Of a stretch of 64,000 nt of DNA, positions 1 to 64,000 are shown in pieces (positions within the stretch are counted from its first letter, which is position 1; the number at the start of each line of letters is the position of its first letter). The position numbers and the translations under genes are program-made. The stretch spans positions 1 to 64,000 of the forward strand of contig NZ_CAJATU010000163.1 of NCBI RefSeq assembly GCF_903944925.1, written 5' to 3'. The stretch is from an uncultured Rhodopila sp. (GTDB taxonomy: Bacteria; Pseudomonadota; Alphaproteobacteria; Acetobacterales; Acetobacteraceae). The notes beneath the pieces were generated by a model. The model was not told the DNA's origin, searched no databases, and saw only the letters and a list, made by a program, of their open reading frames with translations.

Positions 1-86
1 AACGCCCTGGCACGCGGCTTGCGGTTACCCGTGCATGAAGCCCCGAACCGGGACCTCAGCCTGATCCGAAAACCGGGACCGCCGCC

Positions 87-1259
87 ATGCAGACCATGAT
101 CGAAACCGCCACCGCCGCCGTCACCATGGGATCCCTCGCCCTCAACGCCTGGCACCATGCCGGCTTCCCGGTGGCGATGAAGCTGGCCTCCCGCATCATC
201 GCCCCCGCCGCCTCCCTGCCGCAGACCACCTCCCTGCCCGAGATCACCGTCGTCATGCCGGCCTACAACGAGGCCGCCCACATCGCCGCCAAGCTGCGCA
301 ACCTCGCCGCCATCGACTACCCGGCTGACCGCCTGCACATCCTGGTCGCCTGCGACGGCTGCAGCGACGACACCGTCGCCATCGCCCGCGCCACCCTGGC
401 CGAGGCCGCCTGCGCCCATCTCGATGCCACCGTGGTCGACCACGCCCGCAACCGCGGCAAGGTCGCTGTGCTCAACGGCACCATCGCCATGGTCAAGACC
501 GAGGTGGTGGTGCTGACCGACGTCTCCGCCATGCTGCCGCCCGACGTGCTGCTGCGCGCCGCCGCGCACTTCGCCGACAAGGACCTCGGCGCCGTCGGCG
601 GCACGTATCGGCTGAACAAGCCCGGCTCGGTTGGCGAGGCGAACTACTGGAAATACCAGGTCGCGGTGAAGCGCGGCGAGGCGGCGATGGGCTGCCCGCT
701 CGGCCTGCACGGCGCGTTCTACGCGTTCCGCCGCGCCGCCTGGGCGCCGCTGCCGGCCGACACGATCAACGACGACTTCATCATGCCGCTGGAGATCTTC
801 GGCCGCGGCTGGCGGGTCGCCTATGACGAGACGATCGTCGCCTATGAGGACGAGATGACGACTCCGGAGCAGGAGACCAGCCGCCGCCGCCGCATCGCCG
901 GGGGCAATGCGCAGCAGATCATCCGGCTGGCCTGGCTGCTGAACCCGAAATTCGGCGGTGTGGCGCTGGCGTTCGCCTCCGGCAAGGCGCTGCGGGTGGC
1001 GGCACCGTTCCTGATCGTGCTGGGGCTGCTGGGATCGGTTGTGCTGGCGGCCGGTTCGGCGGTGTTCGCGACGCTGGCGGCGATGCAGATCGCCGGGCTG
1101 CTGGGTGCAGCGGCGGGCGCGCTGCTGGGTGCATCCGCACCGCGTGCCCTGGCGGTGGCGCGCTACGCGGTGGCCGGGCACCTGGCGAGTGCAACGGGTG
1201 TGGTGCGGTATTTCTCCGGCGCTTATGCCAAGCCGTGGCGCCGGGATGTGCTGGCGTAA
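87..1259 (+). CDS. Membrane-associated family 2 glycosyltransferase
   Basis: A 390-aa protein that probably transfers a sugar from a nucleotide-sugar to a growing polysaccharide at the inner membrane. The GT-A core starts near residue 52 (ITVVMPAYNE), followed by the DGCSDDT segment that binds nucleotide-sugar and metal. TINDDF near residue 230 and a RRRRIAGGN segment correspond to the acceptor-site Asp and the QxxRW-like region of processive GT2 enzymes. The last 90 residues are strongly hydrophobic, with two or three membrane segments. The start has GGGA upstream and leaves a short hydrophobic N-terminus. It faces the sigma-54 regulator convergently. Sugar specificity cannot be read from the sequence. 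Confidence 0.85.
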   Translation: MQTMIETATAAVTMGSLALNAWHHAGFPVAMKLASRIIAPAASLPQTTSLPEITVVMPAYNEAAHIAAKLRNLAAIDYPADRLHILVACDGCSDDTVAIARATLAEAACAHLDATVVDHARNRGKVAVLNGTIAMVKTEVVVLTDVSAMLPPDVLLRAAAHFADKDLGAVGGTYRLNKPGSVGEANYWKYQVAVKRGEAAMGCPLGLHGAFYAFRRAAWAPLPADTINDDFIMPLEIFGRGWRVAYDETIVAYEDEMTTPEQETSRRRRIAGGNAQQIIRLAWLLNPKFGGVALAFASGKALRVAAPFLIVLGLLGSVVLAAGSAVFATLAAMQIAGLLGAAAGALLGASAPRALAVARYAVAGHLASATGVVRYFSGAYAKPWRRDVLA

Positions 1260-1284
1260 CGCCAGTCGGAAACGCGGCCTCCGC

Positions 1285-2874
1285 TCAGGCCGGCATCATC
1301 CCGTCTTTCCGCCAGGCGCTGACTTTCCGGTAGACCGTTGACGGGTTGATCTCCAGCAACGCAGCCGCCCGTGGAATGTCGCCATCGGTCCGTGCCAGCG
1401 CCGCCAGGACCAGGCGGCGCTCCATCTCCGCCAGGGGCATGATCTCAATCTCCGACGTGATGGGACGCGCCGGATTTAACGCAGCCTGAAGCGGTTCGGC
1501 CAGGCTCTCCAGCGGCGGCATCAGGATTTCCGGCACGCCATGGCTGGTAGCGGCTTCCGCCAGCACCGGCTCGGGTGCCGCCGGATGCACCACCGCCGGC
1601 GGCAATGCGGCAACGACACGCGGCTCGGCCGGATAGGGACGGTTGACCGGGGGCGGGATCATCCCCGGGGCGACCAGATCCCCATCATGCAGCACGACGA
1701 TGTTGCGCACCACGTTCTGCAACTGCCGCACATTTCCCGGCCACGGATAATCCATCAGCATGCGCTCGGCCTCGGGCGAGAAGCCGCGGAACCGCCGATG
1801 CTCCTCCCGCGCGAACTGAGTCAGGAAATGCCGCGCGATCAGCAGCACGTCGTCGCCGCGGTCGCGCAGCGGCGGCAGTTCAACCGGCACGACATAGAGC
1901 CGGTAATATAGATCCTCGCGGAACCGGCCGGCCTGCACTTCCAGCATCGGGTCGCGGTTGGTGGCGCAGACGAAGCGCACATCCACCTTGGTCACCTTCG
2001 ACGAGCCGACGGGGCTGAACGTGCCGGTCTGCACGAAGCGCAGCAGCTTGACCTGCATATCCAGCGGCATCTCGCCGATTTCGTCGAGAAACAACGTCCC
2101 GCCATCCGCCAGGCTCGCCGCCCCCGGCCGATCGGCCGTGGCGCCGGTGAAGGCGCCTTTGATGTGGCCGAACACCTCGCTCTCCAGCAGGTCGCGCGGG
2201 ATGGCGCCGCAATTCAGTGCGACGAACGGCCCGCCGGCGCGCTGGCTGGACTTGTGCAGCGCCTCCGCCGCCAACTCCTTGCCGGTGCCGCTTTCGCCGG
2301 TGATGAAGACGCTCGCCTTGCTGCGCGCCACGCTCTGAATGATGTCGTAGATCGCACGCATCTGGTCGGAGGCACCGATGAAACCGACAAAGCCCTTGCG
2401 GCCAAGCTTGGCTTCGGCGTCCAGAAGACGAGTCTCCGCCCGGGTCAACTGGGTTTCCAGCGCCTCGCGGCTGCGGGTCAGGGCACGGCGCTGCAACGCA
2501 TTGCGCAGCGTCACCGACAAGCGATCCTTGTTGTATGGCTTGACGACGAAGTCCTCGGCGCCGGCACGAATGGCCTGCTTGGCCAACTCCATCGAGGCGC
2601 TCGCCGTCACCACCACGACAACCGCGTCGCTGCCCTCCTGCTTCAGGCGGCCGAGCAACTCCAGGCCGTTATAGTCCGGCAGTTCGATATCCAGCAGCAA
2701 GCCGTCCGGCAGCCACTCCCGGGCCACCGTCAGCGCCGCGCCAGCCGTTCCCGCCACGCGCACATCGTAGCCCAGTCCGGCCAGGAACAGACGCGCCAGC
2801 TCGGCCTGCGCCGGCAGATCCTCGACCACAAGGATGCGTTCCGCCGCGCCTTCAGGTCCGGCCGGTTCACTCAT
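1285..2874 (-). CDS. NtrC-family sigma-54-dependent response regulator
   Basis: A 529-aa transcription activator. The receiver domain (about residues 12-125) has the phospho-acceptor Asp62 in LLLDIELPD and the conserved Lys112. The AAA+ domain (about 165-400) has Walker A GESGTGKE near 193-200, the sigma-54 contact loop GAFTGA at 240-245, and Walker [11 protein letters not shown] Fis-type helix-turn-helix closes the protein ([19 protein letters not shown]). All modules look intact. Its ATG overlaps the stop of the upstream Hpt gene (ATGA), so the two are translationally coupled. The location in an exopolysaccharide operon suggests control of polysaccharide genes, but no histidine kinase lies beside it. 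Function by family is strong; its targets are inferred. Confidence 0.93.
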
Positions 2875-3227
2875 GTCGCTGCCGGCGGCACCCCGCCCGC
2901 GAGAACACCCGCAATCTGGCGCAGCGTCTCATCGGCTATTGCCCGGATCTCCCCCGCGGTGGCGACCAGCGGGGCGTCGGGATCGAGGTTGGTCATCGCC
3001 CGCCGGCTGACCTGCTCCAGCGGTTCGGCCGCCACCGAGCCGGCTGCGCCGGCGAGGCCATGCGCAGCGGCTCGAAAGCCCTTCGCATCGCCCGCCCTTG
3101 CCGCACTCTCCAGCGCCGTGACCAGGTTTTCGATATCCCCGCGCAGCAAGGTCAGGACCTGGATGATGTCTTCCGGGGAAAGGTCGTCCGCCAAATGGGC
3201 GGCGAAGACAGGGGGATCGGTTGGCAT
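2871..3227 (-). CDS. Histidine phosphotransfer (Hpt) domain protein
   Basis: A 118-aa single-domain Hpt protein. The motif AAHGLAGAAGS at residues 54-64 matches the HxLKGxxxx signature, with His56 as the predicted phospho-acceptor. The rest is predicted four-helix bundle, rich in Ala and Leu. Such proteins shuttle phosphate between a hybrid kinase and a receiver. Here the natural partner is the sigma-54 response regulator, whose start codon overlaps this stop. The kinase feeding it is not in the window. No strong Shine-Dalgarno sequence was seen before the ATG, so translation may depend on the upstream CpsD-like gene 34 bp away. Confidence 0.85.
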   Translation of the reverse strand: MPTDPPVFAAHLADDLSPEDIIQVLTLLRGDIENLVTALESAARAGDAKGFRAAAHGLAGAAGSVAAEPLEQVSRRAMTNLDPDAPLVATAGEIRAIADETLRQIAGVLAGGVPPAAT

Positions 3228-3260
3228 GGGGCTATTCTTTCTCTTGCGTGAGCCAGGCTC

Positions 3261-4037
3261 TCAGACCCGAACCGTCAGTACGGGCGAACGGTGCATACGT
3301 GCCCGAAGACCGGCCATCAAATCCGGGAAATATTTGGCAAAACGATACGTTTCTCGATCCAGCTCCGCAAGTAGCGATGGATTGTCGCGATCGTTTAGAA
3401 TGGCACCGATCAGATTTGCCCCTGCGGCGGTGAGTTTCTCGCGCGCCTCGCGAATGCGGGTGCCGGAGGTGCCGCCGGCCAGCGTCACCAGGATGCAGAC
3501 ATCCGCCGCCGCCGCCGCGGTAATCCCCGCGATCTCCCCGCTGTCCGGAGAGGACCGCCGATCGGCTTGGGTTGTACGTGGGCCGCGGCGCCGCTCCGTC
3601 GTCAGCAGCGGCGCGGTATCCAGCACGACGATGCCCCACTCCGAGCGCCAGGCGGCAAGCTGCTCGGTCAGCCGGGCCCGCTCTCGCCAGGCGGCGGCCA
3701 TCCCGGGCCCGATATTCCCCAGCACGGCAAGGTTCATCCCCTCCGCCTGGACGATCTCATCGGGTTGCGACGTCTGGCCAATCATCCGCAACGCCGCCGG
3801 CCGCAGCAGATCGAGGTCCACAAGCAGCGCCTTGGGCCGGGCGGCGGCCGGACGCCCCGGTTGCGCCAGCGTCTCGGCCGCCGCGAACTGGCCGGCCCGC
3901 CGCGCCAGGGCGACCGCGATCTGCGAGGAACCTTCCCGCGGCAGGGCGGAGACCACCGCGATGCTGCGCGCGCCGGTGGCGGAAACCGCCTGCCAGATCG
4001 AGTCGATTTCCGGGTGGTAGGGCGAAATCAGGTTCAC
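3261..4037 (-). CDS. CpsD/BY-kinase-like exopolysaccharide ATPase with degenerate P-loop
   Basis: A 258-aa protein resembling the cytoplasmic domain of bacterial tyrosine autokinases (CpsD/Wzc) and ParA-like ATPases that pace polysaccharide export. It keeps a Walker A' segment (ALLVDLDLLRP) and a Walker B (GIVVLDTAPLL). The Walker A region reads SALPREGSSQIA at residues 30-41, with Ser37 where the invariant Lys should be. There is no tyrosine cluster at the C-terminus. It is therefore probably not an active tyrosine kinase; a structural or regulatory role is inferred. The gene overlaps the upstream export gene by four bases (ATGA), which places it in the export operon. Confidence 0.8.
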   Translation of the reverse strand: MNLISPYHPEIDSIWQAVSATGARSIAVVSALPREGSSQIAVALARRAGQFAAAETLAQPGRPAAARPKALLVDLDLLRPAALRMIGQTSQPDEIVQAEGMNLAVLGNIGPGMAAAWRERARLTEQLAAWRSEWGIVVLDTAPLLTTERRRGPRTTQADRRSSPDSGEIAGITAAAAADVCILVTLAGGTSGTRIREAREKLTAAGANLIGAILNDRDNPSLLAELDRETYRFAKYFPDLMAGLRARMHRSPVLTVRV

Positions 4038-6181
4038 AGCAGCACCTTGAACAGGCCGAAGATCGACAGCACCGAGACGGTATCGCGAACGTTCTCCATA
4101 AAGATGGACCAGTCGCTTTGCTCGGTGGAGGGAACATATATGGTGTCGCCCTGACGCACGACAGGCAGCAGCGCGTAGTCGCCGGACTTGGCGAACTTCA
4201 CCAGGTTGAATATCCGTGCTTCGTTTGCGCAGCAGGACAGGTTCACCACGACGATCTTCTCCTGGTATGCCTCTCGCGACGGGCCGCCGGCCTCGGCGAG
4301 CAGATCCAGGATCGTCATGCCTTCGTTGAACTGGTAACGGCCCGGCTTGGCGATCGCGCCGAGCAGCCGCACGGTGGAGCCGGGTGACACCTCCAGCCAG
4401 TTGCGGCTGCGGTCCGGCACGAAGATCACGTCGCCTGGACGCACATGCGGCAGCAGCCGATCGTCGCCGGTTTCGAAGAACGCGGCGAGGTTGACCTTGG
4501 TCACCCGGTCGCGCCCTTCGCCCCTGTGCGACACCCGGATATTCAGCAGATCCGCCGCCGCCGTGGGACCGTCGGCGGCGGAGATGATGTCGAGAAAGGA
4601 CAATTTCTCCTCGAACGCGTAGCGTCCGGGATGGCCGACGGATCCCATCACGTAGATCGAACGATCGGATGACAGTTGCATCCAGGTCGCCCTGGTGTCG
4701 TTGGGGCTTTGCGGCAGTTCCGGCACGGTGATCGTGTAGCCTGCATGGATCGCCGGCATGCTGGCCGCGCTGCCGCCGTTCGCCAGGAAGTTCTGCAGGT
4801 CGAACTTGACCGCGCGGCCGCCCTTGTCGCCCTGAACGATTTCGACATGCGCAATGTCGCCGCGCTCGTTCGGGCCACCGGCCTGGGCGAGCAGGTCGAC
4901 CAGCGACATCTCGTCGGACCAGTCGAACCGGCCGGGAGACCGCACCGCGCCGAGGACCCGCACCGCGCGGCTGGTCGGGGTGCGCAGCCAGCTTGCCCGC
5001 TCCGACTCCTGGACCTTCTCCGGCACGAAGATCGCGTCGCCCGGATTAACGGCGGGCGGCGGCGTGCGCGTTCCGCCGGCGGAGTCGGCATAGGCGGACA
5101 GGTCGAACGCCGCGACCGTCCCGTTCTCGCGGATAATCCGGATCTGCTTCGAATCGGCGTACCGGGTCGGCCCGCCGGCATTGGCGAGGATGTCGAAGAA
5201 GCCGGTGCCGGGCCGCGCCTCGAACGCGCCGGGCTTGGCGACCTCGCCCATGACGTAAACGACATGGCCGCCGCTTTTCACTTCCTCGACCTCATGCGGG
5301 ACGAAAACCGTGGTGCCGGATTGCAACGGGACGTTCAGCGCCTGCCGGCCGCTGTCGAGGAAGCCCTTGAGGTTGAACAGCACCGGCTCGCCGGAGGCGG
5401 GCAGGATGCGGATTTGCTCCACCGCGGCATAGCGGGTGACGCCGCCGGCGCGCAGCAGCGCATCCATCACCGTCATGCCCGGCTTGAACGCATAGGTGCC
5501 GGAGGTCGCCACTTCCCCGAATACCCGCACCGCGCCGCCTTCCCCGGCATCGCCGTGCGATTCCAGGGAACGGGCGTCGAACTCAACCTGCACGTTACCG
5601 ATTTGCGGGCTGGCCGGGACGAAGATCTCGTCCAGCGGACGCAGCGGCGGCAGGATGCGCGAGTCGCCGGTGTCGAGGTACTTCTTATAGTCGAACACGA
5701 TGACCTGCGGCTGGCCGTCCGGACCGATGCGGCGGACCTGCATGTGGTCGAGCTGGCCGCCGGGGGTGACGCCGCCCGCGGTGTTGATGGCGATCTGCGC
5801 GGTGCTGCCGGCGGGGATCTCGATTTGCCCGGGCTGCTTGACAAAGCCGAGCACCGTCAGCGGCAGCCGGTGCTCCTTCAGTGCGAGGGCGAAGCGGTCG
5901 AGGTCGCGGAAGCTGACGGCAAGCGCCGCGCGCACCTTCTCCCGCGCCTGGGCGATGGTCAGGCCGGCGACGGATACCGGTCCGGCCTCCGGCAAATCGA
6001 TGTTGCCGTCGCGATCAACCTTGAACGGGTTGTTGAAGGCGTCTTCGCTCGGCAGTGTGAGTTGCAGCACGTCGCCGACATTCAGCCGAAGTTCACCGCC
6101 CGGCGTGCCCTGGGCCGCGGCTGGCAGGACGGCCGTCAGCAGCATCATCAGAGCGATCAGCAGGCGGAGGAATTTTCGCAC
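4034..6181 (-). CDS. Wza-type polysaccharide export protein with multiple SLBB domains
   Basis: A 715-aa outer polysaccharide export (OPX) protein. A Sec signal peptide (residues 1-24, ending AAAQG) is followed by the Poly_export N-terminal domain (LNVGDVLQLTLP to about residue 100). About six SLBB-type repeats follow, each with a V.V.G.V..PG.....G....D.L..AGG core and a GD.IFVP end. A C-terminal hydrophobic helix (SVLSIFGLFKVLL) could be the membrane-spanning segment. There is no lipobox cysteine, unlike classical Wza. The start is GTG, adjacent to the preceding stop. Typical Wza has fewer SLBB units, so the extended periplasmic column is notable. It is coupled to the CpsD-like gene by an ATGA overlap. 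Confidence 0.9.
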   Translation of the reverse strand: MRKFLRLLIALMMLLTAVLPAAAQGTPGGELRLNVGDVLQLTLPSEDAFNNPFKVDRDGNIDLPEAGPVSVAGLTIAQAREKVRAALAVSFRDLDRFALALKEHRLPLTVLGFVKQPGQIEIPAGSTAQIAINTAGGVTPGGQLDHMQVRRIGPDGQPQVIVFDYKKYLDTGDSRILPPLRPLDEIFVPASPQIGNVQVEFDARSLESHGDAGEGGAVRVFGEVATSGTYAFKPGMTVMDALLRAGGVTRYAAVEQIRILPASGEPVLFNLKGFLDSGRQALNVPLQSGTTVFVPHEVEEVKSGGHVVYVMGEVAKPGAFEARPGTGFFDILANAGGPTRYADSKQIRIIRENGTVAAFDLSAYADSAGGTRTPPPAVNPGDAIFVPEKVQESERASWLRTPTSRAVRVLGAVRSPGRFDWSDEMSLVDLLAQAGGPNERGDIAHVEIVQGDKGGRAVKFDLQNFLANGGSAASMPAIHAGYTITVPELPQSPNDTRATWMQLSSDRSIYVMGSVGHPGRYAFEEKLSFLDIISAADGPTAAADLLNIRVSHRGEGRDRVTKVNLAAFFETGDDRLLPHVRPGDVIFVPDRSRNWLEVSPGSTVRLLGAIAKPGRYQFNEGMTILDLLAEAGGPSREAYQEKIVVVNLSCCANEARIFNLVKFAKSGDYALLPVVRQGDTIYVPSTEQSDWSIFMENVRDTVSVLSIFGLFKVLL

Positions 6182-6586
6182 TTAAGTGCACATCGGCAAG
6201 GCGGCGAGGGGCGGGCCCATCTCATGCAGCACCTGATCGATGCCGGCGTCGAGTTCGGTCATGGTGATCCTGCTGTCGTCGAACAGCCTGCCGGCAAACT
6301 CGCGCTTCGCCCGCGTGGCGGTGCTATCGAGCAGGGCGATTTTCCCGGTGAACTGGCCGGTGCGCGCCGCGGCCTCCCGCAATGCGTCCAGCCGCCCGAG
6401 CGTGCAGTGCAGCCGATCGGCCAGCGCTGCCGGAGCCGGGGTCGCGGCGACGGCGTCGGGCCAGCGGGCTTCGACCATGCCCCCCTCGCCCGGCTCCGGC
6501 CAATGCTGGTGGCAGCCGGTGCAGAGCGGCACCATCAAGGCGAGCAGACCAAGCGCGTGCCGCCCGGGGGATGAGAACGGAGTCAT
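6182..6586 (-). CDS. Small lipoprotein-like hypothetical protein of the export operon
   Basis: A 134-aa protein starting at an ATG that gives a short basic N-terminus, a hydrophobic stretch (ALGLLALMVPL) and a cysteine in CTGC near residue 24. This resembles a lipoprotein signal, though the -3 residue is Cys rather than Leu. The mature part is helical and charged, with no motif I recognise. Its stop directly abuts the GTG start of the Wza-type gene, so both are probably translated from one mRNA. An accessory role in polysaccharide export is inferred from position only. A longer upstream reading is possible but would lose the signal-like start. Confidence 0.6.
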   Translation of the reverse strand: MTPFSSPGRHALGLLALMVPLCTGCHQHWPEPGEGGMVEARWPDAVAATPAPAALADRLHCTLGRLDALREAAARTGQFTGKIALLDSTATRAKREFAGRLFDDSRITMTELDAGIDQVLHEMGPPLAALPMCT

Positions 6587-6948
6587 CTTCGCGCGTTCTG
6601 ATACGTGTGTGATATCGAATCGACTGCGGCCGGGATGGGAAAGCCTGGCGCAACAGCCATCTCCCGCGATGCCGATGCGACCGCGCCGCGGTGGAAAAAA
6701 CCCTGCAGTTTCAGGTATCGGATGCAGGTCCTGGCGGCAGTGAGGGTCGTCACAAAAGCCTCCGGCAGCATGGTCGGCGAGCCCGCAGACAGCAACGGAC
6801 ATGCCACCGGTTCGCCATAGGCACTGAGCACTTGTCGCACATTCCAATGCAATTTGCGATCTAATTCCGTCAGGCGTATGTTTTCTCTATGGCATGGAGA
6901 TTGCTGCAAACTGCCGGACTCTCTCTTTTTCAGCGCACGGAGACACCG
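6587..6948. other. Divergent intergenic region between two polysaccharide transcription units
   Basis: About 360 bp without a convincing gene. It separates the leftward export operon from the rightward glycosyltransferase gene. The right end carries a sigma70-like promoter. Short open frames here lack good ribosome sites and look spurious. Confidence 0.6.
6854..6882 (+). promoter_or_regulatory. Candidate sigma70-type promoter for the 6949 glycosyltransferase
   Basis: TTGCGA and TATGTT are separated by 17 bp. Transcription would start near 6889 and leave a leader of about 60 nt before the ATG at 6949, which favours that start over the upstream in-frame ATG at 6889. Confidence 0.45.
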
Positions 6949-8016
6949 ATGACCGAGATCTGCCTGCTACTCGATAGCCGCGGCATGGGCGGGATCGAGA
7001 GCCACGTTGCGGAACTGGCCACCGGTCTGCGTGAAGCGGGCGAAAGCGTGTGCGTCCTGTTCCTGCAGGATCACGGACCGCACCCGCTCCGTTCCCGGCT
7101 GGATGCCGAGGGCATCGCCTGGGAGGTGCTTGACGGCGGCGTGCGTCCGCTGATCGCCCGGCTGACCGGGACGCGGCGCCCGGCTCTGCTGCACACGCAT
7201 GGCTACAAGGCCAATCTGCTGGGCCGCCTCGCCGGGCTGCTGACGGGCGTCCCGGTGGTGGCGAGCTACCACGCCGGGGAAAAGCCCCCCGGCATGTTGG
7301 CCTGGTATGACCGCGCAGATCGCTGGACCTCGTTCCTCGGGGCGCGGATTGCCGTAAGCCGGCCGATACTGGCGCGGCTACCGTTCGGCGGAAAGCTCAT
7401 ACCGAACTTCGTGTCGGTGCCGGCGGTGCAGACGCCTCGCACTCCGCGAGAGGTTGTCGCGTTTGTCGGACGCATGTCCATGGAGAAAGGGCCCGATCTG
7501 TTCTGCGTGCTCGCGGCAGCGGCGCCCGGACCCGAGTACGTCGCCTATGGCGGCGGCCCGATGCTGCATGCGCTGCAAGCCATTCACGGCGAGCATGTGA
7601 TGTTCCATGGAGCTCGTGACGGCATGGACGGCGCCTGGTCCGGGATCGGGCTGCTGGCGGTCACCTCCCGCGCCGAGGGGCTGCCACTGGCGGTTCTGGA
7701 AGCGATGGCGAATGGGGTGCCGGTCGCCGGCTTCGCCGTCGGTGCCCTGCCCGAAGTCATCGAGGATGGCGTCAACGGATTCCTGGTGCCGGCGGGCGAT
7801 CTGGAGGCACTGGCCGAACGGGTCAATCGCTGGCATTCAATGGATGCGGCGGCACGCTCCGCGATGTCGCGGGCGGCACATGGCACGGTGAACCGGCGCT
7901 TCGGCCGCACCGCGGGCGTGGAGGCGATCCGCGCATGCTACTATCGTTTGCGCGGTCTCAGCGAAAGCAGGTTGACGGTTCCCGTTGGAGGCGGGACCGT
8001 TTGCCGGCCGGTTTAG
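6949..8016 (+). CDS. Family 4 glycosyltransferase
   Basis: A 355-aa GT-B fold glycosyltransferase. The N-terminal domain has the MGGIESHVAEL acceptor-side signature. The C-terminal domain has VAFVGRMSMEKGPD and the EX7E-type segment EGLPLAVLEAMANG that contacts the nucleotide-sugar donor. There are no membrane segments, so it is cytoplasmic or peripheral. I chose the ATG at 6949 because GGAG lies six bases upstream and the protein then starts at the expected beta strand (EICLLLDSRG). It belongs to the polysaccharide locus. Sugar and linkage are unknown. Confidence 0.88.
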   Translation: MTEICLLLDSRGMGGIESHVAELATGLREAGESVCVLFLQDHGPHPLRSRLDAEGIAWEVLDGGVRPLIARLTGTRRPALLHTHGYKANLLGRLAGLLTGVPVVASYHAGEKPPGMLAWYDRADRWTSFLGARIAVSRPILARLPFGGKLIPNFVSVPAVQTPRTPREVVAFVGRMSMEKGPDLFCVLAAAAPGPEYVAYGGGPMLHALQAIHGEHVMFHGARDGMDGAWSGIGLLAVTSRAEGLPLAVLEAMANGVPVAGFAVGALPEVIEDGVNGFLVPAGDLEALAERVNRWHSMDAAARSAMSRAAHGTVNRRFGRTAGVEAIRACYYRLRGLSESRLTVPVGGGTVCRPV

Positions 8017-8047
8017 AGCGATCCCAATAGGCCGCGGCTCCGCCCCG

Positions 8048-8128
8048 TGTCATGGCCGGATATAGTCCGGCCACCCACGATTTGCGCTCGTTTGTGGCGG
8101 CAAAGACGTGGCCGGGCCGAGCCCGGCT
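8048..8128. repeat. Palindromic intergenic repeat, copy A
   Basis: A dyad-rich element: GGCCGGATATAGTCCGGCC, then CCACGATTTGCG, a short spacer, GGCAAAGACGTGG and GGGCCGAGCCCGGC. The same order recurs at 28841-28930 with close sequence identity, which defines a dispersed REP/MITE-like family. It sits between convergent glycosyltransferase genes and could also fold as a terminator hairpin. Confidence 0.7.
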
Positions 8129-8155
8129 AACCCGCAGCCCGGGCGTGGGTCGCCG

Positions 8156-9100
8156 TTATCGGCTGCCGGGCTGGTAGATCGCACCCATCAGGTCGAAGGC
8201 GGCGCGGCGCGTAGGCTGCTGCGCCAGTGCCCGTGCTCGCAGGGCAACAGACCGGAAGCGTTGGCCGCCGGCTTCGGCGATCTCCGCCCGGGCGGCATAA
8301 ATGCGGGCTTTGAATCCGTTATCGGCAGTAGGATCCTCGGTCAGCGCCGCGGCCCTGTGACGCTCGGCGATCAGGCGCATGGCCATGACCCGGAGATCCA
8401 TGCGGCCGGTGAGGTTGCCCGGCCGGTGTATCAGGTAATCCGCCAGAACCTGCGGCACCGCGCCAACCGGGGCGCGTCTCGCCAGGGTCAGCCAAAGATC
8501 CCAGTCCTCGGCGGATGCCAGTCCGGTATTGAAGCCGCCAACCTGCTGAAGCAGATCGGTTCGCGCTATGACGGTCGAAGTGCCGACGACATTCTCGGCG
8601 TAGAGAGTCGCGATCGGCCGGTCCAGAAGAAAGGATTCTTTCGCGGTGCCGTAGCGGGCGGCGAAGCGCGGCCAGTAGGCGAAGCATCCGCCACGGTGCT
8701 GACTGCCCGTGGTGACGTGGCGGTAATCCGTGAACGAAAAGCCGATCTCCGGGTGAGCGCGATGGAGGGCAAGTTGCGCCTGCAGCTTGCCGGGCAGCCA
8801 GCGGTCATCGGCATCCAGAAAGGCGACCAAGGGTGCGCGCACGGCGCCGATGGCAAGGTTGCGCGCCCGCGACGGCCCCGTGCGCGACCCGTGCATGAAC
8901 CGCACCCTCGGATCGGCTACTGCCAATTCGCCAAGCCAGGCCAGGGTGCCGTCGGTCGAGCCGTCATCGACCACGAGAATCTCGGCACCGGCATACGCCC
9001 CGATCGACTCGATGGCGGCCGGAAGCCACTGCAGCGCATCTCGGGTCGGGATGATTACGCTGACTTCGGGCCGGATGTTCATGGGGAGATGCCTCATCAT
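8156..9100 (-). CDS. Family 2 glycosyltransferase
   Basis: A soluble GT-A enzyme of about 314 aa. The core begins VSVIIPTRDALQWLP, followed by the donor-binding DDGSTDGT and the metal-binding DADDRW (DXD-like) motifs. A W-rich segment (SAEDWDLWLTLARR) is typical of GT2 enzymes that add one sugar. Two start regions are plausible: the paired ATGs near 9100, or the ATG at 9082 immediately before the beta strand. An upstream extension to 9175 is Arg-rich and unlikely to be translated. It is convergent with the 6949 gene across a palindromic repeat. Confidence 0.85.
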   Translation of the reverse strand: MMRHLPMNIRPEVSVIIPTRDALQWLPAAIESIGAYAGAEILVVDDGSTDGTLAWLGELAVADPRVRFMHGSRTGPSRARNLAIGAVRAPLVAFLDADDRWLPGKLQAQLALHRAHPEIGFSFTDYRHVTTGSQHRGGCFAYWPRFAARYGTAKESFLLDRPIATLYAENVVGTSTVIARTDLLQQVGGFNTGLASAEDWDLWLTLARRAPVGAVPQVLADYLIHRPGNLTGRMDLRVMAMRLIAERHRAAALTEDPTADNGFKARIYAARAEIAEAGGQRFRSVALRARALAQQPTRRAAFDLMGAIYQPGSR

Positions 9101-9320
9101 TCGCTGCCTGGGCGCAGCCCGGCATCGCCGACGGGCGCTGCGGCCTGACGCCAACGCCATGTTTGCAAAAGTCACGCCAACGTTTTGAGCGCCACCCCTC
9201 TCGATTTGCGAGGCTTTTTGCCTGCTTGCCCGATGGAATGTTTCGCGAGCGTGGCACAGCCGATGCCGCTATACTGCTATCGCCGTCCGCGCCGGACGGC
9301 TCGGGCAGGAAATCGCCGCC

Positions 9321-10565
9321 ATGGACTCCAGCGCAACACCGATCGGGTCAAACCTCGAAGACACCCAACCGCCGCTTTCCATCCTGTATGTGCTGGACGC
9401 TTTCCCGGTGCTGTCAGAGACCTTCGTCACCAATGAGATACGGGCGATGCGGCGAATGGGGCACCGGATCGTGCCGTTCTCGCTGAGCCGTTACACCGGT
9501 CCCTGCCAGCCGGAAGACGAGGCGATGAAGGCTGAGACACTGCACCTGGCGGATGTCTCCACACTGCGCGCCGCCGCCTTTGCCGGGATGCACCCGCGCG
9601 GCATGGCCGCGGCATTGCGATTCGCAAATCGCCAGAAGGGCCTCAGGCCGCGGTCCCTGCTGCGGGCCGCCGCCCGGGTTGCGTTGGCCGCCCGACAGCA
9701 AGGATGCTCGCATTTGCATGCGCACTATGCCCACTCGACGGCGGCAACCGCCATCGCAGCGGCAGCTATCGGCGGCCTGACCTGTTCCTTTATCGGGCAC
9801 GGCTGCGATATTTACGGTGAATCGAGCGACCTGCCGCTGAAGCTGGCCTCGGCCGACGTGGTTTTCGCAACCTGCGAGGACATGGCGGCGGACTTCCGGC
9901 GAATGGCGCCGGCGGTGAACGTCCGCGTGGTGTCCTGCGGCACCGATCCGGAGCGGTTCGTCCCGGCCCCGGACGCTGGCAGCAACGGCCGTTTGCTGGC
10001 TGTCGGGCGGCTGGTCGAGCAGAAGGGCTATCCCGTACTGTTCGATGCTCTGGCGCGGCTGCCCGCGGACCGCCGGCCGGTGGTTGACGTCGTCGGCGGC
10101 GGCCCGATGGAGCAGGAGCTGAAACAGCTCGCCATGAGCACGGGTGTCGGCAGCAGCGTGCAGTTCCTCGGCCGCATGCCGAACAACTGGATCGCGCAGC
10201 AAGGCCCGCGCTACCAAGGGTTCCTGGCGCCGTACGTGGTATGCAAAGACAACGACAAGGACACCAGTCCGGTCGCGGTGAAGGAAGCGCTGGCCATGGG
10301 GCTGCCGGTGGTGGCCTCCTGGCTGATGGGGTTAAAGGAAAGCGTGAACGCATCCTGCGGACGGCATGTCGAGCCGGGCGACGCCGGGGACCTCGCCGAT
10401 GCCATCGCCTGGCTGGCCGGGTTGACCGCAGCGCAGCGGCAGGTGCTGGGCGCCGCCGGACGGCAGCATGCGCTGGCCAACTTGACCCTGGCGGCGCAGG
10501 CGGCAGGCAACACCGCGGCGATCCGCGAGGCTCAGGCGGCAAAGGCGCGGCGATGCGCCGCCTGA
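9321..10565 (+). CDS. Family 4 glycosyltransferase (colanic-acid/exopolysaccharide type)
   Basis: A 414-aa GT-B glycosyltransferase. The N-terminal region contains SETFVTNEIRAMRRMGH, typical of colanic-acid-type WcaL/AmsK-like enzymes. HAHYAHSTAATA follows, then the donor domain with VGRLVEQKGYPVLFDAL, GGGPMEQEL and SPVAVKEALAMGLPVVAS, which includes the EX7E-like pattern. It has no membrane segment. The AGGA-like ribosome site before 9321 fits this start. Its end overlaps the start of the flippase gene by 13 bp, so the two are co-translated and likely act on the same lipid-linked intermediate. Confidence 0.88.
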   Translation: MDSSATPIGSNLEDTQPPLSILYVLDAFPVLSETFVTNEIRAMRRMGHRIVPFSLSRYTGPCQPEDEAMKAETLHLADVSTLRAAAFAGMHPRGMAAALRFANRQKGLRPRSLLRAAARVALAARQQGCSHLHAHYAHSTAATAIAAAAIGGLTCSFIGHGCDIYGESSDLPLKLASADVVFATCEDMAADFRRMAPAVNVRVVSCGTDPERFVPAPDAGSNGRLLAVGRLVEQKGYPVLFDALARLPADRRPVVDVVGGGPMEQELKQLAMSTGVGSSVQFLGRMPNNWIAQQGPRYQGFLAPYVVCKDNDKDTSPVAVKEALAMGLPVVASWLMGLKESVNASCGRHVEPGDAGDLADAIAWLAGLTAAQRQVLGAAGRQHALANLTLAAQAAGNTAAIREAQAAKARRCAA

Positions 10566-12028
10566 TCGGGTTCGTCGAGCTGATCCCGAGCGGGCTGCGG
10601 GCAACCTTGCTCTATGCGGCGGCGATGGCCTGGATCAAGGGCCTGTCGATGGTGACGATCCCGGTGCTGACCTCAATGCTGACGCCGGCGCAGTTCGGCC
10701 GTCTCGAACTGCTATCCTCGGCCGCCGAGATCGGCGGGCTGATAACCGGCGCCGGGCTGGTCGATACGCTGTTCCGCTTCGCTTCGGCCCCGGGTGCGGC
10801 CGGACGGCGAGCGGGCGCGGAGGTCGCTGGACTGTCGCTGTTCATCGCCTCCGCGGGCGTCGTAGCCGTCGTCTTTCTGTCGCCGATGATCGCGGCGGCG
10901 ATGCCGCTGGCGACACCGAGCAGCGACATCGTGCTGCTGGGCATCGCCGTGGCCCTGGATTCCACGATCGGGGTTCCGCTCGGCTGGCTGCGGATGCACC
11001 AGCGGGCCGGCGCATTCGCCGCCCTGTCGATGGCGCGGGCCGCGCTACAGGCCGCACTGCTGGTGGCGCTGGTGGTGACCGGCCATGGCGTCGCGGGCGT
11101 GCTGTGGGCCGGATGCGTGACGACGCTGATCATCGCCTCGGTGCTGACGGTGCGCCAGAAGCGCGAAACCGGCATCGTGTTTGCCCCGGCCGCCAGCCTG
11201 CGGCTGCTGGCGTACGGACTGCCGCTGATTGGCAGCGGGCTGGCGGCGTTCGTCCTGGGCACGGCGGACCGCTGGCTGCTGGCTGGGACGGTGTCGGCGG
11301 CGGCGCTGGGACAGTACGGGCTGGCCGCGAAGATCGCGATGATTACGGCGATGCTGGCGCAGCCGTTCGAGATGTGGTGGTACCCGCAGCGCCTCGGCCT
11401 GGTGGACTCGCCGGAGGGGCTGGCGCGGTCGAGCCGGGTGGTGAGTGCCGGGGCGGCCGGGTTGCTGTGCGCCGGGGCGGCGACGGCGCTGGCCAGCCCG
11501 TGGCTGATCACGCTGCTGGCGCCCCCGAGCTACGCTCCCGCGCAGATGATGGTGCCGTTCCTGGTGCTGTCGCTGGTGCTTCAGTTGCTGAGCAGCATGG
11601 CGAACGCGGGATGCTACGCGCGGAAGACCAGCAACCTGACGATGGGGATCAACACGGTCGCGGCGGCGATCACGCTGGCGCTGTATCTGCTGCTGATCCC
11701 GCGCATGGGGGTGTACGGCGCAATCGCGGCGACGGTGGCAGGACAGGCAACGCGGCTGGCGATGTTCGCAACTATTTCGCAGCGGACGGTGCCGTTGCAG
11801 TGGCCACTGGTCCGGCTATCCGCCGTGGCGATTGCCGGCGTGGTGGCGGGGGCCGCTCCTTTGGTCCTGGGGATCGACGCGACCGGTGCCGGGGTGGGCG
11901 CGGCGGCGCTTCTTGTAACGGCTGTCCAGGCGCTGCCGATCATCCTGGGGAATGGGAATATCGTTTCGGTGCTTCGGCGGGTGACGCGGGGGAAAGCTGA
12001 ACTGAGGCAGTCGTCCGCCGGGGCGTGA
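10553..12028 (+). CDS. Wzx-type polysaccharide flippase (MOP superfamily)
   Basis: A 491-aa polytopic membrane protein with about 12-14 hydrophobic helices and few charges outside short loops, characteristic of lipid-linked oligosaccharide flippases of the MVF/MATE-like superfamily. The N-terminal helix contains AWIKGLSMVTIPVLTSMLTP, matching the usual start of these transporters (an early helix ending in ..LTP..FG). It would flip undecaprenyl-linked repeat units across the inner membrane for the export system at 4-6 kb. The start lies inside the end of the upstream glycosyltransferase gene. No Wzy polymerase or initiating sugar-phosphate transferase is in the window. Confidence 0.85.
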   Translation: MRRLIGFVELIPSGLRATLLYAAAMAWIKGLSMVTIPVLTSMLTPAQFGRLELLSSAAEIGGLITGAGLVDTLFRFASAPGAAGRRAGAEVAGLSLFIASAGVVAVVFLSPMIAAAMPLATPSSDIVLLGIAVALDSTIGVPLGWLRMHQRAGAFAALSMARAALQAALLVALVVTGHGVAGVLWAGCVTTLIIASVLTVRQKRETGIVFAPAASLRLLAYGLPLIGSGLAAFVLGTADRWLLAGTVSAAALGQYGLAAKIAMITAMLAQPFEMWWYPQRLGLVDSPEGLARSSRVVSAGAAGLLCAGAATALASPWLITLLAPPSYAPAQMMVPFLVLSLVLQLLSSMANAGCYARKTSNLTMGINTVAAAITLALYLLLIPRMGVYGAIAATVAGQATRLAMFATISQRTVPLQWPLVRLSAVAIAGVVAGAAPLVLGIDATGAGVGAAALLVTAVQALPIILGNGNIVSVLRRVTRGKAELRQSSAGA

Positions 12029-12094
12029 AGGTTCAGACCGGGTTCGACCATCGCCGCAACGGACCTGGCTGGCCGGGTCCGGATCCGCGACGCC

Positions 12095-12126
12095 CCGTCA
12101 TGCCGGCCATCCGGCCACCATGACGG
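12095..12126. terminator. Hairpin between convergent genes
   Basis: CCGTCATG and CATGACGG form perfect outer arms, with a GC-rich inner stem around an AT loop. It lies 70-100 bp after the flippase stop and 20-50 bp after the SphA-like stop on the other strand, so it could end both transcripts. There is no U-tract. Confidence 0.45.
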
Positions 12127-12144
12127 CAACGGCGCGGTCAGGTA

Positions 12145-13050
12145 TTACAACGGCACAACGAACCGGACATTGAAGAAGTTGCCGGCGACATCGTTCCTGG
12201 TGTAAAGGTTGTGATTCCATTCTGCAATCACACCGATACCGCCGAACTGATAGCCGACCAAGGGGCCCAGGCCAAAGTTGGTGACGATGCTGTTCGGCAC
12301 CGATGCGCCATTCAGGGTATCGGCATTGAACTGATTCTCCTGATGCGCTCCCACCCCGAACGTCCACTTGCCGAAGGTCTTGGCGACCGTGTAGTCGGCG
12401 GCAAACTCGTTGCCGGAACGGTAGCTGCCGCCCGGCGTGCTGCTGGAAGTGACCGGGAAGGCAACATGCAGATCGGCGCTGAGATTCCAGCCATCGTGCA
12501 GCCAACTGAAAGCCAGATCAGGCTGCAGGGCGGTAAAGTCGTTGCCGGACGGCAGGCCGCCGCGCCAGTTACTGGTGTTAACCGTGGAGGAGGCCGTGGG
12601 AAGATAGACCTCAAGCCCGGCCTTGATGTGATAATCGCCGAATGTCCAGGCCAACTGACCCGGAACCAGGATCGTATTGAACGTTCCCCAGTTTCCCTGG
12701 CCCGGCGGACGGCCATAGCCGGAATCGACCGAGGTATAATCGAACGGCTGCGCAATGGCGACCGCATAATCCGCGCCCAGGATTTTCACGCCGGTCGACC
12801 ACAGAACGATCGGCACCCCGACAAACGCCGTCAGGCCGGTGTTCGGCGCCTGTTTGTTGCCCGGACTGTACAGGTTATATTGGGCGAGGTAGTTGTCCAG
12901 CACGAAGTAGACGCCGGGGGGCGGCAGCGCACCGGCCGCGAGGCCCTCATTGACGCCGCGCAAATACGGGTCCCACAGTTGTTCCGCGGACGCCTGAGTG
13001 GCAAACGCCGCCGCTCCGGCCATAACGACAGCAGATAGAAGTTTTTTCAC
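12145..13050 (-). CDS. SphA/COG4313-family exported protein (phenol-degradation 'meta pathway' type)
   Basis: A 301-aa protein with a clear Sec signal (MKKLLSAVVMAGAAAFATQASA, cut before EQLWDP). The mature part is rich in aromatic residues and Gly/Asn, with alternating strands and a terminal hydrophobic strand (FFNVRFVVPL) as in outer-membrane beta-barrels. The family is annotated as transporter-like or 'meta-pathway phenol degradation' proteins, and is often found with alcohol- or aromatic-oxidation genes. The start is GTG with GAGGGG upstream. It diverges from a two-component pair across a region with a perfect palindrome, which suggests control by that response regulator. The transported substrate is unknown. 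Confidence 0.75.
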   Translation of the reverse strand: MKKLLSAVVMAGAAAFATQASAEQLWDPYLRGVNEGLAAGALPPPGVYFVLDNYLAQYNLYSPGNKQAPNTGLTAFVGVPIVLWSTGVKILGADYAVAIAQPFDYTSVDSGYGRPPGQGNWGTFNTILVPGQLAWTFGDYHIKAGLEVYLPTASSTVNTSNWRGGLPSGNDFTALQPDLAFSWLHDGWNLSADLHVAFPVTSSSTPGGSYRSGNEFAADYTVAKTFGKWTFGVGAHQENQFNADTLNGASVPNSIVTNFGLGPLVGYQFGGIGVIAEWNHNLYTRNDVAGNFFNVRFVVPL

Positions 13051-13151
13051 AGCCCGTTACCCCTCAAATTCGCTTCTTGTTGGTAATCGTCTTGCACAGC
13101 AAACGTAAGCGATCAACCCGGCTTTGTAGCGATTCCGTCATTTTTCGGATG

Positions 13152-13171
13152 CCTACGACCTTTGTCGTAGG
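13152..13171. promoter_or_regulatory. Perfect 8-bp-arm palindrome between SphA-like gene and two-component system
   Basis: CCTACGAC-CTTT-GTCGTAGG is an exact inverted repeat. It lies about 100 bp upstream of the SphA-like GTG and 140 bp upstream of the kinase gene. The position and spacing fit a dimeric NarL/LuxR-type regulator site; the assignment to the response regulator at 14611 is inference. Confidence 0.5.
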
Positions 13172-13312
13172 TTTGACCGGGTTCGTTGCCTTTCCGCCGC
13201 AGCGTCCCGCGCCTGGCGCCGGTTGTCGTATTTTCGGTGTATCGGATACGCTGTTCATCAGCGGCCGCGTTCCGAAGCCGTAAGTAACCGACCCGGAGGA
13301 GAGACAGAGACA

Positions 13313-14614
13313 ATGTCATTGCGCGTCAGGCTGGTCCTGTGGCTCGGCTGCATACTGGCCGTCACGCTGGCCCTTGGCTGTGGGCTCGCCGGATGGCGCG
13401 CCGGCACATCCGTGCGAGCCGAAATGCAGGCCGCCGTCAGCGCGGGACAACAGACCATCGCCAACACCATCGCCGAAACGGCAGGCACCCCGGACGAACT
13501 CCGTCGTCTGATCGCCACCTTCAACGGCAACCGGCACATCAGGGCAGTCCTCCGCGACGGCCAAGGCGCCGTCGTTGCTGACTCAGCCCTCCAGCCTCCC
13601 GCCCGTCCGGTTCCCGGCTGGTTCCTGCGGCTCGTCGGCCCGCATCTGCCGCCGGGGGTCATGCCAGTCCCCGGTGGCTCGATCACGCTAACGGCCGAAC
13701 CGTCGAACGAAGTGGGGGAGGTGTGGGACCAGGCGGCCGACGCAATGCGGACGCTGGCGCTATTCTTCGCGTTGAGTGTGCTGCTGATCCATTGGACGGT
13801 TGGTCGCGCCCTGGCGCCGCTCGCGCGGCTTTCCGCGTCGTTCGAGCGGATCGGGGCGGGCGACTACGCGGCGCGGATCGACCCGGCGGGACCGCCCGAA
13901 CTGGCCCGCCTCGCCGAGGGCTTCAATCGCATGGCGGAGCAGCTTGGCCAGGCGGAATCGCAGAACCGGACGCTGCGCGAGCAAATGCTGACCCTGCAGG
14001 AGGAGGAGCGCGCCGAGCTCGCCCGCGACCTGCACGACGAAGTCGGTCCCTTCCTGTTTGCCGCCGCCATCGATGCGGCGACCATTCCCGGCATGCTGGC
14101 CGCGGGCCAGGCCACCGAAGCGGAGGAGCGCGCCGATTCGATCCGCGACGCGGTCGCCCACATGCAAACCCAAATCCGCTCCATCCTCGGGCGCCTGCGC
14201 CCGCTCAGTTTCGGATCGATTGGTCTCGCCGAGGCCATTGGAAATATCATCGTGTTCTGGCGGAGCCGCCACCCTGGCATCACTTTTGTCAGTGATATCG
14301 AGGACGATGACTCGCTGGATGAAGCAGCCCGTGCCACGGTATGCAGGGTGGTGCAGGAGAGTGTCTGCAACGCGCTCCGCCACGGCACCCCCGGGCGCAT
14401 CGACATCCGCGTGACGCGCGATGCGGACGGCCTGCTGGTTCGGGTGGACGATGACGGCGCCGGCCCGGGTGCGGACGGTGTGACGCCGGGGTTCGGTCTG
14501 GTTGGGATGCGGGAACGGGTGCAGGCACAGTGCGGGACATTGGCGATCGCCGCGCGCGATGGCGGACGCGGATTGGCGGTGACGGCGCGGCTGCCGCGGG
14601 AGGCCGCGGCATGA
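13313..14614 (+). CDS. NarX/UhpB-type sensor histidine kinase
   Basis: A 433-aa membrane sensor kinase. A first membrane helix (LVLWLGCILAVTLALGCGLAG) is followed by a periplasmic sensor loop (about residues 30-145), a second helix (LALFFALSVLLIHWTVG), a HAMP linker (RALAPLARLSASFERIGAGD), and a HisKA_3 dimerisation domain with the phospho-acceptor His in ELARDLHDEVGP. The ATP-binding domain has an N-box (VVQESVCNALRHG) and a G-box (DDDGAGPG..FGLVGMRER). This HisKA_3 class pairs with LuxR/NarL regulators, as here. The ATG at 13313 follows GGAGGAGAG. The signal is unknown; neighbours suggest an organic acid or aromatic substrate. Confidence 0.92.
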   Translation: MSLRVRLVLWLGCILAVTLALGCGLAGWRAGTSVRAEMQAAVSAGQQTIANTIAETAGTPDELRRLIATFNGNRHIRAVLRDGQGAVVADSALQPPARPVPGWFLRLVGPHLPPGVMPVPGGSITLTAEPSNEVGEVWDQAADAMRTLALFFALSVLLIHWTVGRALAPLARLSASFERIGAGDYAARIDPAGPPELARLAEGFNRMAEQLGQAESQNRTLREQMLTLQEEERAELARDLHDEVGPFLFAAAIDAATIPGMLAAGQATEAEERADSIRDAVAHMQTQIRSILGRLRPLSFGSIGLAEAIGNIIVFWRSRHPGITFVSDIEDDDSLDEAARATVCRVVQESVCNALRHGTPGRIDIRVTRDADGLLVRVDDDGAGPGADGVTPGFGLVGMRERVQAQCGTLAIAARDGGRGLAVTARLPREAAA

Positions 14615-15222
14615 AAGCGCTGCTGATCGACGATCATGCCATTGTGCTCAGCGGCTTGCGCCGTCTGTTCGCCGCCTTGCCGCAGTTCGCCATCTTCGAA
14701 GCGGCGAACGGGCGCGATGCGCTGGGTCTGGTGCAGTCCGAACGTCCGGATCTTGTGGTGCTCGACCTCAACCTTCCGGGCATCGGCGGGTTCGAGTTGC
14801 TGCGGCGCATCCTGCTGGAATACCCGGCGGCGCGGGTGTTGGTCTTGAGCATGCACACCGAGGCGCGCTACGCCAGCCGCGCCATCCAGGCGGGTGCCCG
14901 CGGATATGTCAGCAAGAATGCCGCGCCGGCGGAACTGCTCAAGGCGCTGCGGGTGGTGGCGGAGGGCGGCCGGTATATCGAGAACGACGTCGCACAGGCC
15001 ATGGCGCTGAACACCGTGGCTGCAGCCGATGGGAGTGCGGCACTGACCGAGCGGGATCTCGAGATCGTGCGTTTGCTTGGCGCCGGCCGGTCGTTGCACG
15101 AAATAGCGGGCGTTCTGGGGATTGGGTACAAGACTGTCGCCAACAGCTGTACTCAGATCAAGGCGAAGCTGGGCGTCAGCCGGACGGCCGATTTGATCCG
15201 CTTGGGTGCGATCGCCGGATAA
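14611..15222 (+). CDS. NarL/FixJ-family response regulator
   Basis: A 203-aa regulator. The receiver domain has the acidic pair Asp7-Asp8, the phospho-acceptor Asp52 (VVLDLNLPG) and the switch Lys in GYVSKNAAP. The C-terminal LuxR helix-turn-helix reads LTERDLEIVRLLGAGRSLHE, with the recognition helix in IGYKTVANSCTQIKAKLG. The start overlaps the kinase stop (ATGA), so the two form one coupled system. Candidate targets are the divergent SphA-like gene and the downstream liv-type operon, which begins 98 bp further on. The palindrome at 13152 is a plausible binding site. Confidence 0.92.
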   Translation: MKALLIDDHAIVLSGLRRLFAALPQFAIFEAANGRDALGLVQSERPDLVVLDLNLPGIGGFELLRRILLEYPAARVLVLSMHTEARYASRAIQAGARGYVSKNAAPAELLKALRVVAEGGRYIENDVAQAMALNTVAAADGSAALTERDLEIVRLLGAGRSLHEIAGVLGIGYKTVANSCTQIKAKLGVSRTADLIRLGAIAG

Positions 15223-15320
15223 ACCGGACCAGGCGGACATTGACGCACGCCGAAGCGCCAACCTATCCTTCCTCCTAACAATAAGGGCCGATCCGGCCCG
15301 CTTCAGGGAGGCCGACGGCA

Positions 15321-16202
15321 GTGGAAGACGCTGCGCGCATATTGCAGCTTGTCGTCAATGGTGCCGCCTCCGGCTGCATCTACGGGCTGATCGCGCTCGG
15401 CTTCGTGCTGATCTACAAAGCCACCGAAATGGTGAACTTCGCCCAGGGCGATATCATGATGCTCGGCGGCTTCGTCGCCTTCAGCCTTATCGCGTGGTTT
15501 CACCTGCCTTACTGGATCGGCGCACTGCTCGCGGTTATCATTACCGCCGCGTTCGGCTACGCGCTCGATGCCATTGTCTTGCGGCGCGTCATCGGCCAGC
15601 CGCAGTTCGCGGTGGTGATGCTGACATTGGGACTCGGCTTCATCTTCCGCGCCGCGGCCGGGATCACCTGGGGTTACGATTCCGTCGGCTTCAATACGCC
15701 GTTCACCAACAAGACGGTCAATATCGGCGGCCTCGTGCTGGGCGAGGACAATCTGTCGATCATTGTCGGCACTTTGCTGCTGTGCGGCGTACTGTATTTG
15801 TTTTTCAGCAGGACCCGTATCGGCATCGCCATGCAGGCGGCTTCGCAGAACCAGCTTGCGGCCTACTACATGGGCATCCCGGTGCGCACGATCTTCTCCC
15901 TGATCTGGGCGATCAGCGCGGGAGTAGCGTGTCTGGCCGGGATTCTGCTGTCGCCGGTTTCGATGATCGACGTCAACATGGGCGGCCTCGCGATCAAGGC
16001 ATTCGCCGCAGCCGTCATCGGTGGCTTCGGCAGCATCCCGGGATCGCTGGTGGGTGGCGTCATCGTCGGCATCGTCGAGCAATTCGCCGGCTACAAGCTG
16101 CCGGCCGGCTTCCAGGAGGTGACATCCAACGTCGTCCTGCTGCTGATGTTGTTCATCCGGCCGCAAGGGCTATTCGCGGAACGCATGGGGAAGCGCGTCT
16201 GA
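15321..16202 (+). CDS. livH: Branched-chain amino acid-type ABC transporter permease LivH
   Basis: A 293-aa inner-membrane permease with eight or more hydrophobic helices. The N-terminus has the conserved LVVNGAASGCIYGLIALGF segment of LivH. The coupling region near residues 200-225 includes the KAFAAAVIGGFGSIPG motif that contacts the ATPases. The start is GTG with GGGAGG eight bases upstream. It overlaps livM by one base. By family it imports branched-chain amino acids or, in proteobacteria such as this, often organic acids, amides or aromatics; the adenylate-forming neighbour hints at a carboxylic acid. Confidence 0.93.
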   Translation: MEDAARILQLVVNGAASGCIYGLIALGFVLIYKATEMVNFAQGDIMMLGGFVAFSLIAWFHLPYWIGALLAVIITAAFGYALDAIVLRRVIGQPQFAVVMLTLGLGFIFRAAAGITWGYDSVGFNTPFTNKTVNIGGLVLGEDNLSIIVGTLLLCGVLYLFFSRTRIGIAMQAASQNQLAAYYMGIPVRTIFSLIWAISAGVACLAGILLSPVSMIDVNMGGLAIKAFAAAVIGGFGSIPGSLVGGVIVGIVEQFAGYKLPAGFQEVTSNVVLLLMLFIRPQGLFAERMGKRV

Positions 16203-17278
16203 TGCGCCACCTGTTCCGCACCGATTACCGGCAGGACATCGCGCTGTGGCGGCATAACGGGGACCGGTTCTGGTACGGGCTACTGGTCCTGAGCGTGCTG
16301 GTCGCCCCGGCCGTTCTGGGCGAGTTCTATATCGGCGAACTGGGCGCGGTTTTCATCTTCGCTATTGCCGGCGTCGGGCTGATGCTGTTGGTGGGCTACA
16401 CTGGCCTGATCAGCCTTGGCCACGCGGCGTTCCTGGGCATCGGCGCCTATACGAACGCCGTGCTACTGGCGCAAGGCGTGCCGTTCCTGGTCACGCTCCC
16501 GGTTGCCGGCCTGTTCACCGCGCTGTGCGGTGCCGCCATCGGGCGCCCGACGCTGCGCATGAGCGGGCTGTATCTGGCCATCGCCACGTTGGCCTTCGGC
16601 AGCATTGTCGGCACGGTTTTCCAGAAATGGACCGCGGTAACCGGAGGCTTCGACGGCTTCGCAGTGCCGGCCCCGTATGTCTTCGGTATCTCCATCGATG
16701 GCGCCACCGGGATCTACTACGTCTCGCTGGCGGTCCTCGTGCTGGTGTTGTTCGTCGCTGCCAACCTGCTGCGCTCGCCCACCGGCCGCGCCCTGGTGGC
16801 GATCCGGGATAGCGAGGTGTCCGCGCAGAGCATGGGCATCCACCTGGCGCGGTACAAGACGTTGGCCTTCGCGATCAGTGCCGGAATGACGGGACTGGCG
16901 GGGGCATTGTTCGCCCATTACGTGCGGTATCTGGCCCCGGACGCCTTCGACGTATTGCTGTCGGTTCAGTTCGTTACCATCGTCTTTGTCGGCGGCCTGG
17001 GGTCGCTTCGCGGGGCCGTGCTGGGGGCGATGTTTGTTCGCCTGCTGCCGCAGTTCATCGCCGTGGTGCGCGACGACTTGCCGTTTGGCATCGGGCGGCT
17101 GCCGGGACTGGAGCCGTCGCTATTTGGCTTGACCCTGGTGCTGGTAATTCTGTTCCAGCCCGGTGGCCTGAACGGCATGTGGCTTAAAACCAAACAATGG
17201 TTCCAGGCATTCCCGTTCAAGCGCCAGGCCAGCTTCCGCCGGCAGAAAACCTATGCGCGATCGGAGCGGCTGAGATGA
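16202..17278 (+). CDS. livM: Branched-chain amino acid-type ABC transporter permease LivM
   Basis: A 358-aa permease with about nine or ten membrane helices. The second permease signature is GYTGLISLGHAAFLGIGAY, and the coupling-helix region contains FVGGLGSLRGAVLGA. It partners LivH to form the transmembrane channel. The ATG shares one base with the livH stop, and its end overlaps the livG start (ATGA), showing tight translational coupling. The N-terminus has an extra 25-residue hydrophilic stretch before the first helix, common in LivM. Confidence 0.93.
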   Translation: MRHLFRTDYRQDIALWRHNGDRFWYGLLVLSVLVAPAVLGEFYIGELGAVFIFAIAGVGLMLLVGYTGLISLGHAAFLGIGAYTNAVLLAQGVPFLVTLPVAGLFTALCGAAIGRPTLRMSGLYLAIATLAFGSIVGTVFQKWTAVTGGFDGFAVPAPYVFGISIDGATGIYYVSLAVLVLVLFVAANLLRSPTGRALVAIRDSEVSAQSMGIHLARYKTLAFAISAGMTGLAGALFAHYVRYLAPDAFDVLLSVQFVTIVFVGGLGSLRGAVLGAMFVRLLPQFIAVVRDDLPFGIGRLPGLEPSLFGLTLVLVILFQPGGLNGMWLKTKQWFQAFPFKRQASFRRQKTYARSERLR

Positions 17279-18041
17279 GCCTGTTCCAGGCTCGGGATCT
17301 CTCCGTTCGTTTCGGCGGCATCCGCGCCGTCGATGCGGTCAGCTTCGACGTGCATCAAGGCGAGGTCTTTTCCATCATCGGCCCGAACGGCGCGGGCAAG
17401 ACGACGATCTTCAACCTGATCAGCCGGATCTACAATGCGACCTCGGGAAAGCTGTTCTTTGAGGGGAAGGAGTTCACCCGCACCCCGGCCTGGCAGATAG
17501 CCGGCCTCGGCATCGCCCGCACCTTCCAGAACATCGAGTTGTTTCCCAACGCCACCCTCCTGCAAAATCTTCTGATCGGCCGGCACTGTCATTCCAGAGC
17601 CGTCTTTATCGCCGAACTCGGCTTCCTGCCATCGGTGCGCAAAGCGGAGTTGCGCCACCGGGAGAAAGTCGAAGACGTCATCGCCTTCCTGGGCCTGGAG
17701 CGTTACCGTGACTCGCTGATCGCCAACCTGCCCTATGGTGTGCGCAAGGTGGTCGAACTGGGCCGCGCGTTATGCATCGAACCAAAGCTTTTGTTGCTGG
17801 ACGAGCCATCTTCTGGCCTGAACGTTGAAGAAACGGAAGGCATGGGGTTCTGGATCGACGACATCAAGAAAGACCTTGGCATCACTGTGATCATGGTGGA
17901 GCACGACATGTCGCTGGTGAACCAGGTTTCCGACCGGGTGATGGCGCTGAACTACGGCAAGGTATTGGCGATGGGCACGCCGCAGGCGGTGCAATCTCAT
18001 CCGGAGGTTGTCAAAGCCTATCTCGGGGCGGAGGTCGATGC

Positions 18042-18045
<4 letters not shown>
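17275..18045 (+). CDS. livG: Branched-chain amino acid-type ABC transporter ATP-binding protein LivG
   Basis: A 256-aa ABC ATPase with Walker A GPNGAGKTT, a Q-loop near FQNIELFPNATLLQN, Walker B LLLLDEPSSGL and the H-loop VEHDM. The signature region is LPYGVRKVVELGRAL rather than LSGGQ, as is usual for LivG proteins. It powers the LivHM permease together with LivF. The start and stop overlap their neighbours by four bases (ATGA on both sides). Confidence 0.93.
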
Positions 18046-18815
<770 letters not shown>

Positions 18816-18817
18816 AC

Positions 18818-19942
18818 ATGCAGCAGATTTGTGTGCCCGCCGTTGTCCGCCGCCGCGCCGTTTCGCAGGCCGCGGAAACGATTTTGCGGACAAAGCATCG
18901 CGGCGTCTGGAAGGCGATCACCTGGTCGGAGCTCGACGCGACCGTAGCGCGCATCGGCTCGGCGTTGCTGACGGCCGGTTTCGGTCGCGGCGACGTGGCG
19001 GCGGTCATATCGGAGACACGTCCGGAAGCCGCATATGCTGATCTCGCCATTCTCGGCTGCGGTGCCGCCAGCCTCGCGATCCATCCCGAAGACGAAGCCG
19101 ATCGGCTGGGGCACATTTTGGCGTCGAGCGGAACGAGATTGGCGTTCGTGGAGAATGAGGAACAACTCGACAAGGTGCTGAGCATCCGCGACCGCTGCCC
19201 GGCGCTGGGCCGCATCGTGGTTTTCGAGATGAAGGGGCTGCGGGATTATGTAGATGCAATGGTCGTCAGTCTCGCGGCATTCGCCGAGACGCCTCGCCCC
19301 GACTGGCCTCACTCCGTCCAGGCAATCGCGGCTGATCAGCCGGCGGTTATCCAGTTCTCGCGCAGCGAAGCAAGCGGTTTCGGCCGCATCCTGACCCATG
19401 GGGATCTGTCCCATATGATTGGTGCGGCGGCCGGCCGCCTGGCGATCCGCCCTGGCGACGAGCGGCTCGCGGTGTTGCGCATGGCGGATATCACCGAACG
19501 GGCATGGGGGCTGTACCTCGGCCTGCAGACAGGTTGTATCAGCAACTATCCGGAACGGCCGGACACCATGTTGGAAAATCTGCAGGAGCTGCAGCCGACA
19601 GTGCTGGGGGCCAATTCCGGGGTTTGGGCCAGCCTGCACGCGCTGGCCAGCCTCCGCGCAAAGAACGCCACCCGGTCGCAGCGGATCGCCTACGAATGGG
19701 CGCTGGGCATCGGTGGAGCCAAAGGGATGCTTGCCGGTTTAATTGTGCTACCGGCGGTTCGACGGGAATTCGGGCTTAACAGGTTGCGTGTGGCCTATGT
19801 CGGAGGCGCCGCGGTTCAGCAGGCAGCGGGCGAGTGGGCAGCCTCTCTCGGCATTACCATCCAACGCCTGGATGAACCCGCACCGGGCCCGGACCAGTTG
19901 GACGAGCGCTATCAGTCGCTGATGCACAACGCCTACGCCTGA
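18818..19942 (+). CDS. Shortened acyl-adenylate-forming (AMP-binding) protein, probably inactive
   Basis: A 374-aa protein resembling the N-terminal domain of long-chain acyl-CoA synthetases (AMP-binding enzymes, usually over 550 aa). The region ITWSELDATVARIGSALLTA and the ISETRPEAAYADLAILGCGA segment match the family start. The ATP-binding loop, normally YTSGTTGxPKG, is replaced by IQFSRSEASGFGRILTHGDL. The A5/A8 regions and the C-terminal catalytic-Lys domain are missing. The frame is intact, so this is a trimmed protein rather than a fresh pseudogene. Full-length FadD15-like ligases are common partners of liv-type operons; this one may be a non-catalytic binding or regulatory relic. ATG at 18818 preferred over TTG at 18788. 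Confidence 0.7.
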   Translation: MQQICVPAVVRRRAVSQAAETILRTKHRGVWKAITWSELDATVARIGSALLTAGFGRGDVAAVISETRPEAAYADLAILGCGAASLAIHPEDEADRLGHILASSGTRLAFVENEEQLDKVLSIRDRCPALGRIVVFEMKGLRDYVDAMVVSLAAFAETPRPDWPHSVQAIAADQPAVIQFSRSEASGFGRILTHGDLSHMIGAAAGRLAIRPGDERLAVLRMADITERAWGLYLGLQTGCISNYPERPDTMLENLQELQPTVLGANSGVWASLHALASLRAKNATRSQRIAYEWALGIGGAKGMLAGLIVLPAVRREFGLNRLRVAYVGGAAVQQAAGEWAASLGITIQRLDEPAPGPDQLDERYQSLMHNAYA

Positions 19943-19953
19943 GGAGAAAACGC

Positions 19954-21123
19954 ATGATCAAGTCGATACTCGCGGGCGCCGCGATGACTCTGGCGGCGAT
20001 ACCGGCCCTCGCGGCCGAGCCGGTGCGTGGCGTAACGGATACCGAGATTGTCATCGGCACCTACACCGACCTGTCCGGTGTGACAGCGATGTGGGGGGTC
20101 AACAATTCAAACTCCTGGCGGCTGGTATTCGAACAGGTGAACGCGGCGGGCGGGATCAACGGCCGCAAGATCCGCTACATCGTCGAGGACAACCAATACC
20201 AAGTACCGCGCTCGGTACAGGCAGCGAACAAGTTGATCAACCGCGACGGTGTTTTCATCATGGTCGCGAATGGCGGCACGCCGATGAACAATGCGGTCAT
20301 GCCCGAACAACTCGCGAAGGGTGTGGCCAACGTGTTTCCCCTGACCTCCGCCCGGTCGATGTACGAGCCACTGAATCATCTGAAGTTCGGCCTGGGATCT
20401 TCATATTATGACCAGATCCGTGCGGGCCTGAAGTATTTCATCGAGCAGCGCGGCAAGAAGCAGGTCTGCTCGATGGCGCAGGATACCGACTTCGGGCGCG
20501 ACGTTTCCGCGGGGGTCAAGGACCAGTTGTCGCAGGAGCATCTTACCCTGGCGGGCGAGACACTGCACAAACCCACGGACACCGACTTCAGCGCGTCAGT
20601 CGCGCGGATGCACGATGCGGGCTGCGATCTGCTGGTGCTCGGAACGATCGTGCGCGACGCGGTGCAGATCATTTCGGCAGTGCGGAAGACCGGCTGGGCC
20701 GTCGACATGCTCGGCCAGGCCGCGAGCTATGATGACGTGGTCGCGCAAGTCCCCGGCGGCACGACGGAGGGCTTCTATTCGATGACGCCGATGCTGTTCG
20801 CAAGCGACTCGTCCGAATCGCCGGACGTCCGTGCGTTTGCTGAAGCCTACCACAAGGAATTCGCCAGAAACCCCAATTTCGCCGCCCAGATCGGCTTTAC
20901 CGGCGCAATGGTGACGGTGCAGGCATTGAAGAATGCGGGGCGGGACCTGACGGCGGACAGCTTTGTCAATGGGATGGAGTCGATCAAGGATTACCACGAT
21001 ATTTTCGGCTCGCCGGCTATCTCGTTCAGCCCGGTAAAGCATCAGGGGTCAAACGAGTCATTTTTGTGCGTTATCAAAGACGGGCACTGGAAGGCCGTCC
21101 AGGATAGGCCGCTTGGTTACTAG
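19954..21123 (+). CDS. Periplasmic substrate-binding protein of the liv-type ABC transporter
   Basis: A 389-aa type I periplasmic binding protein (Peripla_BP_6). The signal peptide is residues 1-20 (MIKSILAGAAMTLAAIPALA). The mature domain starts VRGVTDTEIVIGTYTDLSG and contains NAAGGINGRKIRYIVEDNQY, the hallmark of LivJ/K-like proteins. A GGAG-like ribosome site precedes the ATG. It lies 11 bp after the adenylate-forming gene, last in the operon, and should deliver ligand to LivHM. The ligand is unknown; sequences of this subgroup are often linked to aromatic or short-chain acids rather than leucine. Confidence 0.92.
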   Translation: MIKSILAGAAMTLAAIPALAAEPVRGVTDTEIVIGTYTDLSGVTAMWGVNNSNSWRLVFEQVNAAGGINGRKIRYIVEDNQYQVPRSVQAANKLINRDGVFIMVANGGTPMNNAVMPEQLAKGVANVFPLTSARSMYEPLNHLKFGLGSSYYDQIRAGLKYFIEQRGKKQVCSMAQDTDFGRDVSAGVKDQLSQEHLTLAGETLHKPTDTDFSASVARMHDAGCDLLVLGTIVRDAVQIISAVRKTGWAVDMLGQAASYDDVVAQVPGGTTEGFYSMTPMLFASDSSESPDVRAFAEAYHKEFARNPNFAAQIGFTGAMVTVQALKNAGRDLTADSFVNGMESIKDYHDIFGSPAISFSPVKHQGSNESFLCVIKDGHWKAVQDRPLGY

Positions 21124-21203
21124 CCGGCTCGATGCACGGAGAAAAGCGCCATCAACCGCGTCTCCTTGTGCGGAAGGAACCTTCGTCCACCCGACCGGTC
21201 GCG

Positions 21204-22484
21204 TTACGCCGGTTCGTTGTCCGCGTCATCATAAAGGCGCAAAAAGTTGTCCGCCATGACCTCGCGACGAGGATAGGCCGGAAGGGCATCATGCAATTTC
21301 TGCCACAATCCGTCTTCAGTACAGGCGCGACGGATCACATCAGCCAGATCCCTCGGGTTAGCCATTTCGAAATGTAATCCGTCGACCTCGTCTTTGACGC
21401 GCTCCGCCATGCCGCCGACGTTCGAACAGATCACCGGCTTGCCAAACATCCATGCTTCCGAGATGACCAAGCCGAAAATCTCCCACCACACGGATGGCAC
21501 CAGGCACCAGTCGATCCGCGCCATTCGAGTATGCAGTTGATCGAGATGGTAGGAACCATTGTAAAATACGTTCTGGGCGTTTAATGGACGTTTTTTTTCC
21601 GCCGCCAAAAACGTCTCTATTTCCTGGCGTACTTCAGGCGATGCGCATTGAATGTTGGTTCCGTTCAGGTCAACGGTAAAATCAGTGAAGCCGCTTTCGC
21701 GCAAGCTATGAACCGCGCGAAGCACGATGTGGGCGCCTTTGGCATCGTGCAATTGGCCGAAAAAGCCAAATCTGTTCCGCTTCACCTGTCCGCCGCCGCC
21801 GATCGGCACCGGACCGTATTGACGCTGGCCGTTCGGCACATGCACTATCTTGTCGCGCGGAATACCCCAGTTGACGTAGTGTTCGATCATAAAACGGCTT
21901 GGGCAGGTAAAGCGATCGACATGTCGCAAATGCTGCATGAACCACATCTTGCGTACGAAAAACTCTTCCGGGCGCCGCTCGGGGAAGCACTGGTGGCACC
22001 GGACAGAGGTCGCCCGGCCGCAGAGCGATCGATCGCTGCGCCGGACCATATGGCCGTCGGCGGCGCAAATGGCCAGGAATTCGTGAAAGGTGACGATAAT
22101 GCGGCAGGACGGTTGGACCCGTCGAACCACAGTGATCAGATCGATCCCCAAGGTCATGAAATGATGGAAGTGGACCACGTCGGGTTTGGTAACTTGCAGG
22201 AATTCAATGAACGATGCGACCACAAGCGGATCGCCGGCTTTGTGCCACCAGTAGTCATGGTGGCGGCTGAGGAACAGGAACTCATTCGCCCTGCCATCGA
22301 AACCTGTTATACGTGCGCCGGATTTGAAAAGCGCGGGATACGAATCGTCGACCGACGCGAGAAAGTAACACCGGCCCTGCGAATGCGCCTGCAATTCCTC
22401 AAACAGCTCGTGACATACAACCTGAGATCCGCCGCGCAGAAGTTCGGGGTGATAGGCACTAAGCAACAATATTGTCTTAGGCAT
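21204..22484 (-). CDS. Family 4 glycosyltransferase
   Basis: A 426-aa GT-B glycosyltransferase. The N-terminus ILLLSAYHPELLRGGSQVVC gives the GG acceptor loop. The donor domain carries RFGFFGQLHDAKGAHIVLRA and SVWWEIFGLVISEAWMFGKP with the EX7E-type glutamates. It ends with a short acidic tail. The gene starts nine bases after the GT2 gene on the same strand, so the two form a unit. Base composition looks somewhat less GC-rich than the flanking genes, suggesting that this glycosyltransferase pair arrived separately. Confidence 0.87.
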   Translation of the reverse strand: MPKTILLLSAYHPELLRGGSQVVCHELFEELQAHSQGRCYFLASVDDSYPALFKSGARITGFDGRANEFLFLSRHHDYWWHKAGDPLVVASFIEFLQVTKPDVVHFHHFMTLGIDLITVVRRVQPSCRIIVTFHEFLAICAADGHMVRRSDRSLCGRATSVRCHQCFPERRPEEFFVRKMWFMQHLRHVDRFTCPSRFMIEHYVNWGIPRDKIVHVPNGQRQYGPVPIGGGGQVKRNRFGFFGQLHDAKGAHIVLRAVHSLRESGFTDFTVDLNGTNIQCASPEVRQEIETFLAAEKKRPLNAQNVFYNGSYHLDQLHTRMARIDWCLVPSVWWEIFGLVISEAWMFGKPVICSNVGGMAERVKDEVDGLHFEMANPRDLADVIRRACTEDGLWQKLHDALPAYPRREVMADNFLRLYDDADNEPA

Positions 22485-22493
22485 TATAAAGTT

Positions 22494-24260
22494 TCACCGG
22501 GTTCGGATCAGCGCCGGCTTTTTTCCCGGCAGGCGGCGCGAGGATTTTGCAACAAGAACCGGAATGGGCTTTTCAGCGGCAAGTTTGACGTGCTCGTCGC
22601 GGTTGCTGATTTGCTGCAGCAATCGATGTGGCGGTGCCGGACCGATAAGATCGGGAACGATCATTGAATGCCATGTTCGGGAAAACAGCCAGCGGTTCAG
22701 AAGCGCACCCCCGTCGTGCGGCGCAAGCCGTTTGGCTCCGTTGCCTTCAAGATGCCACATCGGAATGTCGTGAACCCAAACCGGAGACTCTTTGGCAAGA
22801 CTCTTGAGGCAGAGATCAGCGTCCTCATAGTGGCCGAAGATATAGTCCTGGCTGAAGCCTCCAAGTTTTTCAAACCATTCACGCGTTATCGAGATGAATG
22901 CGCCCGTCACTGCCGGCACCTTCCGGGAAGCCACAAATTGATTCGCCCAGGCCGGCGCGCCTTTACCATAGTGCTCAACACGCAACATCGTATGACGCGC
23001 GATGCTGTCGCGCGCCAGATGCAGTCCCGTATCCAACTCAAAATACATACCGCCGTGCATCAGCGAGCCGTCGTCATAGTAAAGCGACGTACCGAAGAAA
23101 CGAGTCTGCTCCGCCGGCAACGAATCCACCAGATCGCTGTGCCGTTGCGCCCAATCGCCGACCCGCGGAAACACATCCGGATTGACGCAAAGCAGCCGGT
23201 CGCTGCGCGCAAGGCGCGCCGCGAGGTTATTGGCGGCACCGAAGCCAAGATTGTCGGGCAGCATGACTAAAGTCTGGGACAGACCGTAGATCATTTCCGC
23301 CAGGCGGGCCTCGCGGAGCAGCAACTCAATCAGATCCGGGCTATTGATAACGTAAATAAATTCGTAGTCACCGATACCCTTTCCACCAGCATATAGGCAG
23401 CTTTGCAGAAAGAAAAAATCGCTTTTACCGAATATTGGAACAATAATGGATCCGGTAAAGCGCTTTCGATCGGGGCCAAAACGCTCTATCGCAGCACCTG
23501 CCGCAATGGCGTGGGAAAGCGTTCGGTTGAAGCTTATCAGCGCATCGCCCGCGCCGAGATCAAGGCCTCTGAACGCCTCCACCGAACGGTTACCATGATA
23601 ACCAATTCCTGAAAAATACCCCATCACAGTGTCGCGGAGCTGGGCGTTTCCTTCACGGAGCAGGGGACGCCGCACTTCGGCCAAGGCCCCGCCGGCGAAT
23701 CGAAGTTGCACCACGCACTCGGTATCTTCACCCCGCAGCGGGGCAGCGTCGTCGTTACAAAACACCCAAAATCCGAAATTGTATTGATCTTTCGGCTGTA
23801 CGACAGTTTCGACATCAATACGCCGCAGCCTCGGGAAACGCGCCCACGTGCAGGGCCTGCCCGGACGCACAACGACGCTGATGGACACCAGAGAGTCCTG
23901 GCGATCATCGGTCCAGCCGACGAGAAAGACCGCACCCGACCCCGAGGCTATGGTGACGTCGATACTGAACAGCGGCGTCACGCGTCGCTCGGGTTCAGGC
24001 GCCAATTCCGTATCATTGCCGGCGCGGGCAGAGAGGTAGGCCGCCGTTTTCAGGCGCCCTTCAAAACGGCCGCACGAGGCATAATGAAACAGGCCGGAGG
24101 CCATGTCGCCGCGCTTCACCGCGAGAGCGACATCGGGAAACGCACGCAAGTAAGCGCCTTCGTTGAATTCGGCGTCGATCTGCTGATCGCTTGAAGCTGG
24201 CGATGCCGCCGGATTGCGCGCCAGACTCTGAATGAGGCGCTGGTCAGTGTTGTCCGGCAT
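22494..24260 (-). CDS. Large family 2 glycosyltransferase with N-terminal accessory region
   Basis: A 588-aa protein. The C-terminal half is a GT2 domain: GSIIVPIFGKSDFFFLQSC opens the fold, LLCVNPDVFP gives the DXD-like site, and GGFSQDYIFGHYEDADLCLK carries the ED motif of rhamnosyl/galactosyl-type GT2 enzymes. The N-terminal part includes FNEGAYLRAFPDVALAVKRG with HYASCGRFEGR, a short repeat-like module seen before many cell-surface glycosyltransferases. A beta-rich region of about 150 residues lies between. It probably glycosylates a surface polysaccharide or protein with the GT4 encoded just downstream. Acceptor unknown. Confidence 0.83.
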   Translation of the reverse strand: MPDNTDQRLIQSLARNPAASPASSDQQIDAEFNEGAYLRAFPDVALAVKRGDMASGLFHYASCGRFEGRLKTAAYLSARAGNDTELAPEPERRVTPLFSIDVTIASGSGAVFLVGWTDDRQDSLVSISVVVRPGRPCTWARFPRLRRIDVETVVQPKDQYNFGFWVFCNDDAAPLRGEDTECVVQLRFAGGALAEVRRPLLREGNAQLRDTVMGYFSGIGYHGNRSVEAFRGLDLGAGDALISFNRTLSHAIAAGAAIERFGPDRKRFTGSIIVPIFGKSDFFFLQSCLYAGGKGIGDYEFIYVINSPDLIELLLREARLAEMIYGLSQTLVMLPDNLGFGAANNLAARLARSDRLLCVNPDVFPRVGDWAQRHSDLVDSLPAEQTRFFGTSLYYDDGSLMHGGMYFELDTGLHLARDSIARHTMLRVEHYGKGAPAWANQFVASRKVPAVTGAFISITREWFEKLGGFSQDYIFGHYEDADLCLKSLAKESPVWVHDIPMWHLEGNGAKRLAPHDGGALLNRWLFSRTWHSMIVPDLIGPAPPHRLLQQISNRDEHVKLAAEKPIPVLVAKSSRRLPGKKPALIRTR

Positions 24261-24609
24261 GGGTTCTCTTGCGTCTTGATCGATGGGTCGGCATCGCTGC
24301 CGCTCGCCCGCGGTTCTTGGACCCTGCTGGAGCTTGGCTCACGCGATTAGCGGCATTAGTCGGGGCCGTTCGGCCAAGGGCCGCGGTCAGCCGAGTGTTG
24401 GAAGATCATCCGCCAGAGGCCATTGTTTTCCGCCCTGTCTTGATGACTGCGATGAGGTTGGAAGGACGGCCAGCTTGCTATTGCAAAACTGAATCCATGT
24501 CAACACGTTTGCCGGGGGCTTCGTAAGCGCCTGTCCGGGCTTGCAAGGAAGCCCGGATAACGCTCGCACCCCTGGCGCCCCGGCATCAGCGAATGCCTGG
24601 AGGCGCCGC
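24261..24609. other. Intergenic region between cysK and the glycosyltransferase pair
   Basis: About 350 bp with no convincing gene. It must contain the promoter of the leftward glycosyltransferase pair and the 3' end of the cysK transcript, including the hairpin at 24534-24557. Nothing else stands out. Confidence 0.5.
24534..24557 (-). terminator. Strong hairpin downstream of cysK
   Basis: TCCGGGCTT and AAGCCCGGA form a perfect 9-bp stem around a six-base loop, about 50 bp after the cysK stop on the leftward strand. The lack of a U-run makes intrinsic termination uncertain. Confidence 0.5.
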
Positions 24610-25539
24610 CTACAATCCCGCGAACAACGGGGTCGACAAATATCGCTCCGCGAATGAAGCCGCGATGCCGACGATCAGCTTGCCCGCGTTCTCCTCCCGC
24701 CGCGCCAGATCGATCATCGCGTGCAGCACCGCGCCGGAGGAAATCCCCACCGGCAACCCCTCGACCGCCGCGCACCGGCGCGCCGCGGCGAACGACTCCG
24801 CCTCCGACACCGTCCGCACTTCATCCAAAACAGACCGGTCCAGCACCGTTGGAGTAAACCCGGCGCCGATACCCTGTATGCGGTGCGGCCCTGGACTATC
24901 GCCCGACAGAACCGCACTCTCCTGCGGTTCCACGCCGACAATCTTCAACCCCGGCCGTCGGTGCTTCAATCCGCGGCCGATCCCCGTCAGCGTGCCGCCG
25001 GTCCCGACACCGCCAACGACAAAATCCACCAGCCCATCGGTATCCGCCCAAATCTCTTCGGCCGTCGTCGCCTCATGCGCCGCCGGATTCGCCGGGTTGT
25101 CGAACTGCCGCGCGATCCACGCGCCCTCGGTCCGCGACAGGATCGCGTCGGCACGAGCTATTGCCCCCGGCATCCCCAGTTTCGCCGGAGTCGATTCTAC
25201 CTGTGCGCCCAACAGCCGCAGCAGCTTGCGACGCTCCACCGAGGCCCCTTCCGGCATCACCACGATCAGTTTGTAGCCCTTCGCCGCCGCCACGAAGGCC
25301 AGCGCGATCCCCGTGTTGCCGGATGTCGGCTCCACGATCGTGGTCTTGCCGGGAGCAATCTCCCCGGCCAGTTCCGCCGCTTCCACCATCGCCAGGCCGA
25401 TGCGGTCCTTCACCGAGCCGAGCGGGTTGAAGAACTCCAGCTTGAACGCGATGTCCGCATGCAGCTCTTCGGCCGCCTTCAGTCGCGGCAGTTTCACCAG
25501 CGGCGTACCGCCGACAAGATCCAGAACGCTTTCAAACAT
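24610..25539 (-). CDS. cysK: Cysteine synthase (O-acetylserine sulfhydrylase)
   Basis: A 309-aa PLP enzyme that makes cysteine from O-acetylserine and sulfide in the cytoplasm. GGTPLVKLPRL opens the fold, the PLP-binding Lys is in NPLGSVKDRIG, the substrate loop is PTSGNTGIAL, and GVGTGGTLTG holds the phosphate of PLP. Length matches CysK. The ATG at 25539 gives the canonical MFESVLDLVGGTP start; an in-frame start at 25635 would add a Pro/Arg-rich extension. It lies just downstream of an Rrf2 regulator and of a sulfonate uptake operon on the same strand, placing it in sulfur assimilation. Confidence 0.95.
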   Translation of the reverse strand: MFESVLDLVGGTPLVKLPRLKAAEELHADIAFKLEFFNPLGSVKDRIGLAMVEAAELAGEIAPGKTTIVEPTSGNTGIALAFVAAAKGYKLIVVMPEGASVERRKLLRLLGAQVESTPAKLGMPGAIARADAILSRTEGAWIARQFDNPANPAAHEATTAEEIWADTDGLVDFVVGGVGTGGTLTGIGRGLKHRRPGLKIVGVEPQESAVLSGDSPGPHRIQGIGAGFTPTVLDRSVLDEVRTVSEAESFAAARRCAAVEGLPVGISSGAVLHAMIDLARREENAGKLIVGIAASFAERYLSTPLFAGL

Positions 25540-25636
25540 GTGCCCGCGCGGCGCTACAGGCCGGTTCGGCAGCGGGGTAGACGCGAACGGGGGGGCCGCA
25601 TCGGCCAATTTCAGCGCCCGGCGAGGTCTAGGCATG

Positions 25637-26089
25637 TCAGATCACGAAATTCAGAGGCTCGTTGACGGGCTTTCGCAGTCCTGCCGCCGCGGCGCGCTTC
25701 AACAGATCCTCAATGGTCAAGCTCTCGGCCTGCGCCAGAAGCAATCCATCGAACTCACCCCAGAGTGGTTCGACCACTGCGCGCTGCAACCGCCCGCTGA
25801 GGTCGAGACCGCTTTCCTCCAGGCTGTTCAGCCCGACCGTGATGACTTCTGAAACCTTGATCAGTCGGCCCGGCCGGCCGAGCCGGTAGCCGCCATGCGG
25901 GCCGCGCGTGCTGTCGAGCAGACGCTCGCGCGATAAAGCCTGCAACAGCGGCTCCAACGTTCGCCGGGCCATCCCGGTGCGTTCGGCTAACTCGGCGGCG
26001 TTCACAACGGTTTCGCTTCCGCTGTGGAAGGCGATGTCAAGGACGATGGCCAGTGCGACCATTCCACGATCCCGGCGCGTGAGCAGCAT
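25637..26089 (-). CDS. Rrf2-family transcriptional regulator without cysteines
   Basis: A protein of about 150 aa. It has the Rrf2 winged helix (MLLTRRDRGMVALAIVLDIA ... NAAELAERTGMARRTLEPLL) and the wing RGPHGGYRLGRP. It contains no cysteine, so it cannot bind an iron-sulfur cluster as IscR/NsrR do; it more resembles CymR-type regulators of cysteine metabolism. CymR interacts with CysK, and here cysK is the next gene, 97 bp downstream. A TTG start at 26122 with an 11-residue extension is possible; I prefer the ATG at 26089. A role in sulfur control is inferred from context. Confidence 0.85.
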   Translation of the reverse strand: MLLTRRDRGMVALAIVLDIAFHSGSETVVNAAELAERTGMARRTLEPLLQALSRERLLDSTRGPHGGYRLGRPGRLIKVSEVITVGLNSLEESGLDLSGRLQRAVVEPLWGEFDGLLLAQAESLTIEDLLKRAAAAGLRKPVNEPLNFVI

Positions 26090-26199
26090 GTTCGTGCTTT
26101 TCTTCCCGTAGAGATATTTCAATTACCGTATAGTGTGTCCTGTAGGATGTCTATCCCCTTGAAGCCCGATTCGCCAGATATCCATGCTCACATTCCCGA

Positions 26200-26949
26200 T
26201 CAGACCGGCTTCCAGCGCATAAGCCGCGCCTCGATCGCCGAGGCGCCCAAATTGATGGCAAAGCCGACAATGCCGAGAATCAGGATGCCGAGCATCACCA
26301 GATCCATTTGAAACCGTTCTCGCCCGGCGATGATCAGGCCGCCGATCCCGGGGCCGACGGTCATGAAATACTCGGACCCGACACTGGCAACCCAGGCATA
26401 AATCAGCGCCAGATGCACGCCGGTCGCGATCGAAGGCAGCGCCGAGGGCAAGTACAGCCGGGTCACGAGCTGCCAGCGTGTAAAGGTCAGCGCCCGCGCC
26501 ACCTCCACCAGTTGTGCCGATGCGGCGCGCATGCCTTCCCGCGTGTTCAGCACCACGGGAATCAATGCAGCCGCGGCAATGAACACCACCTTCGCCGACT
26601 CGCCGACACCGAACCAGATCGAGATCAACGGAATCCAGGCCAGGATGGCGATCTGCCGCAGCCCGTTGAAGCTCGGCATGAACAGCCGATCGGCCACACG
26701 CGACAAACCCAGCGCAGTGCCGATGATTACGCCAATCAGCGACCCGACGCAGAAGCCGGCCAAGTCACGCGCCAGGCTGGCGGCGAGGTTACTGAGCAGC
26801 CCTTCGTGCATCACCTGATATACGGCGGTATGGGCAACCAGTTCCAGCGGCGGCAGGATACGTGGATCGACGAAACGCCCGTGGCTGGCGGTCTCCCACA
26901 GCGCCAGCAGCAGCAGCGGCAGCACCAGGCCGCGCAGCACGCGTTTCAT
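26200..26949 (-). CDS. SsuC/TauC-type ABC transporter permease (second)
   Basis: A 249-aa inner-membrane permease with six predicted helices and the BPD_transp_1 coupling motif region (EVARALTFTRWQLVTRLYLPSALPSIATG). It starts by an ATGA overlap with the preceding permease gene. Sulfonate/taurine importers usually use one permease as a homodimer; this cluster encodes two different ones, implying a heterodimer. The nearest use is alkanesulfonate or taurine uptake because tauD is in the same run of genes, though nitrate and pyrimidine-precursor importers share the fold. Confidence 0.9.
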   Translation of the reverse strand: MKRVLRGLVLPLLLLALWETASHGRFVDPRILPPLELVAHTAVYQVMHEGLLSNLAASLARDLAGFCVGSLIGVIIGTALGLSRVADRLFMPSFNGLRQIAILAWIPLISIWFGVGESAKVVFIAAAALIPVVLNTREGMRAASAQLVEVARALTFTRWQLVTRLYLPSALPSIATGVHLALIYAWVASVGSEYFMTVGPGIGGLIIAGRERFQMDLVMLGILILGIVGFAINLGASAIEARLMRWKPV

Positions 26950-27731
26950 GCCAACCGCCACCGTTGCAGCCGTTGCTCCGCAGCGGCCATGATCCGGTCG
27001 AGCGCGAACCCGACGATGCCGATGACGATCATCGCGCCCATCATGGTGTCCAGCCAGAACATCTGCCGCCCCCAGACCAGCAGGTAGCCCAGCCCCTCGG
27101 CCGAGGCGAGCAGTTCAACAGCCACCAAAGCGTTCCACGCATGGGTCAGTCCGTAGCGCAGGCCAGTAAAAATCGGCGGCACCGCGGCGGGCAGCACCAC
27201 CTTCTGCAGCAACTGCCAGCGGCTGAAGCGGAACAGCGCGCCGACCTCGGCATAGATCGGCGGCACGGCGCGAATACCGGCGAAGGTGTTCAGCGCCACC
27301 GGCACGAAAGCCGCCTTGGCGATCACCAGGACCTTCAGCGGCTCGCCAATCCCCACCAGCAGCATCAGAAATGGAATCCACCCTAGCGTCGGCACCTGCG
27401 CGAATGCCGTGAACAGCGGCTTGACGTAGTCCTCGGTGGTGCGCGACAGCCCCATCGCGATGCCGAGCAGCAGCCCGAGCGCACTGCCCGCCGCGAAGCC
27501 CTCAACAACCCGCAGCAGGCTGATCCCGGTGTTGGATGCGAGCTCGCCGGTGACCGCCAGATCCCACAGCGCGGAGCCAACCTCTGACGGCGCCGGCAGG
27601 ATTTGCGGCGGCAGCCAGCCGAGGCGGGCGCTGACAGACCACAGCGCCAACAGCGCCAGGGGAAAAAGGAAAGCGATGCCGCCGCGGGGCAGGCTCGCCC
27701 AGGGTGGCGCGGCTGCGGCGGCGGCCCGCAT
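26946..27731 (-). CDS. SsuC/TauC-type ABC transporter permease (first)
   Basis: A 261-aa permease. Basic N-terminus, then about six helices; the coupling region reads EVGALFRFSRWQLLQKVVLP. It shares fold and spacing with the next gene but only moderate identity, consistent with an old duplication. The start codon directly follows the stop of the binding-protein gene, and its stop overlaps the next start. It should assemble with the second permease, the ATPase at 28949-29791 and the periplasmic binding protein. Confidence 0.9.
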   Translation of the reverse strand: MRAAAAAAPPWASLPRGGIAFLFPLALLALWSVSARLGWLPPQILPAPSEVGSALWDLAVTGELASNTGISLLRVVEGFAAGSALGLLLGIAMGLSRTTEDYVKPLFTAFAQVPTLGWIPFLMLLVGIGEPLKVLVIAKAAFVPVALNTFAGIRAVPPIYAEVGALFRFSRWQLLQKVVLPAAVPPIFTGLRYGLTHAWNALVAVELLASAEGLGYLLVWGRQMFWLDTMMGAMIVIGIVGFALDRIMAAAEQRLQRWRLA

Positions 27732-28838
27732 CTAAGGCACGCCCTGTGGCTTGCCGTCGGCGTCGTACGGCGTCCAATAATGCTCCAGGCCGAGCTGCTT
27801 CAGCGCAACAGTCAGGAATTGCGGATCGAACCAGCCATCGACGCTGACCGGACGCCTGATCAGGCCGTACTCCTTGGCCTGCTGCCCCTGGATGCGGTAT
27901 TGTGCGATGATGTAGTCGTCCAGCAGCGGCGTGTTGCGGTATTTCAACGTCTGGCCGGCGATATCGGCACGGTAGGCCGACGCCGGGCGGCCGGTGCGCG
28001 CCCAGATCTGAAGCAGGGCTTCGCGGTTTTCTTCCTGCGACGACCAGTATGCCGCTTTGACGATCGCGGTGACGACGCGCTGTGTCAGGTCGGGGTGCGC
28101 GGACACGAAACTATCCGCGGCGATCAGGGTTGCCTGCCGCTCGAAGGCGGGATTGTCGCCCTTGGTGGAATAGACGATCTTCGCCAGCCCGTCCTCGGCG
28201 AGCATCAGCAAGCCGTAATTGCCGAATGCCGCGTCGATGTTGTGCGTCACCAGCGCGGCGTTGGCCGAGGGCTCGTCCATGTTGATGCCCTGCAGGTCTC
28301 GCTCGGTCAGGCCGTTCGCCGCCAGCACCTTGACCGCCGCAAGGTGGTTGTTGGTGCCGCGGAAGATTGCCACCTTGCGGCCCTTGAGATCCTTGACGGT
28401 GCGGATGTCCGATTCCGGCGGCGTCGCGAGATACATCGGTCCATGCGCGCCGCCGGCTGCAAGGATGCGGGTCTTCAGTCCGTTCGCCCGGGCGATCACC
28501 TGCGGCAGGTCGCCCTGGGAGGCGAAGTCGAGCTGGCCGTTGGCGAATGCCTCGTTCACCGCCGGGCCGGCGCCCTTGAAGAAGAACCATTCCACCTTGA
28601 CGTTGGGGAGGTCTTTCAGTTCGTTCTCGACGTAGTGTTCCGCATGCGCCGTCGCGATGGCATTGCCGCCGGAGAACTGGCGATTGTCCACGCCGACATT
28701 GGCGAAGCCGAAACGGATGGTGACGGGTTCGTCGGCTGCAGCTGGGATGGTTGTTGCGAAAAGCAGAACCAGCAGCGCGAGGGCGCGATACAGAAGCGCT
28801 GCATCGGCCAGCACGGCGCCAAGCCACCGTTGCCGCAT
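27732..28838 (-). CDS. Sulfonate/taurine-type periplasmic substrate-binding protein
   Basis: A 368-aa type II binding protein (NMT1/SsuA-like). From the ATG at 28838 the first 36 residues form a signal peptide (MRQRW..., hydrophobic ALALLVLLFATTIPAAA, cut near ADEP). The mature protein starts VTIRFGFANVGVDN, with the DLKGRKVAIFRGTNNH segment typical of the family. An in-frame ATG at 28952 overlaps the upstream ATPase stop (ATGA) but would translate straight through a palindromic repeat, giving a peptide without signal features. That suggests the repeat was inserted near the original start. Ligand inferred from tauD nearby. Confidence 0.88.
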   Translation of the reverse strand: MRQRWLGAVLADAALLYRALALLVLLFATTIPAAADEPVTIRFGFANVGVDNRQFSGGNAIATAHAEHYVENELKDLPNVKVEWFFFKGAGPAVNEAFANGQLDFASQGDLPQVIARANGLKTRILAAGGAHGPMYLATPPESDIRTVKDLKGRKVAIFRGTNNHLAAVKVLAANGLTERDLQGINMDEPSANAALVTHNIDAAFGNYGLLMLAEDGLAKIVYSTKGDNPAFERQATLIAADSFVSAHPDLTQRVVTAIVKAAYWSSQEENREALLQIWARTGRPASAYRADIAGQTLKYRNTPLLDDYIIAQYRIQGQQAKEYGLIRRPVSVDGWFDPQFLTVALKQLGLEHYWTPYDADGKPQGVP

Positions 28839-28840
28839 TG

Positions 28841-28930
28841 TGCCGTGGCCGGATTTAGTCCGGCAATCCACGACTTGCGGAGCTGATCGGGGCAAAGTCG
28901 TGGATGGCCGGACCAAGTCCGGCCATGACA
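28841..28930. repeat. Palindromic repeat, copy B, between ABC ATPase and binding-protein genes
   Basis: Two imperfect arms of about 36 bp: the left has GGCCGGATTTAGTCCGGC and CCACGACTT, the right AAGTCGTGG and GGCCGGACCAAGTCCGGCC. Each arm contains its own small dyad. Same organisation as copy A at 8048-8128. It is open in the frame of the binding-protein gene. Confidence 0.75.
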
Positions 28931-28948
28931 CACTGAGGGCCGGTCGTT

Positions 28949-29791
28949 TCATACCCTGCCATCCGCCGTCGCAAAATCCCGCGCGGCCGCCATCGGCCGG
29001 GGTGCAGCACGCGGCGTATCGAACACCTGTGCCGCGATCGTTGCTTCCAGCGCCGTCATGACGCTGCTTCGCACCCCCGCCAGCGACGCGCTGGTCCGGT
29101 CGCGCGGCCACGACTGTGCCACGTCGAACGACGCGGCAATCCGGCCGGGCCGCGGCGCCATCACCACAACCCGGTCGCCGAGGTAAACCGCTTCTTCAAC
29201 ATCATGGGTTACCAGCAGCATGGTGATTCGCTCGGCCGCCCAGATCCGCTGCAACTCGTCCTGCAACCGCGCCCGGGTCAGCGCATCCAGCGCACCGAAC
29301 GGCTCATCCAGCAGCAGCACGCCCGGCCGGTTCACCAGTCCGCGGGCGATCGCCACGCGTTGCGCCATGCCGCCGGAAAGCTGGTGCGGATAGGCATCCT
29401 GAAACGCGCTGAGGCCAATCAGCGCGATATGATCCAGCACCGCCCGCCGTTTCGCCGCCTTGCTCAGCCCGGCGTTCAGCAGTCCAAGCGCCACGTTCTG
29501 CGCCACGGTCAGCCAGGGGAACAACCGAGGCTCCTGGAAAACCAGCCCGCGTTCCAGCCCGGGTTCCGTCACCCGCTTGCCATCCAGGGCGATGCCGCCC
29601 CGGAAATCCGTATCCAGCCCGGCGATCAGCCGTAGCAGCGTGGATTTGCCGCAGCCGCTGGCGCCGACAATCGTCAGGAACTCCCCTGGCGCGACGGACA
29701 GATCGACGGAATCCAGAACAAGCAGGTCCGAGCCATTGACCCGAAACCGCTTGGAAACGTCCTCGACCCGAAGCTCGCCCTGCCGCGCCAT
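28949..29791 (-). CDS. SsuB/TauB-type ABC transporter ATP-binding protein
   Basis: A 280-aa ABC ATPase with Walker A GASGCGKST, Q-loop VFQEPRLFPWLTVAQN, signature LSGGMAQRVAIARG, Walker B LLLDEPFGALD and H-loop VTHDVEEAV. This combination is typical of sulfonate/taurine/nitrate importers. The ATG at 29791 is preferred because the upstream in-frame extension is Trp/Arg-rich and implausible. It begins seven bases after the methyltransferase gene and precedes the binding-protein gene. Confidence 0.93.
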   Translation of the reverse strand: MARQGELRVEDVSKRFRVNGSDLLVLDSVDLSVAPGEFLTIVGASGCGKSTLLRLIAGLDTDFRGGIALDGKRVTEPGLERGLVFQEPRLFPWLTVAQNVALGLLNAGLSKAAKRRAVLDHIALIGLSAFQDAYPHQLSGGMAQRVAIARGLVNRPGVLLLDEPFGALDALTRARLQDELQRIWAAERITMLLVTHDVEEAVYLGDRVVVMAPRPGRIAASFDVAQSWPRDRTSASLAGVRSSVMTALEATIAAQVFDTPRAAPRPMAAARDFATADGRV

Positions 29792-29798
29792 CGCCCGC

Positions 29799-30599
29799 TC
29801 AGGCAATCGCCGCCGGGCGGCGGGCAACCAGCGCGCTGCCCTCCAGCACCTCCAGCACATGGCCGTTCTTCACATACGGCGCCAGGGCGTCACGGACCTC
29901 CAGGGCCATGTCCTTCAGGCGAGACCCGGGCCGCCCCTGCCAGGCCCGGCCATAGGACAAGGACCGGTCCACGATATGTTCGATGCTGGTGTGCCGCTGC
30001 TCGAGGACGGCAACCCGCTCCAGGTGACTGAACGCCGAGTCGAGCAGCACCGCTTCATGGTCCTTGTTGCGGTGGGTCTGCTCCCGCGCCGGATCTTCTG
30101 CTCCGTAATGATCAAGGATCGCCTGGAACGTGGCGTGCCAGGTATTCGCCGGCACCGGCGGATAGAATTCCTGGAACAATGCGATCGCGCCCGTCGGTTC
30201 GATCAGCGCGTCCAACGCTTCGAGCGTACGCGGACGATCCATCCAGTGAAACGCCCGGCCGATGGTGACCAGATGAAGCCGGCCGAAGCGTGGACCGAGG
30301 TCATTCGAACTGCCCTCGACAAACTCGATCTCCACCTCCGCCTTCCGGGCGTTCCGCCGCGCCGCATTCAGCATCGCCGGTTCCGGATCGACCCCGATGA
30401 CCTTGTCCGCGAACGGATAGAAATCCAGCGCCAGGAAACCGGGCCCGGTGCCGAGGTCCAGCACCGTCTGCGATCCGTCCAGCCCCACCAGATCCGCCAC
30501 CCGCCGCGCCAGCAGCGGCGGGTAGGTCGGACGCCCGGTGGTATAGAAATCCGCCAGCGCGGCGAAACGCCCGGGAAACAGAACATCGGTATGCGACAT
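29799..30599 (-). CDS. Class I SAM-dependent methyltransferase
   Basis: A 266-aa methyltransferase of the Methyltransf_11 type. Motif I VLDLGTGPGFLALD binds S-adenosylmethionine, followed by the acidic VIGVDPEPAM and the post-motif region VTIGRAFHWMDR. This HWxD pattern is shared with small-molecule methyltransferases. It sits between tauD and the ABC ATPase with gaps of 14 and 7 bp, so it is part of the sulfonate operon. What it methylates is unknown; detoxification or modification of a sulfonate-derived product is only a guess. Confidence 0.88.
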   Translation of the reverse strand: MSHTDVLFPGRFAALADFYTTGRPTYPPLLARRVADLVGLDGSQTVLDLGTGPGFLALDFYPFADKVIGVDPEPAMLNAARRNARKAEVEIEFVEGSSNDLGPRFGRLHLVTIGRAFHWMDRPRTLEALDALIEPTGAIALFQEFYPPVPANTWHATFQAILDHYGAEDPAREQTHRNKDHEAVLLDSAFSHLERVAVLEQRHTSIEHIVDRSLSYGRAWQGRPGSRLKDMALEVRDALAPYVKNGHVLEVLEGSALVARRPAAIA

Positions 30600-30613
30600 G
30601 ATTATTTGACCGT

Positions 30614-31441
30614 TCAGATCGGGCGATCGCCCTTGATGGTGACGCGGCTGCCGGAGCGGACCTGCGGGAAGTAGTCCCACATGGCGATATGCTGCACCGC
30701 GCGGTTGTCCCAGAACGCAACCGAGTGCGGCTGCCAGCGGAACCGCACCTGGAAGGCCGGCTTCGTGCTGTGCTCGAACAGGAAATCCAGCACCGCGCGG
30801 CTTTCCTTTTCCGACAGTTCATTGATGTGCGTGGTGAAGCCTTCGTTGACGAACAGGGCTTTGCGCTTCGTCACCGGATGGGTGCGCACCACCGGATGCA
30901 CTGCCTGCGGAAATACCCGGTCGCGATCGTCGATGCCCAGGATGCGGTTGGTCCGGCGATACGACCGGTCGCCGGAATGGGTCGCCGTCAGGCCGTCCAG
31001 GAACGACCGGAACGCCGGGCTCAGCGCCTCATACGCCGCATGCTGGCTGGCAAAGATCGTATCGCCTCCGGCCGGCGGTACGGTGTGCAGGTACAGGATG
31101 CTGCCCAAGGGCGGCTCGGTGTCGCAGGACACGTCGGAGTGCCACCCCTCCCCCGCCACCCGCTTCGAATTGGCGTCCGCATGGATTGGCAGGATCTCCG
31201 GATGGCCCTGCGGACCCGGCGTGTTCGGATGGATATGCAACTCGCCAAAATGCCGCCCCAATGTCTTCTGCTGATCCAGGCTAAGCTTCTGGTCGCGGAA
31301 GAACAGTACCTGATGCTCCGCCAGCGCGGAGTGCAGGTCATCGACCTGCTGGTTGCTGAGCGTCGAGGTCAGGTCGATGTTTGATATCTCCGCGCCGAGG
31401 CGGGGGGTCACCGGCCTGACCTGGATCGTGGCGTAGCTCAT
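30614..31441 (-). CDS. tauD: TauD-family Fe(II)/2-oxoglutarate dioxygenase
   Basis: A 275-aa dioxygenase. By family it hydroxylates taurine or a related alkanesulfonate next to sulfur, which then releases sulfite and an aldehyde. The iron ligands are His101 and Asp103 (GWHSDVSCDTEPP) and a distal His in NRAVQHIAMWDY; a nearby Arg in FRWQPHS-like context and RVTIKG close the 2-oxoglutarate site. Length matches TauD. GGGAGAG precedes the ATG. It leads the gene run that contains the sulfonate ABC importer. Taurine versus other sulfonates cannot be separated by reading. Confidence 0.9.
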   Translation of the reverse strand: MSYATIQVRPVTPRLGAEISNIDLTSTLSNQQVDDLHSALAEHQVLFFRDQKLSLDQQKTLGRHFGELHIHPNTPGPQGHPEILPIHADANSKRVAGEGWHSDVSCDTEPPLGSILYLHTVPPAGGDTIFASQHAAYEALSPAFRSFLDGLTATHSGDRSYRRTNRILGIDDRDRVFPQAVHPVVRTHPVTKRKALFVNEGFTTHINELSEKESRAVLDFLFEHSTKPAFQVRFRWQPHSVAFWDNRAVQHIAMWDYFPQVRSGSRVTIKGDRPI

Positions 31442-31468
31442 GCGTGGTACTCTCCCGTAATGAATGGC

Positions 31469-31690
31469 TTAGGTCAGAACGTCCCGGCAGACGCGGCTGG
31501 CGAACCTGTCCGCGTTTACGCTCGGCTTGATCACGCCGACGGATTTCAAATCGTTGATGTAGAAGGAAATTTCCTTCTCGAAATCGGTCTTCACCGGGTG
31601 GTGTTCGCTGGTCACCGACTGCAACATAACCGCGAGATCGGAGGCCCGCTGCTTCGGCGCATAGGGCCGCCGGATGCCGCCTGGATAGTG
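31469..31690 (-). pseudogene. C-terminal remnant of a sulfonate-type binding protein
   Basis: The last 57 or so codons encode SDLAVMLQSVTSEHHPVKTD, KEISFYINDLKSVGVIKPS and a short terminal stretch, matching the C-terminal end of an SsuA/TauA-like protein. The upstream part is unrelated in frame, and there is no signal peptide or start context. It is read as a broken gene left of the tauD operon. Confidence 0.65.
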
Positions 31691-31779
31691 TGAAGTTCGA
31701 CCGCATCCCGCATGCCCCCGGTAGACCAGGAAGACCATCACACGTCCCTGTGGCGTGAGTCAATATACTTATACGATAT

Positions 31780-32225
31780 CTATACGTTGAACGAAGCGTC
31801 GAACCCCGCGGACGCGTCGTAGCGGGCGGCCACGACGCCTTCCCGCGCATAAAGATCCACCGTGTGGTGCTGGTCCGCGATCATCTGCGCGTCAATCGCA
31901 AACCCGCGCGCGTTCAGGGTTTTGCGAGATACCTCGCACGGCACGCCGGTCTCGCTCGACCAAACCGCGGCATAGGCATCCACCTTCGCCAGGCCCCGAA
32001 CCAACGCCGCCCGCAACCGGCGGGTGAAGGTCTTGAGCAGCTCCCGCTTTTCGGCGACAGCGTGTTCGGTGGCGACGTAATAGCTCAACCCGCTCATCAG
32101 GCCCTGGCCATCCAGCAGGTTGCGCGCCAAGGCGCCGCGGCCGGGAAGATGCTCCACTCGATCGGGATCGCGGGGTCGTCAAGCACGCCGGAAGCCGCCA
32201 TCAGCGACCTTGCAAGCTTCCGTGG
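31780..32225 (-). pseudogene. Second decayed sulfonate-type binding-protein gene
   Basis: One frame (31780 to about 32130) encodes LLDGQGLMSGLSYYVATEHA through a natural C-terminus DASAGFDASFNV. Another frame just upstream (about 32130-32225) encodes LMAASGVLDDPAIPIEWSIF followed by PAAAP, an N-terminal segment of the same family. The two are joined by a frameshift and a large internal deletion, and the signal peptide is gone. It is distinct from the remnant at 31469-31690, since both carry a C-terminal end. Confidence 0.7.
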
Positions 32226-32275
32226 AACATATATTTACATTATTTCATATAGTGGAATAACCTCAGGCACAATCC

Positions 32276-33600
32276 ATGGTCAAAGGGAATACAGACAAGG
32301 CCGAACCGGACGCCGCCGCCGCCGATGCGCTTCGCCACATCGGCCCCGATCCGCAGAACTGGGTAGCCGAACGATCCGGGGTCGATCACAACGTAGTTCT
32401 GGTGGGGGGCGGACAGACCGGCTCGGCCCTGGCGTTTGCGTTGCGCCGCGCCGGCATCGGCAAGGTTTCGGTCATTGATGCGGCGGAGGACGAAGTCCGC
32501 GCCGGCGTCTGGCTGACCGCAGCGCGGATGAACCTGCTGCGCACCCCCAAATCCCTCGCCGAACCGGAACTCGGCAGCCCTGCGCTGAGCTTCAAGGCCT
32601 GGTAGAAGCGCGCCACGGGCAGGACGCCTATGCCGCAATCGACCGCATCCCGCGCCTGCTCTGGGCTGAATACCTGAGTTGGTACCGGCATTTCCCGAAA
32701 ATCCCCGTACGCTACCGAACTAAATTGTTACGCGAAGAGCCGGCCGGGGGGCTGTTCCGCCTGCATCGTGGGCCAGCCCGCGATCGAAACCACACGGAAG
32801 ATCGTGCTCGCCACCGGCTTCACCGGCAACGGCGGCGCGTATCTGCCGCCGAACCCGGCGGCCCTGCCGCGGACCGTGCTGGCGCATGCCCAGGACCAAA
32901 TCGATTTCGCCGCGCTGCGCGGCAAGGCCGTCGTCGGGGCGGCCGCCGCGGTGCACCTGTTTGCGCGGCGGCCGAATATCGCCTCCGTGCCGATCACCCG
33001 GGTGCGCGGGTATCCGGGGGCGTATGACAATTATCGGCATCTGCCGGATGCGATCCGCTGGCACCAGGCCATCCGCTTTCGCCGCTTCGGCTCCACCCCG
33101 ACGATCGATGCGATCCAGCGGGCGGTGGTTTTGGAGGTCGTTGCGTATGCCGCCGACGGCACGTTCCACTTCGATTTCGTCATCGCCGGCACCGGCTATT
33201 TCGTCGAACCCGGCGCGCGGCCGGAGATCGCCGGCTTCGCCGACAAGATCCTGCCGTGGCGGGATCGCTATGCGGCGCCGGCGGACGAACAGGATGAGCA
33301 CCTCGGCAGTCATCCGTATCCGCGGGAGGCGCACGAATACCTGGAGAGAGTGCCCGGCGAAGCGCCGTATCTGCGCGACATCCACGTTCACAATCCGGCC
33401 GGTTTCGTCAGCTTCGGGCTGCCCATCGGCGATATGCCGAGCATGCGGCGGGACATCCCGCTGGTGGCGGCGCGGATCAGCCGGGATTTGTTTCTGGCCG
33501 ATATCGATAGCCACGAGCAGCGGATCACCGGGGCGATCGCTGCGGATTTCCAGGACGCGTTTTATGCGTCGGCGGTTTGGCGGGCGGCTTCCCGAGAACG
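32276..33600 (+). pseudogene. Frameshifted FAD/NAD(P)H monooxygenase
   Basis: The N-terminal 109 codons contain the FAD-binding loop VVLVGGGQTGSALAFALRRA and end FKAW followed by TAG at about 32603. One missing base there would continue YEARHGQDAYAAIDRIPRLL in the next frame. A second shift near 32765 moves to a third frame reading PAIETTRKIVLATGFTGNGG and on to DIDSHEQRITGAIAADFQDA. Joined, it is a full flavoprotein of about 430 aa related to NAD(P)-binding monooxygenases. At least two independent lesions make a sequencing error unlikely. The 3' end is approximate because the last frame runs on past the conserved part. It lies next to sulfonate genes, so it may once have desulfonated a substrate. 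Confidence 0.75.
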
Positions 33601-33744
33601 GGATAGAGATCGTGCGCCGCGGGAGTGGACGTCAGGAAGAAACGAAGGCGAGAGAAGCAATACCGGGGCTTTGTTTTTTCAGGGCTTCATGCGGGCAGCG
33701 GCGCCGCCGGAGATCAACCCCGGCGGCGTTTCCCGTTACAAGCC

Positions 33745-35979
33745 TCAGGTGAAGGAATGGGCAAGCACACTCGTCAGGTTGGCGGTCGTTGCGCCGCCGA
33801 TCGATGCGATCGCCACGCCGATCCCGCCGGATGTCGGCGCAATCGATACGGTGGCGCCTTTCGCCGTGTCGGTCACCGTCAGGTATTTCGCCAGGGTCGA
33901 GGCGGTGCCGGACCAGTCGGTCGCTGCCAATGCGACCTTCAAGTCCAGTGTGTCGCCGATAGTCAGGATATTATTGGTGAAGCTGTCGGTTCCTTTGCCT
34001 GCTGCCGGCAGGATGTATGTGTTGCCGCTGCCGGTGTCGGTGATGGTGTCCGCACCGCCGGACAGGCTGACGAAGTCGCCCGACCCTTTGATGAACACGA
34101 GGTGGGTTCCAGCCGTCGCCACCACCGAGATCTGACTTTGCGTGACCGTGCTGCTGGCGGTGGTGGAGGCGATCGCCACCGGCACCGGCAACGGGCTGGT
34201 CGCTGTGCCCGCCGATGGTGCCCACCCCGCGGTCGGGCTGGTTTCACCCCACCACAGCTTGGCCGTGTTCTCCTGCCAGATCACCTTGTTGACGTAGGCC
34301 AGTTCGGTGACGTTCGCGGTCGTCGTGTCGGCAACACCGTTGACGGCCACCTGGCCCGTGCTGGTGATAGTCCACTTGTTACCCGACGCGTCGGTAATGG
34401 CGGCGGTCGAGCCGGCAAGCACCATCGTGTCGTTCGGCGACGCGACCGGAGCCGGCGGCGTCACCGGCGGCGGGGCCGGCAACGGGCTGGTGGTCGTACC
34501 GGACCCGGTCGACCAGGCGGTGCCTGTCCAGCTCCACCACAGGGCGGACGCGTTCTCCTGCCAGACGGTCCCGTTGACATAGGCGATCTCCGTGACGCCT
34601 GCACTGAGGCCGGCGGCTGCGCCATTCTCATTCACGACACCGCCTGCAAGCGTCCAGGTGTTGCCCGCGGCATCGGTAATCGCGGCGGAAGATCCGGCCA
34701 GCACGACCGTATCATTCGCCGACGCTGTCGGTTTCGCCGGCGGCGGAGCCGGCAACGGGCTGGTGCTGGTGCCGGCGCCGGTCGACCAGGCGGTGCCACT
34801 CCAGCTCCACCACAGGCTGGAGGCATTCTCCTGCCAGATCGTCGCGTTGACGTAGGCGAGCTCGGTGACGCCGGAACTGACGCCGGCGGCTGCCCCGTTC
34901 TCGTCCACCACCCCGTTGACAATGGTCCAGGCATTGCCGGATGCGTCCGTCAATGAACCGGTGGCAGTCGCCAGCAGGACGGAGTCGTTCGCCGATGGCG
35001 TCTTGGGGGGCACGACGGGAGGCACGACCGGAGGCACTGTCCCGCCCGCCGCGATCCAGGTGGCGACCTGCTGGCCGTAGGACGACAGGCCACCGCTTGC
35101 GGTGGTCAGGCCGTCCGCCGGATAACCGGTGCCCCAGGCCCAGGCTGCGCTGCCGAAGCCGCTGTTCTGAACGGCGCTGATGACCTGGTTGCCGTTCGCG
35201 TCTACCGTGCTGCCGTTCGTACTGTTGCCGTATTCGCCGATGATCACAGGCACCTTGCCGTTCGCGCTGGTCAGCGTCTGGGACTGCGCGATATCGGCGG
35301 CCAGATTGGCCGTGACGGTGGCCTGATCGGTTGAGTAGTTGGTCAGCCAACCGTAGTAATGCACGTCCCAAACGATGTTGGTCATGCCGGCATAGACGGA
35401 TGGCGTGTAGCCCTGGCCGAACGACGACGGCGTGTTTCCGCCATTCATTTCAACCATGATGGGACTGGTGTTTCCGGTGGCGCGCACGGCGTTGTAGGTC
35501 TGCTGCTGCCAGGTGGACAGCGCGGCCGGGTCCGTGTTGCCCGACGAATCGATCTCCGAAGGCTCGTTGTTGGTTCCGAACCAGACATACGGGTTCGCCT
35601 TGAACGCGGTGGCGATCGACGAATACCAGTTCAACTCGGTCGTTAGCTGCGATCCGGTAAAGATCGTGCCGGACCCGCCGCCGGCGTTGCTGCCGTTGGA
35701 ATTGGAGTGATCCTCGAGTTCGACGACGATTCCGGCCGCGGTTAATGAATTTACATAGGATAGAAGTGCGGCCGGGCTGGCGAAATCGTAGATCGCCAGG
35801 CGCACGAAATTGACGCCCGGGAAATCGCTCTGCAGTTGGCTCAGCGTGGGTTGATTGCCTTCCATCACGTCGATGCCGCGCGCCACGAACGGCGAGCCGT
35901 TCGGCCCGATGATCTGCCCGGCCGTGGTGTAGAATGCGCCGGTTGCGGCATATGCGCCGGAGGATGTGATGCTGGCCAT
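33745..35979 (-). CDS. GH5-type secreted glycanase with three tandem modules and a C-terminal export-like region
   Basis: A 744-aa protein. Residues about 12-310 form a glycoside hydrolase family 5-like barrel: acid/base Glu139 in WFGTNNEPSE and nucleophile Glu249 in VIIGEYGNS. A proline linker (VPPVVPPVVPP) leads to three repeats of about 85 residues at roughly 329-414, 419-505 and 514-600, each with D.ASGN.WT, ELAYVN, WQEN...LWW and SPLPAPPP. The last 140 residues are Ser/Thr/Gly/Asp-rich and contain SLSGGADTITDTGSGNTYIL, resembling calcium-binding/type I secretion tails. There is no N-terminal signal peptide, which fits type I secretion. It probably cuts a beta-glucan or the cell's own polysaccharide. 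The ATG at 35979 gives MASITSSGAY. Confidence 0.85.
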   Translation of the reverse strand: MASITSSGAYAATGAFYTTAGQIIGPNGSPFVARGIDVMEGNQPTLSQLQSDFPGVNFVRLAIYDFASPAALLSYVNSLTAAGIVVELEDHSNSNGSNAGGGSGTIFTGSQLTTELNWYSSIATAFKANPYVWFGTNNEPSEIDSSGNTDPAALSTWQQQTYNAVRATGNTSPIMVEMNGGNTPSSFGQGYTPSVYAGMTNIVWDVHYYGWLTNYSTDQATVTANLAADIAQSQTLTSANGKVPVIIGEYGNSTNGSTVDANGNQVISAVQNSGFGSAAWAWGTGYPADGLTTASGGLSSYGQQVATWIAAGGTVPPVVPPVVPPKTPSANDSVLLATATGSLTDASGNAWTIVNGVVDENGAAAGVSSGVTELAYVNATIWQENASSLWWSWSGTAWSTGAGTSTSPLPAPPPAKPTASANDTVVLAGSSAAITDAAGNTWTLAGGVVNENGAAAGLSAGVTEIAYVNGTVWQENASALWWSWTGTAWSTGSGTTTSPLPAPPPVTPPAPVASPNDTMVLAGSTAAITDASGNKWTITSTGQVAVNGVADTTTANVTELAYVNKVIWQENTAKLWWGETSPTAGWAPSAGTATSPLPVPVAIASTTASSTVTQSQISVVATAGTHLVFIKGSGDFVSLSGGADTITDTGSGNTYILPAAGKGTDSFTNNILTIGDTLDLKVALAATDWSGTASTLAKYLTVTDTAKGATVSIAPTSGGIGVAIASIGGATTANLTSVLAHSFT
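34180..34995 (-). repeat. Three tandem coding repeats in the GH5 gene
   Basis: About 255-260 bp each, repeated also at DNA level (for example the CGCTGG/CAGCTCCACCACAG segments encoding LWWSW recur). Repeats 1 and 2 are nearly identical in protein; repeat 3 is more diverged (LWWGETSPTAGW). Confidence 0.8.
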
Positions 35980-36569
35980 ATTGAGTCTCTCGTTTTCGTG
36001 AACGAGGCGCAAGCTGCCAGCGTGATAGTAACCAAATCAATATTAATATAATATCAACATATTTCGTAAACTGGCCAATGGCGCCCAAGTCATTACGGTC
36101 GGGCGACATAATCAGCCGAAGGAAACTTCGCGAATCGGTAAAGGTGTACCTTACATCCGACTTGTCGGCGCCCAATAAAACCCGGGTCAACGAAGACCCG
36201 AGGCCGGTGCGCTCCCCGCCGGATCGGCTGGGCGCTGCCTGGTCGCCTGTGCCGTGGCGGCGAGTGGCCGCGGGTTGCAGCCCGAAGACGACGCAACGCA
36301 ATCCCGTTGCGCTGCCACCGCCGGATGCATGGCCAAATCACGTCCGTCGGAGGCAGTTTCCACCGGCTTACCCGTTCGATAAATAATGAAGCGAGCGTCG
36401 ACGGGTGGCATTTCCGTGCGCCGTCCGCGGATCCCGCGCTTTACGCACCGGGCGGACACGAGAAGCCTTGCATTCGCTACCCGCTTCAGGCGTGTCTTGT
36501 CGTCTGGCTTTGCAGCCTCCCCGAGTCGCCGCCGCTTCCCATCCAGCCACCCGAGGTCGCCCACTTTCC
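35980..36569. other. Divergent intergenic region upstream of GH5 and helicase genes
   Basis: About 590 bp. The first 95 bp is strikingly AT-rich for this genome (36030-36072 is nearly all A/T) and probably holds the GH5 promoter. The rest is GC-rich; open frames extending into it belong to over-long readings of the helicase gene and have no ribosome site. Confidence 0.5.
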
Positions 36570-39500
36570 ATGCCGACGCCGTTCTCGTCCCAGGACCTCG
36601 GTCGCATCCTTGGCGCCCGCGCCCTGACCCGCGGCCGCAGCCTCGGGCTGGCAGGGGCGGTCTCCGTGCAGCTTGAGGGCGACACCATCACCGGCAGCGT
36701 GCGGGACCGGGACGCGGTTTGCAGCGTGCGCATCACCCCGGCTCAACTCGGCCGCCGGGTGGTATTCGACCATCGCTGCAGTTGCGGCGCGCCCGGCTGC
36801 GCGCATCTGGCCGCGACGGCGTTCGCCGCACTCGACCGCTTCCCGGCGCTGCGCAAGCCGGAGCAGCAGACCTTCCTCGACACACTGACCACCCCCGCCC
36901 CGGCGAAAGAGCGCCAGCGGGTGGTGTTCGACCTGGCCCCCGCCGAACCGCCGCACGCCTGTATCGTCACCACCGTCCTGATCGGGGAACGCAGCGGCAC
37001 CGCCACCCCGACCACGCCGCACGACATCGCCGCGGACGACGATGCCGACGCGAGGCTGCGCGACCTGGCCTATCTGCTGGGCGAGGGCAACGAAGCGCGC
37101 ACCGGGGTCGCGGCGGCGCTGGTGGTGGACGTGCTCGACGCGCTGATCGAAACCGGCCAGGCCCGCTGGCATGCCGGGGGAAAGCGGCTGGTCAAGGGCG
37201 AAACCCGTTTCTTCCCCTCGGCCGCCGCCGCGACACTGTCGCCACGGTCCGGCGTCATCGTCGCCGACTCCGGCCCCTGGTACATCGATGCCGTCACCGG
37301 CGCCGTCGGCCGCATCCGCATCCAGGCCGCCGCCACGCCGCCGCGGCCGGCACCGATTGCGCAACCGCCGGTGCGTGGCCCCTTCGAACCCTCCCGCCGC
37401 CGCCCCGCCGCTCCCGCCAGCACCGAGCAGGTCATCGCCGATCGGCCAATGACGCCGGTGGTCAAGCTGACGCGGTTTCCGTGCCCGGATGAATACGGCA
37501 GGATGCAGACGCTCGACGCGCTGCTGGTGGAATTCGACTACGACGGTGCGGTCATCCCGTGCGACGACGAGCGCCAGTTCGTCCGCGTCGAGGAACCGGG
37601 CGGCCCGGTCTTTGTACGGCGCGACCAAAAGGCGGAAGCCGCGGCGCTGGATGCGATTCGCCAGGACGGCCTCGTGCAGATGCGCATGGCGACCGCCAAG
37701 TCTGCGAAGGGGCGATTGGTGTTTGCGTTCCGGGGGCGCGACGCCGCGGAAGCCTGGCAGGGGTTCGTGGCCGAGCGGCTGCCGGCGCTTCAGGCTCTGG
37801 GCTGGCGCAGCCTGATCGACAAGGATTTCGGCCCGCGCCTGGTGGAGTCCGTCGGCGCCTGCGACATGAAGATCGCCGACATGCCGCGCGGCGGGTTCTC
37901 GCTGGATTTCGGCATCGAGATCGAAGGCTCGCGCCATCCGCTGCTGCCAATCCTGATGCGGCTGCGGGAGCGCGGCGGCATCGCGGCGGCGCGGGTGATC
38001 GACGGGGAGGTCGTCACAAGCCTCGACGACGGCCGCATCCTGCGCCTGCCGGCGGAGCGGATCGCCCGGTTGCTCGCGGTGATGGACGACATGATCGAGG
38101 CCGCCGGCCGCGCCACCGGCGACAAGATGGAGCTGGAAGCCGCCGCCGCGCCCAATGTGCTCGACCTGGAGGACCTGGTTACCACACGCTGGCATGACGG
38201 CTCCGCCATTGCCGCGCATGTCGCGCGCTTCCGAGCGGTGGCCGATATCCCTGAAGCGCCGGTGCCGGCGGCGTTCACCGCCACCTTGCGGCCGTATCAG
38301 CAGCAGGGCGTGAACTGGCTGCAGCATTTGCGGGAGAACGGGCTGGGCGGGCTGCTCGCCGACGACATGGGGCTGGGCAAGACGGCGCAGACCATCGCGC
38401 ATATCGTTATCGAGCACGCCGCCGGGCGGTTGGACCAGCCGGTGCTGGTGGTGGTGCCGACAACTCTCGTGCCCAATTGGAGCGCCGAACTCGTCCACTT
38501 CGCTCCCTCCCTCCGCGTCGTCGTCCTGCACGGGCTCGATCGGCATGAACGGCGGCGCGACCTGAGCGGCGTGCACGTGGTCATCACGACGTACACCGTC
38601 CTGACGCGGGATATCGAGGAGATGGCTGCGCTGCCCTGGCACATGGTTGTGCTGGACGAGGCGCAGGCGATCAAGAGTTCGACATCGAAGGCGACGCACG
38701 CGGTGTGCCGGCTGGAGACGCGACACCGCGTCTGCCTGTCCGGGACGCCGATAGAGAACAATTTGGGCGAGCTGTGGTCGCAGTTCGCCTTCCTGATGCC
38801 CGGGCTGCTCGGCCAGCGCAAAAGTTTCAACCGCCGCTTCCGGGTGCCTATAGAAAAGGACGGCGACGCCGTTCGGCGGCAGCAGCTTTCGACCCGCATC
38901 CGGCCGTTCATCCTGCGCCGCACGAAGTCGGCGGTGGCAACGGAATTGCCACCGAAACATACGATCCTGCGCCGGATCACGCTCGCTCCCGACCAGCGCG
39001 AGCTGTACGAAACGATCCGCGCCACGATGCATGAAAAGGTGACCGAGGGGATCGCGGAACGCGGCGTCGGGCAGAGCCACATCCTGGTGCTCGACGCGCT
39101 GCTGAAGCTCCGCCAGGTGTGCTGCGATCCGCGCCTGGTGAAACTGCCCTCGGCGCGGTTGACCGGGACGTCGAGCAAGCTGGACGATCTGTTGGAAATG
39201 GTGGGCGAGATGATCGCCGAGGGGCGGCGGATCCTGCTGTTTTCGCAGTTTACCTCAATGCTGGACCTGATGAAGCCGCCGCTGATGGAGGCCGGTATCC
39301 CGTTCGTCGAGTTGCGCGGCGACACCGGCGATCGGGCGGAGCCGGTGCGGCGGTTCGAGGCGGGGGAGGTGCCGCTGTTCCTGATCAGCCTGAAGGCGGG
39401 CGGACGCGGGCTGAACCTGACATCGGCGGATACGGTAATCCATTACGATCCCTGGTGGAACCCGGCGGTGGAGGACCAGGCTTCGGATCGCGCCCACCGC

Positions 39501-39698
39501 ATCGGGCAGACGAAATCGGTGTTCGTCTACAAGCTGATTGCGGCGGATACGGTAGAGGAACGGATCGTCGAGCTGCAGGAACGCAAGGCGGCGCTGGCGA
39601 CACTGGCGCTAAGTGATGACGGGATGGCGATTCCGGCGATGGATGCCGACGATATAGACTTCCTGTTCGGTGCGACCCCGGATCTGCTGGCAGCGTAG
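36570..39698 (+). CDS. SWIM zinc-finger SNF2/Swi2-family helicase
   Basis: A 1042-aa protein. The N-terminus carries a SWIM-type finger (Cys70, Cys72, Cys77, His79 in CSCGAPGCAH). A central region of about 400 residues precedes the SNF2 ATPase: Walker A LLADDMGLGKTAQT near residue 597, DEAQ box VVLDEAQAIKS near 695, and the C-terminal helicase lobe with LFSQFTSMLDLM, LKAGGRGLNLTSADTVIHYD and DRAHRIGQTK. Such HepA/RapA-related proteins remodel nucleoprotein or RNA polymerase complexes using ATP. I start at 36570 (MPTPFSSQDLG); longer readings are Arg-rich and unlikely. It stands alone, convergent to metB. Specific role unknown. Confidence 0.93.
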   Translation: MPTPFSSQDLGRILGARALTRGRSLGLAGAVSVQLEGDTITGSVRDRDAVCSVRITPAQLGRRVVFDHRCSCGAPGCAHLAATAFAALDRFPALRKPEQQTFLDTLTTPAPAKERQRVVFDLAPAEPPHACIVTTVLIGERSGTATPTTPHDIAADDDADARLRDLAYLLGEGNEARTGVAAALVVDVLDALIETGQARWHAGGKRLVKGETRFFPSAAAATLSPRSGVIVADSGPWYIDAVTGAVGRIRIQAAATPPRPAPIAQPPVRGPFEPSRRRPAAPASTEQVIADRPMTPVVKLTRFPCPDEYGRMQTLDALLVEFDYDGAVIPCDDERQFVRVEEPGGPVFVRRDQKAEAAALDAIRQDGLVQMRMATAKSAKGRLVFAFRGRDAAEAWQGFVAERLPALQALGWRSLIDKDFGPRLVESVGACDMKIADMPRGGFSLDFGIEIEGSRHPLLPILMRLRERGGIAAARVIDGEVVTSLDDGRILRLPAERIARLLAVMDDMIEAAGRATGDKMELEAAAAPNVLDLEDLVTTRWHDGSAIAAHVARFRAVADIPEAPVPAAFTATLRPYQQQGVNWLQHLRENGLGGLLADDMGLGKTAQTIAHIVIEHAAGRLDQPVLVVVPTTLVPNWSAELVHFAPSLRVVVLHGLDRHERRRDLSGVHVVITTYTVLTRDIEEMAALPWHMVVLDEAQAIKSSTSKATHAVCRLETRHRVCLSGTPIENNLGELWSQFAFLMPGLLGQRKSFNRRFRVPIEKDGDAVRRQQLSTRIRPFILRRTKSAVATELPPKHTILRRITLAPDQRELYETIRATMHEKVTEGIAERGVGQSHILVLDALLKLRQVCCDPRLVKLPSARLTGTSSKLDDLLEMVGEMIAEGRRILLFSQFTSMLDLMKPPLMEAGIPFVELRGDTGDRAEPVRRFEAGEVPLFLISLKAGGRGLNLTSADTVIHYDPWWNPAVEDQASDRAHRIGQTKSVFVYKLIAADTVEERIVELQERKAALATLALSDDGMAIPAMDADDIDFLFGATPDLLAA

Positions 39699-40061
39699 TC
39701 CGGCTTGTGAGGAAATATGGTCGTTGCGACGACTTCCGGGATATGCTGCGCCGCATTTGTTGGATTGGGCACCGCTTTATGCGCAGAGATTTGGAGATTC
39801 TGAGTTCGCAGAGAAGGTTCATTGCGTTCGTCGCAACGTTGTTTGGAAATAGGAAATAACACTATCGTCATAGTCTTTATGCGCGGCACTGTGATCGCCC
39901 GGCACCCGGTGGCGAAGGCGCAGAAAGCCTTCTCTGCGATCTCAGAATTTCCAAATATCTGCGCATAAAATCGTAGCAAACCCAAACATCGCACTGCGAA
40001 CCGACTCCGGTTTTCAATGCCCCTGCATTATTTCACGAGAACGCCGGGATAGCGGCACGCG
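39699..40061. other. Convergent intergenic region with long inverted repeat
   Basis: About 360 bp between the helicase and metB stop codons. It holds the inverted repeat at 39772-39973 and is more AT-rich than its flanks. No gene was found. Confidence 0.6.
39772..39973. repeat. Inverted repeat with arms of about 54 bp
   Basis: The left arm (39772-39825) and right arm (39919-39973) share CTTTATGCGCAGAGATTTGG / CCAAATATCTGCGCATAAAA and GATTCTGAGTTCGCAGAGAA / TTCTCTGCGATCTCAGAATT as complements with scattered mismatches. The spacer is about 93 bp and contains another CTTTATGCGC at about 39875. It could be a MITE-like element, a bidirectional terminator or a structured RNA. Confidence 0.75.
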
Positions 40062-41216
40062 CTACACCGTCTTCAATCCAACATCGAGATCCGCCAGAAG
40101 ATCCGCTTCGTTTTCCAACCCGATCGACAACCGCAACAGGCTGTCGTTGATCCCGGCGGCAGCCCTTGCTTCCGCACTCATGCTCGCGTGGGTCATCGTC
40201 GCGGGATGCGCGACCAGGCTTTCGATCCCGCCCAGCGATTCCGCCAGCGTGAACAGCTCCGCCGCTTCGACGAAGCGGCGAACGCCCCCGACGCCGCTGG
40301 CAATTTCGAAGCTCAGCATGGCACCGAAGCCGCTCTGCTGGGTTTTGGCGAGTTCGTGGCAGGGATGATCCGGCAGCCCGGCGTAATGCACCGCCGACAC
40401 CGCCGGATGAACGGACAGGAACGCGGCTATGGCGGCGGCCGTCTTCTGCTGCTGCTCCAGGCGAACGAACAGGGTGCGCACGCCGCGCATAGTCAGGTAC
40501 GAGTCGAATGGTGCCCCGGTCACACCGGTGATGTTTGCCCAGGTAATCAGGTCTTCCGCATCTTTCTGCGCTGCCGCGACCACCGCGCCGCCGACGACGT
40601 CGGAGTGCCCGTTCAGGAACTTGGTCGTTGAATGAACCACCAGATCCGCCCCCAGCGCGATGGGCTGTTGCAGCGCTGGCGAAAGGAAGGTGTTGTCGAC
40701 AATGACCTTCGCCCCGGCCGCCTTGGCCAGTGCCGCAACGCCGCGGATGTCCACGATGCGCATGAGCGGATTGCTCGGGCTCTCGATCAGCAGCAGCTTC
40801 GGCGCGCGCGCCAGCGCCACCGCCAGCACGACCTCGTCGGCAAAGTCGATGAACGCCACCTCGAACTGCCGCTTCGCGTGGCGGGCCGTCAGCAGGCGCC
40901 ACGTGCCGGCGTAGCAGTCATGCGGCGCCAGGATCAGATCCCCGGGCTGTAGCGAGGCCAGCGTCAGGTCGATCGCCGCCGTCCCGGTGGAGGTCACCAC
41001 CGCCCCGGCGCCGCCCTCCAGCCGCGCCAGCGTATCCGCCAGCACGTCGCGGGTCGGATTGCCCGAGCGCGTGTAGTCATGGGTCCTGGGCTGGTTGAAG
41101 CCGTTGAAGGTGAATGTGCTCGACAGATAGACGGGAGGAGTCACCGCCCCGAACGCCGTGTCTCCACCAATCCCGTTTGCAGCCGCGATGGTCTGCGGCG
41201 CCCTGTTGCGTGACAT
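40062..41216 (-). CDS. metB: Cystathionine gamma-synthase / trans-sulfuration PLP enzyme
   Basis: A 384-aa PLP enzyme of the Cys/Met metabolism family. It condenses an activated homoserine with cysteine to give cystathionine, or runs a related gamma-replacement. YTRSGNPTRDVL and TSTGTAAIDL are family signatures, and the PLP Lys is in VHSTTKFLNGHSD. Active-site loops such as GIESLVAHPATMTHASM match cystathionine gamma-synthase more than the beta-lyase. The ATG at 41216 has AAGGAGG five bases upstream. It is not in an operon with cysK. Substrate choice (O-succinyl- or O-acetylhomoserine) cannot be fixed by reading. Confidence 0.9.
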   Translation of the reverse strand: MSRNRAPQTIAAANGIGGDTAFGAVTPPVYLSSTFTFNGFNQPRTHDYTRSGNPTRDVLADTLARLEGGAGAVVTSTGTAAIDLTLASLQPGDLILAPHDCYAGTWRLLTARHAKRQFEVAFIDFADEVVLAVALARAPKLLLIESPSNPLMRIVDIRGVAALAKAAGAKVIVDNTFLSPALQQPIALGADLVVHSTTKFLNGHSDVVGGAVVAAAQKDAEDLITWANITGVTGAPFDSYLTMRGVRTLFVRLEQQQKTAAAIAAFLSVHPAVSAVHYAGLPDHPCHELAKTQQSGFGAMLSFEIASGVGGVRRFVEAAELFTLAESLGGIESLVAHPATMTHASMSAEARAAAGINDSLLRLSIGLENEADLLADLDVGLKTV

Positions 41217-41384
41217 CAACCCCTCCTTGTGCCGCGGGGTGCCCGCGCCTGCCTCCGCTTATGGCGCGCGATGGGGTTCCTGCAAGAGCGATCGTCGGCG
41301 AGACGCTTTCACCATGCGTTATCGTGGGTTGATTTTTCCCGTCCTTTATAACAGGTATATTATACGGCCGGGGAGGTTGGAGAC

Positions 41385-41597
41385 ATGTGGCAGTCGGTGT
41401 CGATCCAGGTTGACGGAAGCCTCGTCGGGGCGGCGGTCCCGCAATCGAACGGCGTGCGGTTCATCGCCACCGATATCCGCGTCGCCGAAATGGACCAGAC
41501 GCTGTGGCCCGCCGCCGCGGATGTGCGTCAGGCAGCCGAGCAGATGGTCCGCACCGGACGCATCAGGAACTTCAACGCCCAGTCGCTGGAAGATTGA
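41385..41597 (+). CDS. Small hypothetical protein, 70 aa
   Basis: A compact 70-aa protein with a predicted beta-beta-alpha-alpha pattern, no signal and no cysteine. It includes the segment GVRFIATDIRVAEMDQTLWP. I do not recognise it. A clear GGGGAGG/GGAG site lies just before the ATG, and codon usage matches neighbouring genes. It diverges from metB and ends three bases before the cytochrome gene on the other strand. Confidence 0.6.
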   Translation: MWQSVSIQVDGSLVGAAVPQSNGVRFIATDIRVAEMDQTLWPAAADVRQAAEQMVRTGRIRNFNAQSLED

Positions 41598-41600
41598 GCG

Positions 41601-42137
41601 TCAGCGAACGTCCGGCCTGGGGTCCGGGCTGATAAAGCCGTTCCGATTGGGCATCCCGATCGTCGGCAGGTTGGCCGCGTTCAGCACCGCATCCTCCGGC
41701 AGGATGCCGTTCATCGACAGCACGTAGGCTGACACGGCATAAACCTGGTCGTCGGTCAGCGACTGCGGTGCGTTGAACGGCATGGCCCGGCGGACGTAGT
41801 CGAACAGCGTGGTGGCATAGGGCCAGTAACTGCCGACCGTGCGAACCGGATTATGGTCCTTCAGGGTGCCGAAACCGCCCACCAGACGATCGGACAGCAA
41901 GCCCTGTCCGTTGTCGCCGTGGCACGCCGCGCAGGTTTGGGCAAAGATGTCGCGGCCCTGCGCGACGCTGCCCTGGCCGGGCGGAAGCCCCTTCCCGTCC
42001 GCGCGGATGTCAATGTTTTCGGCGGCGATTTCCGCCTCCGTCGGCGTGCGGCCGAATGCGTAATGGCGCGGCTCCGCGCTGGCCGGAACTACCGCCATCG
42101 CAGCGCAGATCGCCGGCGCCAGGTAGTCAAACCGCAT
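41601..42137 (-). CDS. Monohaem cytochrome c, partner of the SoxC-like enzyme
   Basis: A 178-aa exported cytochrome c. Signal peptide residues 1-21 (MRFDYLAPAICAAMAVVPASA). One haem site, CAACHGDNGQG, with a downstream Met in AMPFNAPQSLTD as likely sixth ligand. It starts within the last bases of the molybdopterin gene (11-bp overlap). That arrangement, and SoxD-like features such as GYWPYATTLFDY-type residues (GSYWPYATTLFDYVRRAMP), indicate an electron acceptor for the SoxC-like oxidase in the periplasm. SoxD proteins are normally larger and dihaem, so SorB-like or truncated SoxD are both possible. Confidence 0.85.
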   Translation of the reverse strand: MRFDYLAPAICAAMAVVPASAEPRHYAFGRTPTEAEIAAENIDIRADGKGLPPGQGSVAQGRDIFAQTCAACHGDNGQGLLSDRLVGGFGTLKDHNPVRTVGSYWPYATTLFDYVRRAMPFNAPQSLTDDQVYAVSAYVLSMNGILPEDAVLNAANLPTIGMPNRNGFISPDPRPDVR

Positions 42138-43347
42138 TGGAAACCGCCCCGCCTTGCGCGATCTGCCAGGTCTGCTGAGCGTTAAAATGATAGCCCGAGT
42201 TGATCCCCCGGACATCGACCAACGCCTCGCGCGGCGGCTGCACATAGCCGGTATCGTCGATCGCCCGGCTGCGCAGCGCCGCCGGCCCGCCATCCCAGGT
42301 CCACGGCAACCTGAACCGCGTCAGGCATTTCGGCAAAATCGGCTCCTGCAACGACGCGCTGCGCCAAGACGTTCCGCCATCGGTGGAGACCTCCACGCGG
42401 CGAATGCGCCCGCGGCCCGACCAGGCGAGGCCGGTGATCTCATGAAATCCGGGATCGCGCAGTTGCTGGCCGCCGGCGGGGCGGGTGATGACCGATTTCG
42501 CTTCCATGATGAAGGTGAACTGGCGGCCTTTTCCGTCCGGCATCAGGTCGGTGTATTTCGAGGTTTCCTCACGCGTCTGGAACGGCTGGTCACCGAGTTT
42601 CAGGCGGCGCAGCCACTTGATGCTCATGTTGCCCTCGAAACCGGGCAGGAACAGGCGCAGCGGATAACCCTGTTCGGGCCTCAGCCTTTCGCCATTCTGC
42701 GCATACGCCACAATCGCATCGTCCCAGGCTTTTGCAATCGGCACGCTGCGCGACATCGCGGCGGCATCGGCACCCTCGGCCAATACCCACTTGGCTGAAG
42801 GGTGCACGCCGACTTCGGCGAGAAGAGTCGAAAGCGGGACGCCCGTCCATTCGCAGCAACTCAAGAGGCCGTGCGTGTCCTGCGGAGTCCAGTTTGGCTT
42901 GGGGTCGCGGAATTCCGGCGTGTTGCCGGAACATTCCAGGAAATGGATTTGGGAAATGGAGGGGAAGCGCAGAATGTCGTCGATGGTGAAGATCAGCGGC
43001 CGATCGACGAGGCCGTGGATGAGTAGCCGGTGTTCGGCCGGATCGACGGTGGGGACGCCGGCGTGATGGCGTTCATAGTGCAGGCCGTTCGGCGTGATGA
43101 TGCCGTGCAGGTCTTGCAGCGGCGTGCCGCTGGACGACGCGGTCGGGAATTTCAGCGCCACACGGGCGCGGCGGATTACGGTCTGCTCGTGTCTGGAGGG
43201 CACGCCATAGGGCGGAGTAGTTACCGGCGAACCTTGTTGCCGCATCCAGGGCGGGGCGTCCTCCTGCGCCGCGGCGCGCCTGTCGGCGAGAAGCGTGGCG
43301 GCGCCGGCCAGGAGTCCCCGGCGGCGCGTGACGGAAAATCCAGCCAT
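42127..43347 (-). CDS. soxC: SoxC/SorA-type sulfite (sulfane) dehydrogenase, molybdopterin subunit
   Basis: A 406-aa periplasmic molybdoenzyme. The twin-arginine signal is TRRRGLLAGAATLLADRRAAA. The oxidoreductase domain contains the molybdenum Cys in IHFLECSGNTPEF and typical sulfite-oxidase segments (LLSCCEWTGVPLSTLL, LRLFLPGFEGNMSIKWLRRL). A C-terminal Mo-co dimerisation domain follows (ITGLAWSGRGRIRRVEVSTD). It oxidises sulfite, or the sulfane sulfur bound to SoxYZ. No other sox genes are in the window, so direct sulfite oxidation is more likely. AGGA precedes the ATG. It is followed by its cytochrome. Confidence 0.9.
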   Translation of the reverse strand: MAGFSVTRRRGLLAGAATLLADRRAAAQEDAPPWMRQQGSPVTTPPYGVPSRHEQTVIRRARVALKFPTASSSGTPLQDLHGIITPNGLHYERHHAGVPTVDPAEHRLLIHGLVDRPLIFTIDDILRFPSISQIHFLECSGNTPEFRDPKPNWTPQDTHGLLSCCEWTGVPLSTLLAEVGVHPSAKWVLAEGADAAAMSRSVPIAKAWDDAIVAYAQNGERLRPEQGYPLRLFLPGFEGNMSIKWLRRLKLGDQPFQTREETSKYTDLMPDGKGRQFTFIMEAKSVITRPAGGQQLRDPGFHEITGLAWSGRGRIRRVEVSTDGGTSWRSASLQEPILPKCLTRFRLPWTWDGGPAALRSRAIDDTGYVQPPREALVDVRGINSGYHFNAQQTWQIAQGGAVSNAV

Positions 43348-43350
43348 GGT

Positions 43351-43587
43351 TTATCCTTGCTTTCCGGGACGCCGGTTGAAGCTGCCGCATCCGGCGCGAT
43401 CCGACAAATAAACCCCTCGCAAGGCGCAGATGCCGTCGTTGGCGCGGACCGAGGCGAAGCCCGATCCCATGGTCACCATCGCGGCGAAACCGGCTTCCAA
43501 CGTTGCGGGTTCGTTGTCGAAATGCTGGCACGCGCCGCATCGGCCGGGCACGGCGCGCGTTGCAGCGAATCGCTGCCAGAACGTCAT
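43351..43587 (-). CDS. Small four-cysteine protein of the sulfite operon
   Basis: A 78-aa soluble protein with four cysteines: CGAC near residues 17-20, ICAL near 54 and GCGSF near 69. The spacing could bind zinc or an iron-sulfur cluster. A Phe/Ala-rich central stretch ends MGSGFASV. I do not recognise the family. The ATG overlaps the stop of the YeiH-like gene (ATGA), and its own stop is three bases before soxC, so it is translated as part of the operon. Confidence 0.7.
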   Translation of the reverse strand: MTFWQRFAATRAVPGRCGACQHFDNEPATLEAGFAAMVTMGSGFASVRANDGICALRGVYLSDRAGCGSFNRRPGKQG

Positions 43588-44996
43588 CGTGAAAGGGTTG
43601 CCCAATAGTCACCGAAGACGAGCACGGACAGAACGAAGCCGAGTATAACGTTCACTATCACCCCGGCGGTGAAAGCGATGAACGGCTTGCCTCCGGCCGG
43701 GGCGAAATCGCGGAACCGGGTGGTCAGGCCGATGCTGAGGAAACTGAACGTGAAGGCCCAGGTGCGCAGTGTGGTTATCGGCAGCACCAGTCCGGGGCGC
43801 ACCACGGTGTTGTAGTCGGCGAAGCTGACGTTGCGCACGGCGAAGGTGATCAGCAGCGAGGCCAGCAGGAAGCCGACGACGAATTTCGGGAAGCGCCACC
43901 AGATTTCGCCGATATTGGCGCCGCCACCGGTTTCGGCGACTTCCCAGCGCGTGACGGCAATGATCGACAGGATCAGTGCCCATACGCCGATCCATACATC
44001 GCGTCCGACGACTTTGATCAGGGTGTAGGTCCAGACCGCCTGGTCGGGCGTGCCGGAGATCGTTCCGGCGGCCGCGAACCCACCGTAGGTCTGTGCGGCA
44101 GCGAAACCGGCTGCGTCGGCGAACTCCGAGGTGCCGATCCAGGCGCCGCCTACGCCGGCCGGAAGGGAGAGGGCGCGGGCTATCAGGGGCAGCGCAAAAA
44201 TCATGACGATGGCCCATAGCACCACCAGCGTAATGGCGATAGGCGGGTATTCCTTCCGGGCGCGCACCGCTCCGGCGATGGCGATGGCGGCGGAAACGCC
44301 GCAAACCGCGCCGCCGGCGCCGAGCACCGCGGCCAGCCGGCGATCGAGACCGAGATAGCGGCCGGCGAAGAAGATGGTGGCAAACGTCGCAACAGAAACG
44401 ATCGAGGCCTGGAGGATGGCGACGGGACCGGCCCAGACGATCAGGGTGAAGGGCAAGGTTGCGCCGAGCAGCACGATGCCGGTCTTGATGTAGAACTCGA
44501 CGCGAAATCCGGCATCGAGCCAGCGCGGCAGGCCGATGAGGTTGGCGATCAGCAATCCGCCAAGCAGCGCGATCAGCGGCGGCTCGACGTTGTAGTAAAG
44601 CGCTTTATCCCAGGCTCCGGCGGCGAAGACGAGAACAGACAGGACGTAGACAAGGACGAAGCCGGGGACGAACTGCCTGACGGAGTAGCCGATGGCGGAG
44701 GCGGCGATGCTGAACAGCCCGAGCAGGATGGCGAACTGCGCGAGGTAGCGGATGGCGTTGGTCTGGAAATGGCCGAGAAGCTGGGGAAAGGCCGCCCATT
44801 TCGCCGGGGCGACGGCGAGCCAGGCGATGGAGGAGCCGCCGGCGAACAAGGCGTAGGCGATCAGGGCGGTGGCGAGGCCGATCCAGACCGCCCACCAGTC
44901 CTCCTTGCGCCAGAGTTCCGTCCAGCCGAGGCCGCTGGTCGATATCGGCGAATCAGTCGTGCGGCTGCTCATGGCTGCACCGCCAGGTTGAGCCAT
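43584..44996 (-). CDS. YeiH/UPF0324-family putative sulfate exporter
   Basis: A 470-aa integral membrane protein with about 11-12 helices. Family features include GGLLIANLIGLPRWLDAGF, FYIKTGIVLLGATLPF, the GAGGAVCGVSAAIAIAG segment and a repeated half. The family (UPF0324, Cons_hypoth698) is annotated as putative sulfate exporter. Its place at the head of an operon with a sulfite dehydrogenase supports a role in disposing of sulfite or sulfate from sulfonate breakdown; this is inference. A start at 44972 (MSSRTTDSP) is equally possible. Confidence 0.87.
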   Translation of the reverse strand: MAQPGGAAMSSRTTDSPISTSGLGWTELWRKEDWWAVWIGLATALIAYALFAGGSSIAWLAVAPAKWAAFPQLLGHFQTNAIRYLAQFAILLGLFSIAASAIGYSVRQFVPGFVLVYVLSVLVFAAGAWDKALYYNVEPPLIALLGGLLIANLIGLPRWLDAGFRVEFYIKTGIVLLGATLPFTLIVWAGPVAILQASIVSVATFATIFFAGRYLGLDRRLAAVLGAGGAVCGVSAAIAIAGAVRARKEYPPIAITLVVLWAIVMIFALPLIARALSLPAGVGGAWIGTSEFADAAGFAAAQTYGGFAAAGTISGTPDQAVWTYTLIKVVGRDVWIGVWALILSIIAVTRWEVAETGGGANIGEIWWRFPKFVVGFLLASLLITFAVRNVSFADYNTVVRPGLVLPITTLRTWAFTFSFLSIGLTTRFRDFAPAGGKPFIAFTAGVIVNVILGFVLSVLVFGDYWATLSR

Positions 44997-45218
44997 GCAC
45001 CGGCGCTGCGGAAAGCGCCAAGCATCGAAGGAGTCCGGTGGCGATTTTCACGATTTAACATAGTTATACCCTGGCAGCATCTCCTTCGGCCTATAGTTCT
45101 TTGGCAAAAGGCGGTCAACTATCGTGAGTAAGGCAACGTTCGACCTCACGGGTCTTCTGGCGCGCCGCCGATAGCGCCCCTATAAAGCCGCCAGCCCGAA
45201 AGCAGAGGCACGACCGCC

Positions 45219-46121
45219 ATGGCCGGCACACCCACCTACGCCGTTCCACCGAGCTTTCTGGGCATCACCCGTGCTGGCCCGGACGCGGACTTCGCCATCG
45301 CCGGCATCCCGATGGACATCGGCACCACCAACCGCTCCGGCACCCGCGACGGCCCCGCCGCGATCCGCCGCGCCAGCCGCATGCTGACCGACGGCGATCA
45401 TCCGGAGCATGGGGTTGAACCCGCCCGCATGAACGTCTCCGACATCGGCGATTTCGCCCTCGCACTGGGGGACATCCAGGGCAGCCTGGGCGCGATCCAG
45501 ACCCGGGCCGAACCCATCGGCCACCTGATCGCCCTGGGCGGAGAACACAGCATCACCCTACCGCTGCTGCGCGCGCTGACGCGGCGGCTCGGCCACCCGG
45601 TTGCGCTGCTGCATTTCGACGCCCACGTCGATACCTGGCCGGACAATTTCGGCCAAGCGTACGCGCATGGCTCGCCGTTCTACCACGCCATCAACGAAGG
45701 CCTCGTCGACCCCCGCTGCATGATCCAGATCGGCATTCGCTCCCCTGTCCAGACGGATGTCATGGACTGGACCCTTTCGCGCGGCGTGACGGTGGTGTCC
45801 GCGCAGGACGTCCATGCCTCCACCCCTGCCGCCGTCGCCGCCCGGATCATCGAGGTCATCGGCGACACCCCGGCCTATCTCAGCTTCGACATCGACGCGC
45901 TCGACCCCGCCTTCGCCCCCGGTACCGGCACGCCGGAGATCGGCGGCCTGGCGTCCTGGCAGGCGCAGGCCATCCTGCGGCGGCTGAAACCAATTCGTTT
46001 CGTCGGCATGGACGTGGTGGAGGTTTCCCCCGCGTATGACGTTTCGGAGATCACCGCGCTCGCCGCCGCAACAATGGTCTGGGAGTACCTGGCGCTGCTC
46101 GGCGCGCCACCCATGCGCTGA
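45219..46121 (+). CDS. speB: Agmatinase
   Basis: A 300-aa ureohydrolase that splits agmatine to putrescine and urea. All manganese-binding motifs are present: GGEHSIT, HFDAHVDT and SFDIDALDPAFAPGTGTPE. NRSGTRDGPAAIRRASR is the agmatinase-type substrate loop. AGAGG precedes the ATG. It is the first gene of a polyamine run with ornithine decarboxylase and homospermidine synthase. Other ureohydrolases (guanidinobutyrase) share these motifs, so substrate is by context. Confidence 0.88.
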   Translation: MAGTPTYAVPPSFLGITRAGPDADFAIAGIPMDIGTTNRSGTRDGPAAIRRASRMLTDGDHPEHGVEPARMNVSDIGDFALALGDIQGSLGAIQTRAEPIGHLIALGGEHSITLPLLRALTRRLGHPVALLHFDAHVDTWPDNFGQAYAHGSPFYHAINEGLVDPRCMIQIGIRSPVQTDVMDWTLSRGVTVVSAQDVHASTPAAVAARIIEVIGDTPAYLSFDIDALDPAFAPGTGTPEIGGLASWQAQAILRRLKPIRFVGMDVVEVSPAYDVSEITALAAATMVWEYLALLGAPPMR

Positions 46122-46163
46122 CCGCTTGACCGCGATCCAAAAACGCATACCTGCTTCGCGACC

Positions 46164-46241
46164 ATGGACCCTATATCGCGCTCCTCGCCTCTTAACCGGG
46201 GCGGTGACGCATCCGCACGTGCCGCGAGCCTTGGCCGGTGA
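46164..46241 (+). CDS. Candidate leader peptide in the speF-like RNA
   Basis: A 25-aa open frame starting MDPISRSSPLNRGG and ending in SLGR, with four arginines. It begins inside the leader. Ornithine/arginine-sensing leader peptides precede speF in enterobacteria (orf34). No strong ribosome site was seen, so expression is uncertain. Confidence 0.35.
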   Translation: MDPISRSSPLNRGGDASARAASLGR

Positions 46242-46332
46242 AAACCCCGGCGATGAGCACAGCAACGACGTAAACGCGTCCTTTTCGATAGTCCCGGCCA
46301 ACCGTGGGCCGGGGTCGTTTAGGAACACGCCT

Positions 46333-46380
46333 ATGTCCGACCGCACCAGCGCGATGCGAAGTACCACCAGCATCGTCTGA
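46333..46380 (+). CDS. Second short leader ORF
   Basis: A 15-aa frame, MSDRTSAMRSTTSIV, eight bases after an AGGA site. It ends four bases before the last leader hairpin, a location suited to coupling ribosome position to RNA folding. Purely a candidate. Confidence 0.35.
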   Translation: MSDRTSAMRSTTSIV

Positions 46381-46476
46381 CCCGAACCGCGGCGCTGTTG
46401 CGCGCGGTTCCGGCTGTATCCCCGTTTCATCCCGGGCGCGTTTGCGCGCGTCCGTCTGTCCGCGAGGATTTCCGCG

Positions 46477-47739
46477 ATGTCTGTTGTTGCCCGCTCTGTG
46501 GGCGCGCGCCCACGCGCCGCCGTGTCTCCCCTCCGCCGTGAGGTTTCCGCCTACCCCGTCCGCCGCCCGACCGTTGATCAGGTGATCGACGCCGCGCGTC
46601 CGGAGGAGCCCGTGCATTGCCTGCGTCCCGGCCTGATCGCCGCGACCGCGCGCGGCTTCGTCGAGGCATTCCCGGGCGATGTGCTGTACGCCGTGAAGTG
46701 CAACCCCGATCCGGCGGTGCTGCGTGCGCTGCACGACGGCGGGGTGCGGCATTTCGATTGCGCGTCGCTGCCGGAGATCCGCCTCGTCCGCGACATGTTC
46801 CCGGATGCGGCGATCCACTTCATGCACCCGGTGAAGGCGCGCGGCGCGATCCGCGAGGCGTGGGAGCGGCACGGCGTGCGCGACTTCGTGCTCGACAGCG
46901 CCGAGGAGCTGGCGAAGATTCGCAACGAAATCGCCGCCACCGGCGTGCCGGGCACGCTCGGCCTGATCGTGCGCATCGCGCTGCCGCGCGGCGGCGCGAA
47001 GCTGGATCTGTCGGGCAAGTTCGGCGCCGAGGCGGATGTCGCGGCCGATTTGCTGCGGGCGGCGCGCGGCTGCGCGAAGACGCTGGGGGTCAGCTTCCAT
47101 GTCGGTTCGCAGTGCCTCGATCCGCTGGCCTGGCGCGATGCGCTGGACCTGGCGGGGCAGGTGATCCGCGCCGCTGATGTGGCGATCGACGTGGTCGATG
47201 TCGGCGGCGGGTTCCCGGTGGTGTATCCGGACCAGGAGCCTCCGGCGCTGGGCGCGTTCTTCGCGGAGATCGAGGAAGGCTTCGATCGTCTGGAGCTCCC
47301 AGGCGCGCGGCTGTGGGCGGAGCCGGGCCGCGCGCTGGTGGCGGCGGGCGCCTCGGTGGTGGTGCAGGTGCAGGCGCGGCGTGGCGAGATGCTGTATGTC
47401 AATGACGGCGTGTATGGCAGCCTGTCGGACGCCGGCGTGCTCGGGTTCCGCTACCCGGTGCGGATGGTGCGCCCGGAAGGCTGCGCGGCAGAGGAGATGA
47501 TGGCGTTCTCGCTGTTCGGACCGACTTGCGACAGCGCCGACGTGATGCGCGGGCCGTTCGTGCTGCCCGCGGACATCGCGGAGGGGGACTGGATCGAAAT
47601 CGGCCAGCTCGGCGCGTACGGCGCTTGCCTTCGCACCGCTTTTAATGGCTTTGACAGGGCAAAGATCGTCGAAGTGGCTGATAAGCCAATGGCCGGTTCC
47701 CCGGATTTCGGGGCGGAGTCGCTTCGCATCGCCGCCTGA
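46477..47739 (+). CDS. Fold-III PLP decarboxylase, ornithine decarboxylase type
   Basis: A 420-aa alanine-racemase-fold decarboxylase. The PLP Lys is in VLYAVKCNPDP, the cofactor phosphate loop is DVGGGFPVVYPD, and the active-site Cys is in LFGPTCDSAD. HVGSQCLDPLAW and AEPGRALVA are usual for ornithine/lysine decarboxylases. It converts ornithine (or lysine) to putrescine (or cadaverine). GAGGA precedes the ATG, and a long structured leader precedes that. The next gene, homospermidine synthase, uses putrescine, which supports ornithine as substrate. N-terminal 35 residues are Arg/Val-rich and may be partly untranslated. Confidence 0.9.
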   Translation: MSVVARSVGARPRAAVSPLRREVSAYPVRRPTVDQVIDAARPEEPVHCLRPGLIAATARGFVEAFPGDVLYAVKCNPDPAVLRALHDGGVRHFDCASLPEIRLVRDMFPDAAIHFMHPVKARGAIREAWERHGVRDFVLDSAEELAKIRNEIAATGVPGTLGLIVRIALPRGGAKLDLSGKFGAEADVAADLLRAARGCAKTLGVSFHVGSQCLDPLAWRDALDLAGQVIRAADVAIDVVDVGGGFPVVYPDQEPPALGAFFAEIEEGFDRLELPGARLWAEPGRALVAAGASVVVQVQARRGEMLYVNDGVYGSLSDAGVLGFRYPVRMVRPEGCAAEEMMAFSLFGPTCDSADVMRGPFVLPADIAEGDWIEIGQLGAYGACLRTAFNGFDRAKIVEVADKPMAGSPDFGAESLRIAA

Positions 47740-47767
47740 CTGCTCTGGATAGAAGGAAAAACGACCG

Positions 47768-49168
47768 ATGAAACACGTCGCTTTCGGCGGCCGTCTGGTC
47801 ATGCTTGGCTTTGGCAGCATCGGTCAGGGAGTCCTGCCGCTGATCCTGCGCCATATCGACATCCCGCGCGACCGGATCTCGATCCTGTCGGGCGACACCC
47901 GCGGGCGGGAGATCGCCGCGGAGTATGGCGTGCCGTTCACCATCCTGCCGCTGACGCGGGGGAATTACCGGGATGTGTTGACCCCGCTGGTCGGGCCGGG
48001 CGACTTCCTGCTCAACCTCAGCGTCGACGTCTCCTCGGTCGCGCTGATCGGCTTTGCCCGCGAGCGGGGCGCGCTGTACCTTGACACCTGCATCGAGCCC
48101 TGGGCGGGCGGCTACATCGATCCGTCGCTGACGCCGTCACAGCGGTCGAACTACGCGCTGCGGGAGAGTGCGCTGGCTCTTGGCGGAGGCAAGGGGCCGA
48201 CGGCTGTCGTGACGCATGGTGCGAACCCGGGGCTGGTGTCGCATTTCGTCAAGGCGGCGCTGCTGAATGTGGCGCGCGATACGGGTGTGGAGACGGAAGT
48301 CCCGTCGACCCGCGCGGACTGGGCGGCGCTGTCGCGGCATCTGGGCGTGAAGGTGATCCATATCGCCGAGCGCGATACCCAACTTGCGTCCTTCCCGAAG
48401 CAGCCGGGCGAGTTCGTCAATACGTGGTCGATCGACGGTTTTGTCGGTGAGGGCTGCCAGCCGGCGGAACTCGGCTGGGGAACGCATGAGAAGGCGCTGC
48501 CGCCGGACGGGAAGCGGCACGATTTCGGCTGCGACGCGGCGATCTATTTGATGCGGCCGGGTGCTTCCACCCGCGTGCGGACCTGGACGCCGCTGGCCGG
48601 ACCGCTGCACGGGTTTCTGATTACTCATAATGAGGCGATTTCGATCGCCGATTACTATTCGGTGGCCGAGGGCGGGGCGGTTTTGTACCGGCCGACGGTG
48701 CATTACGCCTACCACCCGTGCGACGACGCGGTGCTGTCGGTGCACGAGCTGGCGGGGCGCAACTGGCAGCAGCAGGCGACGCAGCGGCTGATGATGCAGG
48801 AGATCATTTCCGGCATCGATGAGCTGGGCGTGCTGCTGATGGGGCATGCCCGGGGTGCGTATTGGTATGGGTCGCGGCTGTCGATCGAGCAGGCTCGGGC
48901 GCTCGCGCCGCACAACAACGCGACGTCGTTGCAGGTGACGGCGGCGGTGCTGGGCGGGATGGTTTGGGCGATGGAGAACCCTCGGGCGGGGATCCTGGAG
49001 GCGGATCATCTGGACCACGCTCGGGTGCTGGCGGTGGCGGAGCCTTACCTGGGCGAGATGGCGGGGGCTTACAGCGACTGGACTCCGCTGCTGGATCGCG
49101 GGCGGCTGTTCCCGGAGGACGTGGATACGGCGGATGCGTGGCAGTTCCGGAACTTCCGGGTGGTGTGA
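47768..49168 (+). CDS. hss: Homospermidine synthase
   Basis: A 466-aa NAD-dependent enzyme that joins two putrescines to sym-homospermidine with release of ammonia. The Rossmann start is RLVMLGFGSIGQGVLPLILR, followed by the saccharopine-dehydrogenase-like segments VTHGANPGLVSHFVK and LDTCIEPWAGGY that match Hss. Length fits bacterial Hss. AAGGA precedes the ATG, 29 bp after the decarboxylase. Homospermidine is a main polyamine of many alphaproteobacteria, consistent with the presumed host. Confidence 0.93.
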   Translation: MKHVAFGGRLVMLGFGSIGQGVLPLILRHIDIPRDRISILSGDTRGREIAAEYGVPFTILPLTRGNYRDVLTPLVGPGDFLLNLSVDVSSVALIGFARERGALYLDTCIEPWAGGYIDPSLTPSQRSNYALRESALALGGGKGPTAVVTHGANPGLVSHFVKAALLNVARDTGVETEVPSTRADWAALSRHLGVKVIHIAERDTQLASFPKQPGEFVNTWSIDGFVGEGCQPAELGWGTHEKALPPDGKRHDFGCDAAIYLMRPGASTRVRTWTPLAGPLHGFLITHNEAISIADYYSVAEGGAVLYRPTVHYAYHPCDDAVLSVHELAGRNWQQQATQRLMMQEIISGIDELGVLLMGHARGAYWYGSRLSIEQARALAPHNNATSLQVTAAVLGGMVWAMENPRAGILEADHLDHARVLAVAEPYLGEMAGAYSDWTPLLDRGRLFPEDVDTADAWQFRNFRVV

Positions 49169-49365
49169 CCGAAGAAGCGGGAGTGTCAGCTTGGAGATAA
49201 TCGGGCGAAACGTCGACGAGTTCACGTCAAAGCAGGACGCTGGCACGGGCTGCGCCTTCAACGAGGAGCAACTCGGTGCGGCGCATGGCTATATTGGGCC
49301 GGTCAAGAGCAACCGGTCACCTCCAGCCCGCATCGGCGCTCGCTTGCGGCGTGCGCCGATGTCTC

Positions 49366-50036
49366 TCAGAGCTCGCTCGCATCCGGCGTCGCGAACCGGT
49401 TGATCTGGGCCTTCGCCGCGGCCAGCGTTTCGCGGTCGAACGAGGCCAGCCGCCGGACGAGCGCATCGACAAACGAGTCGAGCTCGTCATCGTCCAGCGT
49501 GCGGTTCACCCAGCCATAGCGCTCGGCGATATCGGCATCGAAATCGTCGCCGCTGAGGACGATCTCAAGTGCCCGCGAGCGGCCGATCAAGCGCGGGAGC
49601 CATTCCAGCGCTCCGCCGCCCGGGACGAGTCCGACCCCGATCTCGGGATTGCCGAATACGGCGCTTTGCCGGCTGGCGAAGCGCATGTCGCAGGCCAGAG
49701 CAAACTCGTTACCGATACCGCGCGTGCGGCCGCGAATCTTGGCGATGCTCACGACAGGCATGGACGAGAGGCGCAGCACAATGTCGCGCCGAAGGTCCAG
49801 CACCGCGGGCCGTTCGGCTGCCTTGGATACGTCGAGATGGGCGATGAAAAAAAAGCGGGGTTCGCCGACTGGAACACTACGATCTTCACGGACGGGTCCG
49901 CCTCGAGGTCCGTCATGAGTGCTCCCAACTCAAGAATCGTTGTGGGAACAAACATATTGATCGGCGGGTTGCCGAACGTGACTGTCCAGCGGCCCGGAGC
50001 GGTGCGGTCGGTGTTGAATTGCGAAGGGTCAGGCAT
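49366..50036 (-). pseudogene. Enoyl-CoA hydratase/isomerase with a frameshift in an 8-T run
   Basis: Two frames together encode one crotonase-fold protein of about 223 aa. The N-terminal frame starts MPDPSQFNTDRTAPGRWTVT and reads correctly to NPAFF at the homopolymer (49847-49854). The C-terminal frame supplies IAHLDVSK, RTRGIGNEFALACDMRF and VFGNPEIGVGLVPGGGALEW. One extra T in the run would restore the frame. It could be a real single-base lesion, an assembly error, or slippage. The oxyanion-hole and PEIGVGLVPG regions look intact; the family normally has about 255 residues. Confidence 0.75.
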
Positions 50037-50388
50037 CGCGCATCTCCTACGGTCGGTTGGCAGATCAGCTTTGCGTTCGCGCTGACCCGGGACACGGCAG
50101 CTTGCAGAACGGGGACCTCCACCACGCAGGGTGACTTTGATGACCGCGGCGGTTTACTTCAATTGTACGATGGTATCGGTCTACGCGGCAGTGCGCGCTG
50201 CACCCGAGACTGGAGGGTCGCCGGGCGGAGGACTTGCGCCAAGGTTATCATGTTTCGCCCAAAGCTGCTTAAGCTGCCCCGGTGCGCCAGCACAAAAATT
50301 CCATCACTCTAGCGTATTGTCCGGGGATGACGGCCACGCGGCGTGGGCATCGGCAGCAGCAATTTCCGGACGCCCGGCGTTTCGTGCA
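50037..50388. other. Intergenic stretch between enoyl-CoA hydratase and ruvX
   Basis: About 350 bp, both flanking genes leftward. It should carry the hydratase promoter. No gene, hairpin or repeat was convincing. Confidence 0.5.
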
Positions 50389-50889
50389 TCATTCCGCTTC
50401 GCCGCGGCCAAAGGTCTGCTCGTCACGTCGATTGAATGTATCCAGCGCCGCTTGCAGCATCCAGGCTGCCGCCGCCCGGTCCACCGCCTCGGCCCGTTTC
50501 GCCCGCGCCAGATCGGCCTCATTGATCAGGAACCGGTTTATCGCCGCGCTCGACAGACGTTCGTCCCACAGCGCGGCGGGCAGGCCGATGGCGGCGGACA
50601 AGGCGTGCGTCCAGTCGCGCGCCGCCTGAGCGGCCGGGCCGGCGGTGCCATCCATCGACAGCGGCAGGCCGACGACCAGGCCGTAGGCGCCTTCCTTCAG
50701 TGCGATCGCCGCGATCTCGGTGGCGTTCGCCTTAAGCTTGCCCCGCTTCAGGCTGCCATACGGAGTCGCCAGCCGGCGCCCCACGTCGGACAGCGCCACG
50801 CCAATCGTCTTGCTGCCGGGGTCGATGCCCAGCACCCGCTGCCCGGGGCCGAGCGACTCCAGCAAATCCCTCAGGTTGAATACCGCCAT
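50389..50889 (-). CDS. ruvX: YqgF/RuvX-type nuclease (pre-16S rRNA processing / Holliday junction resolvase family)
   Basis: A 166-aa RNase H-fold protein. VLGIDPGSKTIGVALSDVGR holds the first catalytic Asp, VVGLPLSMDG the second strand, WDERLSSAAINR the Glu site and AEAVDRAAAAWMLQAALD the last Asp. Family members process 16S rRNA ends or resolve recombination junctions. It is encoded divergently from gatC, 45 bp apart, an arrangement I have seen described for several alphaproteobacteria. Divergent promoters must lie in the gap. Confidence 0.93.
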   Translation of the reverse strand: MAVFNLRDLLESLGPGQRVLGIDPGSKTIGVALSDVGRRLATPYGSLKRGKLKANATEIAAIALKEGAYGLVVGLPLSMDGTAGPAAQAARDWTHALSAAIGLPAALWDERLSSAAINRFLINEADLARAKRAEAVDRAAAAWMLQAALDTFNRRDEQTFGRGEAE

Positions 50890-50934
50890 GCGCGTCGTTA
50901 TGGTCCCGGCGTCTCATCCAGCCAAGGAATTCTC

Positions 50935-51222
50935 ATGTCGCTCGATCACGCGACCGTCCGCCGCATCGCCTCCCTCGCTCGCATCCGGGTGGAGGAGCAC
51001 GAGGTCGAGACGCTGCGCACCGAACTCAACGGCATCCTGGGCTGGATCGAGCAGTTGAACGAGGTCGATATCGCCGGCATCGCCCCGCTGACCGGGGCCG
51101 CTAACATGGCGCTGGCGATGCGGGCGGATGTCGTCACCGACGGCGGCTATGTCGAGAAAATCCTGGCCAACGCGCCGGAGCGTATCGGCGATTTCTACGC
51201 CGTGCCGAAGGTGGTCGAGTGA
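50935..51222 (+). CDS. gatC: Asp/Glu-tRNA amidotransferase subunit GatC
   Basis: A 95-aa subunit that wraps around GatA and stabilises the GatCAB complex. The start [20 protein letters not shown] and the ending [11 protein letters not shown] are standard. AAGGA precedes the ATG. Its stop overlaps the gatA ATG by one base. The complex amidates Glu-tRNA(Gln) and/or Asp-tRNA(Asn). In relatives gatC-gatA-gatB are usually adjacent; here gatB is 7.9 kb away. Confidence 0.95.
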
Positions 51223-52700
51223 TGCTGACCGATCTGACGATCGCCGAAGCCCGCGACGGGCTGCGGGCGAAGGATTTCTCCGCCGTCGACCTGACGACGG
51301 CGCATCTGGACGCGATCGACGCGCTGAACCCGCGGCTGAACGCCTACATCACCGTCAGCCACGCCGCCGCGCTGGAGCAGGCGCGGCGGGCCGATACCGC
51401 GCTGGCGGCCGGGACGCAGCGGGCGCTGACCGGCATCCCGCTGGCCATCAAGGATCTGTTCTGCACCGAGGGCGTGCGCACCACGGCTGGCAGCAAGATC
51501 CTCGGGCCGTTCGTGCCGCCGTATGAAAGCACGGTGACCGCGCAGTTGCTGCGCGACGGCGCGGTGTTCCTCGGCAAGGCGAACCTCGATGAGTTCGCCA
51601 TGGGGTCGTCGAACATGACCTCCGCGTTCGGTCCGGTGGAAAGCCCGTGGAAGCGGCGGCAGGATCAGGCGGCGGTGCTGGTGCCGGGCGGGTCCTCCGG
51701 CGGGTCCGCCGCGGCGGTGTCGGCGCGGTTGGCGATGGGGGCGACCGGGACCGATACCGGCGGATCGATCCGGCAGCCGGCGTCGTATTGCGGGCTGGTG
51801 GGGATGAAGCCGACATATGGGCGGTGCTCGCGCTGGGGGGTGGTGGCGTTCGCGTCGTCGCTGGATCACCCCGGGCCGTTCGCGCGGACGGTGCGGGATA
51901 CGGCGATTTTGCTGGGGTCGATGGCGGGGCATGATCCGAAGGATTCGACCTCGGCTTGTGTGCCGGTGCCGGATTTCGAGGCGGCCTGCGCGCGCGGTGT
52001 TGCCGGCCTGCGGATCGGGGTGCCTCGGGAGTATCGGGCGGAGGGGATGCCGTCGGAGATCGAGGCGCTGTGGCAGCAGGGGCTGGACTGGCTGCGCGCG
52101 GCGGGGGCGGAGGTGGTGGATGTGTCGCTGCCGCATACCCGGTACGGATTGGCGACGTATTATATTGTGGCTCCGGCGGAGGCGTCGTCGAACCTGGCCC
52201 GGTACGATGGCGTGCGGTTCGGGTTGCGGCACGACGGCGAGGATCTGCGCGATTTGTATGAGCGCACCCGGGCGGAGGGTTTCGGCGCCGAGGTTCGGCG
52301 GCGGGTGTTGATCGGCACGTATGTGCTGTCGGCGGGGTATTACGATGCGTATTACCTGCGGGCGCAGAAGATCCGCGCGCTGATTTTGAAGGATTTCACC
52401 GAGGCGTTCGCGAAGGTGGATGCGCTGCTGACTCCGACGGCGCCGAGTGCTGCGTTCGCTCAGGGCGAGAACATGGATGATCCGATCAAGATGTATCTGA
52501 ACGACGTGTTCACCGTGCCGGCGAATTTGGCGGGTGTGCCGGCGGTCTCGGTGCCGGCCGGGCTGGACGCGAACGGGCTGCCGCTGGGGTTGCAGGTGAT
52601 TGGCAAGCCGTTTGATGAGGAGACGCTGTTCGCGGTGGCGGGGGCGATTGAGGCGGCGGCGGGGTTTGCGGCGGTGCCACAGGTGAGGGCGGGGGGATAG
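51222..52700 (+). CDS. gatA: Asp/Glu-tRNA amidotransferase subunit GatA
   Basis: A 492-aa amidase-signature enzyme that releases ammonia from glutamine for the GatB site. The Ser-cisSer-Lys triad is visible: Lys in [13 protein letters not shown], and the serines in [14 protein letters not shown] and [16 protein letters not shown]. Length is normal. The ATG at 51222 shares one base with the gatC stop. After its stop, 127 bp separates it from the first gene of the inserted toxin-antitoxin region. Confidence 0.96.
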
Positions 52701-52826
52701 GGGGAAGTATCTGAGCGTAGTTAGCCAACGATCCGTCGTGGCTGCGCTTTCAGAGAGACTACATAAACACGGTCTTGCCAAACGATCCGGTAAGCGTTAT
52801 TGTCCCTATGACAGGAGATAAAGGGT

Positions 52827-53594
52827 GTGCAGTTGGTCGTGAATCGTCGTGACGAGAACCCCGAGCTAGGTGGCGGTGTGTATGAAGATAGGCTCCTGGC
52901 ATTTTTCGACATTCTCGGATTCAGCAAGTTAATAGATGAGAGCATCAATGATGGCAGAAAGGCCGCTAGTATTCTTGGCCTATTGGCCAATCTGAATAAG
53001 ATATGCGCCCAATTTCAATCGGATGGCATGTCCACAACGCTGTTCTCGGATACGATCTGCATCTCATATCACAACCCACCGAACTTTGCCTCTTTCTGTT
53101 GCGGCCTCTCTATAATCGTCACGTCGCTGCTCGGGCAGGGGTACGTGGTCAGAGGTGCTGTGGTTAGAGGGCAGCTTTACCACAAGGAGAATGTAATATT
53201 CGGCCCGTGCTTGGTGCGTGCTCACAGTCTAGAAACACGTCTTGCTATATTCCCTCGTATTATTATAGACCCATTGCTGGAACTTAGTCTGAGCGATCCC
53301 GACGAGATATCCCTTCAACCAGTTTATAACGATTATGATGGACTGCGATGTGTGAACTTTCTATCCCCGGTTCTGCTGCATGTGGTTTTTTGTCTGCTGG
53401 ACATGCATGCGGAAACCCATGTCGCGGAATTGCTGACCAACGTTAGTCGCTTAATCTCCGAAACTTCGGATCAAGCCGCTTTACAAAAGCTCCACTGGCT
53501 GCGGGCGTATGCCGAGCAAACGTTGGGTTCTCCAAAGCCGAGTGACCTACTGATAGATGAATTGGTCCGCCGAATACGCAGGGCGTCATCGTAA
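52827..53594 (+). CDS. Uncharacterised protein with class III nucleotide-cyclase-like fold
   Basis: A 255-aa soluble protein, visibly AT-richer than its surroundings. LLAFFDILGFSKLIDES and TTLFSDTICISYHN place two Asp residues where class III adenylate/guanylate cyclases hold their metal ions, followed by GYVVRGAVVRGQLYHKENVI and a VRAHSLE segment like the cyclase A.xLE helix. The usual GDG is SD here, so activity or base specificity is uncertain. GTG start with AGGAG upstream. It faces an exported ClpP/SppA-like protein 9 bp away. Similar proteins occur among mobile-island genes. Function not known. Confidence 0.6.
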   Translation: MQLVVNRRDENPELGGGVYEDRLLAFFDILGFSKLIDESINDGRKAASILGLLANLNKICAQFQSDGMSTTLFSDTICISYHNPPNFASFCCGLSIIVTSLLGQGYVVRGAVVRGQLYHKENVIFGPCLVRAHSLETRLAIFPRIIIDPLLELSLSDPDEISLQPVYNDYDGLRCVNFLSPVLLHVVFCLLDMHAETHVAELLTNVSRLISETSDQAALQKLHWLRAYAEQTLGSPKPSDLLIDELVRRIRRASS

Positions 53595-53603
53595 GCAGAC
53601 TGC

Positions 53604-54506
53604 TTATTGCAAATCTTGACCTTTGATCGGGTCTGGAAATCGGCGATCCGCTTCGGTGTCGCAAGCTTTTCCAAACTCCATCCCCCTCTTATTCATGCAT
53701 TTGATTACAAATCTTAAAGAAAATTCTTTTGCAGATTCGTGCTGTCTAACGGTCGACTCGCCAAAGCGTTGAACAAGCACCTTGCGATGCTCGATAGATA
53801 TGGCTCGCTGCCATTCAGCATATGCTGCTGTCTCCCCGACGAGGCCATACGCCGAAAGTTGGTCCCATGTGAGCCATTTAATCTCGTCGGATCTTATTTG
53901 CATCATTTCGTCAAACACGATAGGCGGAAGATCCATCTCCGCCAAATATAATCTTACATCTTCACTCATTTCCTTGTATTTTTCAAGTGCCTGCTGTGGG
54001 TTCAGAGTCGAAAAGGAGTCAGATGGAAATGTAGGGCAATGTATTCCTATGGAGCCGGGTCCGGGGAGTTTGCTTACGCCTCCAGCAAATATTAGCACGC
54101 AGGCGCTTGCACATTTCTGACCTGCGGCATTTGTAAATACCCAGAGAGCATTCTTACGAACTAAACGTCCGATCTCCATTGCTTCTCGCACCGAGCCGCC
54201 AAGTGATGTTGGGCGAACGATCATAATCGGCGAGACGTTAGGAGATTTTTCATGAAATAGTGCAACCTCACGATCGATTAGCCTCTGGAAAATCGCCGCG
54301 TCTCCTGGTTGTATCTCTCCATTGATGTAGATCGTTTTACCCGGTGGCCCAACCGATATTTCCGCACAAGTAGCAGGGTTTGCCCATAGCCCTAACACAA
54401 CCACCGCAGCCAAGCCGAGCGTTGAGCCAAGCCCCCTTCTGCGCAGCCACCATTGCTGCACCAGCGATAAGCTCCCTGCTGAAATCAGACCGTTGACCAA
54501 CTGCAT
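53604..54506 (-). CDS. Exported ClpP/SppA-fold serine-protease-like protein
   Basis: A 300-aa protein with an N-terminal membrane/signal helix (LGSTLGLAAVVVLGLWANPATCA). The core matches the periplasmic ClpP-like family (COG3904 type): TSLGGSVREAMEIGRLVRKN binds substrate, the putative catalytic Ser is in KCASACVLIFAGG, and His in GSIGIHCPTFPS. A partner Asp is not obvious. The gene is AT-richer than the flanking GatCAB genes and starts at an ATG nine bases after GGAG. It is convergent with the cyclase-like gene. It may be a periplasmic or inner-membrane protease; substrates unknown. Confidence 0.7.
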   Translation of the reverse strand: MQLVNGLISAGSLSLVQQWWLRRRGLGSTLGLAAVVVLGLWANPATCAEISVGPPGKTIYINGEIQPGDAAIFQRLIDREVALFHEKSPNVSPIMIVRPTSLGGSVREAMEIGRLVRKNALWVFTNAAGQKCASACVLIFAGGVSKLPGPGSIGIHCPTFPSDSFSTLNPQQALEKYKEMSEDVRLYLAEMDLPPIVFDEMMQIRSDEIKWLTWDQLSAYGLVGETAAYAEWQRAISIEHRKVLVQRFGESTVRQHESAKEFSLRFVIKCMNKRGMEFGKACDTEADRRFPDPIKGQDLQ

Positions 54507-54609
54507 GCGCCCAATCTCCACCCTACCGGGACTATAACGCTTGCCGGATAGTTGGGCGAGTGCGTTTTCTTGGTAGTGTCGCTGAAAGAAAAGTTTCCAT
54601 TCGCCGACT

Positions 54610-54960
54610 CGCGCGCGCCTCACCCCGCCAACACCCGCAGCGCCGCCTCCGGCTCCCGCTCCACCACCCGCAGCAACGACCGACGACCGGATCGCCGGGT
54701 CCATGCCGGTGCGGGACTGCTCTCAATTGCGCACCGTCGCCACCGGCACGCCGATCGCCTTGGCGAACGCCTCCTGCGTCATCTGAAGCCGAGTCCGGAT
54801 CGCCCGCACATTCGGCACCGGCCGAAAAGGAGGAAGCGGTGCGTCCGGGTCCTCGCCGTCCTCGATTTGCTGCCGCCTGATGTCGTCCTCGGTCGTCGCC
54901 GCGATCTTGGCCCGGTCCGCAACCGGGCGGCGTGCCCTGCCCGATCACAATCGAGTCACC
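54610..54960 (-). pseudogene. Inactivated copy of the XRE antitoxin gene
   Basis: This is a near-duplicate of the intact gene at 55931-56260. The frame reads AKIAATTEDDIRRQQIEDGE, RTRLQMTQEAFAKAIGVPVA and then VRN followed by TGA where the other copy has TGG (Trp). After the stop, a short duplication (CGTCGGTCG region, about 54685) shifts the frame. The normal start is also lost (GTGATCGGGCAGG replaces ATGACGTTGGAGG). Clearly a dead copy. Confidence 0.8.
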
Positions 54961-55021
54961 TCGATAGCCGTTACCCACTGGACTGACACAGTGGCCTTTT
55001 GGCGTCTCCCGGCTAGTTCCC

Positions 55022-55050
55022 GTTTGAAAACGGTTGTGCGCGTGACGATG
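55022..55050. repeat. Direct repeat 1 in TA region
   Basis: GTTTGAAAACGGTTGTGCGC followed by GTGACGATG. It recurs at 55789-55818 in the same orientation. The pair flanks the VapBC remnant and the 67-aa gene. Confidence 0.6.
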
Positions 55051-55106
55051 TGCGTTATCACACATTCACTTGCCACCATCACCCGGCGCGTTGTGGGACA
55101 ATCCTA

Positions 55107-55352
55107 TGAACCTGACCGTGCGCATTCCCGATGAGCTTGCCGGCCGTGCGCGCAGCCGATCCCGCACGTCTGGAGCAAACGGCCCTGGAAGTGGTGTTAC
55201 GCGCCGCCGAGGACGGCGAGCGCGCCGCTCCCGGTCATGTTTCCGACCCTTCGCCGCAGGAAGCAGCGGCTCGCCTCCGCGCGGCGCGCCCGCACAACCC
55301 CCAGCCGGAAGCTGTCAGCATCCGCGAGCTGATGGTTCACGGGCATGCGTGA
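55107..55352 (+). pseudogene. Frameshifted VapB/FitA-type antitoxin
   Basis: Starts MNLTVRIPDELAGRARSRSR in one frame; the next frame holds the remainder (AADPARLEQTALEVVLRAAE to SIRELMVHGHA). The start is a ribbon-helix-helix antitoxin type. A small insertion near 55150 breaks the frame. Its end overlaps the remnant toxin start (GTGA), the usual antitoxin-toxin coupling. Confidence 0.65.
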
Positions 55353-55474
55353 GCAGCTTCGTTCTCGATAACTCGGTCGCCATGCGCTGGTGCTTTGACA
55401 GCGGCGCGCACGCCTGCGCGGACCATATCCTTAAGCCCATCGAATCCCGGCGGAGCATGGCTTTTGAGACCTGA
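55349..55474 (+). pseudogene. Truncated VapC (PIN) toxin N-terminus
   Basis: 41 codons: SSFVLDNSVAMRWCFDSGAH is a normal VapC start with the first metal Asp in LDNS. The sequence then runs into unrelated ADHILKPIESRRSMAFET and stops. More than two thirds of the PIN domain is missing. Confidence 0.7.
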
Positions 55475-55525
55475 CTATATCCCTCCCGGCCCATCCGCTG
55501 TTATACTCGACGTAGAGGTTCCAAC

Positions 55526-55729
55526 ATGGATGACGAAACCAAGGCGGCGTTCGCCGAAATGATGGCCCGTATGAACGACGGGTTCGAGCGCGTGCTCAAC
55601 GAGATCAGCACGCTCAAAACAGACTTCCAGAACACCAAGGGCTTCCTGCTCGAGGACTCTATCGTGATGGGCCGGCGCACGCTGACCATCGAAGACCGGC
55701 TCTCCGCTCTGGAACGGAAGATACAATAA
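55526..55729 (+). CDS. Small coiled-coil hypothetical protein, 67 aa
   Basis: A 67-aa, highly charged, helical protein (MDDETKAAFAEMMARMNDGF ... EDRLSALERKIQ) with heptad-like spacing of Leu/Ile/Met. An AGAGG site precedes the ATG. No family recognised. It sits between a dead VapBC pair and the XRE gene, with a direct repeat after it. Real coding is likely from composition and ribosome site, not from homology. Confidence 0.55.
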   Translation: MDDETKAAFAEMMARMNDGFERVLNEISTLKTDFQNTKGFLLEDSIVMGRRTLTIEDRLSALERKIQ

Positions 55730-55788
55730 CCTACCACTAATCACTCTTTGTCAATTTTTCGGCGTCACGGTCCGATAGTTCGCGGGCT

Positions 55789-55818
55789 GTTTGAAAAACG
55801 GTTGTACGCGTCACGATC
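55789..55818. repeat. Direct repeat 2 in TA region
   Basis: GTTTGAAAAACGGTTGTACG followed by CGTCACGATC, differing from the copy at 55022-55050 by a few bases and one insertion. Confidence 0.6.
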
Positions 55819-55930
55819 TGTTAAGAGGTGGCTGGGTTAGTCCGAACAGCATTTCGCCCCTGCTTGTGAGTCGGCCATTTGGGGCGCGCCGACGGAGTGC
55901 GGGTCCGAGCCGCCGTCCGCGGTGCTCACC

Positions 55931-56260
55931 TCATCCCCCCAACGCCCGCAACGCCGCCTCCGGCTCCCGCTCCACCACCCGCAGCAGCGACCGAACCGCC
56001 GGGTCCATGCCGGTGCGGGACTGCTCCCAATTCCGCACCGTCGCCACCGGCACGCCGATCGCCTTGGCGAACGCCTCCTGCGTCATCTGAAGCCGAGTCC
56101 GGATCGCCCGCACATTCGGCACCGCGCGAAAGGGCGGAAGCGGTGCGTCCGGGTCCTCGCCGTCCTCGATCTGCTGCCGCCTGATGTCATCCTCGGTCGT
56201 CGCCGCGATCTTGGCGCGATCCACAACCGGGCGGCTTGCCCTGATCTCCTCCAACGTCAT
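55931..56260 (-). CDS. XRE/HigA-like DNA-binding antitoxin-type protein
   Basis: A 109-aa protein with a C-terminal helix-turn-helix (LQMTQEAFAKAIGVPVATVR then NWEQSRTGMDPAVRSLLRVV), typical of antitoxins that repress their own operon. The N-terminal arm TTEDDIRRQQIEDGEDPDAP is acidic and would neutralise a partner toxin such as BrnT/HigB. No such toxin is adjacent, so it is an orphan. ATG at 56260 follows a GGAGG-like context downstream of AACGTC. A dead duplicate is at 54610-54960. Confidence 0.8.
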   Translation of the reverse strand: MTLEEIRASRPVVDRAKIAATTEDDIRRQQIEDGEDPDAPLPPFRAVPNVRAIRTRLQMTQEAFAKAIGVPVATVRNWEQSRTGMDPAVRSLLRVVEREPEAALRALGG

Positions 56261-56349
56261 CGGCTCGCGTGCAATAGGGTCCGCTCCTTCCTGTCCGCCG
56301 ACCGGGCCATGATCATCCGACGCACATCGCCGCCGCCCGACCGTATCGC

Positions 56350-56748
56350 TCAGGCCAGCATGATATCGGTCCGGGGGAAATCGTTCCCCTTGCACAGCAG
56401 CTTCGCGTCACCTTGCCGGGCGCAAGCATAGGCAAAGCAGTCGCCCATATTGAGGCCAGCCGGATGGCGCCCGTTGCCGAACCGGTCAAACGCGGCAACC
56501 GCGATGGCCGCGGTATCGCCGTCGATCGCGACGACCGTGGCGTTGATCTCCTTCAGGAACCGGCCGACCAGGGCCAAAGTCTCACCCACCGGCGCATTGG
56601 CGATACGCGCCAGACCCGTTGCCGCCTCGAAGATCGCCACGGCGGAGGTCCGCGGGCGCCGCGCCTGCGACAACCGCCCGGCCAGGCTGCCGGCATCCTC
56701 CTCCATCGCGATGATGCCGATGATCGCCGAGGCGTCCAGGAACATCAC
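56350..56748 (-). CDS. vapC: VapC-type PIN-domain ribonuclease toxin
   Basis: A 132-aa PIN domain. The first metal Asp is in MMFLDASAIIGII, Glu in SAVAIFEAATGL, and the distal acidic site in PAGLNMGDCFAYACAR. By family it cleaves tRNA or rRNA and blocks translation unless bound by VapB. The C-terminus FPRTDIMLA is normal, so the toxin looks intact. It overlaps its antitoxin gene by four bases. Confidence 0.92.
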   Translation of the reverse strand: MMFLDASAIIGIIAMEEDAGSLAGRLSQARRPRTSAVAIFEAATGLARIANAPVGETLALVGRFLKEINATVVAIDGDTAAIAVAAFDRFGNGRHPAGLNMGDCFAYACARQGDAKLLCKGNDFPRTDIMLA

Positions 56749-56987
56749 GAATGCCCGGACAGCTCATCGAAGAACGCCTTGTCGGCAGCCTGCCCGCCGG
56801 CTCGCTTCATGGCCTGGAACTGTGTCTGAACCGCCTGCAACCGCTCCGTCAGCGGCGGGATGGCACTGAGCGACGTATACTCGCGCTCCACAGCCTCCCG
56901 GATCGTCTCAGTCAGGGTCTTGCCCTTGAGGCGCGCGAGTTTGCGGACAGCCGCATCGGTTGCGGCGTCGCGGACGTGAAACGCCAT
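56745..56987 (-). CDS. vapB: VapB-type antitoxin
   Basis: An 80-aa antitoxin. The N-terminal MAFHVRDAATDAAVRKLARL region fits the PSK/RHH-type DNA-binding arm (Rv0623-like), and the C-terminal half, including KRAGGQAADKAFFDELSGHS, should wrap the toxin. It precedes vapC with an ATGA overlap. It would repress its own promoter in the 56988-57352 gap. Confidence 0.88.
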   Translation of the reverse strand: MAFHVRDAATDAAVRKLARLKGKTLTETIREAVEREYTSLSAIPPLTERLQAVQTQFQAMKRAGGQAADKAFFDELSGHS

Positions 56988-57352
56988 CGTCTACACTCCT
57001 ATGCGGCACGGTCTATACGCCTTTGGCTACACCGGCGCAAGGCGCGAGCGACCCTCCTCCTCGCCGGGTGCTCCGGCTGCGGCGCGGCGGGGTTTGCGGT
57101 GGTGGCGGCGAAAGGGTGGCAACAACAACCTGACGGGGTGTCCCGCAGACATGACTATCGGGGACCGCGGAAAACTGCGTGACCTTGCCATCGTCGTCGA
57201 GCGCTCACCACCAAGGCCGTCCGGGGCGCCCGCACCAATTCCGGCGCGGCCGTCAACCGGGCCAGTCCAGCTTCACCGGCGGCAGGTTGCCGCTGTCGCC
57301 ACTGGAATCATCGCTCGATTCAGCATATCTTCCGCTCAAAGGAGCAAACAAT
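56988..57352. other. Divergent promoter region between VapBC and ParS/RES modules
   Basis: 365 bp. It must contain both TA promoters and their operators. CTACACTCCTATGCGGCACG and GTCTATACGCC near 56992-57023 are the AT-richest parts. No gene was convincing: longer readings through it join unrelated frames. Confidence 0.5.
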
Positions 57353-57907
57353 ATGGCGCATCCGAGATCATCCGCTTCCGGGTCACCCGCCGCCAGCGGC
57401 AAACCCGGAGCCTCCGATGCGGCCAAACTCCGTGCCAAATCCGTCCCGCCCGCCGCGTCGGCCAAAGGCAATCCACCTGCCCTGTCCTACATCACCGTCT
57501 ACCGCGCCACCCCGCTGGAGCGGATCGCCATGATCAGACGCGGAATCCCAGCCTCCGAGGCAAAGCGCATCTTCGCCGACCTGTCCATCGGCCAGGGCGT
57601 AGGCTTCAGGGCGCTGAATTTATCCACCGCCACGGTCAACAAGAAGGCCAAACAAAGCGACACGCTCTCACCCGAGGAAAGCGAGCGTGTCGTCGGCTTC
57701 GCCAAACTCGTGGGTCAACTGGAGGCGATGATCCAGGACTCCGGCGATCCAACAAATTTCGACGCCCGCGCGTGGATGGCGCGCTGGCTGACCGAACCGT
57801 TGCCTGCGCTGGGCGGCGTCTGCCCGGCCGATTTGGTGGACACCATGGAGGGCCAGGGGCTGGTGTCCGCCGCGCTCGCAAAGATCCAGAGCGGCGCGTA
57901 CGCTTGA
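57353..57907 (+). CDS. Xre/ParS (MbcA-like, DUF2384) antitoxin
   Basis: A 184-aa protein. An N-terminal Ala/Ser/Lys-rich arm (residues 1-45) precedes the DNA-binding part (LERIAMIRRGIPASEAKRIF) and the C-terminal MbcA/ParS domain (VVGFAKLVGQLEAMIQDSGD, then RAWMARWLTEPLPALGG) that binds RES toxins. AAAGGAG precedes the ATG by seven bases. It overlaps the RES gene by four bases (TTGA), as expected for a toxin-antitoxin pair. Confidence 0.9.
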   Translation: MAHPRSSASGSPAASGKPGASDAAKLRAKSVPPAASAKGNPPALSYITVYRATPLERIAMIRRGIPASEAKRIFADLSIGQGVGFRALNLSTATVNKKAKQSDTLSPEESERVVGFAKLVGQLEAMIQDSGDPTNFDARAWMARWLTEPLPALGGVCPADLVDTMEGQGLVSAALAKIQSGAYA

Positions 57908-58389
57908 TTGTAACCGTCTGGCGGATCGCCACCGATACGAAAACCTATGAGGCCGACGATCTTTCCGGCGCCGGCGCGAAGATCACGGGCGGACGCTGGA
58001 ACGCCCCGGGCGATGCCCTGATCTACACCTCGGAGACGCAGGCGCTGGCGTGTTTGGAGACAGTGGTTCACCTGAACGCGGGGGGCTTGCCGCTCAACCG
58101 CTACCTCGTGGCCGTAACGATCCCGGCATCCGTGTGGGCCATTGCGCGGACGGAGACTCCCGGCAGTCTCCCTGTCGGCTGGGATGCCGATCCATCAGGC
58201 CGGGCCAGCATTCAGTTCGGCACGGCCTGGATCCAGTCGGCTGCATCCGCGCTGCTGAGAGTTCCGTCCGTCATCGTCCCTGACGAGTACAACGTGCTGA
58301 TCAATCCGCTGCATCCCGACAGCGGCGCCATCACCGCCCGCAAAATCCGGAAATGGCTCTACGATCCCCGCCTGAAAAAACTCGCCTGA
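57904..58389 (+). CDS. RES-domain NAD+-consuming toxin
   Basis: A 161-aa RES toxin. Key residues are Arg in VWRIATDTK, Tyr in KTYEADDLSGAG, GGRWNAPGDALIYTSE and the C-terminal Ser/Asn area in EYNVLINPLH. Family members degrade NAD+ to halt growth. The only start that fits is TTG at 57904, overlapping the antitoxin stop as TTGA; this would keep toxin synthesis low and coupled. The domain looks complete. Confidence 0.88.
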   Translation: MIVTVWRIATDTKTYEADDLSGAGAKITGGRWNAPGDALIYTSETQALACLETVVHLNAGGLPLNRYLVAVTIPASVWAIARTETPGSLPVGWDADPSGRASIQFGTAWIQSAASALLRVPSVIVPDEYNVLINPLHPDSGAITARKIRKWLYDPRLKKLA

Positions 58390-58396
58390 CGGTTTC

Positions 58397-58500
58397 GCTC
58401 AGGCCAGCGTGATGTCGGTGAGTTGCCGGGCACAGGCACACGCGAAGCAATCGCGAAGATCGCCACGGCGGAGGTCCGCGGGCGCCGCGCCTGCGGCGTT
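58397..58500 (-). pseudogene. Fragment of a vapC gene
   Basis: GCTCAGGCCAGCGTGATGTC matches the end of the intact vapC (56347-56366, with few changes). GAAGATCGCCACGGCGGAGG and the following GTCCGCGGGCGCCGCGCCTG match its middle at 56631-56670. About 230 bp between these is deleted. It is a dead relative of the vapC 2 kb away. Confidence 0.75.
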
Positions 58501-58649
58501 GGCTACAACGGCACCGAACGGCTGGGCAATGCGGACTGGTTCGGCGGCGAGGTCCTCGCCGGGTCGGCTCCTGCGGGTGCGTCACGGGTCGAAGCCGAGA
58601 GCCAAACCGGAGGGCTTCGCAAATTGCAGATGTGCCATCCCGGAATGTG

Positions 58650-58666
58650 ATTGTGCAGTGCACAAT
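58650..58666. promoter_or_regulatory. 17-bp perfect palindrome upstream of the CBS gene
   Basis: ATTGTGCA-G-TGCACAAT, with exact 8-bp arms, centred 89 bp before the ATG. It looks like a site for a homodimeric regulator. None of the standard CRP/FNR half-sites (TGTGA, TTGAT) fits well. Confidence 0.5.
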
Positions 58667-58746
58667 AAACATTGCGGCCGCTGCCGATTTGGCGGATTTC
58701 TTGGCGCGATACCGCGAGTGCGAATTAGCCTTGAAAGGATCGTTCA

Positions 58747-59187
58747 ATGACAATTGCAGCCATACTCAAACAGAAGCCCCACAACCTTGTAGTCGTCCGC
58801 CAGACGGATCGGGTTTTCGACGTCGTCCGCGGCCTGGCCCGGCAGAAAATCGGCGTGGCCGTGGTGATGGAAGGCGACACCCTCATCGGCATCATCAGTG
58901 AGCGCGATGTCATGCGCGGCCTCGAAGCCGAGGGACCCGCGGTGCTCGAGACGGCGGTCGGCCAGCATATGATCCGCAACGTCAGGACATGCTCGCCGCA
59001 CACCACCATCGATCAGGCGATTGACGCGATGACCAAGGGCCGGTTCCGCCACCTGCCCGTCCTGGACGAGGGCAAGCTGCTGGGGGTGATCAGCATCCGC
59101 GATCTGCTGAACTCCATGGTCGCCAAGCAGGCGGTCGATGTCACCTCGCTATGCGGCTACGTTACGGGCGCCTACGCCCGGGTCTGA
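58747..59187 (+). CDS. Two-CBS-domain protein
   Basis: A 146-aa stand-alone CBS pair. The first domain is about residues 8-62 (VVRQTDRVFDVVRGLARQKI, GIISERDVMRG), the second about 72-128 (VRTCSPHTTIDQAIDAMTKG, RFRHLPVLDEGKLLGVISIR). The pair forms a Bateman module that binds adenine nucleotides. It has no attached enzyme, so it is probably a regulator or hibernation-type factor. Located in the TA-rich region, yet of typical composition. Confidence 0.9.
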   Translation: MTIAAILKQKPHNLVVVRQTDRVFDVVRGLARQKIGVAVVMEGDTLIGIISERDVMRGLEAEGPAVLETAVGQHMIRNVRTCSPHTTIDQAIDAMTKGRFRHLPVLDEGKLLGVISIRDLLNSMVAKQAVDVTSLCGYVTGAYARV

Positions 59188-59226
59188 CCGGAGAACGGCA
59201 AGGCGGCGAGGCGTCCGCGTGACGGT

Positions 59227-59853
59227 TCACGTGCTCGCCCGCCGCCATCCGGCGGCCAGAAAACCCGCCCCGATCAAAAGGGAACCGCCGGTGCGATTGA
59301 CCAGCCGCTGGACACGTGGCTGCCGCACTGTCTGTCGTGCGGCAGCGGCCAGCAGCGCGAACATCATCGCGTTCAGAGCCGCCAGTGTTACGAAGGTCGC
59401 CTCCAGCGTTACGACCTGGGGAAGCAACGGCCGTGTTGCGTCCAGGAATTGCGGGACGAACGCGACGAAGAACACGATACTCTTCGGGTTGAGCGCGGTG
59501 ACCGCATAGGCATGGCCAAGCATGCGCACCGGGCTGACCCTCGGCAGGTCATCGATATCGGCCGCGCGCACAGGTGCTCGCCACAGCGCGACGCCCAGGT
59601 AGATCAGGTAGGCACCGCCGATCCAGCGCAGCACGGTGAAAATCGTGGCGGAGGTGGCCAGGATGGCGCCCAGGCCCAGCATGGACGCGGTCATGGCGGT
59701 CAGATCGCCAAGTGCCACGCCTGTAACAACGCCAGCGGCGGCCTTTCGGCCGTGACCGAGTGCATAGGAAATCACCAGCAGCACCGTAGGTCCCGGAATC
59801 GCCAGCAGGATCACGGACGCGGCCACGAACGCCAACCAGTGGTCGAACGGCAT
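59227..59853 (-). CDS. LysE/RhtB-family amino acid exporter
   Basis: A 208-aa membrane protein with six helices. The family signature AIPGPTVLLVISYALGHGRK is at residues 19-38, and NPKSIVFFVAFVPQF is the second. It exports amino acids or homoserine lactones with proton exchange. GGAGGAGAG precedes the ATG at 59853. It lies 29 bp after mazF on the same strand but probably has its own function. Confidence 0.92.
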   Translation of the reverse strand: MPFDHWLAFVAASVILLAIPGPTVLLVISYALGHGRKAAAGVVTGVALGDLTAMTASMLGLGAILATSATIFTVLRWIGGAYLIYLGVALWRAPVRAADIDDLPRVSPVRMLGHAYAVTALNPKSIVFFVAFVPQFLDATRPLLPQVVTLEATFVTLAALNAMMFALLAAAARQTVRQPRVQRLVNRTGGSLLIGAGFLAAGWRRAST

Positions 59854-59882
59854 TGACGCACTCTCCTCCGCAACGAACCATT

Positions 59883-60227
59883 TTATTCGGCAAAGACGGC
59901 CTGTAGCCTGGTCAGCGTTACGCTCATGGTACGGGCATCGACGGCGCCCAACCGCCTGACCAGCCGCTGCTTGTCGAGGGCGCGGATCTGATCGAGCAGG
60001 ATCAACCCCGCCTTGTCCTCGAACCGAACAGCGACCCGGAACGGCGCGGGCCGGTTGCCCGTTGTCATCGGCGCTGCCAGTACTGTTCGCAGATGGTCGT
60101 GCATCTCGGGCGGAGAAATGATGACGCATGGCCGAGTTTTCTGAATTTCGGCGCCAACGGTCGGATCGAGCGCCGCCAACCAGATATCGCCGCGCACCGG
60201 ACCAACAACTGGCGGACGCTTTACCAT
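59883..60227 (-). CDS. mazF: MazF/PemK-type endoribonuclease toxin
   Basis: A 114-aa toxin. VRGDIWLAALDPTVGAEIQK holds the conserved start, KTRPCVIISPP the catalytic Arg region, and LAAPMTTGNRPAPFRV the Thr. LDQIRALDKQRLVRRLG completes the fold. It cleaves mRNA when free of antitoxin. It starts within the mazE end (7-bp overlap). Looks functional. Confidence 0.92.
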   Translation of the reverse strand: MVKRPPVVGPVRGDIWLAALDPTVGAEIQKTRPCVIISPPEMHDHLRTVLAAPMTTGNRPAPFRVAVRFEDKAGLILLDQIRALDKQRLVRRLGAVDARTMSVTLTRLQAVFAE

Positions 60228-60475
60228 ACGAGTTCATCGTCACCAGCATTGCCGAACTCGGGCCAGACGAGCGCGTCGTCACCACAGGCGGCGATGGCCT
60301 TGGATGCCTCCGCCCAGCCGCTCCGCGGATGCGGCTTTGCCGGCGTCAGGACGACGCGGCCTTTTTCCAAGGTCAGCGACAGGTCGTCACCGGCTTTGAC
60401 GCCTAATTCCGCCAATACCGGCTTGGGCAGGATGATACCGGCGGAATTGCCCATCCGCCGTACAGATGCACGCAT
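60221..60475 (-). CDS. mazE: MazE-type AbrB-fold antitoxin
   Basis: An 84-aa antitoxin. The swapped-hairpin DNA-binding domain (VRRMGNSAGIILPKPVLAEL then GVKAGDDLSLTLEKGRVVL) is followed by an acidic Trp-containing C-terminal tail (DALVWPEFGNAGDDELVW) that blocks MazF. It is first in the pair and presumably represses its own promoter in the gap before gatB. Confidence 0.92.
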   Translation of the reverse strand: MRASVRRMGNSAGIILPKPVLAELGVKAGDDLSLTLEKGRVVLTPAKPHPRSGWAEASKAIAACGDDALVWPEFGNAGDDELVW

Positions 60476-60624
60476 TTCACTCGGCTCCCTGGCAGCACCG
60501 CGATCCCGATCCGCTTACGTGCCAACAATGTTCTTACGGCATGAGCCTGCCTGCATTCAAGCTTCGGGTTGCGACCCCCTCCCCGGACCGTTAAACATCT
60601 GACCGAACTCGAAAGGCCCCCGCG

Positions 60625-62088
60625 ATGACCTACACCCTTGAAGGCTCAACCGGCACCTGGGAAGTTGTGATCGGCCTTGAAGTCCACGCCCAGGTGATCA
60701 GCAGCGCCAAGCTGTTCAGCGGCGCCGCCACCAATTTCGGCGCGGAGCCGAACAGCCAGGTCAGCTTCGTCGACGCCGGTTTCCCCGGCATGCTGCCGGT
60801 CCTCAACGGTGAGTGCGTCGCCCAGGCGGTGCGCACCGGCCTCGGGCTGAACGCGAACATCCACATGGTCAGCCGCTTCGACCGGAAGAACTATTTCTAC
60901 GCCGATTTGCCGTCGGGCTACCAGATCAGCCAGTATGAGCACCCGATCGTCGGCACCGGGGAGGTCGAGGTCGAACTCGCCGACGGTTCCACCAAGACCA
61001 TCGGCATCACCCGCCTGCACCTGGAACAGGACGCCGGGAAGTCGATCCACGACCAGCACGCCACCAAGTCGCTGATCGACCTGAACCGATCCGGCGTCGC
61101 GCTGATGGAGATCGTCTCGGAACCCGACATCCGCACGCCGGAGGAAGCCGGTGCGTACTTACGGAAACTGCGCTCCATCCTGCGCTACCTCGGCACCTGC
61201 GACGGCAACATGGAGGAAGGCTCCATGCGCGCCGACGTCAACGTGTCCGTCCGCCATCACGGGGAGCCATACCGGACGCGCTGCGAGATCAAGAACGTCA
61301 ACTCCATCCGCTTCGTCATGCAGGCGATCGAGGCGGAGGCGGCTCGCCAGGTCGAGGTGTGGGAGTCGGGCGGGACGGTGATCCAGGAGACGCGGCTGTT
61401 CGACAGCAACCGCGGCGTGACGCGTTCGATGCGGTCGAAGGAGGACGCGCACGATTACCGTTACTTCCCCGATCCGGACCTGCTGCCGCTGGTGCTGGAG
61501 GCGGACTGGGTCGCGGCGCTGAAGGCATCGCTGCCCGAGTTGCCGGACGCCAAGCGGGCGCGTTTCATACAGTCGTATGGGCTGTCGCCGTATGACGCCG
61601 CTGTGCTGGTCGCCGAGAAGGCCACCGCCGACTTCTATGAAACGGTCGCTAACGGACGCGATCCGAAGATCGCCGCCAACTGGGTGACCGGCGACTTCTT
61701 CGCCGCGTTGAACCGCCTCGGCCGCACCATCGAGGATACGCCTGTGACGGCGGCGGCGTTGGGCGGTCTGCTGGATCTGATTGCCGACAGCACCATCAAC
61801 GGGCGCATCGCCAAGGACGTATTCGAGGCGATGGCGGAAACCGGCAAGGACGCCGCCACGATCGTCGATGAGAAGGGGCTGCGGCAGGTCACCGACACCG
61901 GTGCGATCGACGAGGCGGTTGACCGCATCCTGGCGGCCAATCCGGACAAGGTGGCGGAGTATCGAGCGGGAAAGGACAAGCTGTTCGGGTTCTTTGTCGG
62001 CCAGACCATGAAGGCGATGGCGGGAAAGGGCAATCCGGCGCTGATTAACGAAACTTTGAAGCAGAAGCTGGCCGCCAAGAAGGAGTAG
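60625..62088 (+). CDS. gatB: Asp/Glu-tRNA amidotransferase subunit GatB
   Basis: A 487-aa subunit that phosphorylates and amidates the tRNA-bound Asp/Glu. [20 protein letters not shown] starts the family; [14 protein letters not shown] and [20 protein letters not shown] are its core motifs, and a YqeY-type C-terminal domain closes it ([20 protein letters not shown]). Complete and without lesion. It should be in operon with gatCA but is separated by the TA region, so it needs its own promoter between 60476 and 60624. Confidence 0.96.
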
Positions 62089-62127
62089 GCCAGCCGTCGG
62101 GATAGTCTCCGCCGGCCAGCCTGCCCC

Positions 62128-62211
62128 CTACTTACGGATGCGGTTGATCTTGACTTTGATGATCAAGATCACTACGATCCTTCGTATGGTAGTACGATGG
62201 TCCTTACCCAT
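62128..62211 (-). CDS. Candidate 27-aa basic hydrophobic peptide
   Basis: A short frame, MGKDHRTTIRRIVVILIIKV followed by KINRIRK. It has ten Lys/Arg around a VVILII core, and a textbook AAGGAGG five bases before the ATG, among the best ribosome sites in the window. It lies 51 bp after the MFS stop on the same strand. It could be a short membrane-active or regulatory peptide. Coding is suggested only by the ribosome site and composition. Confidence 0.45.
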   Translation of the reverse strand: MGKDHRTTIRRIVVILIIKVKINRIRK

Positions 62212-62228
62212 CGTAACCTCCTTCGTTG

Positions 62229-62256
62229 ACGGCGGTCGGGACATTCCGGCCGCCGT
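62229..62256 (-). terminator. Hairpin after the MFS gene
   Basis: ACGGCGGTCGG and CCGGCCGCCGT pair over 11 bp with one wobble, around a six-base loop, 6 bp after the MFS stop. No U-run follows; the stem sits between the MFS gene and the 27-aa frame. Confidence 0.45.
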
Positions 62257-62262
62257 TGTCGT

Positions 62263-63528
62263 TTACGAGAGGTTGGTTAACAGAGTGCTAATCGGGCGTT
62301 GAATTCTCGCACGCCGCAGCGGTTTGAGCACGGCAATCGCCAGGACTGCGGTCAGTAAATCCGCGGTGATCGCAGCGCCGAATACAGTCGTCCACGTTCC
62401 CGTTGCTTCGTGCAGCAAGGATGCCATCGGGCCGCCGAAGATCGCGCCGATGCCCTGCGCCATATACAGACAGCCGTAGTTGCGCGTGGCGTGGCGGGCG
62501 CCGAACGTGTCGGTCAGCGTTGACGGAAACAGCGAGAAGATCTCGCCCCAACCGAAGAACACCAGGCCCGACAGCAGCACGAAAAGCAACGGGTCGGTTC
62601 GCGTGGCCAGCCACAGGGCCATCGCCACACCCTCCAGCGCGAAGGCCACACACATCGTGTTCTCGCGGCCGATGCGGTCGGACACCCAGCCGAAGAAGGG
62701 GCGGGTCAGGCCGTTGGTGAACCGGTCGATGGTCAGCGCCAGCGGCAGCGCGGCAAACCCCCAGACCATCGCCTTGGTGATCCCGAACTCCCCCGCAAAC
62801 GCCGCCATTTGCGAGGTCACCATCAGCCCGGACGTGGACATCATCGTCATCATGACGAACATCAGCCAGAACACCGGAGAGCGCAGCATCTCGCCGGTCG
62901 ATGTCCCGGCCGTATCCTCCGCCAGCGCCACGGGCGGCGGCTTCAGGCCGAGCGCGGCGAGCAGCCCGACAAGGGCGAAGGCGGCGCCGAACTGCAGCAA
63001 GGTCAGTTGGTAGCCGACGGCCGCCAGCGAGTTGGCGATCGGGAAGGTTGTCACGATCGCGCCCATGCCGTAGCCGGCGGCGACCACGCCGGCGGCGAAG
63101 CCTCGGCGATCCGGGAACCAGCCGACCATCTGGCCGACGACGCCGACATAGACGATGCCGGTGCCGATGCCGCCAATCAGGCCATAGGTCAGATACAGCA
63201 TCGTCAGTGACGTGGCGTAGGACGCCAGCACCCAGGACAGGCCCGACAGCAGGCCCCCGGCCCCGATGAGCAGCTTCGGCCCGAAGCGTTCAACCAGCCA
63301 GCCCTGGAACGGCGAGAAGAACGTCTGCAGGACGATCAGCAGGGAGAACGTCACCTGCAGCGCGGCGGGTGTCGCCCCCAACGCCGAACCGAGCGGTTTG
63401 GTGAACAGCGTCCAGACGTATTGCGGGCTGGAGATCGCCATCATGCAGATCAGGCCAAGCCCAAGTTGCACCCAGCGCGTGGCGCCGCTGGTCGTTGTCG
63501 TAGGCAGGATGGCGACGGGTTGATCCAT
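62263..63528 (-). CDS. OFA-family MFS transporter (oxalate/formate antiporter type)
   Basis: A 421-aa transporter with 12 predicted helices. QYVWTLFTKPLGSALGATPA near the start and GGIGTGIVYVGVVGQMVGWF in helix 4 are typical of OxlT-like proteins; GWGEIFSLFPSTLTDTFGAR lies in the second half. Family members exchange oxalate and formate or move other carboxylates. The ATG at 63528 has AAAGGA upstream. No oxalate-degrading genes are visible here, so the substrate is open. Confidence 0.87.
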   Translation of the reverse strand: MDQPVAILPTTTTSGATRWVQLGLGLICMMAISSPQYVWTLFTKPLGSALGATPAALQVTFSLLIVLQTFFSPFQGWLVERFGPKLLIGAGGLLSGLSWVLASYATSLTMLYLTYGLIGGIGTGIVYVGVVGQMVGWFPDRRGFAAGVVAAGYGMGAIVTTFPIANSLAAVGYQLTLLQFGAAFALVGLLAALGLKPPPVALAEDTAGTSTGEMLRSPVFWLMFVMMTMMSTSGLMVTSQMAAFAGEFGITKAMVWGFAALPLALTIDRFTNGLTRPFFGWVSDRIGRENTMCVAFALEGVAMALWLATRTDPLLFVLLSGLVFFGWGEIFSLFPSTLTDTFGARHATRNYGCLYMAQGIGAIFGGPMASLLHEATGTWTTVFGAAITADLLTAVLAIAVLKPLRRARIQRPISTLLTNLS

Positions 63529-63648
63529 GCTGTTCGGTCCTTTCCGTGGACCGATCAGACCAAGCAAGCATTACGCCACGCAATGACCCGCTTCCGGCGC
63601 AGCCGGTGCCTGTTTCCGCACCAAACCGCCCGGGCAGATGCCGCGATT

Positions 63649-63984
63649 TCAGTCGATGGCGAAGCTGGTCCCGCACCCGCAGGCCGACTTGGCGTTCGGA
63701 TTGCGTATCGAGAAGTGGCTGCCCATCAGCTCGTCCGTGTAGTCGAGCTCCGACCCGCTCAGCAGGTCCAGGCTGACCGCATCCACCACCACCCGGGCGG
63801 GGCCGTGCCGGATGACCAGATCGTCGTCGGCGGTCTCCCCATCCAGTTCGAAGCGATACTGAAAGCCGCTGCATCCACCCGCCAGGACGGCGACACGGAG
63901 GGCGACATCCTCGGCCGCCTTCGTCTCAGCGACGATTTCGGCGATACGGGCGGCGGCGCGATCGGTTACGGCAAACTGTTCCAT
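63649..63984 (-). CDS. erpA: ErpA/IscA-type iron-sulfur carrier
   Basis: A 111-aa A-type carrier. The three cluster cysteines are present: one in LAGGCSGFQYRFEL and two in SACGCGTSFAID at the C-terminus. It passes [4Fe-4S] or [2Fe-2S] clusters to target proteins in the cytoplasm. ErpA, IscA and HesB share this pattern; erpA is the usual name for a stand-alone alphaproteobacterial copy. An ATG four codons upstream (63996) is also possible. The window ends just upstream. Confidence 0.9.
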   Translation of the reverse strand: MEQFAVTDRAAARIAEIVAETKAAEDVALRVAVLAGGCSGFQYRFELDGETADDDLVIRHGPARVVVDAVSLDLLSGSELDYTDELMGSHFSIRNPNAKSACGCGTSFAID

Positions 63985-64000
63985 GACAGGCAACATAGGC

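Follow-up and report, generated by a model that had tools for sequence, protein, structure and literature searches.

A horizontally mobile family of class III cyclase-like proteins, represented by a stand-alone gene in a variable gatA-gatB slot of an uncultured Rhodopila

The class III cyclases (PF00211; Rv1625c, 7yz9) combine a common core fold and two metal-binding Asp residues with a G-D motif, an Asn-Arg transition-state pair and a Lys/Glu base selector, although Asn is missing also in some established cyclases (PMC4886424). The DUF2652 proteins are described as mostly single-domain and predicted to be cytosolic, with an average length of 250 aa and both metal Asp kept; a mycobacterial DUF2652 set has lost the Asn and kept the Arg, and the selector is a Lys-Glu or Glu-Lys/Arg pair, accompanied by Arg in most rows of the table (PMC4886424). 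The PycC cyclases of Pycsar systems form another group of single-domain, mobile proteins with a class III fold, in which base selection uses varied residues (PMC11224242).

Here we describe a 255-aa protein encoded in a stretch of 64,000 nucleotides from an uncultured Rhodopila sp. (NZ_CAJATU010000163.1, positions 1 to 64,000; this whole stretch is called the window). This protein is a member of a large, undescribed, unnamed and horizontally mobile bacterial family that has the core fold and both metal Asp in common with class III cyclases, and whose sequence falls in register with their R-x-G...G strand and FG...LE helix. Unlike those enzymes, the family has S-D for G-D, is without the Asn-Arg pair and without a Lys/Glu selector, and possesses a conserved C-terminal helix. 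Its base-selector positions, like those of PycC, differ from purine cyclases (PMC11224242), but unlike PycC its Asn column is not N in 99 of 109 members. Because an adjacent cNMP-binding effector was not found beside the family genes, the family is not a ‘Pycsar’ system as this is defined. It resembles the DUF2652 proteins in being single-domain, predicted to be cytosolic and ~250 aa long, in keeping the metal Asp and, as far as the mycobacterial set is concerned, in having lost the Asn, but the latter proteins keep a selector and, in most table rows, the Arg, and the family does not (PMC4886424).

The gene pair and its slot between gatA and gatB

The features discussed below are listed by their position in the window.

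51219..52700, plus strand: gatA, which borders the variable slot on the left (ORF list, sister-genome comparison)
52707..54617, no strand assigned: cargo, whose place is taken by unrelated sequence in both sister genomes, G232 and G205 (sister-genome comparison)
52827..53594, plus strand: stand-alone 255-aa class III cyclase-homology protein, GTG start (ORF list, alignment, model)
53604..54506, minus strand: 300-aa ClpP-fold protein with an N-terminal hydrophobic segment (profile match, alignment)
54618..54960 (right end approximate), minus strand: right-hand border of the cargo, formed by a copy of the HTH antitoxin gene 55931-56395 that is broken by an in-frame stop
60625..62088, plus strand: gatB, which bounds the entire 7.9-kb gatA-gatB insertion on the right (sequence comparison)

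The gene for the 255-aa protein is preceded by an AGGAG ribosome-binding site 9 nt 5' of its GTG and, as described in the first-pass annotation, converges on the ClpP-like gene (stop at 53604-53606) with 9 bases between the two stops. A short palindrome, TAAGCAGACTGCTTA, at window positions 53592-53606 holds both stop codons. The longer listed minus-strand ORF of the ClpP-like gene reaches 54704 by running through the broken HTH antitoxin copy, so the ATG at 54506 is its likely start, and the start chosen in that annotation is better than the one at 54704. Both genes are indeed AT-richer than their surroundings, at ~50% GC (49.7% for the 255-aa gene and 49.2% for the ClpP-like gene) against ~65% (64.7%) for the window, and an AT-richness equal to that of the 255-aa gene occurs in 1.6% of 768-bp windows.

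Comparison with two sister genomes, whose GatA proteins are 97% (G232) and 96% (G205) identical to that of the window, defines the borders of the cargo: the window aligns with both genomes up to 52706 and again from ~54618, and a significant match to 52707-54617 is absent from the G232 and G205 stretches compared. Because the sister genomes carry other genes at this place, the 255-aa and ClpP-like genes constitute one exchangeable cargo. The slot of G232 (L165:1758-4703) is occupied by three minus-strand genes, named by eye as caspase-like (YYAGHG, FDTCN), trypsin-like and glycine-rich exported, which possibly represent a defence-like set, and the slot of G205 contains a transposase and membrane proteins (named from motifs by eye). 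At its right end, the cargo abuts the left of two HTH antitoxin gene copies (repeats D1 and D2, window 54613-54939 and 55924-56243) that are 90-95% alike, the left one being broken. The genes farther downstream, which by eye we take to be an HTH antitoxin, a PIN/VapC-like gene with its antitoxin, a RES-like gene with its partner and a MazF-like gene, are of kinds that fit the earlier description of the region as ‘TA-dense’.

A sample of 28 other genomes of the genus, in 24 of which the region downstream of gatA was inspected, places this slot in a wider context. The gatB gene was found on the same stretch as gatA in 19 of the 24 genomes and was absent from the stretch in five; in the 19, the gap between the two genes amounts to 5-10 bases (six genomes), 139-1258 bases (11 genomes) or 3.8 and 6.9 kb (one each), compared with 7.9 kb (52700-60625) in the window. 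Gaps that range from 5 bases to 7.9 kb indicate that the gatA-gatB junction is a repeated gene-gain site in the genus. In one stretch (L187), 16.5 kb extend from gatA to the contig end without gatB.

The second gene of the cargo had been described as encoding a membrane-anchored or exported ClpP/SppA-like protein, and this description was supported as regards the fold of ClpP and the pairing of Ser and His. A profile of the protein aligned with ten relatives, which come from plasmids and from relatives of the host, matches ClpP (6cfd) among PDB sequences at 2.4e-6 and places both residues in register with the catalytic pair; G103, G104, C132, S134, C136 and H156 are invariant in all 11 aligned sequences, in which they form the motifs G-G, C-x-S-A-C (Ser134) and G-x-H (His156). 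The acidic stretch before an L-T motif, a candidate for the third catalytic Asp, varies among the relatives. Since the AlphaFold2 single-sequence model reaches a pLDDT of only 38.4, the assignment of the ClpP-like fold is based on the profile match. Export, which was read by eye from the N-terminal hydrophobic stretch, is likely. Exported ClpP-fold proteins of Alphaproteobacteria share the GG loop, C-x-S-A-C and G-x-H with the window protein, which is divergent compared with them (23-35% identity to the ten relatives aligned). Proteins of this kind, presumably COG3904-like, occur in Alphaproteobacteria and Pseudomonas, and a confirmed match was absent when viral contigs were scanned with the ClpP-like protein.

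Spread and mobility of the cyclase-like family

When Pfam, NCBIfam, PADLOC and the PDB were searched with the 255-aa sequence alone, its family did not turn up, and weak matches to DUF6452 and to an antibody chain look like chance. With family members as queries, the copies of Pfam, NCBIfam and PADLOC that were searched again yielded no matching family; a description of the family was also not recognised in a literature search of open-licence papers, which is weak as evidence of absence. The profile of a first alignment (A1), built from plasmid relatives of the 255-aa protein, gave 228 confirmed matches in the contigs of GTDB species, from which the best 80 were kept, and 20 in viral contigs; tblastn searches of phages gave no match. 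Within the phylum, the family profile matched 12 of 298 other genomes (13 of 299 with the window's own), and among the 13 matches outside the own genome three that were partial, broken or weak were left out, so that 10 neighbourhoods were inspected, of which L211 and L212 repeat L040 and L032. A single-sequence search within the order matched 4 of 200 genomes, the own genome included.

From a total of 116 family ORFs, removal of five duplicates and of both halves of the frame-broken L006 left 109 distinct members. A second alignment (A2), drawn from 96 rows with L060, L090, L091 and L115 (short or cut) left out, contains 93 rows including the window protein and is without the plasmid loci and the loci from the genome-sample search; identity of its rows to the window protein is only 19-31%. 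The tree of the 109 members (a quick search with SH-aLRT support only) mixes phyla, and its short-branched clades span classes, as illustrated by one clade (SH-aLRT 99) with close members in Porticoccus, Colwelliaceae, Vibrio, Ectothiorhodospira, Paracaedibacteraceae and Pantoea. The window protein forms a long lone branch whose sister is without support. Family copies are also present on plasmids and viral contigs, and the distribution of the family is patchy and mobile.

On two rhizobial plasmids (L128:1-4795 and L129:1-4813), the cyclase-like gene lies directly 3' of repA-repB-repC on the same strand. A copy on an Acinetobacter plasmid (L006:5001-5744) is split over two open stretches and only partly annotated, and L080:5965-7830 contains a tandem of two family members.

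Fold and active site

An AlphaFold2 model of the 255-aa protein based on 93 sequences (pLDDT 88.8, pTM 0.84) has the element order beta-alpha-beta-beta-alpha-beta, which is that of the class III cyclase core. Foldseek found 59 matches in the PDB at E <=0.001, and the 50 of these 59 that were listed are all class III cyclases. The best PDB match by VIA-align is the Rv1625c catalytic domain (7yz9; Z 15.7 over 156 residues at 2.8 A), and among the 50 matches listed by this method all are class III cyclases; a PycC structure does not occur in these 50 rows, which speaks neither for nor against a relationship with PycC. As a yardstick, the best Z is usually 7 to 8 for models without a clear Foldseek match. 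The link of the family to cyclases at the level of sequence would by itself be weak. When the A1 profile was compared with PDB sequences, the cyclase 3mr7 appeared below threshold (E 0.059), in register over R-G-G...G...FGPA...LE, and with the A2 profile a designed bundle (0.055) and an adhesin (0.17) outrank the cyclase 1yk9 (0.9). An hhalign comparison of the family with the host's five PF00211 cyclases gave a weak match (probability 0.6 percent, E 0.092), PF00211 matches 1 of 93 members (at 0.0034) and does not match the window protein, and Pfam DUF2652 has no match among the 93 members with an E of 0.01 or lower.

The two metal-binding Asp residues read from the 255-aa protein at first pass, D28 in FFDILGFS and D75 in FSDTICIS, are both kept in 107 of the 107 members having both columns. 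Across the 109 members, conserved residues are D75 (109), S74 (108), R109 (108), D28 (107, with 2 gaps), G115 (105), R144 (104), K221 (104), W224 (100) and H119 (86); G110 (in R109-G110) and P143 (in P143-R144) are also conserved, and K221 and W224 lie in the conserved C-terminal helix. The absence of a GDG motif, also noticed at first pass, is confirmed and extends to the family, as SD replaces the GD of class III cyclases and position 74 is S in 108 of 109 members. In the transition-state columns, which were assigned from the register of the 3mr7 profile match, 10 of the 109 members have N and nine have R, but not one has both, and the window protein has V and S. The base-selector column (D75 minus 4) contains T in 43 and S in 32 of the 109 members (75 with T/S) and T71 in the window protein, and Lys/Glu is not conserved there. 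The family is thus homologous to the class III cyclases but lacks two of their chemical hallmarks, the Asn-Arg pair and the base selector; it is not filed as a class III cyclase. The proposal that the protein is cyclase-like stands for the fold and for both metal Asp; a conserved Asn-Arg pair or base selector does not come with them.

We lean towards the view that these proteins represent an undescribed, mobile family of stand-alone cytosolic proteins with a class III fold, a rebuilt active site that handles a different base or makes a different product, and a role in mobile-element conflict. At the metal site, it is likely that the family works like a class III cyclase, and each protomer would hold two metal ions via D28 (at the end of beta1) and D75 (in the beta2-beta3 turn), the catalytic unit presumably being a homodimer, arranged head to tail, with a nucleoside triphosphate as its ligand. 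We infer that the active site has been rebuilt because the Asn-Arg pair and the selector are gone while R109, H119, P143-R144, K221 and W224 are kept, and such a site could accommodate a different base or yield a different product, most likely in a nucleotidyl cyclase or a related nucleotidyl transferase. The 255-aa protein is probably a mobile, cytosolic, metal-dependent nucleotide enzyme, namely a nucleotidyl cyclase of unusual specificity, which may act as a signal-maker or a nucleotide sensor in mobile-element conflict; the cyclic-nucleotide signalling or defence role suggested for it earlier is possible. In this genome, its gene would travel with an unrelated ClpP-fold gene in the gatA-gatB hotspot, and the most economical reading of the locus is that of a mobile nucleotide enzyme in a gain-and-loss slot beside TA-looking gene pairs. 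If active, the family would give the class III cyclases a widespread, uncurated branch whose active site departs from the canonical one. It would also provide a candidate signal for mobile-element conflict, one that is missed by the copies of Pfam, NCBIfam and PADLOC that were searched.

Since the transition-state N and R are never both present, the family could also be catalytically dead. As a cyclase-homology domain of this type, it would bind a nucleotide or another ligand and regulate a partner, such as a ParA-like ATPase, a possibility that we take seriously but consider less than probable. Loss of the Asn-Arg pair throughout the family is in line with this proposal, as is the fact that an effector gene for a nucleotide signal was not found beside the family genes, but the presence of the metal Asp in 107 of 107 members at 19-31% identity is hard to explain without metal-dependent chemistry. 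If dead, the family would illustrate on a large scale how a cyclase fold can be retained for metal or ligand binding.

Neighbours of family loci

Among the neighbours, the family met most often is that of a ParA-like ATPase (~350 aa), encoded directly upstream on the same strand in 8 loci (L043:4909-6636, L014, L053, L083, L094, L105, L107 and L108) that comprise one side of a tree branch (SH-aLRT 88). The same unit is found in 1 of 10 phylum-sample loci (L214:3850-5748; two of the ten repeat earlier loci), and its hosts include Gram-negative bacteria, Gram-positive bacteria and viral contigs. A PADLOC scan of the ParA-like proteins of L043 and L107 gave no match, and neither did a search of E. 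coli genomes with the Buttiauxella ParA-cyclase module. Such a dedicated gene is what a regulatory, catalytically dead domain might be expected to have as its partner, but most family members, including that of the window, are without a ParA-like neighbour. The ParA-like/cyclase-like pair nevertheless constitutes a compact two-gene module. A broader proposal, which we hold to be unlikely, is that of a new phylum-crossing nucleotide-signal or decoy family directed against mobile elements, with a class III fold whose rebuilt active site would form a product other than cAMP, cGMP, cUMP or cCMP, and with one ParA-coupled clade.

It is less likely still that the family is a new clade of Pycsar-type pyrimidine cyclases with an effector encoded elsewhere. 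Its single-domain class III fold, mobile distribution and metal Asp would suit such a clade, as would a selector position that is T/S in 75 of 109 members and neither Lys nor Glu, but none of the 93 members is matched by the PADLOC PycC models with an E of 0.01 or lower, although these models do match 3 of 3 host cyclases tested. In addition, a CNBD model that recovered 12 of 12 left-out domains had 0 matches in 6339 ORFs of 126 family loci (the window's own counted twice), and in the 10 phylum-sample loci there is one CNBD ORF, 2.2 kb from the family gene. A Pycsar locus used as a control (L210), on the other hand, shows a CNBD match (3e-11) directly beside a cyclase that, by eye, keeps the Asn.

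This Pycsar locus, with its cyclase and CNBD effector, and a family member (L213) are located ~72 kb apart on one contig (C86 of G328).

That the cyclase-like and ClpP-like proteins form one module, in which a cytosolic cyclic nucleotide is linked to an envelope protease, is scarcely credible, as their like GC, common cargo slot and spacing of 9 bases are offset by the convergent gene order, by the different compartments of the two proteins if export of the ClpP-like protein is right, and by the outcome of searches in both directions, in which the ClpP-like profile matches only the window's gene among 135 family loci (flanks <=6 kb; none in the 134 others, at least seven of which repeat another locus) and the family profile has no match in the 16 loci that carry ClpP-like relatives (in most of which the flanking sequence covered was 1.5 to 6 kb). 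A linked pair is therefore not supported, the recurrence proposed as a test at first pass being seen in neither direction; earlier single-sequence searches for co-occurrence had the same outcome, the pairing not being seen, and the ClpP-like neighbour looks like an unrelated passenger.

Other neighbours form smaller clusters of 3 to 5 loci each. Pfam matches of the direct neighbours include the housekeeping genes alanyl-tRNA synthetase, thymidylate synthase and LysR among those listed (25 of 116), which speaks against a role in conflict, and a PADLOC search of 107 direct neighbours at 1e-20 has Type I restriction, Avs1a, LmuA and PifA among the matches listed (25 of 137 models). AbiEi/AbiEii are found, by annotation, among the direct neighbours, and a Dsr1 gene adjoins one family locus (L010); these defence-model matches leave the impression of an enrichment of defence genes around family members.
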